From Melioribacteraceae bacterium (lineage in GTDB: Bacteria; Bacteroidota; Ignavibacteria; Ignavibacteriales; Melioribacteraceae), in NCBI GenBank assembly GCA_016927595.1, contig JAFGMI010000016.1:1-41668 (forward strand): a stretch of 41,668 nt of DNA, in the 5' to 3' direction. The notes beneath the pieces were generated by a model. The model saw only the letters and a program-made list of their open reading frames with translations, did no database searches and had not been told where the DNA came from. Position numbers and translations under genes: made by a program. This document shows positions 1 to 41,668 of this stretch, in pieces; position 1 is the stretch's first letter; every line of letters starts with the position of its first letter.

Positions 1-7
1 ATCTGCT

Positions 8-1195
8 ATGCAACAGCTGAATGAAATCCGAGGGAAGAAAAAAAAGATAGTCATAGGATTAATGTCGGGGACCTCTGTCGATGGGGTTGACGCAGCATTA
101 GTTGAAATAGAGAACAACTGGATTGATACCAGGGTTAATCTGATGGCATATATAGAATATCCTTATCCAAACGGATTGAAGGAATTTGTTCTGAAAAATT
201 CTGCGAAGGAAAGCAGCAGCGTAGAGGATATTTGCAGATTGAATTTTTTGTTGTCAAAGATTTATGTAAAAGCAGCGGAAAAACTGCTGGATAAGTTGAA
301 CATGGCTTTTAACGATATTGATTTAATAGGTTCGCATGGTCAGACAATTCATCACCTTCCGGCTGAGTATCAACTTTTCGGGGAGAATATTAGATCAACC
401 CTTCAGATAGGCGATCCATCTGTGATTGCAAAATTAACCGGTGTGCTGACTGTTGGTAACTTTCGTACTGGCGATATGGCATTTGGCGGTCAGGGGGCGC
501 CCCTTGTTCCATACTTCGACTACCTGATATTTCACTCGGAAAAACTTAACAGAGCTCTGTTGAATATAGGTGGTATTTCTAATATTACAATTCTCGATAA
601 GATGACATTACAGGAAGACGTACTGGCTTTCGATACCGGACCCGGTAATATGTTAATCGATTTGCTGATGAAAAAATTTTTCGGCAGGGAGTATGATGAA
701 AACGGCAATACTGCTGCTTCAGGTAAGTTAAATGAAGACCTGTTCAATGCAATCCTGATGAGGGATTCATTTATTGAAAAACAACCGCCGAAATCTACTG
801 GCAGAGAGTATTATGGAGATTTATTTCTATCAGGATTGCTGGAAGAATTCTCACACGTTTCTGCAGAAGACTGGTTAAATACCGTTACCAGGTTTACTGC
901 TTATGCTGTTTACAGAAACTACGAGAAATTTGTTATAAATAGTACCGTAATTGACGAATTAATTATAAGCGGCGGCGGGGCTAAGAATAATTTCTTGTAT
1001 AAATGTTTGTCAGAGTATTTCGGTAATAAAATCGATGTGAAAATTATTGATGATATCGGTATTTCATCGGATGCAAAAGAAGCCATATGTTTTGCAGTGC
1101 TCGCTAATGAAACCTTGTGCGGTAATCCTTCAAATATTCCGAAAACAACCGGCGCTGCGAAAGCTACAATACTGGGGGGTATTTTTCTGCCTTAA
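8..1195 (+). CDS. anmK: Anhydro-N-acetylmuramic acid kinase
   Basis: The enzyme phosphorylates and opens the ring of 1,6-anhydro-MurNAc to give MurNAc-6-phosphate, a cytosolic step in recycling of peptidoglycan fragments. The 395-residue product has the family's N-terminal phosphate-binding motif GLMSGTSVDGVD (residues 17-28), followed by GNFRTGDMAFGGQGAPLVP, NIGGISNIT, FDTGPGNMLID and a C-terminal GGGAKNNFL, all typical of the AnmK branch of the ASKHA kinase fold. Length is slightly above the usual ~370 residues because of a basic N-terminal extension. The ATG lies only 7 bases from the window edge, so its promoter and any upstream partner are not visible. It converges on gatB with 7 bases between the stop codons. 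Confidence 0.95.
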   Translation: MQQLNEIRGKKKKIVIGLMSGTSVDGVDAALVEIENNWIDTRVNLMAYIEYPYPNGLKEFVLKNSAKESSSVEDICRLNFLLSKIYVKAAEKLLDKLNMAFNDIDLIGSHGQTIHHLPAEYQLFGENIRSTLQIGDPSVIAKLTGVLTVGNFRTGDMAFGGQGAPLVPYFDYLIFHSEKLNRALLNIGGISNITILDKMTLQEDVLAFDTGPGNMLIDLLMKKFFGREYDENGNTAASGKLNEDLFNAILMRDSFIEKQPPKSTGREYYGDLFLSGLLEEFSHVSAEDWLNTVTRFTAYAVYRNYEKFVINSTVIDELIISGGGAKNNFLYKCLSEYFGNKIDVKIIDDIGISSDAKEAICFAVLANETLCGNPSNIPKTTGAAKATILGGIFLP

Positions 1196-1202
1196 CGTAT
1201 TT

Positions 1203-2645
1203 TTATCTGAAGGCTTCAAGTTTCTCTTTTAAGATTTTGTTTACAGCAGCCGGATTTGCTTTTCCCTTTGTTTCTCGCATTACCTGCCCTACCAAAAAAC
1301 CAATAACTTTTTCCTTACCATCCAGGTATTGTTTTACCTGATCCATGTTATTTCCCAGTATATTTCCAACTACTTCTTCAATAAAAGAATCGTCCGAGAT
1401 CTGCAGAAGACTTTTTTCTTCGACAATAGTACGGGGATCTTTATTTTCATCAAGCAAAACAGGGAAAACCTCTTTTGCTATTTTGCTGCTTATTAACCCC
1501 TCGTTAATTAGATTGATAAGCCTGCCAATATTCTCGGGCGAAACCGGGAAATCTTCAATTTTTATTTTTCGTTCGTTAATAATCTTTAGAACATCTCCCA
1601 TAATCCAGTTGCTGGCTGACTTGAAATCGTCCGTAGTATTTAAAACCGCTTCATAAAAATCAGCTACAGGTTTTTCGGCTGTTAACAGCTCAGCATCATA
1701 TTCAGGCAGTTTGTATTTATCAATGAACCTTTTTTTTCTGTGTTCGGGCAGTTCAGGCAGTGATTCAGATATGCTTTTTCTCCAGTCATCATTTACTAAA
1801 ACGGGCATTAAGTCGGGTTCAGGGAAATACCTGTAGTCATGCGACTCTTCTTTGCTCCTCATCGGTTTTACATCGCCGGAATCAGCATCCCAGAGAAGAG
1901 TCTGTTGAATTATTTTACCACCATCCTCAATTATATCAATTTGTCTGTCAATCTCAGCTTCAATTGCTTTCTCAACATTCCGGAAGGAATTCATATTTTT
2001 AACTTCGGTCTTGGTTCCTAATTTTTTCTCTCCTTTAAGTCTTATCGAAACATTCGCATCGCATCTTAATGAGCCTTCCTCCATATTGCCGTCACAAATT
2101 CCAAGGTAAGTTACGATCTGTTTTAACTTCACCAGGTAAAGATAAGCTTCTTCCGCACTCCTCATATCCGGTTCGCTTACTATCTCGAGCAATGGTGTTC
2201 CGCACCTGTTCAGATCAATAAGAGAATCCGTTCCCTGATCATGAATGAGCTTTCCCGCGTCTTCCTCCATATGAATTCTGGTAATTCCAAGTCTCTTTTC
2301 CAAACCGTCCGATTTAACAATATCTATAAATCCGTGTTCACAAATCGGGAGTTCAAATTGCGATGTCTGCCAGCCCTTAGGAAGATCGGGATAAAAATAA
2401 TTCTTTCGAGCGAATATCGATCTTTTATTAATCTCACAATTTGTAGCGAGCCCGAGTAGTACAGCAAATTCAACTACTTTTTTGTTTAATACCGGCAATA
2501 TACCGGGGTGACCCATACATACCGGACATACATTTGTATTCGGGGGACTGCCGAATTTATTCCGGCATCCGCAAAATGTTTTAGTTTTAGTCAGCAACTG
2601 GACATGAACTTCCAGTCCTATAACTGCTTCATATTTCTGATTCAT
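1203..2645 (-). CDS. gatB: Asp-tRNA(Asn)/Glu-tRNA(Gln) amidotransferase subunit B
   Basis: GatB is the kinase/tRNA-binding subunit of the GatCAB amidotransferase, which converts mischarged Glu-tRNA(Gln) or Asp-tRNA(Asn) to the correct amide. The protein opens with [13 protein letters not shown], has the Cys cluster FCGC...CPVCMGHPG (zinc-type site of GatB), [25 protein letters not shown] and [18 protein letters not shown], and ends in the helical GatB/YqeY tail domain. I chose the ATG at 2645 (480 residues) because family members begin a few residues before YEAVIGLE; a TTG at 2657 would add four residues. Neither start has a clear ribosome binding site. gatC lies 14 kb away at 16410, and gatA is not in the window, so the complex is not encoded as an operon here. 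Confidence 0.96.
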
Positions 2646-2791
2646 ATCAGAGTTCAAGTGAATAATAATTTGAATCGCAATATAATTAAATGAACTTATT
2701 TATTATAGTGTCAAATCATCAGATGCCGGCTGTTTCATATTCCTGTATAAATGTATAGATTTGCATTGACTATAAAATCGCGGTGAAATAT

Positions 2792-3514
2792 ATGAAACTT
2801 GATGTTATCGTGTTTGCCGCCCATCCCGATGATGCCGAAATTGGTATGGGGGGAACTATTGCTCTTCTTACTGATAATGGATTTAGGGTGGGGATAATAG
2901 ATTTAACAAAAGCAGAATTGAGCACCCGGGGCGATGTAAAAACAAGATCTGCAGAAACAGTGCGCGCCTCTCAAATTCTGGGGCTGGAATTAAGAGAAAA
3001 TCTTGAATTGTCTGACGGGCATCTGGAAGTTACAGATGAATATATAAAAATGATTGTGCGTATAATTCGTAATTACAAACCGGAAATTATTTTTGCACCG
3101 TATTTTAACGACAGACATCCCGATCATATTGCAGTAAGCCAGATAGTAAAAAAAGCTTATTTTTTATCGGGGCTGAAGAACTTCGATACCGGCAATAGCG
3201 GTGGTAAAACTGAAGCAGTAAGACCGAAAAAAATATTTTATTACATGCAGTCGTTTAAGTTCGACCCGAAATTTATTGTCGATATAACTAAATATTTCGA
3301 AACAAAAATGAACTCTGTGAAAGCATATAAAACACAGTTTTTCGATCCTGAAAATACAGAGCCAAACACATTTATAAGCGATCCTAAGTTTATAAATTAT
3401 CTGGAAGCAAGATCAAAATTTTATGGCTTTCAAATCGGCAGAGAATACGGTGAACCGTTTTTCTCTGAAGAAGAAGTTGAACTGGATATAATAAATTTGT
3501 TAAAGAGGAATTAA
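2792..3514 (+). CDS. bshB1: Bacillithiol biosynthesis deacetylase BshB1 (PIG-L family)
   Basis: This is a zinc-dependent LmbE/PIG-L family N-acetylglucosaminyl deacetylase. The BshB1 branch removes the acetyl group from GlcNAc-malate during synthesis of the thiol bacillithiol. The metal motif HPDDAE is at residues 11-16, and the second metal/catalytic motif RHPDH at about 108-112, with FAPYFNDRHPDH matching BshB1 closely. I take the ATG at 2792 (240 residues), which puts the usual MKLDVIVFAAHPDD at the N-terminus; a GTG at 2783 is also in frame. It stands divergently from gatB across ~150 bases, and the next gene begins 3 bases after its stop. No bshA or bshC is seen here, so the bacillithiol assignment rests on sequence resemblance. 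Confidence 0.87.
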   Translation: MKLDVIVFAAHPDDAEIGMGGTIALLTDNGFRVGIIDLTKAELSTRGDVKTRSAETVRASQILGLELRENLELSDGHLEVTDEYIKMIVRIIRNYKPEIIFAPYFNDRHPDHIAVSQIVKKAYFLSGLKNFDTGNSGGKTEAVRPKKIFYYMQSFKFDPKFIVDITKYFETKMNSVKAYKTQFFDPENTEPNTFISDPKFINYLEARSKFYGFQIGREYGEPFFSEEEVELDIINLLKRN

Positions 3515-3517
3515 AAA

Positions 3518-4375
3518 ATGAAACTGAGTTTAATAGGTACCGGATATATGGGTTTCCCGATGTCTGAAAAACTGCTTGAAGCCGGTCATGAACTGGCAGT
3601 ATTTAACCGGACAATTGAGAAAGCCAGAAAACTGGAAAGTAAAGGGGCTGTTGTTTGCAGCTCAATCATTGAGGCAGTATCTCTCAGCGATACAATATTA
3701 TTGATGCTTACAGACTACCAGGCAATTAAAGCATTGTTGGATCAGATAGAGTTGAATTCATTGAGCGGGAAAAGCATTTTAATGATGGGCACGATATCTC
3801 CGAAAGAAAGTATGCTGCTTCGTGATCAGCTGTCAGGATATAATGTTGATTATTCTGAGGCACCGGTTTTGGGCAGTATTCCCCAGATCATTGATAAATC
3901 ACTGATAGTGTTATTCGGTGGCAGTAAACAACAGCTGCAAAATCATAAAAAAATCTTCACTGCATTTTCCGGCAAAACAGAATATATTGGAGAGGTTGGT
4001 GAAGCATCAAAAATGAAACTTGCGCTGAACCATCTGATAGTAGGAATAACAACTGTCTTTGCAACCAGTCTCGGATATATACGTGAAAACAAACTCAATG
4101 TTGATCAGTTTATGGAAATAGTCAGAAAAAGTGCTTTGTATGCACCGACTTATGATAAAAAACTTCAAAATTACCTGGACAGGAATTTTGATAATCCGAA
4201 CTTCCCGCTTAAACACCTTTTGAAAGATGTGAATCTTATGATCGAATCTTTTTCTGAGAATGCGATTAATGTGCATCAGCTGAACGGAATTCAGAAAATA
4301 TTAATCGACGGAATTAATGCAGGTCTGGGTGATGCAGATTATTCGGCTTTGTATAATGTTATTCATAAGAAATAG
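3518..4375 (+). CDS. NAD(P)-dependent oxidoreductase, 3-hydroxyisobutyrate dehydrogenase family
   Basis: A beta-hydroxyacid dehydrogenase of 285 residues, the usual length. The N-terminal Rossmann fold begins LIGTGYMGFPMSEKLLEAGH, with the nucleotide loop GTGYMG at residues 7-12; FNRT after the second strand suggests NADP(H) rather than NAD. The substrate loop reads EAPVLGS (~115-121) in place of the more usual DAPVSGG, and the catalytic lysine is K167 in KLALN. Family members reduce succinic semialdehyde or glyoxylate, or oxidise 3-hydroxyisobutyrate; the substrate cannot be told from sequence. It follows bshB1 by 3 bases with AAGAGG as ribosome binding site, so the two are probably co-transcribed. 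Confidence 0.85.
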   Translation: MKLSLIGTGYMGFPMSEKLLEAGHELAVFNRTIEKARKLESKGAVVCSSIIEAVSLSDTILLMLTDYQAIKALLDQIELNSLSGKSILMMGTISPKESMLLRDQLSGYNVDYSEAPVLGSIPQIIDKSLIVLFGGSKQQLQNHKKIFTAFSGKTEYIGEVGEASKMKLALNHLIVGITTVFATSLGYIRENKLNVDQFMEIVRKSALYAPTYDKKLQNYLDRNFDNPNFPLKHLLKDVNLMIESFSENAINVHQLNGIQKILIDGINAGLGDADYSALYNVIHKK

Positions 4376-4454
4376 AAAATAAAATTTATTTGATATTGAA
4401 TCTATTCGTTCCTGATTTCATCTTATTTGTAGAGAAATAATTATAGGAGAAATA

Positions 4455-4841
4455 ATGAGTTATTATTTTGCCAAAACAGTGCATTATACTTTCGATGAAA
4501 CTATCGCCAAGATAACAGACGAGCTTAAAAAAGTCGGATTCGGGGTTTTAACTGAAATTGACGTTAAAGAGACTCTGAAAAATAAACTGGATGTTGATTT
4601 CAAACAATATAAAATATTAGGAGCGTGCAATCCTCCTTTTGCATACAAAGCTTTGCAGACCGAAGATAAAGTTGGTGTTTTACTGCCATGCAATGTAATT
4701 GTACAGGAAACCGATGCAGGACATGTGGAGGTTGCAATAATAAATCCTATGGAAGCTATGTCGGTTGTTAAAAACGAAAACCTGGCTGTAATCGCTTCAG
4801 AAGTAAACAAAAAACTCGAAGAAGCGCTTTCCAAGCTTTAA
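4455..4841 (+). CDS. DUF302 domain protein
   Basis: A 128-residue cytosolic protein of the DUF302 family. The characteristic pattern is visible: a lead strand with YFAKTV, then the helix DETIAKITDELKKVGFGVLTEIDV, then KILGACNPPFAYKAL and the segment LLPCNVIVQE. The conserved Cys of GACNP and of LLPCN are both present. The function of the family is not settled. The ATG at 4455 has a good ribosome binding site (AGGAG, 4445-4449). It sits alone behind an 80-base gap and is closed by a terminator at 4853. Confidence 0.85.
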   Translation: MSYYFAKTVHYTFDETIAKITDELKKVGFGVLTEIDVKETLKNKLDVDFKQYKILGACNPPFAYKALQTEDKVGVLLPCNVIVQETDAGHVEVAIINPMEAMSVVKNENLAVIASEVNKKLEEALSKL

Positions 4842-4852
4842 TATTTTAGCAT

Positions 4853-4877
4853 GTCCCTCTTTAATGGGGGACTTTTT
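4853..4877 (+). terminator. Rho-independent terminator after the DUF302 gene
   Basis: A seven-pair stem GTCCCTC (4853-4859) with GGGGGAC (4866-4872), one pair being T-G, encloses the loop TTTAAT and is followed directly by TTTTT. It begins 11 bases after the stop codon and separates this unit from the Bat operon. Confidence 0.8.
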
Positions 4878-5072
4878 GGAATGTCCTTATCTTTCCCGCC
4901 ATTTTCGGTAATAATTTTATAAATTTAACCCTTCGGAAAAAATTTATATAATCGAACTATTATTCCGTAAAACTTTTTTTAAACAAAAATTAAAATTACT
5001 GTGAAACAATTCACGTACTGGATTGTAGAAAAATATTCGAATAATTAGATAAATAACATAAAGAGGTTGCTT

Positions 5073-6056
5073 GTGGAAATCACCGAACTGAATGAGAAGA
5101 TAAAGCAGGAAAGCGCTTTTATCGATACTCTATTTGCTGAGATAGGTAAGACAATTATCGGTCAGAAAGAAATGGTTGAAAGACTGGTGATAGGACTCCT
5201 TTCAAACGGACATATACTGCTTGAAGGTGTTCCCGGTCTGGCTAAAACCCTCGCGATAAAAACACTTGCTCAGTCGATGCAGGCAAAGTTTCAGCGTATT
5301 CAGTTTACACCCGATCTGCTCCCTGCAGATCTTTTAGGAACAATGATCTATAACCAGAAAGACGGTAATTTTTCTATTAAAAAAGGACCTATCTTTTCCA
5401 ACTTTATTCTTGCAGATGAAATAAACAGAGCCCCGGCAAAGGTACAGAGTGCTTTGCTCGAATCGATGCAGGAACGTCAGGTTACAATCGGTTCGAGTAC
5501 ATTTCCGCTGGAAGAACCTTTCCTTGTACTCGCCACACAGAATCCTATTGAGCAGGAAGGAACTTATCCGCTGCCGGAGGCACAGGTAGATAGGTTTATG
5601 CTTAAAGTGAAAATTGATTATCCCAGCAGGGACGAAGAACAGAAAATTATGAAATTAAACATAGGCGCTTCTTTACCGGAAATAAAGCCCGTTGTATCTC
5701 CTGAGTCTATTCTAAATGCAAGGAAACTGATACATACAATTTATGTGGATGAAAAAATAGAGAAGTATATCCTTGATATAGTTTTCGCAACTAGAAATCC
5801 CAAGGAATTCGGTCTTGAAGATTTACAGGATCTGATCTCTTACGGAGGATCGCCGCGTGCAACAATTAACCTGGCGCTTGGTGCAAGAGCAATGGCGTTC
5901 GTTAAACGAAGAGGATACGTCATCCCTGAAGATGTAAGAAGTATTTGTATGGATGTTTTAAGGCACAGAATCGCAGTTACTTATGAAGCCGAAGCAGAGG
6001 ACATTACTTCCGAAAACATCATCCAGCGTATATTAAATACGGTTGAAGTACCGTAG
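5073..6056 (+). CDS. MoxR family AAA+ ATPase, first gene of the Bat operon
   Basis: A MoxR-type ATPase, thought to act as a chaperone that matures or activates the VWA-domain proteins encoded next to it. Walker A is GVPGLAKT (about residues 52-59), Walker B FILADEINRAP, sensor 1 ATQNPIEQEGTYPLPEAQVDRF, and the C-terminal lid ends in SYGGSPRATINLALGARA, all standard for the family. I chose the GTG at 5073 (327 residues) because AAGAGG at 5061-5066 lies six bases upstream; a TTG at 5067 would overlap that site. The gene starts a run of eight same-strand genes with little spacing, preceded by ~190 AT-rich bases that must hold the operon promoter. Confidence 0.93.
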   Translation: MEITELNEKIKQESAFIDTLFAEIGKTIIGQKEMVERLVIGLLSNGHILLEGVPGLAKTLAIKTLAQSMQAKFQRIQFTPDLLPADLLGTMIYNQKDGNFSIKKGPIFSNFILADEINRAPAKVQSALLESMQERQVTIGSSTFPLEEPFLVLATQNPIEQEGTYPLPEAQVDRFMLKVKIDYPSRDEEQKIMKLNIGASLPEIKPVVSPESILNARKLIHTIYVDEKIEKYILDIVFATRNPKEFGLEDLQDLISYGGSPRATINLALGARAMAFVKRRGYVIPEDVRSICMDVLRHRIAVTYEAEAEDITSENIIQRILNTVEVP

Positions 6057-6097
6057 GTAAAAATTAATGTTGCATAATATCAATCATTATATGTGAA

Positions 6098-6973
6098 ATG
6101 CTGACAAAAGAACTTTTAAAACAGGTAAGACAGATTGAAATAAGAACACGCGGTATCGTGAATGAAGTGTTCTCCGGTGAATACCATTCTGTGTTCAAAG
6201 GACGGGGCATGGAATTCTCCGAAGTCAGGGAGTATCAGATTGGTGATGATATTAGATCGATCGACTGGAATGTCACTGCAAGGTTCGGTCATCCCTACGT
6301 TAAGATATTTGAGGAGGAACGCGAACTCACCGTAATGCTGCTCGTCGATTTGAGCGGATCACTCGTATTCGGCTCGGTCGAAAAAACAAAGCAGAGAATT
6401 GCAGCCGAACTTACTTCGATCCTGGCATTTTCAGCAATGAAGAATAACGATAAAGTAGGTTTGATTTTGTTTACCGATTCGATTGAAAAGTTTGTTCCTC
6501 CGAGGAAGGGAAGGAGTCATGTGCTGAGAATTATTAGGGAAGTTCTATCTTTTGAACCCAGGGGGAACCAAACAGATTTAAAAGGCGCTCTGGAGTATTT
6601 TAACCATACGGTAAAAAAGAGAAGTATTGCCTTTTTAATTTCGGATTATATCGACAGAGGCTATGAAAGAATTTTGAATATTGTCGGCAGGAAACATGAT
6701 CTGGTTGGTCTGGTCCTTCACGATCCAAGAGAAAAGGAACTGCCCAAAACAGGTCTGATTAAACTCCGTGATGCTGAAACAGGAAAAATACGTTACATTG
6801 ACACCAGCAACAGCGAAGTAAGGAAAAACTTCTATAATGCAATACAATATCATGATAATTTACGAAGAGAGGTTTTTATTAAATCTGGTCTCGATTCTGT
6901 AAATATCAATATAGGTGAATCGTACATAAAACCACTTGTAAATTTCTTTAAAGCAAGAGAGAAAAGATATTGA
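6098..6973 (+). CDS. DUF58 domain protein of the Bat operon
   Basis: A 291-residue cytosolic protein with the DUF58 signature: GRGMEFSEVREYQIGDDIRS, then IDWNVTARFGHPYVK, then a VWA-like fold starting LLVDLSGSL, which keeps the DxSxS metal-site pattern. DUF58 proteins are nearly always next to MoxR ATPases and are presumed to be their clients or adaptors. The spacing to moxR is 41 bases. The stop codon TGA overlaps the TTG start of the next gene, indicating translational coupling. Confidence 0.9.
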   Translation: MLTKELLKQVRQIEIRTRGIVNEVFSGEYHSVFKGRGMEFSEVREYQIGDDIRSIDWNVTARFGHPYVKIFEEERELTVMLLVDLSGSLVFGSVEKTKQRIAAELTSILAFSAMKNNDKVGLILFTDSIEKFVPPRKGRSHVLRIIREVLSFEPRGNQTDLKGALEYFNHTVKKRSIAFLISDYIDRGYERILNIVGRKHDLVGLVLHDPREKELPKTGLIKLRDAETGKIRYIDTSNSEVRKNFYNAIQYHDNLRREVFIKSGLDSVNINIGESYIKPLVNFFKAREKRY

Positions 6974-7920
6974 TTAAAAAATATATAACCGTTTTAATTA
7001 TTCTGGCGGCAGGTTTTCTGAATGCACAGTCTATAGAGGTGTATGCCGATACCGATACAACGGAGTATGTTGTGGGCGACTATATTCATTACAGGCTGGA
7101 ACTCAGATATACGAATGATATTAAAGTTGAGCTGCCATCGGTTATAGACAGTATCTCGATGCTCGAATTCATTAATGAAGAACCGGCAGTTGTCCGGAAA
7201 AATGATAATGAGACGTTTGAATTAAGAGAGTTTGTTTTCTCAAAATACGATTCTGCAGAAGTGAGTATTCCGGGATATTCTGTTAAGTACTATGCCGGTA
7301 ATGAAGCAGATGCAAATATTATTAATGTTAACCCGGTTACCATACTTGTAAGAACGATTGAAGTTGATCCGTCAGGCGATATTCAGGATGTAAAAGCGCC
7401 GATTAAAATCGAACTGAATTGGCTGCTTTTTTCAGTAATTGCACTGTTGTTAATTGCACTTATTTTAGCCGCATACATATTATATCAGCGTTATAAGAAT
7501 AAGCGGCAGATTGTCGTGAAAGAAAAGAAAATAATAAAAGTTCCCGCTTATCGTATTGCACTTGAAGAACTCGATGAGCTGGATTCAAAAAAATTATGGC
7601 AGCAGGGATTTGTAAAAGAGTATCATTCGGAATTAACCGGAATTATAAGGAAGTACTTTGAAAGCCGGTTTAATTTTCCGGCACTTGAGCTGACATCGGC
7701 AGAAATTCTGGCAAATCTCGGTATTTCCGATGCTGATGAGCAGGTTAAAATTGCAACTAACGAGTTTTTAAGTAACGCCGATATGGTAAAGTTTGCCAAA
7801 TTCAAACCGATGCCGTCTGTTAACGAGGAAATGATGAAACAGGCGTATGATATAATAGATAAAACAAAACAGGATGATGAAGTTAAGGTTGAATCGGTAG
7901 AGGTACAAAGTGTTCAGTGA
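6970..7920 (+). CDS. BatD-like membrane protein (Bat operon)
   Basis: A 316-residue protein: signal peptide (1-20, ending FLNAQS), a periplasmic beta-rich domain (~21-145), one membrane helix (LLFSVIALLLIALILAAYIL, ~151-170) and a cytosolic C-terminal domain with YHSELTGIIRKYFESRF and LELTSAEIL. This cytosolic part resembles the one at the end of BatD in the same operon (YGYLEDKLNL, FTTEKALREL), so the two look like distant paralogues. The start is a TTG that overlaps the preceding TGA; it is supported by the signal peptide that begins right there. Its role is presumably in the same membrane VWA complex; no enzymatic motif is seen. Confidence 0.75.
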   Translation: MIKKYITVLIILAAGFLNAQSIEVYADTDTTEYVVGDYIHYRLELRYTNDIKVELPSVIDSISMLEFINEEPAVVRKNDNETFELREFVFSKYDSAEVSIPGYSVKYYAGNEADANIINVNPVTILVRTIEVDPSGDIQDVKAPIKIELNWLLFSVIALLLIALILAAYILYQRYKNKRQIVVKEKKIIKVPAYRIALEELDELDSKKLWQQGFVKEYHSELTGIIRKYFESRFNFPALELTSAEILANLGISDADEQVKIATNEFLSNADMVKFAKFKPMPSVNEEMMKQAYDIIDKTKQDDEVKVESVEVQSVQ

Positions 7921-8905
7921 CATAACTTTCAAGTATCCGTTTGTACTTTATTTCCTGGCACTGTTGCCCGTTATTGTTTTCTGGTACTGGAAAAAAAACA
8001 AGAAGAATTCTCCGGATATAACTTTCTCTTCGCTTCAGGTATTCGACGGTGTAAAATCTACTTTGCGTGAAAAATTTGTTCACTTACCTGTTTTATTAAG
8101 AGTACTTGCTCTGGGGTTGCTGATAGTTGCTCTGGCTAGACCACAATCATTTACCTCGGGAGAAAATGTTTATACCGAAGGAATCGATGTAGCAATGCTG
8201 CTTGATATTTCGGGGAGTATGCTTGCTGAAGATTTCAAACCCAACCGTCTTGAGGCGGCTAAAAAAGTTATCGATGAGTTCGTTGCCGGACGTACATCCG
8301 ACAAAATCGGTCTTGTTGTCTTTGCTAGCGAGAGTTTTACACAATGCCCGTTAACAATTGATTATTCTGTTCTCAGAAATCTGCTCTCGGAAATTAAAAG
8401 CGGAATGATAAATGACGGGACCGCCATCGGGACTGCAATTGCAAACGGTGTTAACAGACTTAAAGACAGTGAAGCAAAAAGCAAAGTTATAATACTTTTA
8501 ACAGATGGTGTAAATAACAGCGGTGAAATTGACCCGATTACAGCCGCACAAATTGCAAAAACATTCGGTATAAGAATTTATACAGTCGGCGTTGGCACAA
8601 TAGGCGAGGCGCCTTATCCGTTCAATACACCGTTCGGGAAGAGGTATCAAATGGTGCCTGTGGAAATTGATGAGAACGTACTTACTCAGGTTGCAGTAAT
8701 TACTGAGGGACAGTATTTCAGAGCAACGGATAATGAAAAGCTAAAAGAAATTTATCAGGAAATAGACAACCTTGAAAAAACAAGGGTTGAAATTACTTCA
8801 TACAGAAATGCATCCGAAAAGTTTTATTCGTGGGCGGGATTAGGATTTGTCCTGCTTCTATTTGAGTTCGGTTTAGTCAGAACATGGCTGCGTAGATTAC
8901 CGTAA
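7910..8905 (+). CDS. batA: BatA, VWA domain membrane protein
   Basis: A 331-residue inner-membrane protein with two N-terminal membrane helices (~10-28 and 62-78), a periplasmic or cytosolic von Willebrand A domain and a final helix (~307-322). The MIDAS metal site is complete: DISGS at residues 99-103, the TDGVNN loop later, and the conserved Thr in NDGTAIGTAI. BatA is part of the Bacteroides aerotolerance set, linked to oxygen and stress tolerance of the envelope. The GTG start overlaps the upstream gene by 11 bases and has GAGGT at 7900-7904. Confidence 0.92.
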   Translation: MFSDITFKYPFVLYFLALLPVIVFWYWKKNKKNSPDITFSSLQVFDGVKSTLREKFVHLPVLLRVLALGLLIVALARPQSFTSGENVYTEGIDVAMLLDISGSMLAEDFKPNRLEAAKKVIDEFVAGRTSDKIGLVVFASESFTQCPLTIDYSVLRNLLSEIKSGMINDGTAIGTAIANGVNRLKDSEAKSKVIILLTDGVNNSGEIDPITAAQIAKTFGIRIYTVGVGTIGEAPYPFNTPFGKRYQMVPVEIDENVLTQVAVITEGQYFRATDNEKLKEIYQEIDNLEKTRVEITSYRNASEKFYSWAGLGFVLLLFEFGLVRTWLRRLP

Positions 8906-8925
8906 AATATATTTAAACGAGAGTT

Positions 8926-9957
8926 ATGATAAGATTTGCACATCCCGAATATCTGAACGCACTTTACCTGCTTCCGGTAGTTATAATCATTTTCTGGCTG
9001 ACGTATAGAAAACAGAAGAAGCAGTTAAGTGAATTTGCTTCCGGCAGTTTACACAGGGTACTGCTTCCTCTTAGAAGCGGCTTTAAACCGGTTTACAAAT
9101 TTGGATTAATACTTGTATCGTATCTGCTTATAATTTTATCCTTAGCAAATCCGCAGGTAGGTTCAAAAATTGAGGAAGTGAAACAAGTGGGCATCGACGT
9201 ATTTATACTTCTTGATGTATCACTCAGCATGACAGCCGAAGATATTAAACCGAGCCGACTTGATAAAGCGAAACATCAGATTTCAAAACTGATACAAAGA
9301 CTGCAGGGAGATAGAATAGGATTGGTTGTGTTTTCCGGAGAAGCGTATGTCCAGTTTCCCTTAACTACCGATTATTCAGCAGCGAATTTATTTCTTAATG
9401 CTGTTGATGTTTCATCTGTACCTCAACCCGGTACCGCAGTCGAACCGGCTATCAGACTTGCGTTAAATTCATTTAAAGAGGATACAGAAACAAAAAAATC
9501 TATTATCCTGATTACCGATGGCGAGGATCATGAGGGAAATTACTCCGAAGTTATTGATGAAGCTGTGGGGAAAGGAGTTCAGATATACTGTATAGGACTC
9601 GGTTCACCGGCCGGTGTTCCCATTCCTGTATATAATTCAGCCGGCGTTCAGATCGGATATAAGAAAGACAGAACAGGAAATGTTGTTTTAACCAGGCTTG
9701 ATGAAAATACACTTCAACAAATTGCAAGTTCAGGCAATGGAAAATATTACCGAGCTTCAAATACAGAAGATGAGCTGGAACTTATATATAATGATCTCGC
9801 TCAGCTTGAAGAAACAGAATTCGGTGCTACGAGAATAACGGATTATGAAGACAGATATTACTACCTTTTGTTGCCGGCGGTAATTTTACTTTTTGCAGAT
9901 TTTTTTGTCTCGAATAATAAATCGAAATTCCTTATGAAATTTGAGGAAGGTGAATAA
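8926..9957 (+). CDS. batB: BatB, VWA domain membrane protein
   Basis: A 343-residue paralogue of BatA with the same layout: two N-terminal membrane helices (~12-26, 58-74), a VWA domain and a C-terminal helix (YYYLLLPAVILLFADFF). The MIDAS motif is DVSLS at residues 97-101, with ITDGEDHEG supplying the third loop. The shared tail of the motif, TAEDIKPSRLDKAK here and LAEDFKPNRLEAAK in BatA, shows recent common origin. It follows batA by 20 bases and its stop codon abuts the GTG of the next gene. Confidence 0.92.
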   Translation: MIRFAHPEYLNALYLLPVVIIIFWLTYRKQKKQLSEFASGSLHRVLLPLRSGFKPVYKFGLILVSYLLIILSLANPQVGSKIEEVKQVGIDVFILLDVSLSMTAEDIKPSRLDKAKHQISKLIQRLQGDRIGLVVFSGEAYVQFPLTTDYSAANLFLNAVDVSSVPQPGTAVEPAIRLALNSFKEDTETKKSIILITDGEDHEGNYSEVIDEAVGKGVQIYCIGLGSPAGVPIPVYNSAGVQIGYKKDRTGNVVLTRLDENTLQQIASSGNGKYYRASNTEDELELIYNDLAQLEETEFGATRITDYEDRYYYLLLPAVILLFADFFVSNNKSKFLMKFEEGE

Positions 9958-10698
9958 GTGAATATTGCAGGTAAGTACAATTTGTATATATTAATTTTTG
10001 CAGTGGCGGTTATTACTAATGCACAAAGTGTACGCGGATTAGTAAATGACGGTGTTGATCTTTATAAAAATGATAAATTTACCGATGCAGAAAATAAATT
10101 CAGAAAAGGAATCGATAAGGAGTTTGAAACTTTCGAAGGTCATTTTAACCTCGGCGATGCACTTTATAAGCAGGGGAAATATGCAGAGGCGCTGGATGCG
10201 TATAAAAATGCTATGGCTTTAACTGATGATGATTATCTGCGCTCAAAAGTTTTTCATAATATAGGCAATACTTTTCTTAAGGATCAGAAAATTAAAGAAA
10301 GTATTGAAGCATATAAAAATGCTCTTAAACTTGACCCTGATGATCTTGAAACCAAATATAATTTATCGTATGCATTGAACCTGCTGAAAAATAATCAGAA
10401 CCAGCAGCAGCAAAATCAGGATCAGAAAAAAGATGATAAGCAGCAACAACAGGATCAGCAGGAAAATCAAAAACAGGATCAACAGCAGCAAGATCAGCAG
10501 CAGCAAGATCAACAGCAGCAAGATCAACAGCAGCAAGATCAACAGCAGCAGCAAGATCAGCAGCAAAAACCCAGGGAGCAAATATCGAAAGAAGAAGCTC
10601 AAAGAATTCTTGAGGCATTAAAACAAAATGAAGCGGACCTCCAGAAAGAATTACGAAAGAGAAAGGCAAAAGTTGCGAAAAAGGAGAAAGACTGGTAA
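9958..10698 (+). CDS. batC: BatC, exported tetratricopeptide protein with Gln/Asp-rich tail
   Basis: A 246-residue protein with a signal peptide (ending about VITNAQS), then three to four TPR units (~residues 30-140: ALYKQGKYAEALDAYKNAM, FLKDQKIKESIEAYKNALKL), then a glutamine/aspartate low-complexity tract (~143-205) made of DQQQQ units, and a charged helix at the end. TPR proteins of this operon are thought to scaffold the VWA proteins in the periplasm. The GTG start follows the batB stop directly. The Q/D tract is encoded by a 15-base tandem repeat and may vary in length between strains. Confidence 0.85.
   Translation: MNIAGKYNLYILIFAVAVITNAQSVRGLVNDGVDLYKNDKFTDAENKFRKGIDKEFETFEGHFNLGDALYKQGKYAEALDAYKNAMALTDDDYLRSKVFHNIGNTFLKDQKIKESIEAYKNALKLDPDDLETKYNLSYALNLLKNNQNQQQQNQDQKKDDKQQQQDQQENQKQDQQQQDQQQQDQQQQDQQQQDQQQQQDQQQKPREQISKEEAQRILEALKQNEADLQKELRKRKAKVAKKEKDW
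10477..10569 (+). repeat. 15-base in-frame tandem repeat in batC
   Basis: Units of GAT CAR CAG CAG CAA start at 10477, 10492, 10507, 10522 and 10537; the last is expanded by one CAG, so the next GAT is at 10555. Each unit encodes DQQQQ. Because the period is a multiple of three, gain or loss of units keeps the reading frame. The flanking bases 10381-10476 hold a less regular CAG/CAA-rich run. Confidence 0.9.
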
Positions 10699-10716
10699 TA
10701 ATCCGGGAAACGATCC

Positions 10717-12555
10717 ATGAAAAGAACTTGTTTTATAAATATTTTATTATTTACATTCTTCGTTATACTTGGGAGTGGAGAATTATCAGCGCAGCAGTTT
10801 AAAGCCTCTGTCGATAAGACAACTGTGGGTCAGAACGAACGCTTTCAGGTCTATTTTGAATTTTCAGGCAGTGATATAAATTCACTAAGTAATTTCAGGA
10901 ATCCCTCATTTAACGGTTTCAAAGTTTTAAGCGGTCCTAACCAATCAACTAATATGCAGATTATTAACGGTCAGGTTTCCGCATCATTGACTTATACATA
11001 TGTTGTTGCAGCGACTGAGATCGGTGAGTTTACAATTGGATCGGCTTCGATTGAGTCAAAAGGGACTGAGTATAAAACCGATCCGATTAAAATTAAGGTC
11101 GTACAAGGAACAACCCAGCCTCAGCAACAGAGTACAGATGAATCAGTATCCTTCGAGGAAATCGCAAAAAATTTATTTATAAGAGCAGAAGCAGATAAAA
11201 ACACTGCATATAAAGGCGAACAGGTAACGGTTACGTATAAACTTTTTTCGGCATTGAATATCTCTTCCCCCCAGATAACCAAACTTCCGCAGTACAAAGG
11301 TTTCTGGGCTGAAGAGCTTGAGTCTGTTAACAATCTTCAATGGCAGATTGAAATGTATAACGGAAGACGTTATAGAGTGGCATTGCTGAAAAGAGTGGCA
11401 TTATTCCCGACGCAGTCCGGCGAATTATCTGTAACACCTTTCGAGTTGACCATTCCTGTTATAGTTCAGAGAAAACGTCAAAGCAGAGATATATTCGATG
11501 AGTTTTTCAACGACTCTTTTTTCGGACGAAGGCAGTCGGTGGATTTTCCCGCCGAGTCAAATACTCTTAAAATCAATGTCCGGGAATTACCGGAAGATGG
11601 GAAACCGGAATCATTCAATGGTGCGGTCGGTGATTTGGATTTCTCTGCAAAACTGGATAAAACTGAAGGCTCGACAAATGAACCTATTACTATTACGGTT
11701 TCGTTGTCCGGTAAAGGAAATATTAAATTGCTGGACGTACCGAAGCTTAATCTCCCTCCTGGATTTGAGCAATATGAGCCTAAAACAACAGAGAACATAA
11801 CCAGGAAAAATATTGTAAGCGGTATTAAAACCGCAGAATACCTGATTGTGCCAAGAGTTCCTGGTACAAAACAGATTCCTTCGATAGAATTCTCATACTT
11901 TAATCCCGCGACGAAAAAATATATAACGAAAAGATCATCCCCTTACACATTGAATATCAGAAGAGGCGAGTCGGATATTCAATCTTCTGTCAGCGGATTT
12001 TCAAAAGAAGATATTAAACTTCTCAGCGAAGATGTAAGATTTATAAAAACTTCAGATTTTAACCTTCAGAAAATTGATAAAACTCGTCTGGTTAAGTCCT
12101 GGTTTTGGATTTCACTTGTAATACCTTTTATAGCGTTTATAGGATTTATAGGGTTGAAAAAAAGGCAAGATAAAATCAGCGGTAACATTCAGCTTTTAAA
12201 ATACCAGAAAGCCGAAAAGATTGCACGGTCGAGACTGAAGAGTGCTAAAAAAGCACTTGAAGCGGGTGACATTGCCAAATTTCATGCTGAAATATCAGTA
12301 GCAATTTACGGATATCTTGAAGACAAATTAAACTTAGAAAAAGCGGAGTTTACTACTGAAAAGGCTTTGCGGGAATTAAAAAACAGAAATGTCAATGACG
12401 AACTTATACATAAAGTCCGGAGCACACTTGACAAATGCGAGTTTATAAGATTTGCACCTCAGATGAGTAATAAAACTGAATCAGGCGAACTTCATGAAAG
12501 TACTGTAAAATTAATTGTGGAACTCGAAAACTCAATCCTGTTGCGTAAAATTTAG
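10717..12555 (+). CDS. batD: BatD, large exported membrane-anchored protein
   Basis: A 612-residue BatD homologue: signal peptide (1-25, ending ELSAQQ), long periplasmic part of beta-sandwich repeats (~26-450) including the VDKTTVGQNERFQVYFEFSG opening typical of BatD, one membrane helix (~458-476) and a cytosolic C-terminal domain (YQKAEKIARSRLKSAKKALE). BatD is a structural partner of BatA/B in the Bat complex. It follows batC by 18 bases. The ORF covers the family's usual ~580-620 residues and looks intact. Confidence 0.9.
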   Translation: MKRTCFINILLFTFFVILGSGELSAQQFKASVDKTTVGQNERFQVYFEFSGSDINSLSNFRNPSFNGFKVLSGPNQSTNMQIINGQVSASLTYTYVVAATEIGEFTIGSASIESKGTEYKTDPIKIKVVQGTTQPQQQSTDESVSFEEIAKNLFIRAEADKNTAYKGEQVTVTYKLFSALNISSPQITKLPQYKGFWAEELESVNNLQWQIEMYNGRRYRVALLKRVALFPTQSGELSVTPFELTIPVIVQRKRQSRDIFDEFFNDSFFGRRQSVDFPAESNTLKINVRELPEDGKPESFNGAVGDLDFSAKLDKTEGSTNEPITITVSLSGKGNIKLLDVPKLNLPPGFEQYEPKTTENITRKNIVSGIKTAEYLIVPRVPGTKQIPSIEFSYFNPATKKYITKRSSPYTLNIRRGESDIQSSVSGFSKEDIKLLSEDVRFIKTSDFNLQKIDKTRLVKSWFWISLVIPFIAFIGFIGLKKRQDKISGNIQLLKYQKAEKIARSRLKSAKKALEAGDIAKFHAEISVAIYGYLEDKLNLEKAEFTTEKALRELKNRNVNDELIHKVRSTLDKCEFIRFAPQMSNKTESGELHESTVKLIVELENSILLRKI

Positions 12556-12571
12556 GAACCTATTAATAAAA

Positions 12572-13315
12572 ATGAAAAATCTGCTGCTCATATTATTTAC
12601 TTTTATTGAATTGAATGCCCAGGTCGACCAACTGATGATTCAGGCAAACGAGTATTATCAGGATGAAAATTTCGAGCAGGCTGTTAAAACATACAAGGAT
12701 ATTATTAACAGGGGGTACGAATCGCAGGTTCTTTATTACAACCTGGGCAACGCATATTATCAGAACGGGCAAATCGGTTATGCAATATTGTATTATGAGA
12801 AGGGATTAAAAATTGCACCCAATGATGAAGATTTAAACTATAACCTTGCCATTGTAAATGCACGGACTGTTGACCGTATTAAAGATGTTCCAAAGTTCTT
12901 CCTTACTGAATGGTGGGAATACCTTATCACTTCAGTATCAATCGATTTCTGGTCAGTAATTGTACTGATGTTTTTTGTGATTTTCCTGACATCATTAGCA
13001 ATATATTTTACAGGGAAAACAGGCAGAGCGCAACGATTCGGATTTTTAACAGGCTCTGCGGCTCTTGCAATACTGCTATTCTTTATAATTGTTCTTGTAT
13101 CTGCAGTAAACAGGGAGGCATCAACTGATTACGGCGTACTTGTTGAAAAAGAGATAACGGTAAAACAATCTCCGGACGAAAAGAGCAGTGATGCTTTTGT
13201 TATTCATGAGGGTCTTAAATTTGAGGTAGAGGATAATGTTAATAACTGGGTCAGGATTCGCCTGAGTGACGGTAAGGTTGGATGGATCCCCAATTATTCG
13301 ATTGAAATTATTTAA
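12572..13315 (+). CDS. batE: BatE, TPR and SH3-domain membrane protein
   Basis: A 247-residue protein: short signal peptide (MKNLLLILFTFIELNAQ), two to three TPRs (~20-100: ANEYYQDENFEQAVKTYKDI, YYNLGNAYYQNGQIGYAILY), two membrane helices (~120-150 and 160-185) and a C-terminal bacterial SH3 domain (WVRIRLSDGKVGWIPNYSIEII). I chose the ATG at 12572, which begins a signal peptide; a longer ORF starting at 12515 would overlap batD and bury that signal. It is the last gene of the Bat operon, and a likely new promoter follows immediately. Confidence 0.87.
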   Translation: MKNLLLILFTFIELNAQVDQLMIQANEYYQDENFEQAVKTYKDIINRGYESQVLYYNLGNAYYQNGQIGYAILYYEKGLKIAPNDEDLNYNLAIVNARTVDRIKDVPKFFLTEWWEYLITSVSIDFWSVIVLMFFVIFLTSLAIYFTGKTGRAQRFGFLTGSAALAILLFFIIVLVSAVNREASTDYGVLVEKEITVKQSPDEKSSDAFVIHEGLKFEVEDNVNNWVRIRLSDGKVGWIPNYSIEII

Positions 13316-13323
13316 TATTCAAG

Positions 13324-13352
13324 TTGAACCCTTTTTTAGAATACGATGTTAT
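13324..13352 (+). promoter_or_regulatory. Possible sigma-70 promoter of the Cys-Pro small protein
   Basis: TTGAAC (13324-13329), a 17-base spacer and TGTTAT (13347-13352, four of six matches to TATAAT) lie between the batE stop and the ribosome binding site of the next gene. With the terminator after that gene this makes a monocistronic unit. Based on consensus alone. Confidence 0.4.
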
Positions 13353-13379
13353 TCCAATACTAAACGAAAGGAGAATAAC

Positions 13380-13655
13380 ATGATGAGAATTTTTAATTTA
13401 GTAATTGTTACAGCTTCAATGTTTATTTTAACCGGCTCTGCTTTCCACGTGGAAACCCCCAAAGAACAAAGTAAGTGTCCTTTTATAAATAAATTAACTA
13501 AATCATCTTGTCCATATTTGGATAAAAGACTAAATTCGAAAACCGATTCGCCAGAAATCTTAAAGAAAAATTATAATAAGTGTCCATACTCAGATAAAAG
13601 CAAGGGAAAGTTTAATTCAGAACAAAAGATCTATTCAGATTTAAAGTCAATTTGA
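13380..13655 (+). CDS. Small exported protein with three Cys-Pro motifs, function unknown
   Basis: I do not recognise the family. The 91-residue product has a signal peptide (about 1-21, FILTGSAF) and a lysine-rich mature part with three copies of a C-P-aromatic motif: KCPFINK (C33), SCPYLDK (C44) and KCPYSDK (C68). No other cysteines are present, so each motif carries one free thiol. Cys-Pro is the core of heme regulatory motifs, and it could also serve metal binding or thiol redox; none of this is shown. The ATG at 13380 has a strong ribosome binding site (AAAGGAG, 13367-13373). A longer in-frame ORF from 13266 overlaps batE and lacks such support. Confidence 0.75.
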   Translation: MMRIFNLVIVTASMFILTGSAFHVETPKEQSKCPFINKLTKSSCPYLDKRLNSKTDSPEILKKNYNKCPYSDKSKGKFNSEQKIYSDLKSI

Positions 13656-13678
13656 TACTTTTAGAATTCAACATTTAT

Positions 13679-13703
13679 AAGGCAGTTTATCGCTGCCTTT
13701 TTT
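13679..13703 (+). terminator. Rho-independent terminator after the Cys-Pro small protein
   Basis: A perfect seven-pair stem AAGGCAG (13679-13685) and CTGCCTT (13693-13699) with loop TTTATCG runs into TTTTTTATTTTTA. It lies 24 bases after the stop codon. Confidence 0.88.
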
Positions 13704-13736
13704 ATTTTTAAACATTCATTTAGTAGTAAACCCTAT

Positions 13737-14831
13737 ATGAACGCAAAAAAGTACAATAGAATTAAACTGCTGGCAGGTATATCGAAATCTATCATAACAT
13801 TTGTTTTAATTCTTGGTTTTGTCTCATTTGGATACAGCACCAGCCTGCTGAATAATATTAAAAGTATCTTGGAGACAGATTATTTTCAATTAATTTTGTT
13901 TACGGCAATCACAGGAGTTGCTCTTTCAGTTTTATTCTTCCCGCTAAAATATTATACAGAATACTACCTTGAGCATAAATACAAGCTATCAAATCAAAAT
14001 ATTTCCAGGTGGCTTTGGGAGGATTTTAAGAGCATGCTGATTGGAACTGCTGTTGGAGTACCGGTTTTATTGGCATTTTTCTATCTGCTTAAAGAATTCG
14101 GTAATCTCTGGTGGCTGCCTTTTTCAGTTTTGATGTTTTTTATTTCTGTAATTCTTGCCCAGATAGTACCCGTAATTATTCTTCCATTGTTTTATAAAAT
14201 ATCCCCAATTAATAACCCGGAACTGAAATCCAGAATAACCGAAATGGCTGAAAAAGTTGGCATGAAGGTTGACTCTGTTTTCTCTTTCGATATGAGTAAG
14301 AACACAAAAAAGGCGAATGCTGCATTTACCGGACTTGGTAAAACAAAGCGCATTCTTTTAGGGGATACACTTTTGAACGAGTACAGTAATGATGAAATAG
14401 AAACTGTAGTTGCACATGAACTTGGTCATTATAAGCATAATCATATTATGAAAAATATAATTATCGGTACGCTCAACAGTTTTCTGATGTTCTTTTCGAT
14501 AGCTTTATTATACGATTATTCGTTGAGCTGGTTTGGTTTTAGTAATCTATATGATATCGATGCACTGCCACTGATAACGATTTGGGCTATGCTGATAGGT
14601 TTAATAATTACACCGGTTGGAAATATGATATCACGTAAATTCGAATACGAGGCAGATCATTATGCTGTAGTATCAACAAATAAAAAAGATGATTTTGTAA
14701 ATACATTAAACAAATTAACAAAGCAAAATATGGGGGATCAAGAGCCTCACTGGTTTGTTGAATGGTTCTTTTACAGTCATCCGTCGGTTAAGAAACGAAT
14801 TAAAAAAGTTAATACCCTGCAAACTCATTGA
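13737..14831 (+). CDS. M48 family membrane zinc metalloprotease (Ste24/CAAX protease type)
   Basis: A 364-residue integral membrane protease. The zinc motif is HELGHYKHNH (HExxH, around residue 226), with the third ligand Glu in FEYEADHYAV downstream. N-terminal membrane helices (~14-33, 53-70, 100-118, 126-150) precede the catalytic domain and more helices follow it, which matches the Ste24 layout rather than HtpX (~290 residues). Ste24-type bacterial enzymes are thought to degrade misfolded or signal-like membrane proteins. The stop is 7 bases before the start of the next gene. Confidence 0.87.
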   Translation: MNAKKYNRIKLLAGISKSIITFVLILGFVSFGYSTSLLNNIKSILETDYFQLILFTAITGVALSVLFFPLKYYTEYYLEHKYKLSNQNISRWLWEDFKSMLIGTAVGVPVLLAFFYLLKEFGNLWWLPFSVLMFFISVILAQIVPVIILPLFYKISPINNPELKSRITEMAEKVGMKVDSVFSFDMSKNTKKANAAFTGLGKTKRILLGDTLLNEYSNDEIETVVAHELGHYKHNHIMKNIIIGTLNSFLMFFSIALLYDYSLSWFGFSNLYDIDALPLITIWAMLIGLIITPVGNMISRKFEYEADHYAVVSTNKKDDFVNTLNKLTKQNMGDQEPHWFVEWFFYSHPSVKKRIKKVNTLQTH

Positions 14832-14838
14832 GAAACTG

Positions 14839-16386
14839 ATGCGAAATTTACGAGTACTATTAATTATATTTTCGATCACACTTTTGTTTTATGGTTGTGA
14901 GGAAAAAAGCAATCCTGCAGCCGCAGATGTTTCTCAATATAGACCTGCCAATCCATATCCACCTGATGGTGCTGTCAGGATTGATAACTTAGTTACACTT
15001 GCATGGGAAGCAGAAGATGCTGATTCCTTTATGGTGTTATTCGACAGGGTTAATCCTCCGGTTAAGGTTGTAAAACCGGTTGTTGAAGAGAACAAACTTT
15101 CTGTTTTCGCAGCCGGCAGTTCAACGCCCTATTACTGGCAGGTAGTATCGTTACTTCCCGGCGGATATAGTGTTGCAGGGGACGTATGGTCTTTTACAAC
15201 AAAAGATAACACGCCCGATCCTGGTTTTATAATTAAAAAGCATCTGATGTTTACTGTCCCGCCGAATAAGGTGAAAATTTTATTCCAGGTTGTTGATCTG
15301 AATAACGGTGGCATAACTAATCTGAGCACGGGTGATTTCATAATTTATGAAGACGGTGAGAGTATCCCTGATTATGAATCGAATGTTGCAATTGCCGGAT
15401 CACCGAATAATTTTAAATTGAAGACTCTTCTGATGCTCGATAACAGTACAAGTTTAACCGGAGGACCGGATAATCTTCCCACAATCAAAAACGCAGCGGT
15501 AAGTTATGTCAATTCAATGTTTAGTCAGGAAGAAATTGCAGTTTATAAATTTTCATCTGCAATAGATCTCGTTCTGGATTTCACACCGGTAACCGGACAA
15601 GGAAATATAATAAACGCGGTCAATTCATTAAACTACGGCGCACCTTCAACAAACCTTTACGGTGCTGTTATAAAAGGAGCATCGGAGCTTACTGAAATAT
15701 ATACCGAAGACATTATTGAACAAAGTGTTATGATAATTTTTACTGATGGCGATGATACACAAGGGTCCAGATCGTTAGATGACGCGGTTAATGCCGTATA
15801 CGGGAAGTATGTTTATACTGTCGGTATCGGACAGGCAATTAATCCTTATGTGCTGTCGCTCATCGGCAACAGAGGATACTATTTTATTGACGATTCATCG
15901 GTGCTGGATTCGGTTTTCAATAAAATAGAAACCGACATCGCAAATCTTGCTAATAGTTTTTACTGGCTTGAGTATTCAAGTCCAAAGCGGGGCAATGTGG
16001 AACACAGTATACATTTGTACATCAAGAATAATCCGGCAAACACACATCTTGAAGGCACATTCAGCAGTGCAGGATTTTTTGATCCGGTACCCGGAATTTA
16101 TTTCAGCTCATCGTTCATAAATCCTCAGGGTATTGATACGTACTACTTAAAGACCGATGGAACAGCCGTATCTATAAATGTAACCACATACGGAAATACA
16201 ACGGGTACGGCAAGCACATATTCATGGGGGACAAATCCCTCGGTGAATATTAATTTCGTAAAATCCGACGGATCGCTGGTAGAAGTCAATGCCTCTTCAG
16301 CCGCATCAGTAGGTCAGACAATTACTATGGCTGTTAAGGATAATATTACAGGTTTCTCGAGAGACATTAATTTTGTAATTTACTGA
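14839..16386 (+). CDS. VWA domain lipoprotein
   Basis: A 515-residue predicted lipoprotein. The signal peptide ends in the lipobox LFYGC (C20). A fibronectin-like domain (~35-122, NPYPPDGAVRIDNLVTLAW...WSFTTKD) is followed by a von Willebrand A domain with DNSTS at 201-205 and IIFTDGDDTQG, and a beta-rich C-terminal region. I chose the ATG at 14839 since it begins the signal peptide; an ORF from 14755 overlaps the protease gene. The function is unknown; it is presumably an outer-membrane or periplasmic adhesion or sensing protein. It is distinct from the Bat VWA proteins. Confidence 0.82.
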   Translation: MRNLRVLLIIFSITLLFYGCEEKSNPAAADVSQYRPANPYPPDGAVRIDNLVTLAWEAEDADSFMVLFDRVNPPVKVVKPVVEENKLSVFAAGSSTPYYWQVVSLLPGGYSVAGDVWSFTTKDNTPDPGFIIKKHLMFTVPPNKVKILFQVVDLNNGGITNLSTGDFIIYEDGESIPDYESNVAIAGSPNNFKLKTLLMLDNSTSLTGGPDNLPTIKNAAVSYVNSMFSQEEIAVYKFSSAIDLVLDFTPVTGQGNIINAVNSLNYGAPSTNLYGAVIKGASELTEIYTEDIIEQSVMIIFTDGDDTQGSRSLDDAVNAVYGKYVYTVGIGQAINPYVLSLIGNRGYYFIDDSSVLDSVFNKIETDIANLANSFYWLEYSSPKRGNVEHSIHLYIKNNPANTHLEGTFSSAGFFDPVPGIYFSSSFINPQGIDTYYLKTDGTAVSINVTTYGNTTGTASTYSWGTNPSVNINFVKSDGSLVEVNASSAASVGQTITMAVKDNITGFSRDINFVIY

Positions 16387-16409
16387 CAAAGATTAAATAA
16401 AGGTCTGTT

Positions 16410-16703
16410 ATGTCAGTTACTAAAAAAGACGTGGAATATATAGCAAAATTAGCTAGACTTGAACTAACAGAAAAAGAAACCGAGAATTATACGGATCAGC
16501 TAAACCAGATACTCGATTATATGGAAAAGTTGAATGAGTTAGATACTTCCAATATAGAACCTTTATCGCACCCTGTTGAAAACTTCAATGTGTTTCGGGA
16601 GGACATAATTCAACCGTCAGTCTCAAGGGAAGATGCACTCAAAAATGCGCCGGATGCGAATGAGGAATTCTTTAAAGTACCCAAAGTTATTAAAACCGAC
16701 TAA
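16410..16703 (+). CDS. gatC: Asp-tRNA(Asn)/Glu-tRNA(Gln) amidotransferase subunit C
   Basis: A 97-residue GatC, the small subunit that stabilises GatA and GatB in the amidotransferase. Recognisable family stretches are VEYIAKLARLELTEKE, YTDQLNQILDYMEKLNELDT and the FREDIIQPSVSREDALKNAP tail with FFKVPKVI. Length is normal. AAAGG precedes the ATG. Neither gatA nor gatB adjoins it; kdsB begins 17 bases downstream, so gatC is probably co-transcribed with the Kdo gene. Confidence 0.96.
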   Translation: MSVTKKDVEYIAKLARLELTEKETENYTDQLNQILDYMEKLNELDTSNIEPLSHPVENFNVFREDIIQPSVSREDALKNAPDANEEFFKVPKVIKTD

Positions 16704-16720
16704 TCTTAAAGTATTTCCGG

Positions 16721-17479
16721 ATGATAACAGGAATTATACCTGCACGTTTTGCTTCGACCCGTCTAATGGGAAAACCATTAGCAGATATCGGCGGGAAGCC
16801 GATGATACAGCATACTTACGAAAGTGCCATGAAATCCAAATTACTTAAAAAAATTATAATAGCTGTGGATGATGAGAAATTGTTGACCACAGTAAAATCT
16901 TTCTGCGATGATGTATATATGACCCCGAATGATCTGCCCAGCGGATCGGACAGAATTGCGTATGTTGCAAGTAAAATAAATGCTGAAATAATTGTAAATA
17001 TTCAGGGGGATGAACCGTTTATTAAAGGCGAGATGATAGATCAGGCTATTGAACCCCTGCTGTTTGATGAAAAAGTGGAAGTCGCAACTCTAGTAAAAAA
17101 AATTGATAAAGTTGAAGAGCTTAAATCACCCGACATTCCAAAGGTTGTTTTCGATTATAATAATTATGCTTTATATTTCTCCCGTTCAACAATACCTTTC
17201 GTCCGTGATGCAAAAACAAATATTAATAAGATCAACACTGCAGATATCTACAAACATATCGGTCTATATGTTTACAGAAAATCCGCACTGTTAAAGTTTA
17301 CATCGCTTAAACCGACTGATCTGGAATTAACAGAAAAACTTGAACAACTCCGGATGCTCGAAAACGGGATGAAAATTAAAGTGGTTGTCACTGAATTTGA
17401 GAGTATATCGGTCGATACTCCCAGAGATCTCGAAATGATTCGGAAGTATTACGTAAAGTATATTAAGGGAAGTGAATAA
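16721..17479 (+). CDS. kdsB: 3-deoxy-manno-octulosonate cytidylyltransferase
   Basis: KdsB activates Kdo with CTP to give CMP-Kdo, the donor for the LPS inner core. The 252-residue protein starts IIPARFASTRLMGKPLADIGG, the nucleotide-binding signature of the family, and contains NIQGDEPFI (metal-binding Asp), LYFSRSTIPF, KHIGLYVYRKSALLKF and LEQLRMLENGMKI, all diagnostic. Length is normal. The other Kdo genes kdsA and kdsD lie in the operon starting at 19.2 kb. Confidence 0.96.
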   Translation: MITGIIPARFASTRLMGKPLADIGGKPMIQHTYESAMKSKLLKKIIIAVDDEKLLTTVKSFCDDVYMTPNDLPSGSDRIAYVASKINAEIIVNIQGDEPFIKGEMIDQAIEPLLFDEKVEVATLVKKIDKVEELKSPDIPKVVFDYNNYALYFSRSTIPFVRDAKTNINKINTADIYKHIGLYVYRKSALLKFTSLKPTDLELTEKLEQLRMLENGMKIKVVVTEFESISVDTPRDLEMIRKYYVKYIKGSE

Positions 17480-17480
17480 A

Positions 17481-18440
17481 ATGCATTTACCGGGAAAATT
17501 AAAATTGGCAAATCTTCCGACACCTGTTCAGCATGTCAGTTTTAACGGTTCCGGATTCCTTATAAAAAGGGATGATTACACCGGAGTTGAATTAACAGGT
17601 AACAAGATAAGGAAACTAGAATATTTGTTATTCGAGGCAGTGAGGAAGAAAGCAGAATATATATTCACCTGCGGTGGTGATCAGTCGAATCACTGCAGAG
17701 CTACTGCATTCGCTGCCGCAAAAACCGGTATGAAGTCGCGTTTGTATTTGTGGGGCAGGCAATATAAACAAACTCAGGGTAATTTACTGCTCGATAAAAT
17801 TGTAGGTAGCGAGATGAAATTTCTGTGCAAAAAAGAATATAAAAACGTTCATGAAATTATGAAAAGTGATGCGGCTGCTTTCTGCAGGAAGAATAGAAAC
17901 GTTTATATTGTCCCGACAGGAGGTTCAGATAAACTAGGTATATGGGGATATATTAATTTTATTAACGAACTGAAACAACAGGTTGAAATAAATAAAATCA
18001 AAGCTATATTATGTGCGAACGGAAGCGGCGGTACGGTTGCCGGAATGATTTTAGGTACTGCATTATTCGGTCTGAATATAAAGATTTTCGGTGTAAATGT
18101 AATAAGCGGCAAATATGAAATGACGAATGCTATAAGGTCTATTATCGATGATTGTATTCACGAATACAAACTTGATATTAATGTCACTCTCGATAACATG
18201 GAATTACTTGATGGATTTTCAAACGAAGGTTATAAAAATATTTTGCCGGAAAAAATTGAACTGATAAAAGAATTTGCCAGACAAACGGGTATAATGCTGG
18301 ATCCGACATATACGGGGAAGGCTTTTTACGCCTATAACGAAAATTTCCTGAAAGGCAGAAAAAAAAATAATATTTTATTCTTGCACACGGGTGGAATTTT
18401 CGGAGTTTTCCCCAGGGCGGATAAATTTTTATTAAACTAG
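17481..18440 (+). CDS. PLP-dependent D-cysteine desulfhydrase / ACC deaminase family enzyme
   Basis: A fold-type II pyridoxal-phosphate enzyme of 319 residues. The PLP lysine is K42 in [14 protein letters not shown], and [16 protein letters not shown] and [14 protein letters not shown] (phosphate-binding loop) are typical. The family contains D-cysteine desulfhydrase, which yields pyruvate, H2S and ammonia, and 1-aminocyclopropane-1-carboxylate deaminase; the sequence alone does not decide between them, though the first is commoner. I chose the ATG at 17481, ten bases after AAGGGA, over a GTG at 17472 that is too close to it. It follows kdsB with one base between stop and start. Confidence 0.82.
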
Positions 18441-18453
18441 AACCGGATTATTC

Positions 18454-18861
18454 GTGGAAAGAAAAATAAGAGTTGTTATTGCTAAAGCAGGTCTCGACGG
18501 ACACGACAGGGGAGCCAAGGTGGTTGCAGCAGCACTTAGAGATGCGGGAATGGAAATTATCTATACAGGTTTGAGACAAACCCCTGAAATGATTGTTGTG
18601 GCTGCACTTCAGGAAGATGCTGATGCGATAGGCGTAAGTATATTATCTGGAGCACATATGACTATATTCCCGAAAATATTAAATATGATGAAACTGAAAA
18701 ACATGCACGATGTCCTGCTTTTCGGGGGAGGAATTATTCCTGAATCAGATATTGCAAAACTTAAATCGATGGGAGTAGGAGAGTTATTTACCCCGGGAGC
18801 ATCTACATCGGAGATCACGGATTTTCTTATTGAATGGGTGAAAAAGAATCCGCGTTATTAA
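18454..18861 (+). CDS. Stand-alone B12-binding subunit/domain of methylmalonyl-CoA mutase type
   Basis: A 135-residue cobalamin-binding Rossmann domain, the same as the C-terminal domain of methylmalonyl-CoA mutase. The base-off/His-on motif is DGHDRG (DxHxxG, residues ~15-20), followed by [10 protein letters not shown] and [11 protein letters not shown], the two loops that hold the nucleotide tail. Here it is a separate short gene, as in mutases with split large and small subunits; the catalytic large subunit is not in the window. It starts with GTG, 13 bases after the preceding stop. It could also be the partner of another acyl-CoA mutase. Confidence 0.9.
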
Positions 18862-19208
18862 CTAAATCGCTTTTAAATATCTTTTTGTTAAGCAGAAACA
18901 TCTGAGTTCTTATCCCGTAATTTCCTATCCATTTTAATAACATGTAATTATCAGAATTTAACGCGAAATAGTTTTAGCCTTTATTGAAGTGGTTATTACT
19001 AAGAATCATTTAATTCGTTTTATTATTAATGAGTTAAAACGGAATTTTCATAAGGTGATTATGGAGAATAAAAATGCTCTCCTTCCTTGAAAAATTAATC
19101 GTGATGATACGAAAAAAAATAGCAAATGATCCGGCACCTATGAATGCTTATTTATAATCTCGTTTACTTTACTTATTTTCTAATATGAATCGCAGGAACT
19201 AATCTAAC
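18862..19208. other. Noncoding stretch of ~350 bases before the envelope operon
   Basis: No convincing gene. It holds an imperfect hairpin, AATTCGTTTTA (19012-19022) against TAAAACGGAATT (19035-19046) with one bulged base and no T-run, so not a terminator. A 27-codon ORF (19074-19157) has GGAG seven bases before its ATG; the same GGAGA (19063-19067) could pair with TCTCC (19078-19082). The stretch probably contains the promoter and leader of the operon that starts at 19209. Confidence 0.5.
19074..19157 (+). CDS. Possible 27-residue small protein
   Basis: ATG at 19074 with GGAG at 19063-19066. The peptide starts MLSFLEKLIVMIRKKI and could form an amphipathic or membrane-associated helix with a basic end. 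It has no homologue I recognise. It may be a leader peptide or chance. Confidence 0.25.
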   Translation: MLSFLEKLIVMIRKKIANDPAPMNAYL

Positions 19209-20336
19209 TTGGTTATAAATTCCGAAAGAATAATTTTTCTTGATATTATAAGAGCAATCGCTGTTTTTTTAATGCTTGAAGGGCATACTATCCATGCTTT
19301 ACTCCGCGACGATTTACGTGTATTCGATTCAACAGCATATTGGATCTGGAATTCCATTCGGGGATTTACCGCTCCCATATTTATGTTTACCGCCGGAACA
19401 GTCTTCGCATATTTGCTGCATAAAAAAGGCGATTTAATGTTCAGAAATCCGAGAGTTAAAAAAGGAATAAAACGTGTTATCCTGCTGATCTCAGTCGGTT
19501 ATTTTTTACGCTTCCCGACTTTCAGACCCTCGCAGTTTTCTGATATAAGCGATAGGCAATGGCAGATATTTTTTTCTGTAGATGCTCTTCATCTGATCGG
19601 AATTGGTCTTTTTCTGATAATTCTACTGAAGGTTATTACGGAGTTAACAAAGTTTAATCCCGCGATAATATATTTAATCACAACCTTGTTTTTTATTTTT
19701 TTTACACCAATTGTACGAAGTATACATTGGGTTGAATATGTGCCTATGGCTTTAGCATCGTATTTGACGATAGAATACGGATCAATATTCCCCTTATTCC
19801 CCTGGGTATGTTACATGACGGCAGGTGCAGCTTTCGGTTACTACCTTTTCGGTAATTATTCAGTCCGGAAAAATAAAGTAGCATTACACCTGGTTTCTGC
19901 GGGAATATTTTCATTACTCATTGCCTGGTTATTTAATTTTATTGAAAATAATCTGGCGATCGATTCCGGTTTCTGGTCGAATCATTTTAGTATGTCATTT
20001 TGGCGTTTAGGAGTGGTATTGATACTCAATGCCGTTGTTGTGATTACTTCATACAGAGTCCATAAACTTCCCGAAGTAATTAAATTGTTCGGAAGACATA
20101 GCCTTTCGATTTATGTGGTTCATCTCATTATCATATACGGATCTGCTTTGATTCCTGGTTTATCTTACAGCATTGGGAATACTCTGAATGTTGTACAGTG
20201 CATTTTAGTTGTCTTACTGCTTTCATCAACAATGCTCCTGATGGCATATTTGATCGAACTGTATAATAAATATTCATGGAAAATAGTATCTTTCATAAAG
20301 TTAATTTTTAAAAGAATTCTGCCCGGGACTAAATGA
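19209..20336 (+). CDS. Multi-pass membrane acyltransferase-like protein (DUF1624/HGSNAT family)
   Basis: A 375-residue integral membrane protein with about ten hydrophobic helices. The N-terminus [26 protein letters not shown] carries the conserved Asp-Arg and His pattern of the heparan-alpha-glucosaminide N-acetyltransferase (DUF1624) and YeiB-like family, in which a membrane His transfers acetyl groups to sugars. [18 protein letters not shown] fits as the next helix. The likely role is acylation of an envelope glycan, but the substrate is unknown. The TTG start at 19209 has AGGAAC nine bases upstream. Its stop overlaps the ruvB start (ATGA), so it heads the LPS operon. Confidence 0.72.
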
Positions 20337-21367
20337 GAAACTCTGAAAATACCGATCCGGTTTTAAGAAATGACGAAAAAGCGTTTGAACGTGCTCTTAG
20401 ACCTAAAGGCTTTAATGAATTTGCCGGTCAAAGTAAAATAACAGATAATCTAAAAGTATTTATCGGTGCTGCAAAAAAAAGAAATGAAAGTCTGGACCAT
20501 GTATTGTTAACCGGTCCTCCGGGACTGGGGAAAACAACTCTTGCGCATATAATTGCTAACGAAATGGGAGTGAATATAAAGGTTACATCCGGTCCGGTTC
20601 TCGAAAAACCGGGAGATCTCGCGGGTATTTTAACAAATCTTGAAGAAAAATCCGTTCTATTTATTGATGAAATCCACAGACTCTCCCCGGTGGTTGAGGA
20701 ATATCTTTACTCGGCTATGGAAGATTTTAAATTGGATATAATGATTGATTCCGGTCCAAGTGCAAGAAGCGTTCAAATTAAATTGCCTAATTATACTCTT
20801 GTCGGTGCTACCACACGCGCCGGTTTACTGACTGCACCGCTTCGCGACAGGTTCGGAATAAAGTCACGACTGGATTATTATGATGCCGACCTTATAACGG
20901 GAATAATTAAAAGATCATCCGGAATTCTTAATATAAAGGTTGATCCGGATGCAGCGGAAGAATTAGCAAAACGGTCTCGCGGCACACCCAGAATTGCAAA
21001 CCGGCTTTTAAAGAGAACCAGAGACTTTGCTGATTTTGCCGATAAAAAATCAATTGATCTGATGATTGCTAAAAAAGCCTTGGCAGCTCTCGAAGTTGAT
21101 GAATTCGGACTTGATGAAATGGATAAGGAAATAATTCTTGCCATCATCGAAAAATTCAGCGGTGGTCCGGTAGGTTTGAATACACTTGCTGTAGCAGTAA
21201 ATGAAGATCCCGGTACTCTTGAAGAGGTTTATGAACCATTTCTTATTCAGCAGGGATTCATTAAACGAACACCTAGAGGGCGCGAGGCAACTGACCTAGC
21301 TTATGTAAGGTTTAATCGTAAAAGACTAAACTCCAAAAAGAATGATGAACAATCTTTATTCGGTTGA
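20333..21367 (+). CDS. ruvB: Holliday junction branch migration helicase RuvB
   Basis: RuvB is the AAA+ motor that, with RuvA, drives branch migration of Holliday junctions. The 344-residue protein has [11 protein letters not shown] at its start, Walker [10 protein letters not shown] (61-69), Walker [12 protein letters not shown], the Arg-finger region [35 protein letters not shown] and the winged-helix end [13 protein letters not shown]. It is intact. It overlaps the membrane gene upstream by four bases, and kdsA begins two bases after its stop. ruvA and ruvC are not in the window. Confidence 0.97.
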
Positions 21368-21369
21368 TT

Positions 21370-22185
21370 ATGGCGATAAAATTAAATAACATTTTAATCG
21401 GTGACAACAATCCACTAGTCCTTATAGCAGGTCCGTGCGTGGTGGAAAGCAAGGAATTAACTTTTTACACAGCCGAACGTGCCAAGAATGTTACTGATAA
21501 ACTTGGAATACCTTATATCTTTAAATCAAGTTACAAAAAAGCAAACAGGACAAGTCTTGGTTCCTTTACTACTCTGGGCATTCAGGAGTCACTCGAGATA
21601 CTTGGAGAAGTAAAAGAAAAATTCTCCCTGCCTGTTCTTACGGATGTCCACACTGTCGAAGAAATAAAATTTGCAAGTGCTGTCGCTGATATACTGCAGA
21701 TTCCGGCTTTCCTTTGCAGACAAACTGATCTGCTGTTGGCAGCTGGTGAATCGGGGAAAATTATCAATATTAAAAAAGGACAGTTCCTGGCACCTGAGGA
21801 TATGAAACACGCAATTGATAAGGTAAAATCTACGGGAAACAGTAACATAATGCTTACGGAACGAGGAACAACTTTTGGCTATCATAATCTTGTAGTTGAT
21901 ATGAGGTCGCTGGTGATAATGAGAGAACTAGGGCAGCCTGTAGTTATGGATGCCACACATTCGGTGCAGATGCCGAGCAGTACCCATAAATCGGGAGGCA
22001 GACCCGAATTTATTAAGCCCCTTGCAAAAGCAGCTGCGGGAGTCGGAATCGATGCTCTGTTCCTTGAGGTACATCCGGATCCGCCCAACGCAAAAAGTGA
22101 TGCGGACAGTCAGCTCCATCTGGATGAGCTCGAAGGTCTGCTCAAAGATGTCCTCCAGATTGATAAAATTGTAAAAAATTATTAG
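21370..22185 (+). CDS. kdsA: 3-deoxy-8-phosphooctulonate synthase
   Basis: KdsA condenses arabinose-5-phosphate with phosphoenolpyruvate to make Kdo-8-phosphate. The 271-residue TIM barrel includes FKSSYKKANRTSLGSF, FLCRQTDLLLAAGESGKIINIKKGQF, ERGTTFGYHNLVVDMRS and DATHSVQMP. C23 in AGPCVVES sits where metal-dependent KdsA enzymes have a Cys ligand and metal-independent ones an Asn, and the other three ligands (His of DATHS, Glu of FLEVHPDP, Asp of DADSQL) are present, so a metal-dependent enzyme is predicted. I chose the ATG at 21370 over a TTG six bases earlier. Confidence 0.96.
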   Translation: MAIKLNNILIGDNNPLVLIAGPCVVESKELTFYTAERAKNVTDKLGIPYIFKSSYKKANRTSLGSFTTLGIQESLEILGEVKEKFSLPVLTDVHTVEEIKFASAVADILQIPAFLCRQTDLLLAAGESGKIINIKKGQFLAPEDMKHAIDKVKSTGNSNIMLTERGTTFGYHNLVVDMRSLVIMRELGQPVVMDATHSVQMPSSTHKSGGRPEFIKPLAKAAAGVGIDALFLEVHPDPPNAKSDADSQLHLDELEGLLKDVLQIDKIVKNY

Positions 22186-22211
22186 CTAAATAAAATTATA
22201 CAGGATGTGCT

Positions 22212-23186
22212 TTGTCGGAAGATAAAATTCTTAATAAAGGAAAGGAAGTAATAAAAATTGAAGCTGAGGCTGTATCCAATCTTGTGTCCCAGCTGAACGG
22301 TGATTTTGTTAAAGCTGTCCGGAAAATATACGAATCAAACGGCAGGGTTGTTTTCACCGGCATGGGCAAGTCGGGTTTGATTGCCAGGAAAATTGTAGCC
22401 ACATTTAACTCTACCGGAACAGCGGCAATTTATCTTCATCCTACTGATGCAATGCACGGTGATCTCGGGATGGTAAGAAGGGAAGATATAATTGTTATAA
22501 TATCTAAAAGCGGCAACACCGACGAGTTGATGCAGCTTGTTTATATGTTTAAGAGGATGGGTGTTACAATAATCGGGATGCTGGGTGAGCGACATTCCAA
22601 ACTTGGCAGGGAGTGCGATATTATACTTGATGTTGCCGTTAAAGAAGAAGCCTGCCCGTACGATCTGGCACCAACGGCTTCAACTACTGCATCTCTCGTA
22701 ATGGGCGATGCACTTGCTGTTGCTCTTCTCGAAAAAAGAGGATTTACCCCTGACGATTTTGCACAGCTTCATCCCGCCGGCAGTCTGGGGAAAAGACTTT
22801 CGCTTAAGATTAATGAAATAATGTACAGAGATGATGATATTCCGGTTGTGAATATGAAAACACTCCTTAAGGATTCGATATATATTATGACTTCCAAAAG
22901 GCTTGGAATGACCGCCGTCGTTGATGATGATGGTATTCTAAAAGGAATTATTACAGACGGCGACCTCAGAAGACTGCTCGAGAAAGATATGAAAATTGCC
23001 GGCTTAACCGCCGGCGATGTGATGACTAAAAATCCGAAAACCATCAATCAGGAATATCTGGCTTCATTCGCATTACAGCAGATGGAGAACTTCAACATCA
23101 CATCACTTATTGTTGTTGAGAATGAAAAACCCGTGGGCATCATTCACCTGCATGATTTGGTTAAACTCGGATTGAAAAGAAGATGA
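22212..23186 (+). CDS. kdsD: Arabinose-5-phosphate isomerase
   Basis: KdsD converts ribulose-5-phosphate to arabinose-5-phosphate, the substrate of the KdsA encoded just upstream. The 324-residue protein has an N-terminal SIS sugar-isomerase domain (GRVVFTGMGKSGLIARKI, HPTDAMHGDLGMV, ISKSGNTDEL) and two C-terminal CBS domains (~205-320; GIITDGDLRRLLE), as in KpsF/GutQ/KdsD. The start is TTG at 22212 with CAGGA at 22201-22205. The stop overlaps the lptC start (ATGA). Confidence 0.95.
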   Translation: MSEDKILNKGKEVIKIEAEAVSNLVSQLNGDFVKAVRKIYESNGRVVFTGMGKSGLIARKIVATFNSTGTAAIYLHPTDAMHGDLGMVRREDIIVIISKSGNTDELMQLVYMFKRMGVTIIGMLGERHSKLGRECDIILDVAVKEEACPYDLAPTASTTASLVMGDALAVALLEKRGFTPDDFAQLHPAGSLGKRLSLKINEIMYRDDDIPVVNMKTLLKDSIYIMTSKRLGMTAVVDDDGILKGIITDGDLRRLLEKDMKIAGLTAGDVMTKNPKTINQEYLASFALQQMENFNITSLIVVENEKPVGIIHLHDLVKLGLKRR

Positions 23187-23743
23187 AATATTTACCTGCA
23201 TTTGCAAAACTTCTTTTGTTTTTCTTTCTGACAATCGTTCTTTTTTCTTGTGCAGAACAAAAGGTGAAACCTAAAATTGACTATACCCTTGAAGATGAAA
23301 ACGTGCCTCTGCAGGAGAGCTGGAATTCCGAAATTTATTTTTCGGAAAACGGTGAGGTAAAAGCTATTCTTTATTCCGATCATATAAGAATGTTTCAGGA
23401 ACCGAAAGAAAAACTATTGACCGGATTAAGCATTCGATTCTTTAATGAAAAGGGAATCGTAACATCTACGCTTACTTCAAAGCGCGGAAGAATCGACGAT
23501 GTTACAGAAAACATGTTCGCAATGGATTCTGTGGTGGCATTTAATGACAGTTCTCAAACAAAATTGGAAACCGAAGAATTAATGTGGAGAAAAAAAGACA
23601 GTAAAATTGTTACAGATAAATTTGCCAGAATAACGACTCCAGATGAAATTATTGAAGGTTATGGATTTGTGTCGGATCAATCGTTGAAAAATTATGTTAT
23701 TTATGATATTACATTCCAGACAACTCTCAAGAAAAATAAATGA
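23183..23743 (+). CDS. lptC: LPS export protein LptC (lipoprotein form)
   Basis: A 186-residue LptC-like protein: LPS is handed from the LptB2FG transporter to LptC, then to LptA. The N-terminus has a hydrophobic stretch ending in LFSC (C23 region), a lipobox, where Enterobacteria have a plain membrane anchor; an attached lipid is predicted. The mature part (WNSEIYFSENGEVKAIL, FNEKGIVTSTLTSKRGRIDD) has the beta-jellyroll pattern of the family, with ATGA overlaps on both sides (kdsD and the OstA-like gene). Confidence 0.85.
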   Translation: MKYLPAFAKLLLFFFLTIVLFSCAEQKVKPKIDYTLEDENVPLQESWNSEIYFSENGEVKAILYSDHIRMFQEPKEKLLTGLSIRFFNEKGIVTSTLTSKRGRIDDVTENMFAMDSVVAFNDSSQTKLETEELMWRKKDSKIVTDKFARITTPDEIIEGYGFVSDQSLKNYVIYDITFQTTLKKNK

Positions 23744-25107
23744 CCCGTTTCCGGAATTCAATTATATCAATGTTATTATTTTGTTCTTCTCTTACAGCTC
23801 AGGATGAGGGGCGGCTTACAATAGTAGGAGATAGTTTAAGGGGAAGCGTGCTTAACGGCGAAAGTATAAGGGAAATATTCGGTAACGTTGTAATGACACA
23901 GGGCGATGTAAAAGTAACCTGCAGAAAGGCAATTCAGTATATTGCAAGAAATGAGGCTGAGTTAATCGGAAATGTTGTTGCAACTCAGGATACTATCATT
24001 ATTAATACTTCCAAAGCATATTATTTCGGTGATGAAAAATACACTTACTCAGATGATACAGTCTATCTTAACGACGGGCATATAAATCTGCAAGCCAGAA
24101 CCGGATATTATTATTTCGACGATAAAAGAGCCGAATTCCTGAATGATGTTTTATTAAGGGATTCGCTGAACACTCTTAGCTCTTACAAACTTGTTTACTT
24201 TAACGATCCTGACAAAGCAGTTGCTGTTGGTAAGGTTAAGATTGTTGATAGTTCTTCTACGATCAGCGCTGATAGCTTAATATTTATGAGGGAAGAAGAT
24301 ATTTCCTTTGCATATTCCGACATCAGAATTTCTTATCCAAGAAATAATATAATTATAACCGGCGGTTATCTTATGGACAGGGGGAAGGAAAAATATACAA
24401 CAATTACTCTGAATCCGGTACTCACACAAATTGATACCTCCGAAAGCGGTACTATAGATACGCTTGTTGTTCTGGCTGATATGATGGAAGCCTATCAGGA
24501 TAGTACGAAAAGATTAATCGCAACTGATTCTGTAAAAATTATCAGAGGCAACTTTTATTCGCTCAGCAACATTTCAGTTTTTTACAGAGCTGAAGATAAA
24601 ATATTTACTTATAAAACGGAGAATGATACAGATCAGCCTGTAATGTGGTACGATAATTCACAATTAACCGGTGATAGTATCTGCGTTAAGATGCATGAAA
24701 ATAAAATTGATATAATTGATATAAAGGGCGATTCATTCATTCTGACTTTCGATGATAATTTTGATGATAGGTACAACCAGATTTCAGGTGAGGAGACAAA
24801 GATGTTTTTTACTGAAAATAGCCTGGTTAAAACAGAAGTGCTTGGAAATGTTTTGAGTTACTACTTTCTTTTTGAAGAAAATGAACCTAATGGTTTGCTA
24901 AAGTCGAGTTCCGAAAAAGCTGTATTGCTGTTTCAGGATAATGCCATAGCCGATGTTAAATTGTACGGATCGATAAAAAGTGAGTTCCATCCAGAAAATC
25001 TAATTAAGGATAGAACCGGAGAATTTACATTACCATCGTTTAAGATTAATTATAACAAACCAAATAAAAATAAAATAATAAGTGAAATTCCTAACTGGAA
25101 TAATTAG
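23740..25107 (+). CDS. OstA-like (LptA/LptD N-terminal family) LPS transport protein
   Basis: A 455-residue exported protein with signal peptide (~1-20, SSLTAQ) and repeated OstA-type beta strands ([43 protein letters not shown]). It is far longer than LptA (~180 residues) and lacks the LptD barrel, so it matches the OstA-like proteins found in this phylogenetic group, presumably the periplasmic LPS bridge. It overlaps lptC and is followed by lptB. Its DxY/T-rich strand repeats suggest several LptA-like units in one chain. Confidence 0.82.
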
Positions 25108-25120
25108 CGGGAGTTTAAAT

Positions 25121-25852
25121 TTGAAATTAATGGGTGAAAATCTCGTAAAGATTTATAAAAAAAGAACAGTCGTAAATCAGGTGAGTGTTGATGTAACTCA
25201 GGGTGAAGTTGTTGGTTTGCTCGGTCCTAACGGTGCCGGTAAGACGACTACTTTTTACATGATTGTGGGAATGATTAAGCCCAATGCGGGAAAGGTATTT
25301 CTCGACTCCAACGAGATAACTTCCGAGCCCATGTATACCAGAGCGAAAATGGGTATTGGTTATCTGCCGCAGGAAGCATCCATTTTCAGAAGACTTAGCG
25401 TTGAAGATAATTTAATGGCAGTTCTTCAAATGATGAATTTGACTAAGAAAGAAAGACAGGAAAAAACTGAAGAGCTGCTGGAAGAACTAAGCATAGCTCA
25501 CCTGCGAAAGAATCTGGGTTTTCAACTTAGCGGCGGTGAGCGCAGAAGAACCGAAATAGCAAGAGCACTTGCTACTAATCCCAAATTTATTCTTCTTGAC
25601 GAACCTTTTGCAGGTGTTGATCCGATAGCTGTTGAAGATATTATGACGATAGTCGCAAATCTTAAGCATAAAGGAATCGGTATACTTATTACCGACCATA
25701 ATGTTCATGAGACACTAAGTATTGTAGACAGAGCCTATATTCTGATTAATGGCAACATATTTAAGGATGGTACGGCTGAAGTTCTGGCTGATGACGAAGA
25801 GGTGCGAAAACTCTACCTTGGCGAGAAATTTAAATTAGACCGTTACAGTTAA
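25121..25852 (+). CDS. lptB: LPS export ABC transporter ATP-binding protein
   Basis: LptB powers LPS extraction from the inner membrane. Walker A is GPNGAGKTT, the Q-loop [20 protein letters not shown], signature [15 protein letters not shown], Walker [14 protein letters not shown] and H-loop DHNVHE, all matching LptB. I chose the TTG at 25121 (243 residues), seven bases after GGGAG; a GTG at 25082 would overlap the upstream gene by 26 bases and add a non-conserved tail. The membrane partners LptF/G are not in the window. Confidence 0.96.
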
Positions 25853-25895
25853 GAAAATTACAATTTTCAATTACCTTAGCTGCAAACTGATCCTG

Positions 25896-27467
25896 TTATG
25901 ATTTAAATTCTTTAATAATTTTATCAATCTCAGCAGCCGAAATACCCGAACCGAAAACATTTTTACCGGGGACTTCTGATTTATTATCACCTTTATTTAC
26001 CGGCGGGTTGCCTGCTCTTGCCAGCAGCCGCTCTTCTATCTGCTCAAGGAATCCTGAATGTTTATCCCTGAACTTCGATTCCGAGTATTTTTCATCGAAT
26101 ACTGAAAGTGCATATCCCTCATTTACCGGTTTTGTCTCAAAAGCAAGCGTTTTGATATTCATTAAGTGCTTTGCCGAAACATTTTCTGATACTATCGATC
26201 CTCCCCAGGTACCGACTCCGAGAGTCATCGACGGAATCAATGCTGTAGTATATCCCACGGCTCCCACGGAACTGGGAGTATTGACTACAATTCTGAAAGC
26301 AGGTTTCTCGAGTGCAAATTTCATTATTACTTCTTTGTCATTTGAATGAATTACCAAAGTATGACCAATACCTCCGAATTCCAGCAATTCAATGCATTTA
26401 TGGCATCCTTCGAGCCAACCGTCAACGGTGTAAAAAGCAAGCACTGGCGATAGTTTTTCCATTGACAGCGGTTCTTCATGTCCTACGTTACTGCAATGAG
26501 CAATCAGGACTTTTGTTGTGTCAGGTACCTTGAAGCCTGCGTAATCTGCAATAAACTTCGCCGGTTTACCAACAATATCGGGATTAATACCTTTTTCCCT
26601 TTTAACAGCTTTTTCAAGTTTTAATTTTTCATTTTCGTCAACAAAATAGCAACCGAGTCTTTGAGCAGTATCAATAACCTTTTGCCTGACGGGACGGTCG
26701 ACAACCATAGCCTGTTCTGAAGAGCAAAGTGTTCCGTAATCGAATGTGGTTCCGAAAATTATATCCGCAACGGCTTTTTCAACATTAGCAGTCCGTTCAA
26801 TAAAAGCCGGAACGTTTCCCGAACCGACTCCGTATGCCGGTGTACCTGCACTGTAAGCTGCTTTAACCATTGGATTGCTGCCGGTTGCAAGTATCACAGC
26901 TATATTTTTATGCTTCATTAATTCTTCGGTGGCTGACATTGAAGGAGTTGATATGCACTGCATAAGTCCCTTTGGGGCGCCTGCAGCTTCAGCCGCTTTA
27001 CTCAAAACGTTAATTGCTTCCATTGTACACTTGACTGCACGCGGGTGGGGACTTGCCACAATTGAATTCCTGCATTTAAGCGATATAATGGATTTAAACA
27101 TTACCGTTGACGTTGGATTTGTTGAAGGTATCAATGCTGCAACAACACCCATGGGTTCAGCAATTTTTACAATTTTTCCGTTAGACTGAACATCTATTAC
27201 ACCAACCGTTTTCAAATCTTTAATTGAATTATAGATATCTCTTGTTCCGAACTGGTTCTTAATTAACTTATCTTCCCACTTACCGAAACCTGTTTCTTCG
27301 TGAGCCAGTTTTGCAAGACTTTCGGCTTCCGCATAACCCGCATCTGCCATCGCTTTTACTATTTTATTAACCTGCTCCTGACTGTAATGTTTAAATTCCA
27401 GTTGAGCCTGTTTTGCAATATTAACTAATTCGCGGACTTCCTGAATTGACTTAAGATCATGATCCAT
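25896..27467 (-). CDS. CoA-acylating aldehyde dehydrogenase with C-terminal encapsulation-like tail
   Basis: An acetaldehyde dehydrogenase (acylating) family enzyme of the EutE/PduP/AdhE-N type: it oxidises an aldehyde to acyl-CoA with NAD. The catalytic cysteine is C248 in [30 protein letters not shown] and [19 protein letters not shown] are typical. The catalytic fold ends near residue 480. A Pro/Gly/Lys-rich linker (488-505) and a short amphipathic helix ([12 protein letters not shown], ~510-521) follow. Such a linker-helix tail is how many microcompartment cargo enzymes are targeted, and an EutN/CcmL vertex gene lies at 40293. The function could be ethanol/acetaldehyde, propionaldehyde or lactaldehyde metabolism. 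It stands alone between convergent lptB and the regulator gene. Confidence 0.88.
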
Positions 27468-27563
27468 TATTTACTCACATGCAATTTTAAGAACAAAATA
27501 TAAGTATAGGCAGCTTAAACTTCAATTGAGTCTTTTGAAATGTAAACGTCATGTAACGGATTA

Positions 27564-28316
27564 CTAAGTTTTAAGTATGTTTTTTATCTTGGTGTATCCG
27601 GTTTTACTAATGGCTAATTTCGTATTGTCCTTGAGAACAGCGTAATAAGAGTCTTTCTGTAGTAATTCAATATTCTTCAATGAATTAATATTGATGATAT
27701 AAGAACGATGAATTCTGTAGAACTGATCCGGCTCTAAATGATCTTCGTAATATTTCATTGTTCTCTGTTTCAGGTATTTCTCACCCTTTGCATGAATTTC
27801 TACATAATCGTCCTGCGCTATTATATAATCTATTTCTTGCACGGGTATAATTTTAATATTACTTCTATCCTTAATGATTACACGGTTTAAATATTCTATT
27901 TTCGAATCAATATTTTCCCGCAGCTTTTTTATTTTCTCATCCTGTCTTAATTTTTCAGGAATTGAATTGCGTGCCCGGTTTAAAGCATCATCGAAACGAT
28001 CTTTGGAAAAAGGCTTTAAAAGGTAATCGACCGCATTTATCTCGAATGCTTTAATGGCATATTGGTCGAATGCAGTTGTAAAAATTATCAGTGGTGGTTC
28101 GTCAATCAGTTCCAGCATTTCAAACCCGTTTATCTTTGGCATTTGTATATCGAGAAATGCAATATCGGGCTTATGTTCCTGTATTGCTTTTATTCCTTCG
28201 AAGCCGTTTTTACATTCGCATACAATTTCTATATCGTCCTGAAAGCTCAGGTAATTAATAACGATATCCCTTGCAAGTTTCTCATCATCAATTATAATAC
28301 ATTTAAGCTTTTCCAC
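27564..28316 (-). CDS. LytTR family response regulator
   Basis: A 250-residue two-component regulator. The receiver domain has D10/D11, the phospho-acceptor D56 in DIAFLDIQMP and Lys in LLKPF; the DNA-binding LytTR domain spans ~145-248 (VEIHAKGEKYLKQRTMKYYEDHL, FYRIHRSYIININSLK). It starts with GTG 13 bases after the stop of the sensor gene, so both are one operon. LytTR regulators bind direct repeats about two helical turns apart; a candidate lies at 30885-30921 in front of the operon. Confidence 0.93.
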   Translation of the reverse strand: MEKLKCIIIDDEKLARDIVINYLSFQDDIEIVCECKNGFEGIKAIQEHKPDIAFLDIQMPKINGFEMLELIDEPPLIIFTTAFDQYAIKAFEINAVDYLLKPFSKDRFDDALNRARNSIPEKLRQDEKIKKLRENIDSKIEYLNRVIIKDRSNIKIIPVQEIDYIIAQDDYVEIHAKGEKYLKQRTMKYYEDHLEPDQFYRIHRSYIININSLKNIELLQKDSYYAVLKDNTKLAISKTGYTKIKNILKT

Positions 28317-28329
28317 TGTATTGCCCGTA

Positions 28330-29376
28330 CTATTGAACAGGAATATAAATATTTACTGTAAAAATATTTTCCAATTTATTAAATGTAAGCAAATTATCCT
28401 GCCCGTAAATTATTGACAGTCTGTGCTTGATATTCTGTAAACCTATCCCTTCCCCCTTTCTGGAAACACCCTGTGGATCGAAATTATTCTGCATCGTTAT
28501 TATTACATATCTGTCATCTCTTCTGCATGTAAGTTTGATTGTTATTTTTTCGGTGCTTTCATAAACCCCGTGTTTAATAGCATTTTCAACAATAGGCTGA
28601 AGAATCATTATCGGTACCTTCATTTTAAGGCATTGCTCTGATATCTCGGTAACGAACTCGATATTTTCCTCGAAGCGTATTTTTTCAATATCCATATAGA
28701 GTTTTACATTCTCTATCTCTTCAAGCATTGAGGCAACTTGTGTCTCGTTATACGATAATGTTTTTCTTAAAAATGAAGAAAGCTTGATCGTCATTTCACG
28801 CGCTTTTGCAGGATCGGATAATGTAAGTGAGTTTATGGAATTAAGACTGTTGAAAACAAAGTGGGGATTTATCTGGTACTTAAGCGTTTTTAATTCTGCA
28901 TCTTTAACGAGTGACTTAAGTTCGTTTTCGACCAGACTTTTTTCTTTGTAACTTTTATAATAATAAGTAAAGTAATAAAAGACCACAATTATAACGTAAT
29001 AGATAATTCCGATATTAAATCTCCAGACTAGAGATTTGTCAAGGAACGAAAGATACGCATCAGTTTTAATCGTATTTGAAAGAATAAAATATCCTGTATA
29101 AACCCATATTACCGAGGTGAATATTCCGCCAGCGAGGTGATTTAAAAGAGTTTTCCACATCTTGCTCTTCTCTATGCTTAAATAGATTGACGGGTACCAA
29201 AGACTTACCGATAAAAGCAGGAAGAGGAAATTATAAATTGCTGCATCTAATAAAGAATTTTCTATTCTAACATTAAACAGAAAGTTCAGCACTAAAGTAT
29301 GATTAAAAACTATAATAGCCCAAACGGTCAGAAGCGCAAAGATATTTGTATTATTTTCAATTAAAGGATTTTTCAT
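28330..29376 (-). CDS. LytS-type membrane sensor histidine kinase
   Basis: A 348-residue histidine kinase with four predicted membrane helices in residues 1-140 and no visible extracellular sensor domain. The phospho-accepting His is H172 in INPHFVFNSLNSIN, the PF06580 (His_kinase) signature, followed by ILQPIVENAIKHG (N box) and GEGIGLQNIKHRL (G box). Sensing is therefore likely through the membrane part or a partner protein such as the LiaF-like products next to it. AGGA lies just before the ATG. Confidence 0.93.
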   Translation of the reverse strand: MKNPLIENNTNIFALLTVWAIIVFNHTLVLNFLFNVRIENSLLDAAIYNFLFLLLSVSLWYPSIYLSIEKSKMWKTLLNHLAGGIFTSVIWVYTGYFILSNTIKTDAYLSFLDKSLVWRFNIGIIYYVIIVVFYYFTYYYKSYKEKSLVENELKSLVKDAELKTLKYQINPHFVFNSLNSINSLTLSDPAKAREMTIKLSSFLRKTLSYNETQVASMLEEIENVKLYMDIEKIRFEENIEFVTEISEQCLKMKVPIMILQPIVENAIKHGVYESTEKITIKLTCRRDDRYVIITMQNNFDPQGVSRKGEGIGLQNIKHRLSIIYGQDNLLTFNKLENIFTVNIYIPVQ

Positions 29377-29381
29377 TGGTC

Positions 29382-30128
29382 CTAATTTTTTAAATCTCCG
29401 CCGCCAAAGATTACAACCCCACGTATTTCCAGAGCTCTTGTTTCATCATACTTCTCAGTTGGATCTTTTCTGCGGTCATCATCAAACGCACCAAAAATGG
29501 AAGTTACGCTCATTATTACACGCATATCTTTTGGTACTATTATATCAATACCTCCGAAAATTGCCATAATATCAATTACCTGTTTACCGGGAGCGAGTTT
29601 GGCATCTCTTAAATCAAGATCTATCCCGCCGAAAACAGCAGTCAGTTTTCCACCGGCGAAATTTCCCGATACTATTCTTTTTTCACTGCCGCTGAAGACG
29701 GCAGCTTCGTTTATATAGTCTTGATTGCTTGTCTGGAAATTATAATTGCTGTAATTTTTTTTTGAATAATCATTCGTGAAGTCAGTATTGATGTTGTGAC
29801 TTGGATATCTTCTGCTTGGCTTCAATAAAATATATAAACCGAATATGATAAGAATTACAGGCCAGTATTCCCTTATCAGCTCACTGAACGGAACACCGAA
29901 AAACCGGAATGCTAAAATTGTACCGCCGATAAGAATTAATACTATACCGGCACCGCTATCCTTTGAGTTGATCAGTAAGATAATACCGACTAAAATCAGA
30001 AGGGCTGGCCAGGAGAACAAGTAATGTCTTAATTGAAAAGGAATATAAAAAATATTATCTGCCAGAAAATATAATCCTATTATTACCAGAATTATACCGA
30101 CTGCTGCTCTACCGTTTGTGTTACACAT
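29382..30128 (-). CDS. LiaF-like membrane protein A
   Basis: A 248-residue protein with four N-terminal hydrophobic helices (~8-95) and a C-terminal beta-rich domain (IVSGNFAGGKLTAVFGGIDLDLRDAKL, ending VVIFGGGDLKN), the pattern of the LiaF/YvqF family that modulates envelope-stress kinases. In Firmicutes LiaF restrains the LiaS kinase; here the neighbour is a LytS-type kinase. A paralogue lies directly upstream (12 bases). GGGAG precedes the ATG. Confidence 0.85.
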   Translation of the reverse strand: MCNTNGRAAVGIILVIIGLYFLADNIFYIPFQLRHYLFSWPALLILVGIILLINSKDSGAGIVLILIGGTILAFRFFGVPFSELIREYWPVILIIFGLYILLKPSRRYPSHNINTDFTNDYSKKNYSNYNFQTSNQDYINEAAVFSGSEKRIVSGNFAGGKLTAVFGGIDLDLRDAKLAPGKQVIDIMAIFGGIDIIVPKDMRVIMSVTSIFGAFDDDRRKDPTEKYDETRALEIRGVVIFGGGDLKN

Positions 30129-30140
30129 ATAAATACTCCC

Positions 30141-30824
30141 TTAATTTTTAATTTCACCACCGCCGAAAAGGACAAGACCTTTAATCTTCAAAGTCCGGCC
30201 CGGTTGCGGCACAAGGTCTGGATCGATTCTTCTGTTATCAGCGAACCCTCCGAATATAGGAATCATATCAATTTCAACGCTCCAATCAGAAGGGATCAGA
30301 ATTGTTGTGCCTCCAAAAAGTGCGAATAAATCCAATGTGCTTTCACCGTCAGCAAGTTTTGAATCGATCAGATCGATCTCCGAACCTCCGAAGAAGGCGG
30401 TGATTTTTCCACCCCTGAAGTTGGTAGACTTTATATATTTTTTGCCGCCTCCAAAAATTGCTAATTCGTTAAGATAATCACCTGAGGATAAGAAATCTGC
30501 TTTTTCGGTCATAGATCCCGAAGAAAATTTTACAAGTCCGCCCGTTCTCAGAATAATATAAACTCCAAGGAAAATTAAAATAAGCGGCCAGAATTCCGGG
30601 AAGTGGAAAATAAGTCCTATACCAATCAGAATTGAACCGGTTGACCTGTTACCAGTTGTTGCCAGAATAATTAAACCGATTATAATTAGAATTGTCCTCC
30701 AGTCAAGGATGAACCATGGAATCGAATAATCTATGATGTCGAAGTTGCTGAGAAGGAATAAAACTCCCAGAGTTAAAATCAGCAGACCAATAATCAATCT
30801 CGTGCTTGAAATCTTACTTTGCAT
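30141..30824 (-). CDS. LiaF-like membrane protein B
   Basis: A 227-residue paralogue of the adjacent gene: hydrophobic helices in ~8-90 and the same C-terminal beta domain (TNFRGGKITAFFGGSEIDLIDSKL, IDMIPIFGGFADNRRIDPD, ending LVLFGGGEIKN). It is the first gene of the minus-strand operon: LiaF-like B, LiaF-like A, sensor kinase, LytTR regulator. The tandem copies look like an old duplication, since they differ widely outside the GG motifs. Confidence 0.85.
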   Translation of the reverse strand: MQSKISSTRLIIGLLILTLGVLFLLSNFDIIDYSIPWFILDWRTILIIIGLIILATTGNRSTGSILIGIGLIFHFPEFWPLILIFLGVYIILRTGGLVKFSSGSMTEKADFLSSGDYLNELAIFGGGKKYIKSTNFRGGKITAFFGGSEIDLIDSKLADGESTLDLFALFGGTTILIPSDWSVEIDMIPIFGGFADNRRIDPDLVPQPGRTLKIKGLVLFGGGEIKN

Positions 30825-30884
30825 TTTTTTACCCTAAATATTTATTATTAACTTAAGCTGTATAATTAAATATTTGTACAAAAA

Positions 30885-30921
30885 ATCGGTGAATTAACGA
30901 AAATTATCGGTTAAATTACCG
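30885..30921. promoter_or_regulatory. Direct repeat with 21-bp spacing, possible LytTR operator
   Basis: ATCGGT-G-AATTAACG (30885-30899) and ATCGGT-TA-AATTACCG (30906-30921) form an imperfect direct repeat with starts 21 bp apart, in the 156-base divergent region between the LiaF-like/LytTR operon and the K+ channel gene. LytTR proteins bind such repeats. No protein-binding data are implied. Confidence 0.4.
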
Positions 30922-30980
30922 TTGTTCTGTTTAATTTACTTATAACAGACTTTTTAATTTCCCTGAAAAATATGCACTAA

Positions 30981-32000
30981 ATGAAAAACAACTCAATCAC
31001 ACAATTCAAGTACGGATTATTTTCTCTGTTATTTATTATACTGATCGGAATAATCGGCTACGAGATTATAGAAGAGGACTGGGATTTTATCGATTCTTTT
31101 TATATGACCATTATAACTATTTCAACAACAGGATTTAAAGAAGTTAAAGACCTTTCTTCTGAGGGAAGACTTTTCACAATATTTCTGATTATTTCGGGAG
31201 TACTCTCGATAGCCTATACAGGCGGGAAAGCGGCGCAGATACTTATTGAAAAACAAATTTTCAGGAGACGAAGAATGGAAAGGGGATTGGAAACAATAAG
31301 CAATCATTTTATAGTTTGTGGTTACGGCAGGATGGGTAAGCAGATTTGCGAAGCGCTTAAAGAAAACGGCTATACATTCGTGGTTATTGAGAATAATCCT
31401 CCTAATTTGGAACTGCTGGTTGAAAAGGGATTTTATTTTATAGACGGCGACTCATCGAGTGATGAAGCCTTAATTAAAGCGGGCGTTAAAAGAGCAAAGG
31501 GACTTGTTTCCGTTGTGGCTACAGATGCCGAGAATGTATTTACAACATTATCTGCAAAAGAACTAAATCCTAAAATATTTGTTGTAGCGCGTGCTATAGA
31601 TGAAGGTACCGAATCGAAATTATTAAAAGCGGGCGCTGACAGGGTTGTTAAGCCTTATGAATTGGGCGGGAACAGACTCGTGCAACTGCTTATGCGTCCA
31701 GGTGTTATGGATTTTATAGACGGTGTAGCGCGCAATAATGATATTGCAATAAATCTTGAAGAAATAACAGTTGGTGCGGATTCATCCCTGATTGGAAAAT
31801 CTCTGGCTGAATCCCCGATAAGAAAAGACCTCAATATTATCATAGTAGCAATATACAGGCAGGACGGCACATTTATATACAACCCGAAATCAATGGTCGA
31901 AATAAATGTAAATGATAAATTAATTGCTATCGGAGAAACTGAATCACTTAATAAATTAACCATACTCTGTGTTCCGGCAAATAAACCTGTAGTAAATTAA
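30981..32000 (+). CDS. Two-TM potassium channel-like protein with RCK (TrkA) domains, altered filter
   Basis: A 339-residue MthK-like protein: TM1 (~12-30), pore helix and filter (DSFYMTIITISTTGFKEV, 38-55), TM2 (~65-85), Rossmann RCK-N domain (VCGYGRMGKQICEAL) and TrkA-C domain. The canonical filter TVGYG/TVGFG is replaced by TTGFK (49-53): Gly at the outer position is Lys. This leaves ion selectivity uncertain. It is transcribed divergently from the LiaF-like operon and is followed 11 bases later by the acylase gene. Confidence 0.85.
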   Translation: MKNNSITQFKYGLFSLLFIILIGIIGYEIIEEDWDFIDSFYMTIITISTTGFKEVKDLSSEGRLFTIFLIISGVLSIAYTGGKAAQILIEKQIFRRRRMERGLETISNHFIVCGYGRMGKQICEALKENGYTFVVIENNPPNLELLVEKGFYFIDGDSSSDEALIKAGVKRAKGLVSVVATDAENVFTTLSAKELNPKIFVVARAIDEGTESKLLKAGADRVVKPYELGGNRLVQLLMRPGVMDFIDGVARNNDIAINLEEITVGADSSLIGKSLAESPIRKDLNIIIVAIYRQDGTFIYNPKSMVEINVNDKLIAIGETESLNKLTILCVPANKPVVN

Positions 32001-32011
32001 AAGTATGTCAA

Positions 32012-34432
32012 ATGAAAAAATGGATTAAAGTAATTATTGGAATTTTTATTACAGTATTTATACTCCTTATTGGGCTCTATGCGCTCTCCCACAGAATGCT
32101 CAGTAGTTCTCTGCCGGATTATGAAGGGATTCTTTCATCAAATGAAATAAAATCTTCAATCAATATTTACAGGGATAGTACTGCTGTTGCTTATATTGAA
32201 TCCGAACATGAAACGGATGCTGCCTTCGCCCTTGGCTTTGTTCATGCGCAGGAAAGAATGTTTCAGATGGATCTGATGCGCCGGGCAGGTGAGGGAAGAT
32301 TATCGGAAATACTAGGGAGTAAAACCCTACCTTTCGATAAGATGTTCAGGACTATCGGAATTTACAAGTCATTACTGGATAACTACGGTAAATTCAGCGA
32401 TGATACAAAAACGATGCTTGAGTCATATTCGAATGGTGTAAATGCTTATTTAAAATCTACAGAAGATTACTCATTTGAATTCAAGGTTCTGGGCTATACA
32501 CCTTATGAATGGATGCCCGTTCATTCGCTTCTCGTTGCCAAACTTATGGCATGGGAGCTAAATGTAAGTTGGTGGACAGATATTGCTTTCAGTCATATCG
32601 TACAAAAATTCGGAGTTGATAAGACTAAGGAAATACTTCCCGACTTCGAAGAGAATTCTCCTACAATTATTCCTGAACATATTGCATCTGCAGGTGAAAT
32701 ATCTCTCGATATAGTTGCAACAGACAGGGATTTCAGGGAGTTCATGGGAATGGAGGGCACCCATATAGGATCGAACAACTGGGTAATAAACAATAAAAAA
32801 TCTGAATCCGGTAAAGTGATCATCGCAAATGATCCGCACCTGTCTCTTTCAATCCCTGCAAAATGGTTCGTGTCTGTAATAAGGGCAGGGAATTGGAATG
32901 CAGACGGTTTTACGCTGCCCGGTGTACCTGCTATTGTTATCGGAAAGAATCAAGATATCTCGTGGGCTATAACAAATGTTATGACAGACGATGCGGATTT
33001 TTATATTGAAAAATTCGATAGTACTCGCACGAGATATTTAGTTAATGATTCATGGAAAGGGTTGAGTATACGGAAAGATACGATAAAAGTAAAAGACTCA
33101 TCAAGCGTCGTGTTTGAAATAAGAGAAACGCACAGGGGTCCCGTTGTATCGGATATACACCCTTACAAAATTTTATATCCCGATACAATTCAGAACATCA
33201 CTGATATCAGTATGAAATGGACAGCGCTTGAATTCAGTGATGAGTACAAAGCCATATATGGTGTGAACACAGCGTCAAACTGGGAAGAATTTACTGAGGC
33301 TTTGAAGAACTTCACCGTGCCTGGTCAGAATTTTATATATGGAGATAAAAATAATAATATAGGATATGTTTGTGCCGCACGTTTGCCCAAAAGAACAGGG
33401 AACAGTCCAACATTAGTATATGACGGAACAACGGACAAAAATGACTGGCAGGGTTATGTCCCGTATTCCGAGATGCCAAAATTATACAACCCCGAACAGG
33501 ATTACATCGCATCTGCAAATAATAAAACTGTAAAGCATTTCCCGTATCACATATCTAATATCTGGGAACCGCCCTCAAGAATTGACAGAATTACAAGTAT
33601 GATCAATTCAAAAAAACAAATTAACTTTAACGATTGTGTTAAAATGCAGATGGATTTTCAATCCGCATACGCGCCTTTAATTGTCGAAAAAATAATAAAT
33701 GCTTTTGACAACACAAAAATTGCAGATAATAATCTTAACCTGGCAATAAATTTATTGGATGAATGGGACTTTGTAATGGAAAAAGACTCTCAGGCACCGG
33801 CGGTGTATCTTGTATTTCTTCAGAAACTGATTGAGAATATTTTCATGGACGAAATGGGCGATAAATTATTTAAAGAATACGTATTCATTTCGAATATCCC
33901 TTACAGGATAGTCACTGAATTAATGAACGGGAAAAAAATCAGCTGGATTGATAATATAAGTACGGAAAATGTTGAATCACTTGAAGAGATTATACGCAAA
34001 AGCATGGTTGATGCGCTTGAATTTCTTGAGACGGGATACGGTGATAACATAACTTACTGGCAATGGTCGAAACTTCACAGCTTGACATTAAGACATCCTT
34101 TCAGCGGTACTTCATTTCTGATCGATAAAATCATTAATGCTGGTCCTTTTGAACTGGGTGGTGATGGTACAACAGTTTTCAATACAGAGTATTCATTTAC
34201 AAAACCTTTCGAAATTAAACTGGGACCATCAATGAGGTATATTTATGATTTTGCAGATCCCGAAGCGTTTTACTTTATACTGCCGACAGGTCAATCGGGA
34301 CATTTGATGAGTGATCATTATTCCAATATGACTTACGGATGGATCGAAGGCAGGTATTTCAAAGTCAATACAAACTTATCAGTAAATAAAGATCAATTAA
34401 AAATGTTTTTTACAATTGATCCGGCAAACTAA
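32012..34432 (+). CDS. Penicillin acylase family N-terminal-nucleophile hydrolase
   Basis: An 806-residue precursor of the penicillin G/AHL/cyclic-imide acylase family. An N-terminal membrane helix (~4-24) exports or anchors it. The small-subunit part has LGFVHAQERMFQMDLMRRAGEGRLSE; the new N-terminal nucleophile after autocleavage is S254 in HIGSNNWVI, followed by NDPHLSLSIPAKWF and ISWAITNVMTDDADFYIE. Substrates could be acyl-homoserine lactones or peptidoglycan-like amides, not known here. It begins 11 bases after the channel gene. Confidence 0.9.
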   Translation: MKKWIKVIIGIFITVFILLIGLYALSHRMLSSSLPDYEGILSSNEIKSSINIYRDSTAVAYIESEHETDAAFALGFVHAQERMFQMDLMRRAGEGRLSEILGSKTLPFDKMFRTIGIYKSLLDNYGKFSDDTKTMLESYSNGVNAYLKSTEDYSFEFKVLGYTPYEWMPVHSLLVAKLMAWELNVSWWTDIAFSHIVQKFGVDKTKEILPDFEENSPTIIPEHIASAGEISLDIVATDRDFREFMGMEGTHIGSNNWVINNKKSESGKVIIANDPHLSLSIPAKWFVSVIRAGNWNADGFTLPGVPAIVIGKNQDISWAITNVMTDDADFYIEKFDSTRTRYLVNDSWKGLSIRKDTIKVKDSSSVVFEIRETHRGPVVSDIHPYKILYPDTIQNITDISMKWTALEFSDEYKAIYGVNTASNWEEFTEALKNFTVPGQNFIYGDKNNNIGYVCAARLPKRTGNSPTLVYDGTTDKNDWQGYVPYSEMPKLYNPEQDYIASANNKTVKHFPYHISNIWEPPSRIDRITSMINSKKQINFNDCVKMQMDFQSAYAPLIVEKIINAFDNTKIADNNLNLAINLLDEWDFVMEKDSQAPAVYLVFLQKLIENIFMDEMGDKLFKEYVFISNIPYRIVTELMNGKKISWIDNISTENVESLEEIIRKSMVDALEFLETGYGDNITYWQWSKLHSLTLRHPFSGTSFLIDKIINAGPFELGGDGTTVFNTEYSFTKPFEIKLGPSMRYIYDFADPEAFYFILPTGQSGHLMSDHYSNMTYGWIEGRYFKVNTNLSVNKDQLKMFFTIDPAN

Positions 34433-34510
34433 TTGAATCTCATTAGACTTATTGTTATATAACCTGTCGGTTATTTAAAAATATTACAGGCAATTAAGAG
34501 CAAAATTTCA

Positions 34511-35464
34511 ATGAAAGTAATCGAACATCTCGAAAAAACCAAAAGCACATTAATCAGTTTTGAAATAATCCCGCCCAAACGGGGCGGCGATATCAGGCAA
34601 CTGATGAATGTGCTTGATGCGATAGTGAAATACAATCCGCCGTTTATAGATATTACGAGTCATGCTGCAGAAGTGATGTATGAAGAGACCGCGCAAGGCG
34701 AATATAAGATGAGAATTAAACGAAAGCGTCCGGGTACGCTGGGTATATGTGCACTCATACAGAATAAATATAACATAGATGCCGTTCCGCATGTTATCTG
34801 TCAGGGATTTACACGCGAGGAAACGGAGGATTTTCTGATTGAACTTCATTATCTGGGTATAGATAACGTGCTAGCAATCAGAGGAGACGACAGCGGGTTC
34901 AGGAAGCCGATGAAATTTGGTCGGAGTGCCAACGTGTATGCCGTCGATCTGATTAGCCAAATTTCCGATATCAATAAGGGCAAATATATTGAAGATACTC
35001 TTATCGATGCGGAACCGATGAATTTCTGTGTGGGAGCCGGAGCATATCCGGAAAAACACTTTGAAGCACCCAACCTCGATACCGATATTAAATTCACCAA
35101 AGCAAAAGTTGAAGCAGGTGCCGAATACCTGGTTACTCAAATGTTTTATGATAATGAGAAATATTTTAATTATCTGGATAAGTGCATAGCAAAGGGAATA
35201 AGTGTACCGATTATTCCCGGATTAAAAATACTTACATCGAAAAATCATATTCACTCTATTCCTAAAAACTTTTATATAGATATACCGAACGAACTTGCTG
35301 AAGAAGTTTTAAGTGCAAAACCCGAGCATGTTATTGATATCGGAGTTGAATGGACTGCCCGGCAAGTGGAGGAATTATTAAATAGAAATGTTCCCGCAAT
35401 ACATTTTTACATAATGCAGAATTCCGGACCGATTAAAAAATTAATGGATAAATTAAAATTGTAA
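34511..35464 (+). CDS. metF: 5,10-methylenetetrahydrofolate reductase
   Basis: MetF reduces methylene-THF to methyl-THF for methionine synthesis. The 317-residue TIM barrel has ISFEIIPPKRGGD (catalytic Glu), GICALIQNKYNIDAVPHVICQGFTREE split into standard MetF blocks, NVLAIRGDD, FCVGAGAYPEKH and EYLVTQMFYDNEKYF. It starts a plus-strand group with a Gfo/Idh/MocA gene one base downstream. It is slightly longer than E. coli MetF (296). Confidence 0.95.
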   Translation: MKVIEHLEKTKSTLISFEIIPPKRGGDIRQLMNVLDAIVKYNPPFIDITSHAAEVMYEETAQGEYKMRIKRKRPGTLGICALIQNKYNIDAVPHVICQGFTREETEDFLIELHYLGIDNVLAIRGDDSGFRKPMKFGRSANVYAVDLISQISDINKGKYIEDTLIDAEPMNFCVGAGAYPEKHFEAPNLDTDIKFTKAKVEAGAEYLVTQMFYDNEKYFNYLDKCIAKGISVPIIPGLKILTSKNHIHSIPKNFYIDIPNELAEEVLSAKPEHVIDIGVEWTARQVEELLNRNVPAIHFYIMQNSGPIKKLMDKLKL

Positions 35465-35465
35465 T

Positions 35466-36470
35466 ATGAACAAGGCATCCAAAAGAATTAAACTTCCCAG
35501 GAGAAAGGTAGTCAGACTTAGGTGGGGTGTTGCAGGTTGTGGTTCGTATCTTGAGAATACATTTTTACCGACGTTGAAAAATGTCAAGAAATCTAAGTTG
35601 GTTTCTGTTTACAGCTCTGACATAAACCGGGCTAAATTTATAGCTAACAAGTTTAATGCTGAGAAATCAAGCAACAGTTATGACGAATTTCTTACGCATG
35701 GTTTTGATGCGGTTTATATCTCAAGTAAAAATTCGGATCACTATAAACAGGTTATTAAAGCTGCAGAAGCAGGTAAACATATTTTGTGCGAAAAGCCTAT
35801 GGCGTTAAATTCTGCACAGGCAAAGGAAATGGTTGATGTATGCGAGAAGAATAATGTTCATCTGGCAATTAATTTCGTTTACAGATTTAACCCTCTTGTT
35901 GCGAAAGCTAAAGAACTTATTGATAAACAAATTATCGGCAGGATAGTTACGATATCGACTGACTTTAATATCGATTATGCTCCTAATGATAATTTCAGAT
36001 TTAAGAAACATGAATCCGGCGGTGGTGCGCTATTTGATCTTGGGACACATATGATTGATCTGCTTCGATTCTTCGGCGGTGATATTCTTTCTATTAACGG
36101 TAATAAGGATAATATCATTTACAATAGCGAGGTTGAAGATTTTGCAAACGGTATAGTGAAATTCAAAAGCAGCGGCTATGGCTACTTTAATGTTTCCTTT
36201 AATACTAAAAAACCTTTCAACAGGATTGAAATTTTAGGTTACAAAGGATGTATAAGTATCGACAATATGGTCGGAAGAAAAAATGCATCGTCAAAAATTA
36301 TAATTGAATTATCGGGAGAAGCTAAAAAGGCATTCAGAAGAAAAGCAAACAATCAGGCAATTCTATTGAAGGGAATAAACAGGTCATTTCTAAAGAATGA
36401 AAAACCTGCTGTTACAGGTTATGATGGTCTGGTCAATGTTGAACTAATGGAGCAAATCGGAAAATTTTAA
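35466..36470 (+). CDS. Gfo/Idh/MocA family oxidoreductase
   Basis: A 334-residue NAD(P)-dependent sugar-type oxidoreductase. The Rossmann loop is GVAGCGSYLENTF (~24-36), the conserved HILCEKPMALNSAQAKEM supplies the catalytic EKP Lys, and YRFNP and GGGALFDLGTHMIDLLRFF match the second domain. The N-terminus has an unusual basic run of lysines and arginines before the first strand. Substrate unknown. It follows metF by one base. Confidence 0.9.
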   Translation: MNKASKRIKLPRRKVVRLRWGVAGCGSYLENTFLPTLKNVKKSKLVSVYSSDINRAKFIANKFNAEKSSNSYDEFLTHGFDAVYISSKNSDHYKQVIKAAEAGKHILCEKPMALNSAQAKEMVDVCEKNNVHLAINFVYRFNPLVAKAKELIDKQIIGRIVTISTDFNIDYAPNDNFRFKKHESGGGALFDLGTHMIDLLRFFGGDILSINGNKDNIIYNSEVEDFANGIVKFKSSGYGYFNVSFNTKKPFNRIEILGYKGCISIDNMVGRKNASSKIIIELSGEAKKAFRRKANNQAILLKGINRSFLKNEKPAVTGYDGLVNVELMEQIGKF

Positions 36471-36551
36471 TAAAGCTGTTATACTTTGTAATATAGAGTA
36501 ATTGTTTTAATTAAACTTATATACTTAATATAGAATTTCGTACGCACAATT

Positions 36552-37556
36552 ATGAATAGTGATATTACAATAGCAATACTACTTGGCGGAGCTTCGAGTG
36601 AAAGAGAAGTGTCTAAATTATCCGCAGCAGGTGTACTCGGGGCTGTTAAAGAACTCGGTTATAAATACAAACTGATTGATCCTTCTTATGGCACTATTCA
36701 GCCCGAAAGCGACGATGAATTTTTTATTTCACAAAATTTCACTGAACCGAACAGCAGAAACTATTTAAATGCAGTAAGTTCTCATTTATTCGATGGCATT
36801 GATGTAGTATTTAATGCTTTGCACGGAACCTGGGGAGAAGATGGTACAATCCAGTCTTTACTTGAATTTCGCGGCATAAAATATACCGGCTCTGGAGTAC
36901 TCCCTTGTTCAATTTCGATGAATAAAATTTTCACAAAAGTTATGTTCCAACACTATGACGTGATTACGCCTTTGTGGAAACTAGTCCGTAAAACTGAAAA
37001 AGTTGATGCTAATTTATTGGATGAATTAGAGGATATTGTCGGGTTGCCCTGTGCCGTTAAACCGAATAATCAGGGATCGGCAATCGGACTCTCTATTTGC
37101 AAAAAGAGATCCGAAATTGAAAGTGCTGTATGCGAAGCTGCAAAATATTCGGATGAAATTCTGGTCGAAGAATATATTGCAGGTTATGAACTTACAGTTG
37201 GTATTCTTAACGGACATGCATTCCCGCCGCTTGAAATTAAACCGAAGCATGATTTTTATGACTACACTTGTAAATATACACACGGGATGAGTGACTATGA
37301 GGTCCCCGCCAGATTTCCTGCTGAGGTTTTGGATGAATTGAAAAAAAAAGCAATACTTGCATATCAGTCCATTAATTGTTCAAGTTACGGAAGAATTGAT
37401 TTTAGACTCAATAACGAATTTGTGCCTTACTGCCTGGAGGTGAATACACTTCCTGGATTAACTAGTACAAGTCTGCTACCTAAAACAGCTAAAGCCGACG
37501 GTTTATCATTCGTAGATTTAATCGAACACATAATTAAAAATTCTTTGAATAGTTGA
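36552..37556 (+). CDS. ddl: D-alanine-D-alanine ligase
   Basis: Ddl joins two D-Ala for peptidoglycan. The 334-residue ATP-grasp enzyme has LLGGASSEREVSKLSA at the start, NALHGTWGEDGTIQSLLE, GSGVLPCSISMNK, KPNNQGSAIGLS, EEYIAGYELTVGILNG and EVNTLPGLTSTSLLPK with the catalytic tail. It is intact. The next gene, an FtsB/DivIC-like division protein, begins four bases later. Confidence 0.95.
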   Translation: MNSDITIAILLGGASSEREVSKLSAAGVLGAVKELGYKYKLIDPSYGTIQPESDDEFFISQNFTEPNSRNYLNAVSSHLFDGIDVVFNALHGTWGEDGTIQSLLEFRGIKYTGSGVLPCSISMNKIFTKVMFQHYDVITPLWKLVRKTEKVDANLLDELEDIVGLPCAVKPNNQGSAIGLSICKKRSEIESAVCEAAKYSDEILVEEYIAGYELTVGILNGHAFPPLEIKPKHDFYDYTCKYTHGMSDYEVPARFPAEVLDELKKKAILAYQSINCSSYGRIDFRLNNEFVPYCLEVNTLPGLTSTSLLPKTAKADGLSFVDLIEHIIKNSLNS

Positions 37557-37559
37557 TTA

Positions 37560-37841
37560 ATGCTTGGATCAAAGATTAAAAAGATAATATTCTTGGTAAT
37601 AATTCTCTCCTTATTGATTTTTTTGTTTTTTAATGAATACGGTTTGATTAAGTATTTCAGATTGAAAAGTGAAATCACTGAGCTAAATATGGATATTGAA
37701 CGAAGTGAATTGGAAATGGAACAAATTAAAATGGAAATAGATTCTTTGAAGAACAGCTTAATTAAAATAGAAAAAGTTGCACGTGAGAAATATAGAATGC
37801 TGGGCGAAAATGAACATGCATTCAAAGTAGAAAAAAAATAA
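37560..37841 (+). CDS. FtsB/DivIC-like septum protein
   Basis: A 93-residue bitopic membrane protein: short cytosolic start, one membrane helix (~10-27, IIFLVIILSLLIFLFFNEYG) and an extracytoplasmic coiled coil (SEITELNMDIERSELEMEQIKMEIDSLK) ending in KVAREKYRMLGENEHAFKVE, the FtsB/DivIC C-terminal pattern. It works in the FtsL/FtsQ division complex. The location just after ddl fits a division/wall group. Confidence 0.85.
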   Translation: MLGSKIKKIIFLVIILSLLIFLFFNEYGLIKYFRLKSEITELNMDIERSELEMEQIKMEIDSLKNSLIKIEKVAREKYRMLGENEHAFKVEKK

Positions 37842-37859
37842 TCTTTAGAATTTATTTTT

Positions 37860-39155
37860 ATGAATTCCCGAAATCATATACCGCATGTTCCTTTGGCAGA
37901 AAGAATAAGACCCAGGTCCTTAAAGGATTTTAAAGGACAGGAAAAATTAGTGGGATCCAGTGGTCCTATACGCAGTATGATTGATAACGATAAGCTCTCA
38001 TCTTTTATTCTTTGGGGTCCTCCGGGATCAGGAAAAACTACTTTGGCAAGGATTATTTCAAAACAAACTAACTCCGAATTTTATCAGCTTAATGCAGTTT
38101 CTTCTGGTGTTAAAGAGGTTAGGGAGATAATAAGACTTGCAAAGACTAACAAGGAACATTTTAAAAGAACTATTTTGTTTATTGACGAGATTCATCGTTT
38201 TAATAAATCACAACAGGACGCTCTGCTGGCTGCGGTTGAATCAGGAGATATAATTCTGATCGGTGCCACTACTGAGAATCCTTCCTTCGAGGTGATACCC
38301 CCTCTAAGATCCAGAGCGAGAGTTTACACTCTCAATGAATTAAATGAGAAGGATCTTAACGATATTTTGGAATATGCACTCACCGAGGACGAATATCTGA
38401 AGGAACTTGATCTTGAAATTGAAGATAGAAATTTTCTTTTTTACTTGAGTGGTGGTGATGCACGCTCGATGCTTAATATTTTGGAAGATGTGATTTCACA
38501 ATTAAATTCTGGCGGACGAATATTTATAAGCAATGAAATTATTGAAAAAGTTATTCAGAAAAAAAATATTCTGTACGATAAATCAGGGGAAGAGCATTAT
38601 AATATTATTTCGGCGTTTATAAAAAGTATCCGAGGAAGTGACCCCGATGCTGCGCTTTACTGGCTTGCAAGAATGCTGGAAGGAGGCGAGGACTCTCTTT
38701 TTATTGCAAGAAGGCTAATTATTCTTGCCTCGGAAGATATTGGAAATGCTTCTCCCAATGCTCTCGTACTGGCAGAAGCATGTTTTAGTGCTGTTGATAA
38801 GATCGGTATGCCGGAATCTCGAATTATACTTGCTCAATGTGTCACATATCTTGCGTCTTCACCCAAGAGTAATTCATCTTATACAGCGATTGAAAAAGCA
38901 GTCTCGGATGTCCGCCAAAGTAAACTTTATGCAGTCCCTGTTCATTTGCGAAACGCTCCAACAAGCTTTATGAAAAATTTGGGATATGGATCCGATTATA
39001 AATATCCTCACGATCACCCTGGGAATTTTGTCCCGGAAAATTACTTGCCTGAAGAAATGAAAAATACCCAGTATTATTTCCCGTCGGAAAATGGTCAGGA
39101 GAAAAATTTAAAAGAGAGATTGAAAAATTTTTGGAACGGATTGAAAAAATACTAA
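37860..39155 (+). CDS. rarA: Replication-associated recombination protein A (AAA+ ATPase)
   Basis: RarA/MgsA is a clamp-loader-like ATPase acting at stalled replication forks. The 431-residue protein has [19 protein letters not shown], Walker [10 protein letters not shown], Walker [19 protein letters not shown], the sensor [22 protein letters not shown] and the C-terminal [13 protein letters not shown] and [14 protein letters not shown] blocks. Its stop codon overlaps that of dprA on the other strand. Confidence 0.95.
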
Positions 39156-40273
39156 TTGAGTCTGAAACTCTTGCCGGGAAGTTGGGTTACTAGTCCCTGT
39201 AACTCTAGATTTAATAAATGTACAAGGCAGTCGGATGGAGATAAATTTATTTCATCGGCAATTACATCGATGTGTTTTATTGCGTTTCCAATACAGCTCA
39301 TAATGGCTTGTTCAAATAAATTCAGGGAAGCGTATTTCTTGGAATCAGATTGAGATCTTCCTAAATCAATATCTAAATTCAACTCAGTCAGTACATCATT
39401 CACTGAGACAACTAATTTTGCTTCACCGTTCTGAATCAGCATATTAGTCCCTTCAGACTGAGGGATACCCACATTCCCCGGAACAGCAAATACTTCCCTG
39501 TTTTGATCAAGTGCATAACGGGCTGTTTGCAATGCACCGCCTTTGATTCCGGTTTCAATTACAATTGTCCCGACACTCAATCCTGCTATTATCCGGTTTC
39601 GTTTGGGAAAATTTTGCGCATCGGGTTTAGTCCCGGGTTCGTACTCAGTTATTACTAACCCGTTCAAAACAATTTTTTCGAAAAGTTTTTTGTTTTCCGG
39701 CGGATATATTATGTCTAATCCGGAACCTATTACTGCTATTGTTTTTCCACCGACAGCTATGCATGAGTTATGACATATGCTGTCTATTCCACGAGCCATC
39801 CCGCTAACGATTTGTATCCCGCATTTAGATAGTTCTTCCGTGAAATAGCGAGCCTGCTTTTTGCCGTATTCGGTTGGATTGCGTGTGCCAACAATTGAGA
39901 TGTTAACATTGTCGAGTAATTCATAATTCCCACTTGAGTACAATAATAGAGGCGGAGAGTATATCCGCTTAAGCAAAGGGGGGTAATCCTGGTCGAAAAA
40001 AGTTGTGAGCTTAGTATTTTCTTTTAGCAATCTTTCACATTCAATCTCAGCTTTATTCTCGTATTGACCCAGGTTTCGTAATGAAGTGAAAATTAATTCT
40101 GCCAGAGTATCACTTATTGATAGAACATTTCTTAGTGTTTTCTGATCGGAATTAAAAATTTCATCAATAGAACCCAGTTTCGAAACCATATTTAATATTC
40201 TTGACGGTCCAACCCTTTCAACTGATAGGAGTAATTTGATCTTTGCGATAAGATTGATATTAAATGCAGACAA
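39152..40273 (-). CDS. dprA: DNA-processing protein DprA
   Basis: DprA loads RecA onto incoming single-stranded DNA in natural transformation. The 373-residue protein has an N-terminal helix-hairpin-helix region (VERVGPSRILNMVSKLGSI), the Rossmann core VSGMARGIDSICHNSCI and AVIGSGLDIIYPPENKKLF, EYEPGTKPDAQNFPKRNRII, and a C-terminal winged-helix domain (residues ~310-373). The start is TTG at 40273; no better start exists nearby. It lies 20 bases after an EutN/CcmL gene on the same strand. Confidence 0.94.
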   Translation of the reverse strand: MSAFNINLIAKIKLLLSVERVGPSRILNMVSKLGSIDEIFNSDQKTLRNVLSISDTLAELIFTSLRNLGQYENKAEIECERLLKENTKLTTFFDQDYPPLLKRIYSPPLLLYSSGNYELLDNVNISIVGTRNPTEYGKKQARYFTEELSKCGIQIVSGMARGIDSICHNSCIAVGGKTIAVIGSGLDIIYPPENKKLFEKIVLNGLVITEYEPGTKPDAQNFPKRNRIIAGLSVGTIVIETGIKGGALQTARYALDQNREVFAVPGNVGIPQSEGTNMLIQNGEAKLVVSVNDVLTELNLDIDLGRSQSDSKKYASLNLFEQAIMSCIGNAIKHIDVIADEINLSPSDCLVHLLNLELQGLVTQLPGKSFRLN

Positions 40274-40292
40274 TTGTTATGTATAGATATTA

Positions 40293-40565
40293 TTATTTAA
40301 TGTCGATATTGTCAACATTTGCTACAATAATAGTATTAACAGGCGCGTTTTTATGTCCTAAGATTTGCTGAACTGCATCGCCTTCACGTGTTACAAGAAC
40401 CGTGTCGCCTATTCCCGAATCGAGGAAATCGAGAGAAATGTAATCCGTTTCACCGATGTAATTACCCTCGAAATCAATTTCATGAACCAGCAAAAGTTTA
40501 TAAGCTTTAAGGTTCTTGTTTTTAACAGTGGAGACGATGTTCCCTTTTACCTTGGCTATAAACAC
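40293..40565 (-). CDS. EutN/CcmL family microcompartment vertex protein (BMC-P)
   Basis: A 90-residue protein of the pentameric shell family that caps the vertices of carboxysomes and metabolosomes. Recognisable features are the opening FIAKVKGNIVSTVKNKNLKA, KLLLVHEIDFEGNYIGE, the GIGDTVLVTREGDAVQ turn, and the C-terminal strand IIVANVDNID. It starts with GTG. No BMC-H shell protein lies nearby; it sits between a small membrane protein and dprA, so either the shell genes are elsewhere or the protein has a different, stand-alone use. The ALDH at 25896 is the only plausible cargo seen. Confidence 0.9.
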   Translation of the reverse strand: MFIAKVKGNIVSTVKNKNLKAYKLLLVHEIDFEGNYIGETDYISLDFLDSGIGDTVLVTREGDAVQQILGHKNAPVNTIIVANVDNIDIK

Positions 40566-40571
40566 GATTTT

Positions 40572-40817
40572 CTAATTAGATTTTTTCTTCTTTATAAATA
40601 TAGCCAAAGGAAAAATTACTAAGTAGGCAAATATTAAAACAACAGGTGAAACCGATAAACTTAGCACGTTATCCCACGGGCCCTGAGTCATTAAATAGTA
40701 ACCCAATACCAGGATTATGAATCCGGTTCCGAAGGTGATGTAATTAAGTTTTTCCCAGTAATTTTTAAAAGGAGATTCAACTTTTTTTAAAGTCGGTTTA
40801 ATTTTTTTCTTAACCAT
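40572..40817 (-). CDS. Small two-helix membrane protein (DUF3098-like)
   Basis: An 81-residue protein with a basic N-terminus, two membrane helices (~27-44, ITFGTGFIILVLGYYLMTQGP; ~52-74) and a short basic tail. The central LGYYLMTQGPWDN between helices resembles small membrane proteins (DUF3098-type) common in Bacteroidetes/Chlorobi relatives. Function unknown. GAGG is found before the ATG at a normal distance, and the EutN/CcmL gene starts six bases after its stop. Confidence 0.7.
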   Translation of the reverse strand: MVKKKIKPTLKKVESPFKNYWEKLNYITFGTGFIILVLGYYLMTQGPWDNVLSLSVSPVVLIFAYLVIFPLAIFIKKKKSN

Positions 40818-40831
40818 CTAATAACCTCACA

Positions 40832-40867
40832 AAATAAAAAGCCCAGTGTTGGGGGGAGACACTGGGC
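40832..40867 (-). terminator. Rho-independent terminator of the small hypothetical gene (minus strand)
   Basis: A perfect nine-pair stem, GCCCAGTGT (40841-40849) with ACACTGGGC (40859-40867), is followed on the minus strand by TTTTTATTTT (40840-40831). The loop on the minus strand reads CTCCCCCCA, very C-rich. It ends the transcript of the gene at 40952-41203 about 85 bases after its stop. Confidence 0.88.
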
Positions 40868-40879
40868 AGGTTCACAAAC

Positions 40880-40902
40880 TCAAAGATCCATATGATCTTT
40901 GA
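40880..40902 (-). other. Second 3'-UTR hairpin
   Basis: TCAAAGATC (40880-40888) and GATCTTTGA (40894-40902) form a perfect nine-pair inverted repeat with a five-base loop, 13 bases before the terminator stem in the minus-strand transcript. No T-run follows, so it is a second structured element of the 3' UTR rather than another terminator. Confidence 0.7.
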
Positions 40903-40951
40903 AAGAGTGGTACTTAAATATAAGGGTTGAGAAAAAGTTTGTCAAGAATAT

Positions 40952-41203
40952 TTATTTATGTATATGATAAACAATTTTTCTAATTGTATCGAACTGCAGA
41001 TACGGATATTCTTTTCTAAGCATTTCAATTGCATCACTGGCACTTACTTTTGCAGTTCTCATATTCTTAAACTTCTTTCGGATGGTATGGTCTCTAACCG
41101 ACTTTTCATTTATTAACCCCCTTTCGCTAAGTAGCTCATAAATTTCATCCGAAATCAGATCAGATAAAGGATTTCTATTTATTTGTTGATCTATGTTTTT
41201 CAT
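40952..41203 (-). CDS. Small helical protein of unknown function
   Basis: I do not recognise the family. The 83-residue product is charged and mostly helical (SDEIYELLSERGLINEKSV, KVSASDAIEMLRKEYPYLQF, TIRKIVYHIHK) and has no signal peptide or membrane segment; a DNA- or RNA-binding role is possible but only a guess. I chose the ATG at 41203, preceded by the strong site AGGGGGAG (41215-41208), over an upstream ATG at 41239. It is the minus-strand gene closest to the 16S rRNA, and it ends in a two-hairpin 3' UTR. Confidence 0.7.
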   Translation of the reverse strand: MKNIDQQINRNPLSDLISDEIYELLSERGLINEKSVRDHTIRKKFKNMRTAKVSASDAIEMLRKEYPYLQFDTIRKIVYHIHK

Positions 41204-41442
41204 TGAACTCCCCCTATTGAGTTTTTGATTGTTAAACATTTTTTAAAGAATCTTGTTCCCTCACAAGTTCTAAAAAGTAGAACCACTATCTTAACGAAAT
41301 CGTTCCCTCATAAAACAAACAAATTAGATAATTATTTTTTAAAAAAAATTTGTGTTTTAGATGAAAAACAGCTAACTTTAAGGCTGTTATTATTTAAGAT
41401 AAAGTTCCTTTACAATTTGATTTTAGTTGGTTCTGAAAGAAT

Positions 41443-41477
41443 TTGATAATTGCACTTGACAAATATGCAATTATCAA
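41443..41477. repeat. Perfect 12-bp inverted repeat around the rRNA -35 box
   Basis: TTGATAATTGCA (41443-41454) and TGCAATTATCAA (41466-41477) are exact reverse complements with an 11-base spacer that contains TTGACA. Symmetry and location suggest an operator for a dimeric regulator, or a cruciform-forming element. Confidence 0.75.
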
Positions 41478-41484
41478 CTAAGTT
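41456..41484 (+). promoter_or_regulatory. Likely rRNA operon promoter
   Basis: A perfect -35 TTGACA (41456-41461), 17-base spacer and TAAGTT (41479-41484) as a poor -10. It lies ~100 bases before the mature 16S end. The -10 match is only three of six, so the exact promoter is uncertain. Confidence 0.5.
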
Positions 41485-41503
41485 ACGTGTCCGATTTTTA
41501 TTG

Positions 41504-41515
41504 AGTTCTTTAACA
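41504..41515 (+). promoter_or_regulatory. boxA antitermination element of the rRNA leader
   Basis: AGTTCTTTAACA matches the boxA consensus TGCTCTTTAACA at ten of twelve positions and lies ~70 bases before the 16S rRNA, as expected for NusB/NusE-dependent rRNA antitermination. Confidence 0.75.
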
Positions 41516-41571
41516 AAGTGGATGACTAAAGTAAAACTTTAGGAAAACAATTCAAGATTACGCCAATTTTA

Positions 41572-41589
41572 GTTGTAAAAATTTACAAC
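41572..41589 (+). repeat. Palindrome at the 16S 5' end
   Basis: GTTGTAAA (41572-41579) and TTTACAAC (41582-41589) are inverted with a two-base centre, spanning the expected mature 16S end (~41585). It could alternatively pair with 3' flanking RNA for processing. Confidence 0.5.
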
Positions 41590-41668
41590 GGAGAGTTTGA
41601 TCCTGGCTCAGGACGAACGCTGGCGGCGTGCTTAACACATGCAAGTCAAGGGGAAAGTTTTCTTCGGA
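41585..41668 (+). rRNA. 16S ribosomal RNA, 5' end (partial)
   Basis: GAGAGTTTGATCCTGGCTCAG at 41591 is the universal 16S 5' sequence, followed by GACGAACGCTGGCGGCGTGC and TTAACACATGCAAGTC. The window ends inside variable region V1, so only the first ~84 bases are present. The 5' end is placed by aligning AGAGTTTGATC to E. coli position 8. Confidence 0.97.

Follow-up and report, generated by a model that had tools for sequence, protein, structure and literature searches.

Two hairpins near the end of the window, i.e. the whole analysed stretch of 41,668 nucleotides of the Melioribacteraceae contig JAFGMI010000016.1, were found to belong to a conserved and covarying RNA of the class Ignavibacteria, the reality of which is close to certain. 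This RNA probably regulates other messages rather than acting as a tail on its own gene, since it has its own promoter, ends just before a gene for a small membrane protein and has loops that would be suited to blocking ribosome-binding sites. In the reading preferred here, which is given a probability of about one half, it would be a leader-derived anti-Shine-Dalgarno small RNA, probably repressing the family of a small neighbouring gene (family A3) and other mRNAs with G-rich Shine-Dalgarno (SD) sites. The features on which this is based are an RNA of about 80-90 nt, a sigma70-like promoter, a covarying 5' hairpin and a C-loop terminator before the gene of a DUF3098-like membrane protein (Table 1).

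Table 1. Features of the locus in the window
Feature	Position	Strand	Basis or remark
Small-protein gene (83 aa, family A3)	40952..41203	-	ATG at 41203, stop ending at 40952
SD site AGGGGGAG, loop-complementary	41208..41215	-	Read from sequence; pairing computed
-35 box TTGACA of the conserved RNA	40940..40945	-	Promoter scan
-10 box TATATT of the conserved RNA, 17 nt spacer from -35	40917..40922	-	Promoter scan
Conserved RNA, about 80 nt	40831..40911	-	Covariance models R1/R2; start inferred from -10 box, end from T-run
Hairpin 1, covarying stem	40879..40903	-	Folding and alignment
Terminator hairpin GCCCAGTGT..ACACTGGGC	40841..40867	-	Sequence, folding, covariation
Loop CTCCCCCC, proposed anti-SD seed	40851..40858	-	Sequence and alignment
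T-run TTTTTATTTT	40831..40840	-	Sequence
Two-TM DUF3098 (PF11297)-like gene, 81 aa	40572..40817	-	Start codon 13 nt past T-run

The locus in the window and the conservation of its RNA

A sequence-only reading had placed the start of the small gene behind AGGGGGAG and had noted that the terminator loop CTCCCCCC can pair with this SD site over seven bases. Coordinates and letters proved correct on the minus strand, and the complementarity was confirmed. The terminator stem consists of nine perfect pairs between GCCCAGTGT (40867-40859) and ACACTGGGC (40849-40841); its loop runs from C40858 to A40850 and contains CTCCCCCC, and the T-run TTTTTATTTT comes next. Folding of the window RNA reproduced the loop on top of its perfect stem, giving exactly the terminator hairpin and a second hairpin (-30.6 kcal/mol, z = -5.5). 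The locus adjoins a 16S gene at the contig end. The neighbours that come next code for an EutN/CcmL-type protein (40293-40565) and DprA (39152-40273), beyond the gene of the DUF3098-like protein; judged by eye, this order is apparently repeated in loci L072 and L020, and an EutN-like gene appears again in L066.

A promoter-like TTGACA-17-TATATT (40945-40917) is situated between the small gene and the hairpins; neither it nor the start codon 13 nt past the T-run had been noted in the sequence-only reading. Directly upstream of the RNA, 69 of 80 rows match at least 10 of the 12 letters of TTGACA-(16-19)-TATATT, whereas a control scan placed 326-400 nt upstream reached this score in 7 of 82 windows, and it is therefore inferred from the sequence that the hairpins form a transcription unit of their own and are not just a 3' UTR. 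The 80 promoter rows, like the 85 rows used for the downstream gene, include two antisense rows (L025, L015) of A4. Weak scores were obtained for L180 (8/12), L181 (7/12) and the outermost copy of L066 (7/12), which is cut by the locus end. As the -10 region is part of model R1, sequences with a -10 box are favoured among its matches, while the -35 box lies outside the model for most rows.

A DNA search with the 133-nt intergenic stretch gave matches in 38 of 97 related genomes (E <= 1e-3), with the terminator best kept. All 30 loci returned by this search, which made no demand on the C-run, have the terminator stem with a C-run in its loop, so that the conservation check proposed with the first reading was borne out on this point. 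Among stretches matching the exact pattern, those from named genomes suggest the class Ignavibacteria (Melioribacteraceae, Ignavibacteriaceae and others), and by our own count 37 of 61 are the conserved RNA. The remaining 24 (10 from Pseudomonas, 9 from Arthrobacter/Paenarthrobacter and 5 others) are apparently chance hairpins; a single match on a viral contig (L095) is of the same kind. With model R1 the RNA was found in 119 of 391 genomes of the class, representing 75 of 190 genera and nine families, with up to seven copies per genome and a weak match only for family f22; within the Melioribacteraceae 40 of 79 genomes were positive at E <= 0.05. Loci with identical sequence just upstream of the hairpin, or with the same model match, were counted once.

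The terminator loop carries five to seven C in nearly all rows, and five C columns are invariant in alignment A1 (46 loci, part of them chosen for having the C-run). Selection for the C-run has to be taken into account here: the exact-pattern search required C5, a later filter kept only CCCC loops, and the models lean towards C-runs. Of 35 rows coming from a model or protein search, 32 have C5 and one C4, and two (L181 and L182, with the altered terminator loop UCGCCCGA) have neither. The loop of hairpin 1 is C-rich only in deeper relatives, where it is mostly UUCUCCCCUGA-like, and most of these also have an outer stem around hairpin 1. For the 43 two-loop rows (A5), 91.5% of the cells of the three-helix structure can pair (69.7% in the outer stem and 98% in the other two helices), both partners have changed in 19 of 22 pairs, and covariation is scored at 0.528 compared to 0.233 (sd 0.013) for shuffled and at most 0.135 for slid alignments. 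In L288, a stem change is compensated with the C-run kept. The alternative that this is an ordinary terminator with a C-rich loop arisen by chance has the intrinsic-terminator form on its side, but loop, stem and promoter are conserved across the class; this refutes the plain terminator reading and leaves it next to no probability.

No match at the Rfam gathering threshold was obtained for the conserved RNA in the window, in 13 loci or in 17 further loci. A search of the phylum returned 48 of 395 genomes as matches outside the class, with a best E-value of only 5.2e-5 against 1.2e-20 inside, and occurrence outside the class is not claimed. In searches of mainly openly accessible literature on Ignavibacteria small RNAs, Bacteroidetes small RNA/anti-Shine-Dalgarno, the Melioribacter transcriptome and DUF3098, titles and openings of abstracts did not name the RNA, nor, for Ignavibacteria small RNAs, did they deal with any regulatory RNA of the class. 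The C-looped RNA seems to be uncatalogued.

The DUF3098-like gene downstream and the stand-alone copies

A DUF3098-like gene is situated downstream of the RNA in 73 of 83 rows (69 identified by script and four by eye), the 83 rows being the 85 of A4 minus the two antisense artefacts, with 78 distinct sequences. Two of the 73 lie farther off, L049 at 92 nt and L066 at 185 nt with another copy between. Between the T-run and the ATG the spacer has a median of 18.5 nt and stays within 30 nt in 55 of 58 distinct cases. The cut-off of Pfam PF11297 was passed by two of three related DUF3098-like proteins tested; the protein of the window scores 15.7 bits against a cut-off of 25 and is 28-65% identical to 22 counterparts. 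Because the spacer leaves hardly any room for another promoter, the RNA is, as far as can be read from sequence, very probably the terminated leader of this gene. The order of promoter, leader, intrinsic terminator and gene is that of terminated-leader sRNAs. Deep relatives L165 and L168 show an envelope context, in which the RNA follows LolC/E permease-like and LolD ATPase-like genes (named by eye).

It is possible, with a probability well below that of the preferred reading, that the RNA is a purely cis-acting leader, i.e. a transcription attenuator of the DUF3098 gene in which the loops would sense a ligand, protein or RNA controlling read-through, with no action in trans. The close and frequent association with the gene fits such a role, and so does the fate of the locus where the RNA was lost. 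Among 30 Melioribacteraceae genomes lacking the RNA, the DUF3098-like gene was found in 18, and 12 of 17 inspected RNA-less loci keep a promoter match of at least 10/12 within 190 nt (control genes: 29/297, 38/325 and 82/558). In G051 and G039 an unrelated terminator takes the RNA's place.

Ten rows, however, have no DUF3098-like gene directly after the RNA, tandem copies among them, which supports action in trans: L177, L179, L180, L181 and L182 (all from one genome), L184 twice, L174, L085 and the outermost copy of L066. Nine of these copies stand alone, while the tenth is the outermost of three tandem copies. They retain the hairpins, the terminator and mostly the promoter, which argues against a role in cis only. 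For L177 and L179-L182, no same-strand frame of at least 60 aa starting within 300 nt downstream was found. Inspection of A5 by eye, together with minimum-energy and consensus folds, revealed no alternative pairing of the antiterminator type, and the C-loop is associated with the SD of another gene (A3, see below). In L066 (950-1367) the three tandem copies stand ahead of one DUF3098-like gene. In L184 (1521-1839) a pair of stand-alone copies is arranged in tandem, and 179 nt separate the second of them from a following gene that, judged by eye, resembles GTP-type PEP carboxykinase.

The small protein family A3 as a candidate target

For the small protein of the window no Pfam match above cut-off and no NCBIfam match was obtained. 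A four-helix fold was predicted for it (mean pLDDT 87), and the fold search gave no confident PDB match and no recognisable RNA-binding fold. The family, with the sequence motif NPLSDLIS..YPYLQFDTIRKIVY, was found in 142 of 294 genomes of the class and in 64 of 79 Melioribacteraceae genomes, often in several copies. The gene is located directly upstream of the RNA in at least 30 of the 38 Melioribacteraceae genomes with the RNA (E <= 1e-3). Ignavibacteriaceae-type loci (L063, L065, L088, L093, L085, L040, L053, L034, L032) have another conserved element, CCAGAGTAGCAAAGGTACGCCGATTTAGGG..CTCTGGTCGGTTTTTT, upstream of the small gene; it resembles a structured terminator or attenuator, and at the gathering threshold Rfam gave no match for it in the scanned loci, L032 not being among them.

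A GGGGG SD was present in any A3 copy in 19 of 37 RNA-positive genomes (E <= 1e-3) compared to 2 of 23 negative ones (p = 0.0008), and per genus in 15 of 25 compared to 2 of 12 (p = 0.017); as the genomes are related, these p-values are optimistic. Counted per copy, GGGGG occurs in 14 of 30 RNA-adjacent copies, in 11 of 36 that lie elsewhere in RNA-positive genomes and in 3 of 26 from the remaining genomes, and GGAGG in 1 of 30 RNA-adjacent copies versus 14 of 26 copies in RNA-negative genomes. All three A3 copies in the genome of the window carry GGGGG. The two genomes with GGGGG that scored as RNA-negative (G002, G004) have no detectable DUF3098-like gene in the assembly, and drafts often break at this 16S-adjacent locus. 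Among the 11 genomes with a DUF3098 locus assembled without the RNA, none has GGGGG (p = 0.0017), a figure that leaves out nine genomes without an assembled DUF3098 gene (2/9 with GGGGG), a restriction made after the exceptions had been seen. The SD counts omit four unparsed copies (L337, L341, L350, L351), one without a start codon (G357) and a few further copies from the list, including G417, G056 and the weak matches; the A3 gene of G007 is adjacent to the RNA and was classed as 'other copy' owing to a gap of more than 190 nt.

Against this, no GGGGG was found in any examined A3 copy of 18 of the 37 RNA-positive genomes, and the two-loop relatives inspected had none, their SDs being of the GGAAGG type. 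In loop:SD energy, adjacent copies had no advantage over copies from RNA-negative genomes (p = 0.33), strong SDs being present in all groups. The covariation of loop and SD proposed as a check was not found at the species level, own pairs being no better than swapped ones (0.29). In favour of the association, G035 and G048 keep promoter and stem and have lost the C-loop, and the small gene there has GGAGG as its SD. Taken together, the neighbouring A3 gene is a serious but unproven candidate target of the RNA, at somewhat less than even odds.

How unusual the pairing is was also assessed within the genome of the window. The duplex of loop and SD ranked 4th among 565 sampled genes in the RNA-RNA interaction check. 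Of 2000 shuffled loops, 2.8% did as well, so that the pairing is unusual but, taken as a single case, exceeds chance only moderately; C-rich loops pair well even when shuffled. The 3.85 Mb genome has 20 distinct sites (21 rows) with the pattern GGGGGAG-N(2-10)-ATG, compared to 7 with the reversed control; at eight of the 20 an open frame of at least 45 aa begins, one of these being apparently internal to a longer gene. The looser GGGGGN(4-9)ATG is only mildly above control genome-wide (169 vs 109). In the SD region GGGGG is rare in general: it was found for 9 of the 565 sampled genes, two of the nine being the small gene and a paralog (A3 copies), and for 0/244, 6/299 and 3/332 genes in three other genomes.

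The best duplexes between loop and ribosome site among the sampled genes involve several secreted-protein genes and one gene that, judged by eye, is acetyltransferase-like. Six genes with signal-peptide-like starts carry GGGGG or GGGGGG ribosome sites (L099:12718, L104:410, L106:169, L108:12037, L110:1458 and L195:2566, G000 sample). G-rich SDs were enriched among signal-peptide genes of the window's genome (6/105 vs 3/460, p = 0.0019). The idea of a secreted-protein regulon was dropped, as a similar trend was seen in G010, which lacks the RNA (3/49 vs 3/250, p = 0.058), and the enrichment was absent in G072 and G045. A regulon reaching beyond the small gene would be plausible.

Two other roles can be considered for the neighbourhood of RNA and small gene. 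In the first, the loop would belong to the 3' UTR of the small gene and pair in cis with the SD of that mRNA, as in icaR, which the sequence-only reading had put forward. The seven-base complementarity agrees with this, as does the gene position directly upstream, since read-through would include the hairpins. Self-regulation is nevertheless rejected as the main function because of the separate conserved promoter and the distribution of the RNA: it is present in families f5, f7, f14 and f19, where no sampled genome had the gene, and as stand-alone copies. GGGGG SDs in A3 copies away from the RNA also argue against it. From the sequences, the hairpins are not simply the 3' UTR of this gene, and such a role is very improbable. 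That reading had alternatively proposed a small RNA with a C-rich seed for G-rich ribosome sites, released from the 3' UTR; this alternative is supported by the kept C-run and the covarying stems.

In the second, the C-rich loops would bind a protein, for instance the neighbouring small helical protein, by analogy to CcaF1, which binds RNA and acts on CcsR RNAs (PMC10253847). This is improbable, if slightly less so than the icaR-like role. It is favoured by the CcaF1 precedent and by the finding that, in Melioribacteraceae, the RNA (E <= 0.05) occurs in none of 15 genomes without an A3 protein (E <= 1e-6) and in 40 of 64 with one (p = 4.7e-6). Elsewhere in the class the two occur apart, A3 without an R1 match in families f4, f6, f8, f10, f12 and f15 (with one weak R2 match in f15) and the RNA without A3 in the four families named above, none of whose genomes is among the 142 with A3; the lack of a recognised RNA-binding fold in A3 likewise speaks against it. 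Since the RNA of deep relatives still stands next to the DUF3098-like gene but not to A3, the association of the RNA with A3 looks younger than that with DUF3098.

Related systems and proposed mode of action

Exposed C-rich loops contact the targets of UCCC-motif sRNAs of Firmicutes and of RepG in Helicobacter. A loop of this kind is also common to the Ignavibacteria RNA and PmaR of Agrobacterium, which differs in mostly activating its targets and in having most predicted sites away from the ribosome site (PMC6234868). The 3'-UTR motif UCCCCUG of S. aureus icaR is described as pairing with the SD (PMC3868564). In the window, too, a C-rich stretch can pair over seven bases with the SD of the gene preceding it, and the seven letters of the icaR motif are present in hairpin 1 of 38 of the 43 two-loop rows, presumably through convergence on the SD. 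The Ignavibacteria RNA differs from what is described for icaR in having its own promoter and gene-less copies, and is not the tail of a target mRNA.

The cuckoo/alpha-r14 sRNAs of Alphaproteobacteria (RF02344; NfeR1, CcsR) are portrayed with three hairpins, CCUCCUCCC anti-SD motifs that stay unpaired while the stems vary, and a sigma70-type promoter (PMC10746234). Hairpins, unpaired C-rich motifs with a presumed anti-SD action and promoter type are shared with the Ignavibacteria RNA. The host phylum differs, the motif here is CUCCCC/CCCCCC and not CCUCCUCCC, which was found in the loops of 0 of 43 rows of A5, and the Ignavibacteria RNA is the leader of a DUF3098-like gene. The RF02344 model gave 30.5 bits for L168 (E 1.9e-4) and 15.8 for the window, with a gathering cut-off of 58.8, which none of the remaining scanned loci reached either. 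In the CIN1 locus, copies of CcsR stand in a row beside the gene of a small DUF1127 protein (PMC10253847). This recalls the A3 neighbour; A3 is not DUF1127, a search with the window's small protein giving no DUF1127 match at E up to 1.

Leader and terminator are laid out as in Rli51 of Listeria, a 5' leader whose intrinsic terminator releases a trans-acting short RNA (PMC11394854), and UpsM of Rhodobacter, where a terminated 5' leader releases a short RNA with a proposed action in trans (PMC5089854). Judged by those descriptions the RNAs are apparently unrelated, the one in Ignavibacteria being class-wide, with C-rich anti-SD loops and no antiterminator fold recognised.

According to the preferred reading of a leader-derived anti-SD small RNA, transcription from the RNA's promoter would usually end at the terminator and release a short RNA, while read-through would yield the DUF3098 mRNA. 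The exposed C-rich loop or loops of the released RNA would serve as an anti-SD seed and block translation of mRNAs with G-rich SDs. In Melioribacteraceae one target set would be the neighbouring small gene and its paralogs, with an SD that is often GGGGG instead of GGAGG. It is tentatively suggested that, throughout the class, this leader RNA doubles as an anti-SD regulator of Ignavibacteria: a C-looped RNA would be set free whenever a membrane-protein gene is transcribed with attenuation, and genes would join or leave the regulon by one-base SD changes (GGAGG to GGGGG) that keep pairing with the ribosome via a G-U wobble and gain pairing with the loop.

These results add a deeply conserved, covarying RNA family to the class Ignavibacteria. 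In the proposed mode of action two known designs, a terminated leader turned sRNA and a cuckoo-type anti-SD loop, would be combined in one molecule. The natural variants of the locus, with the C-loop lost, the terminator replaced, the RNA lost or copies orphaned, allow a direct test of the coevolution of an sRNA with ribosome sites.
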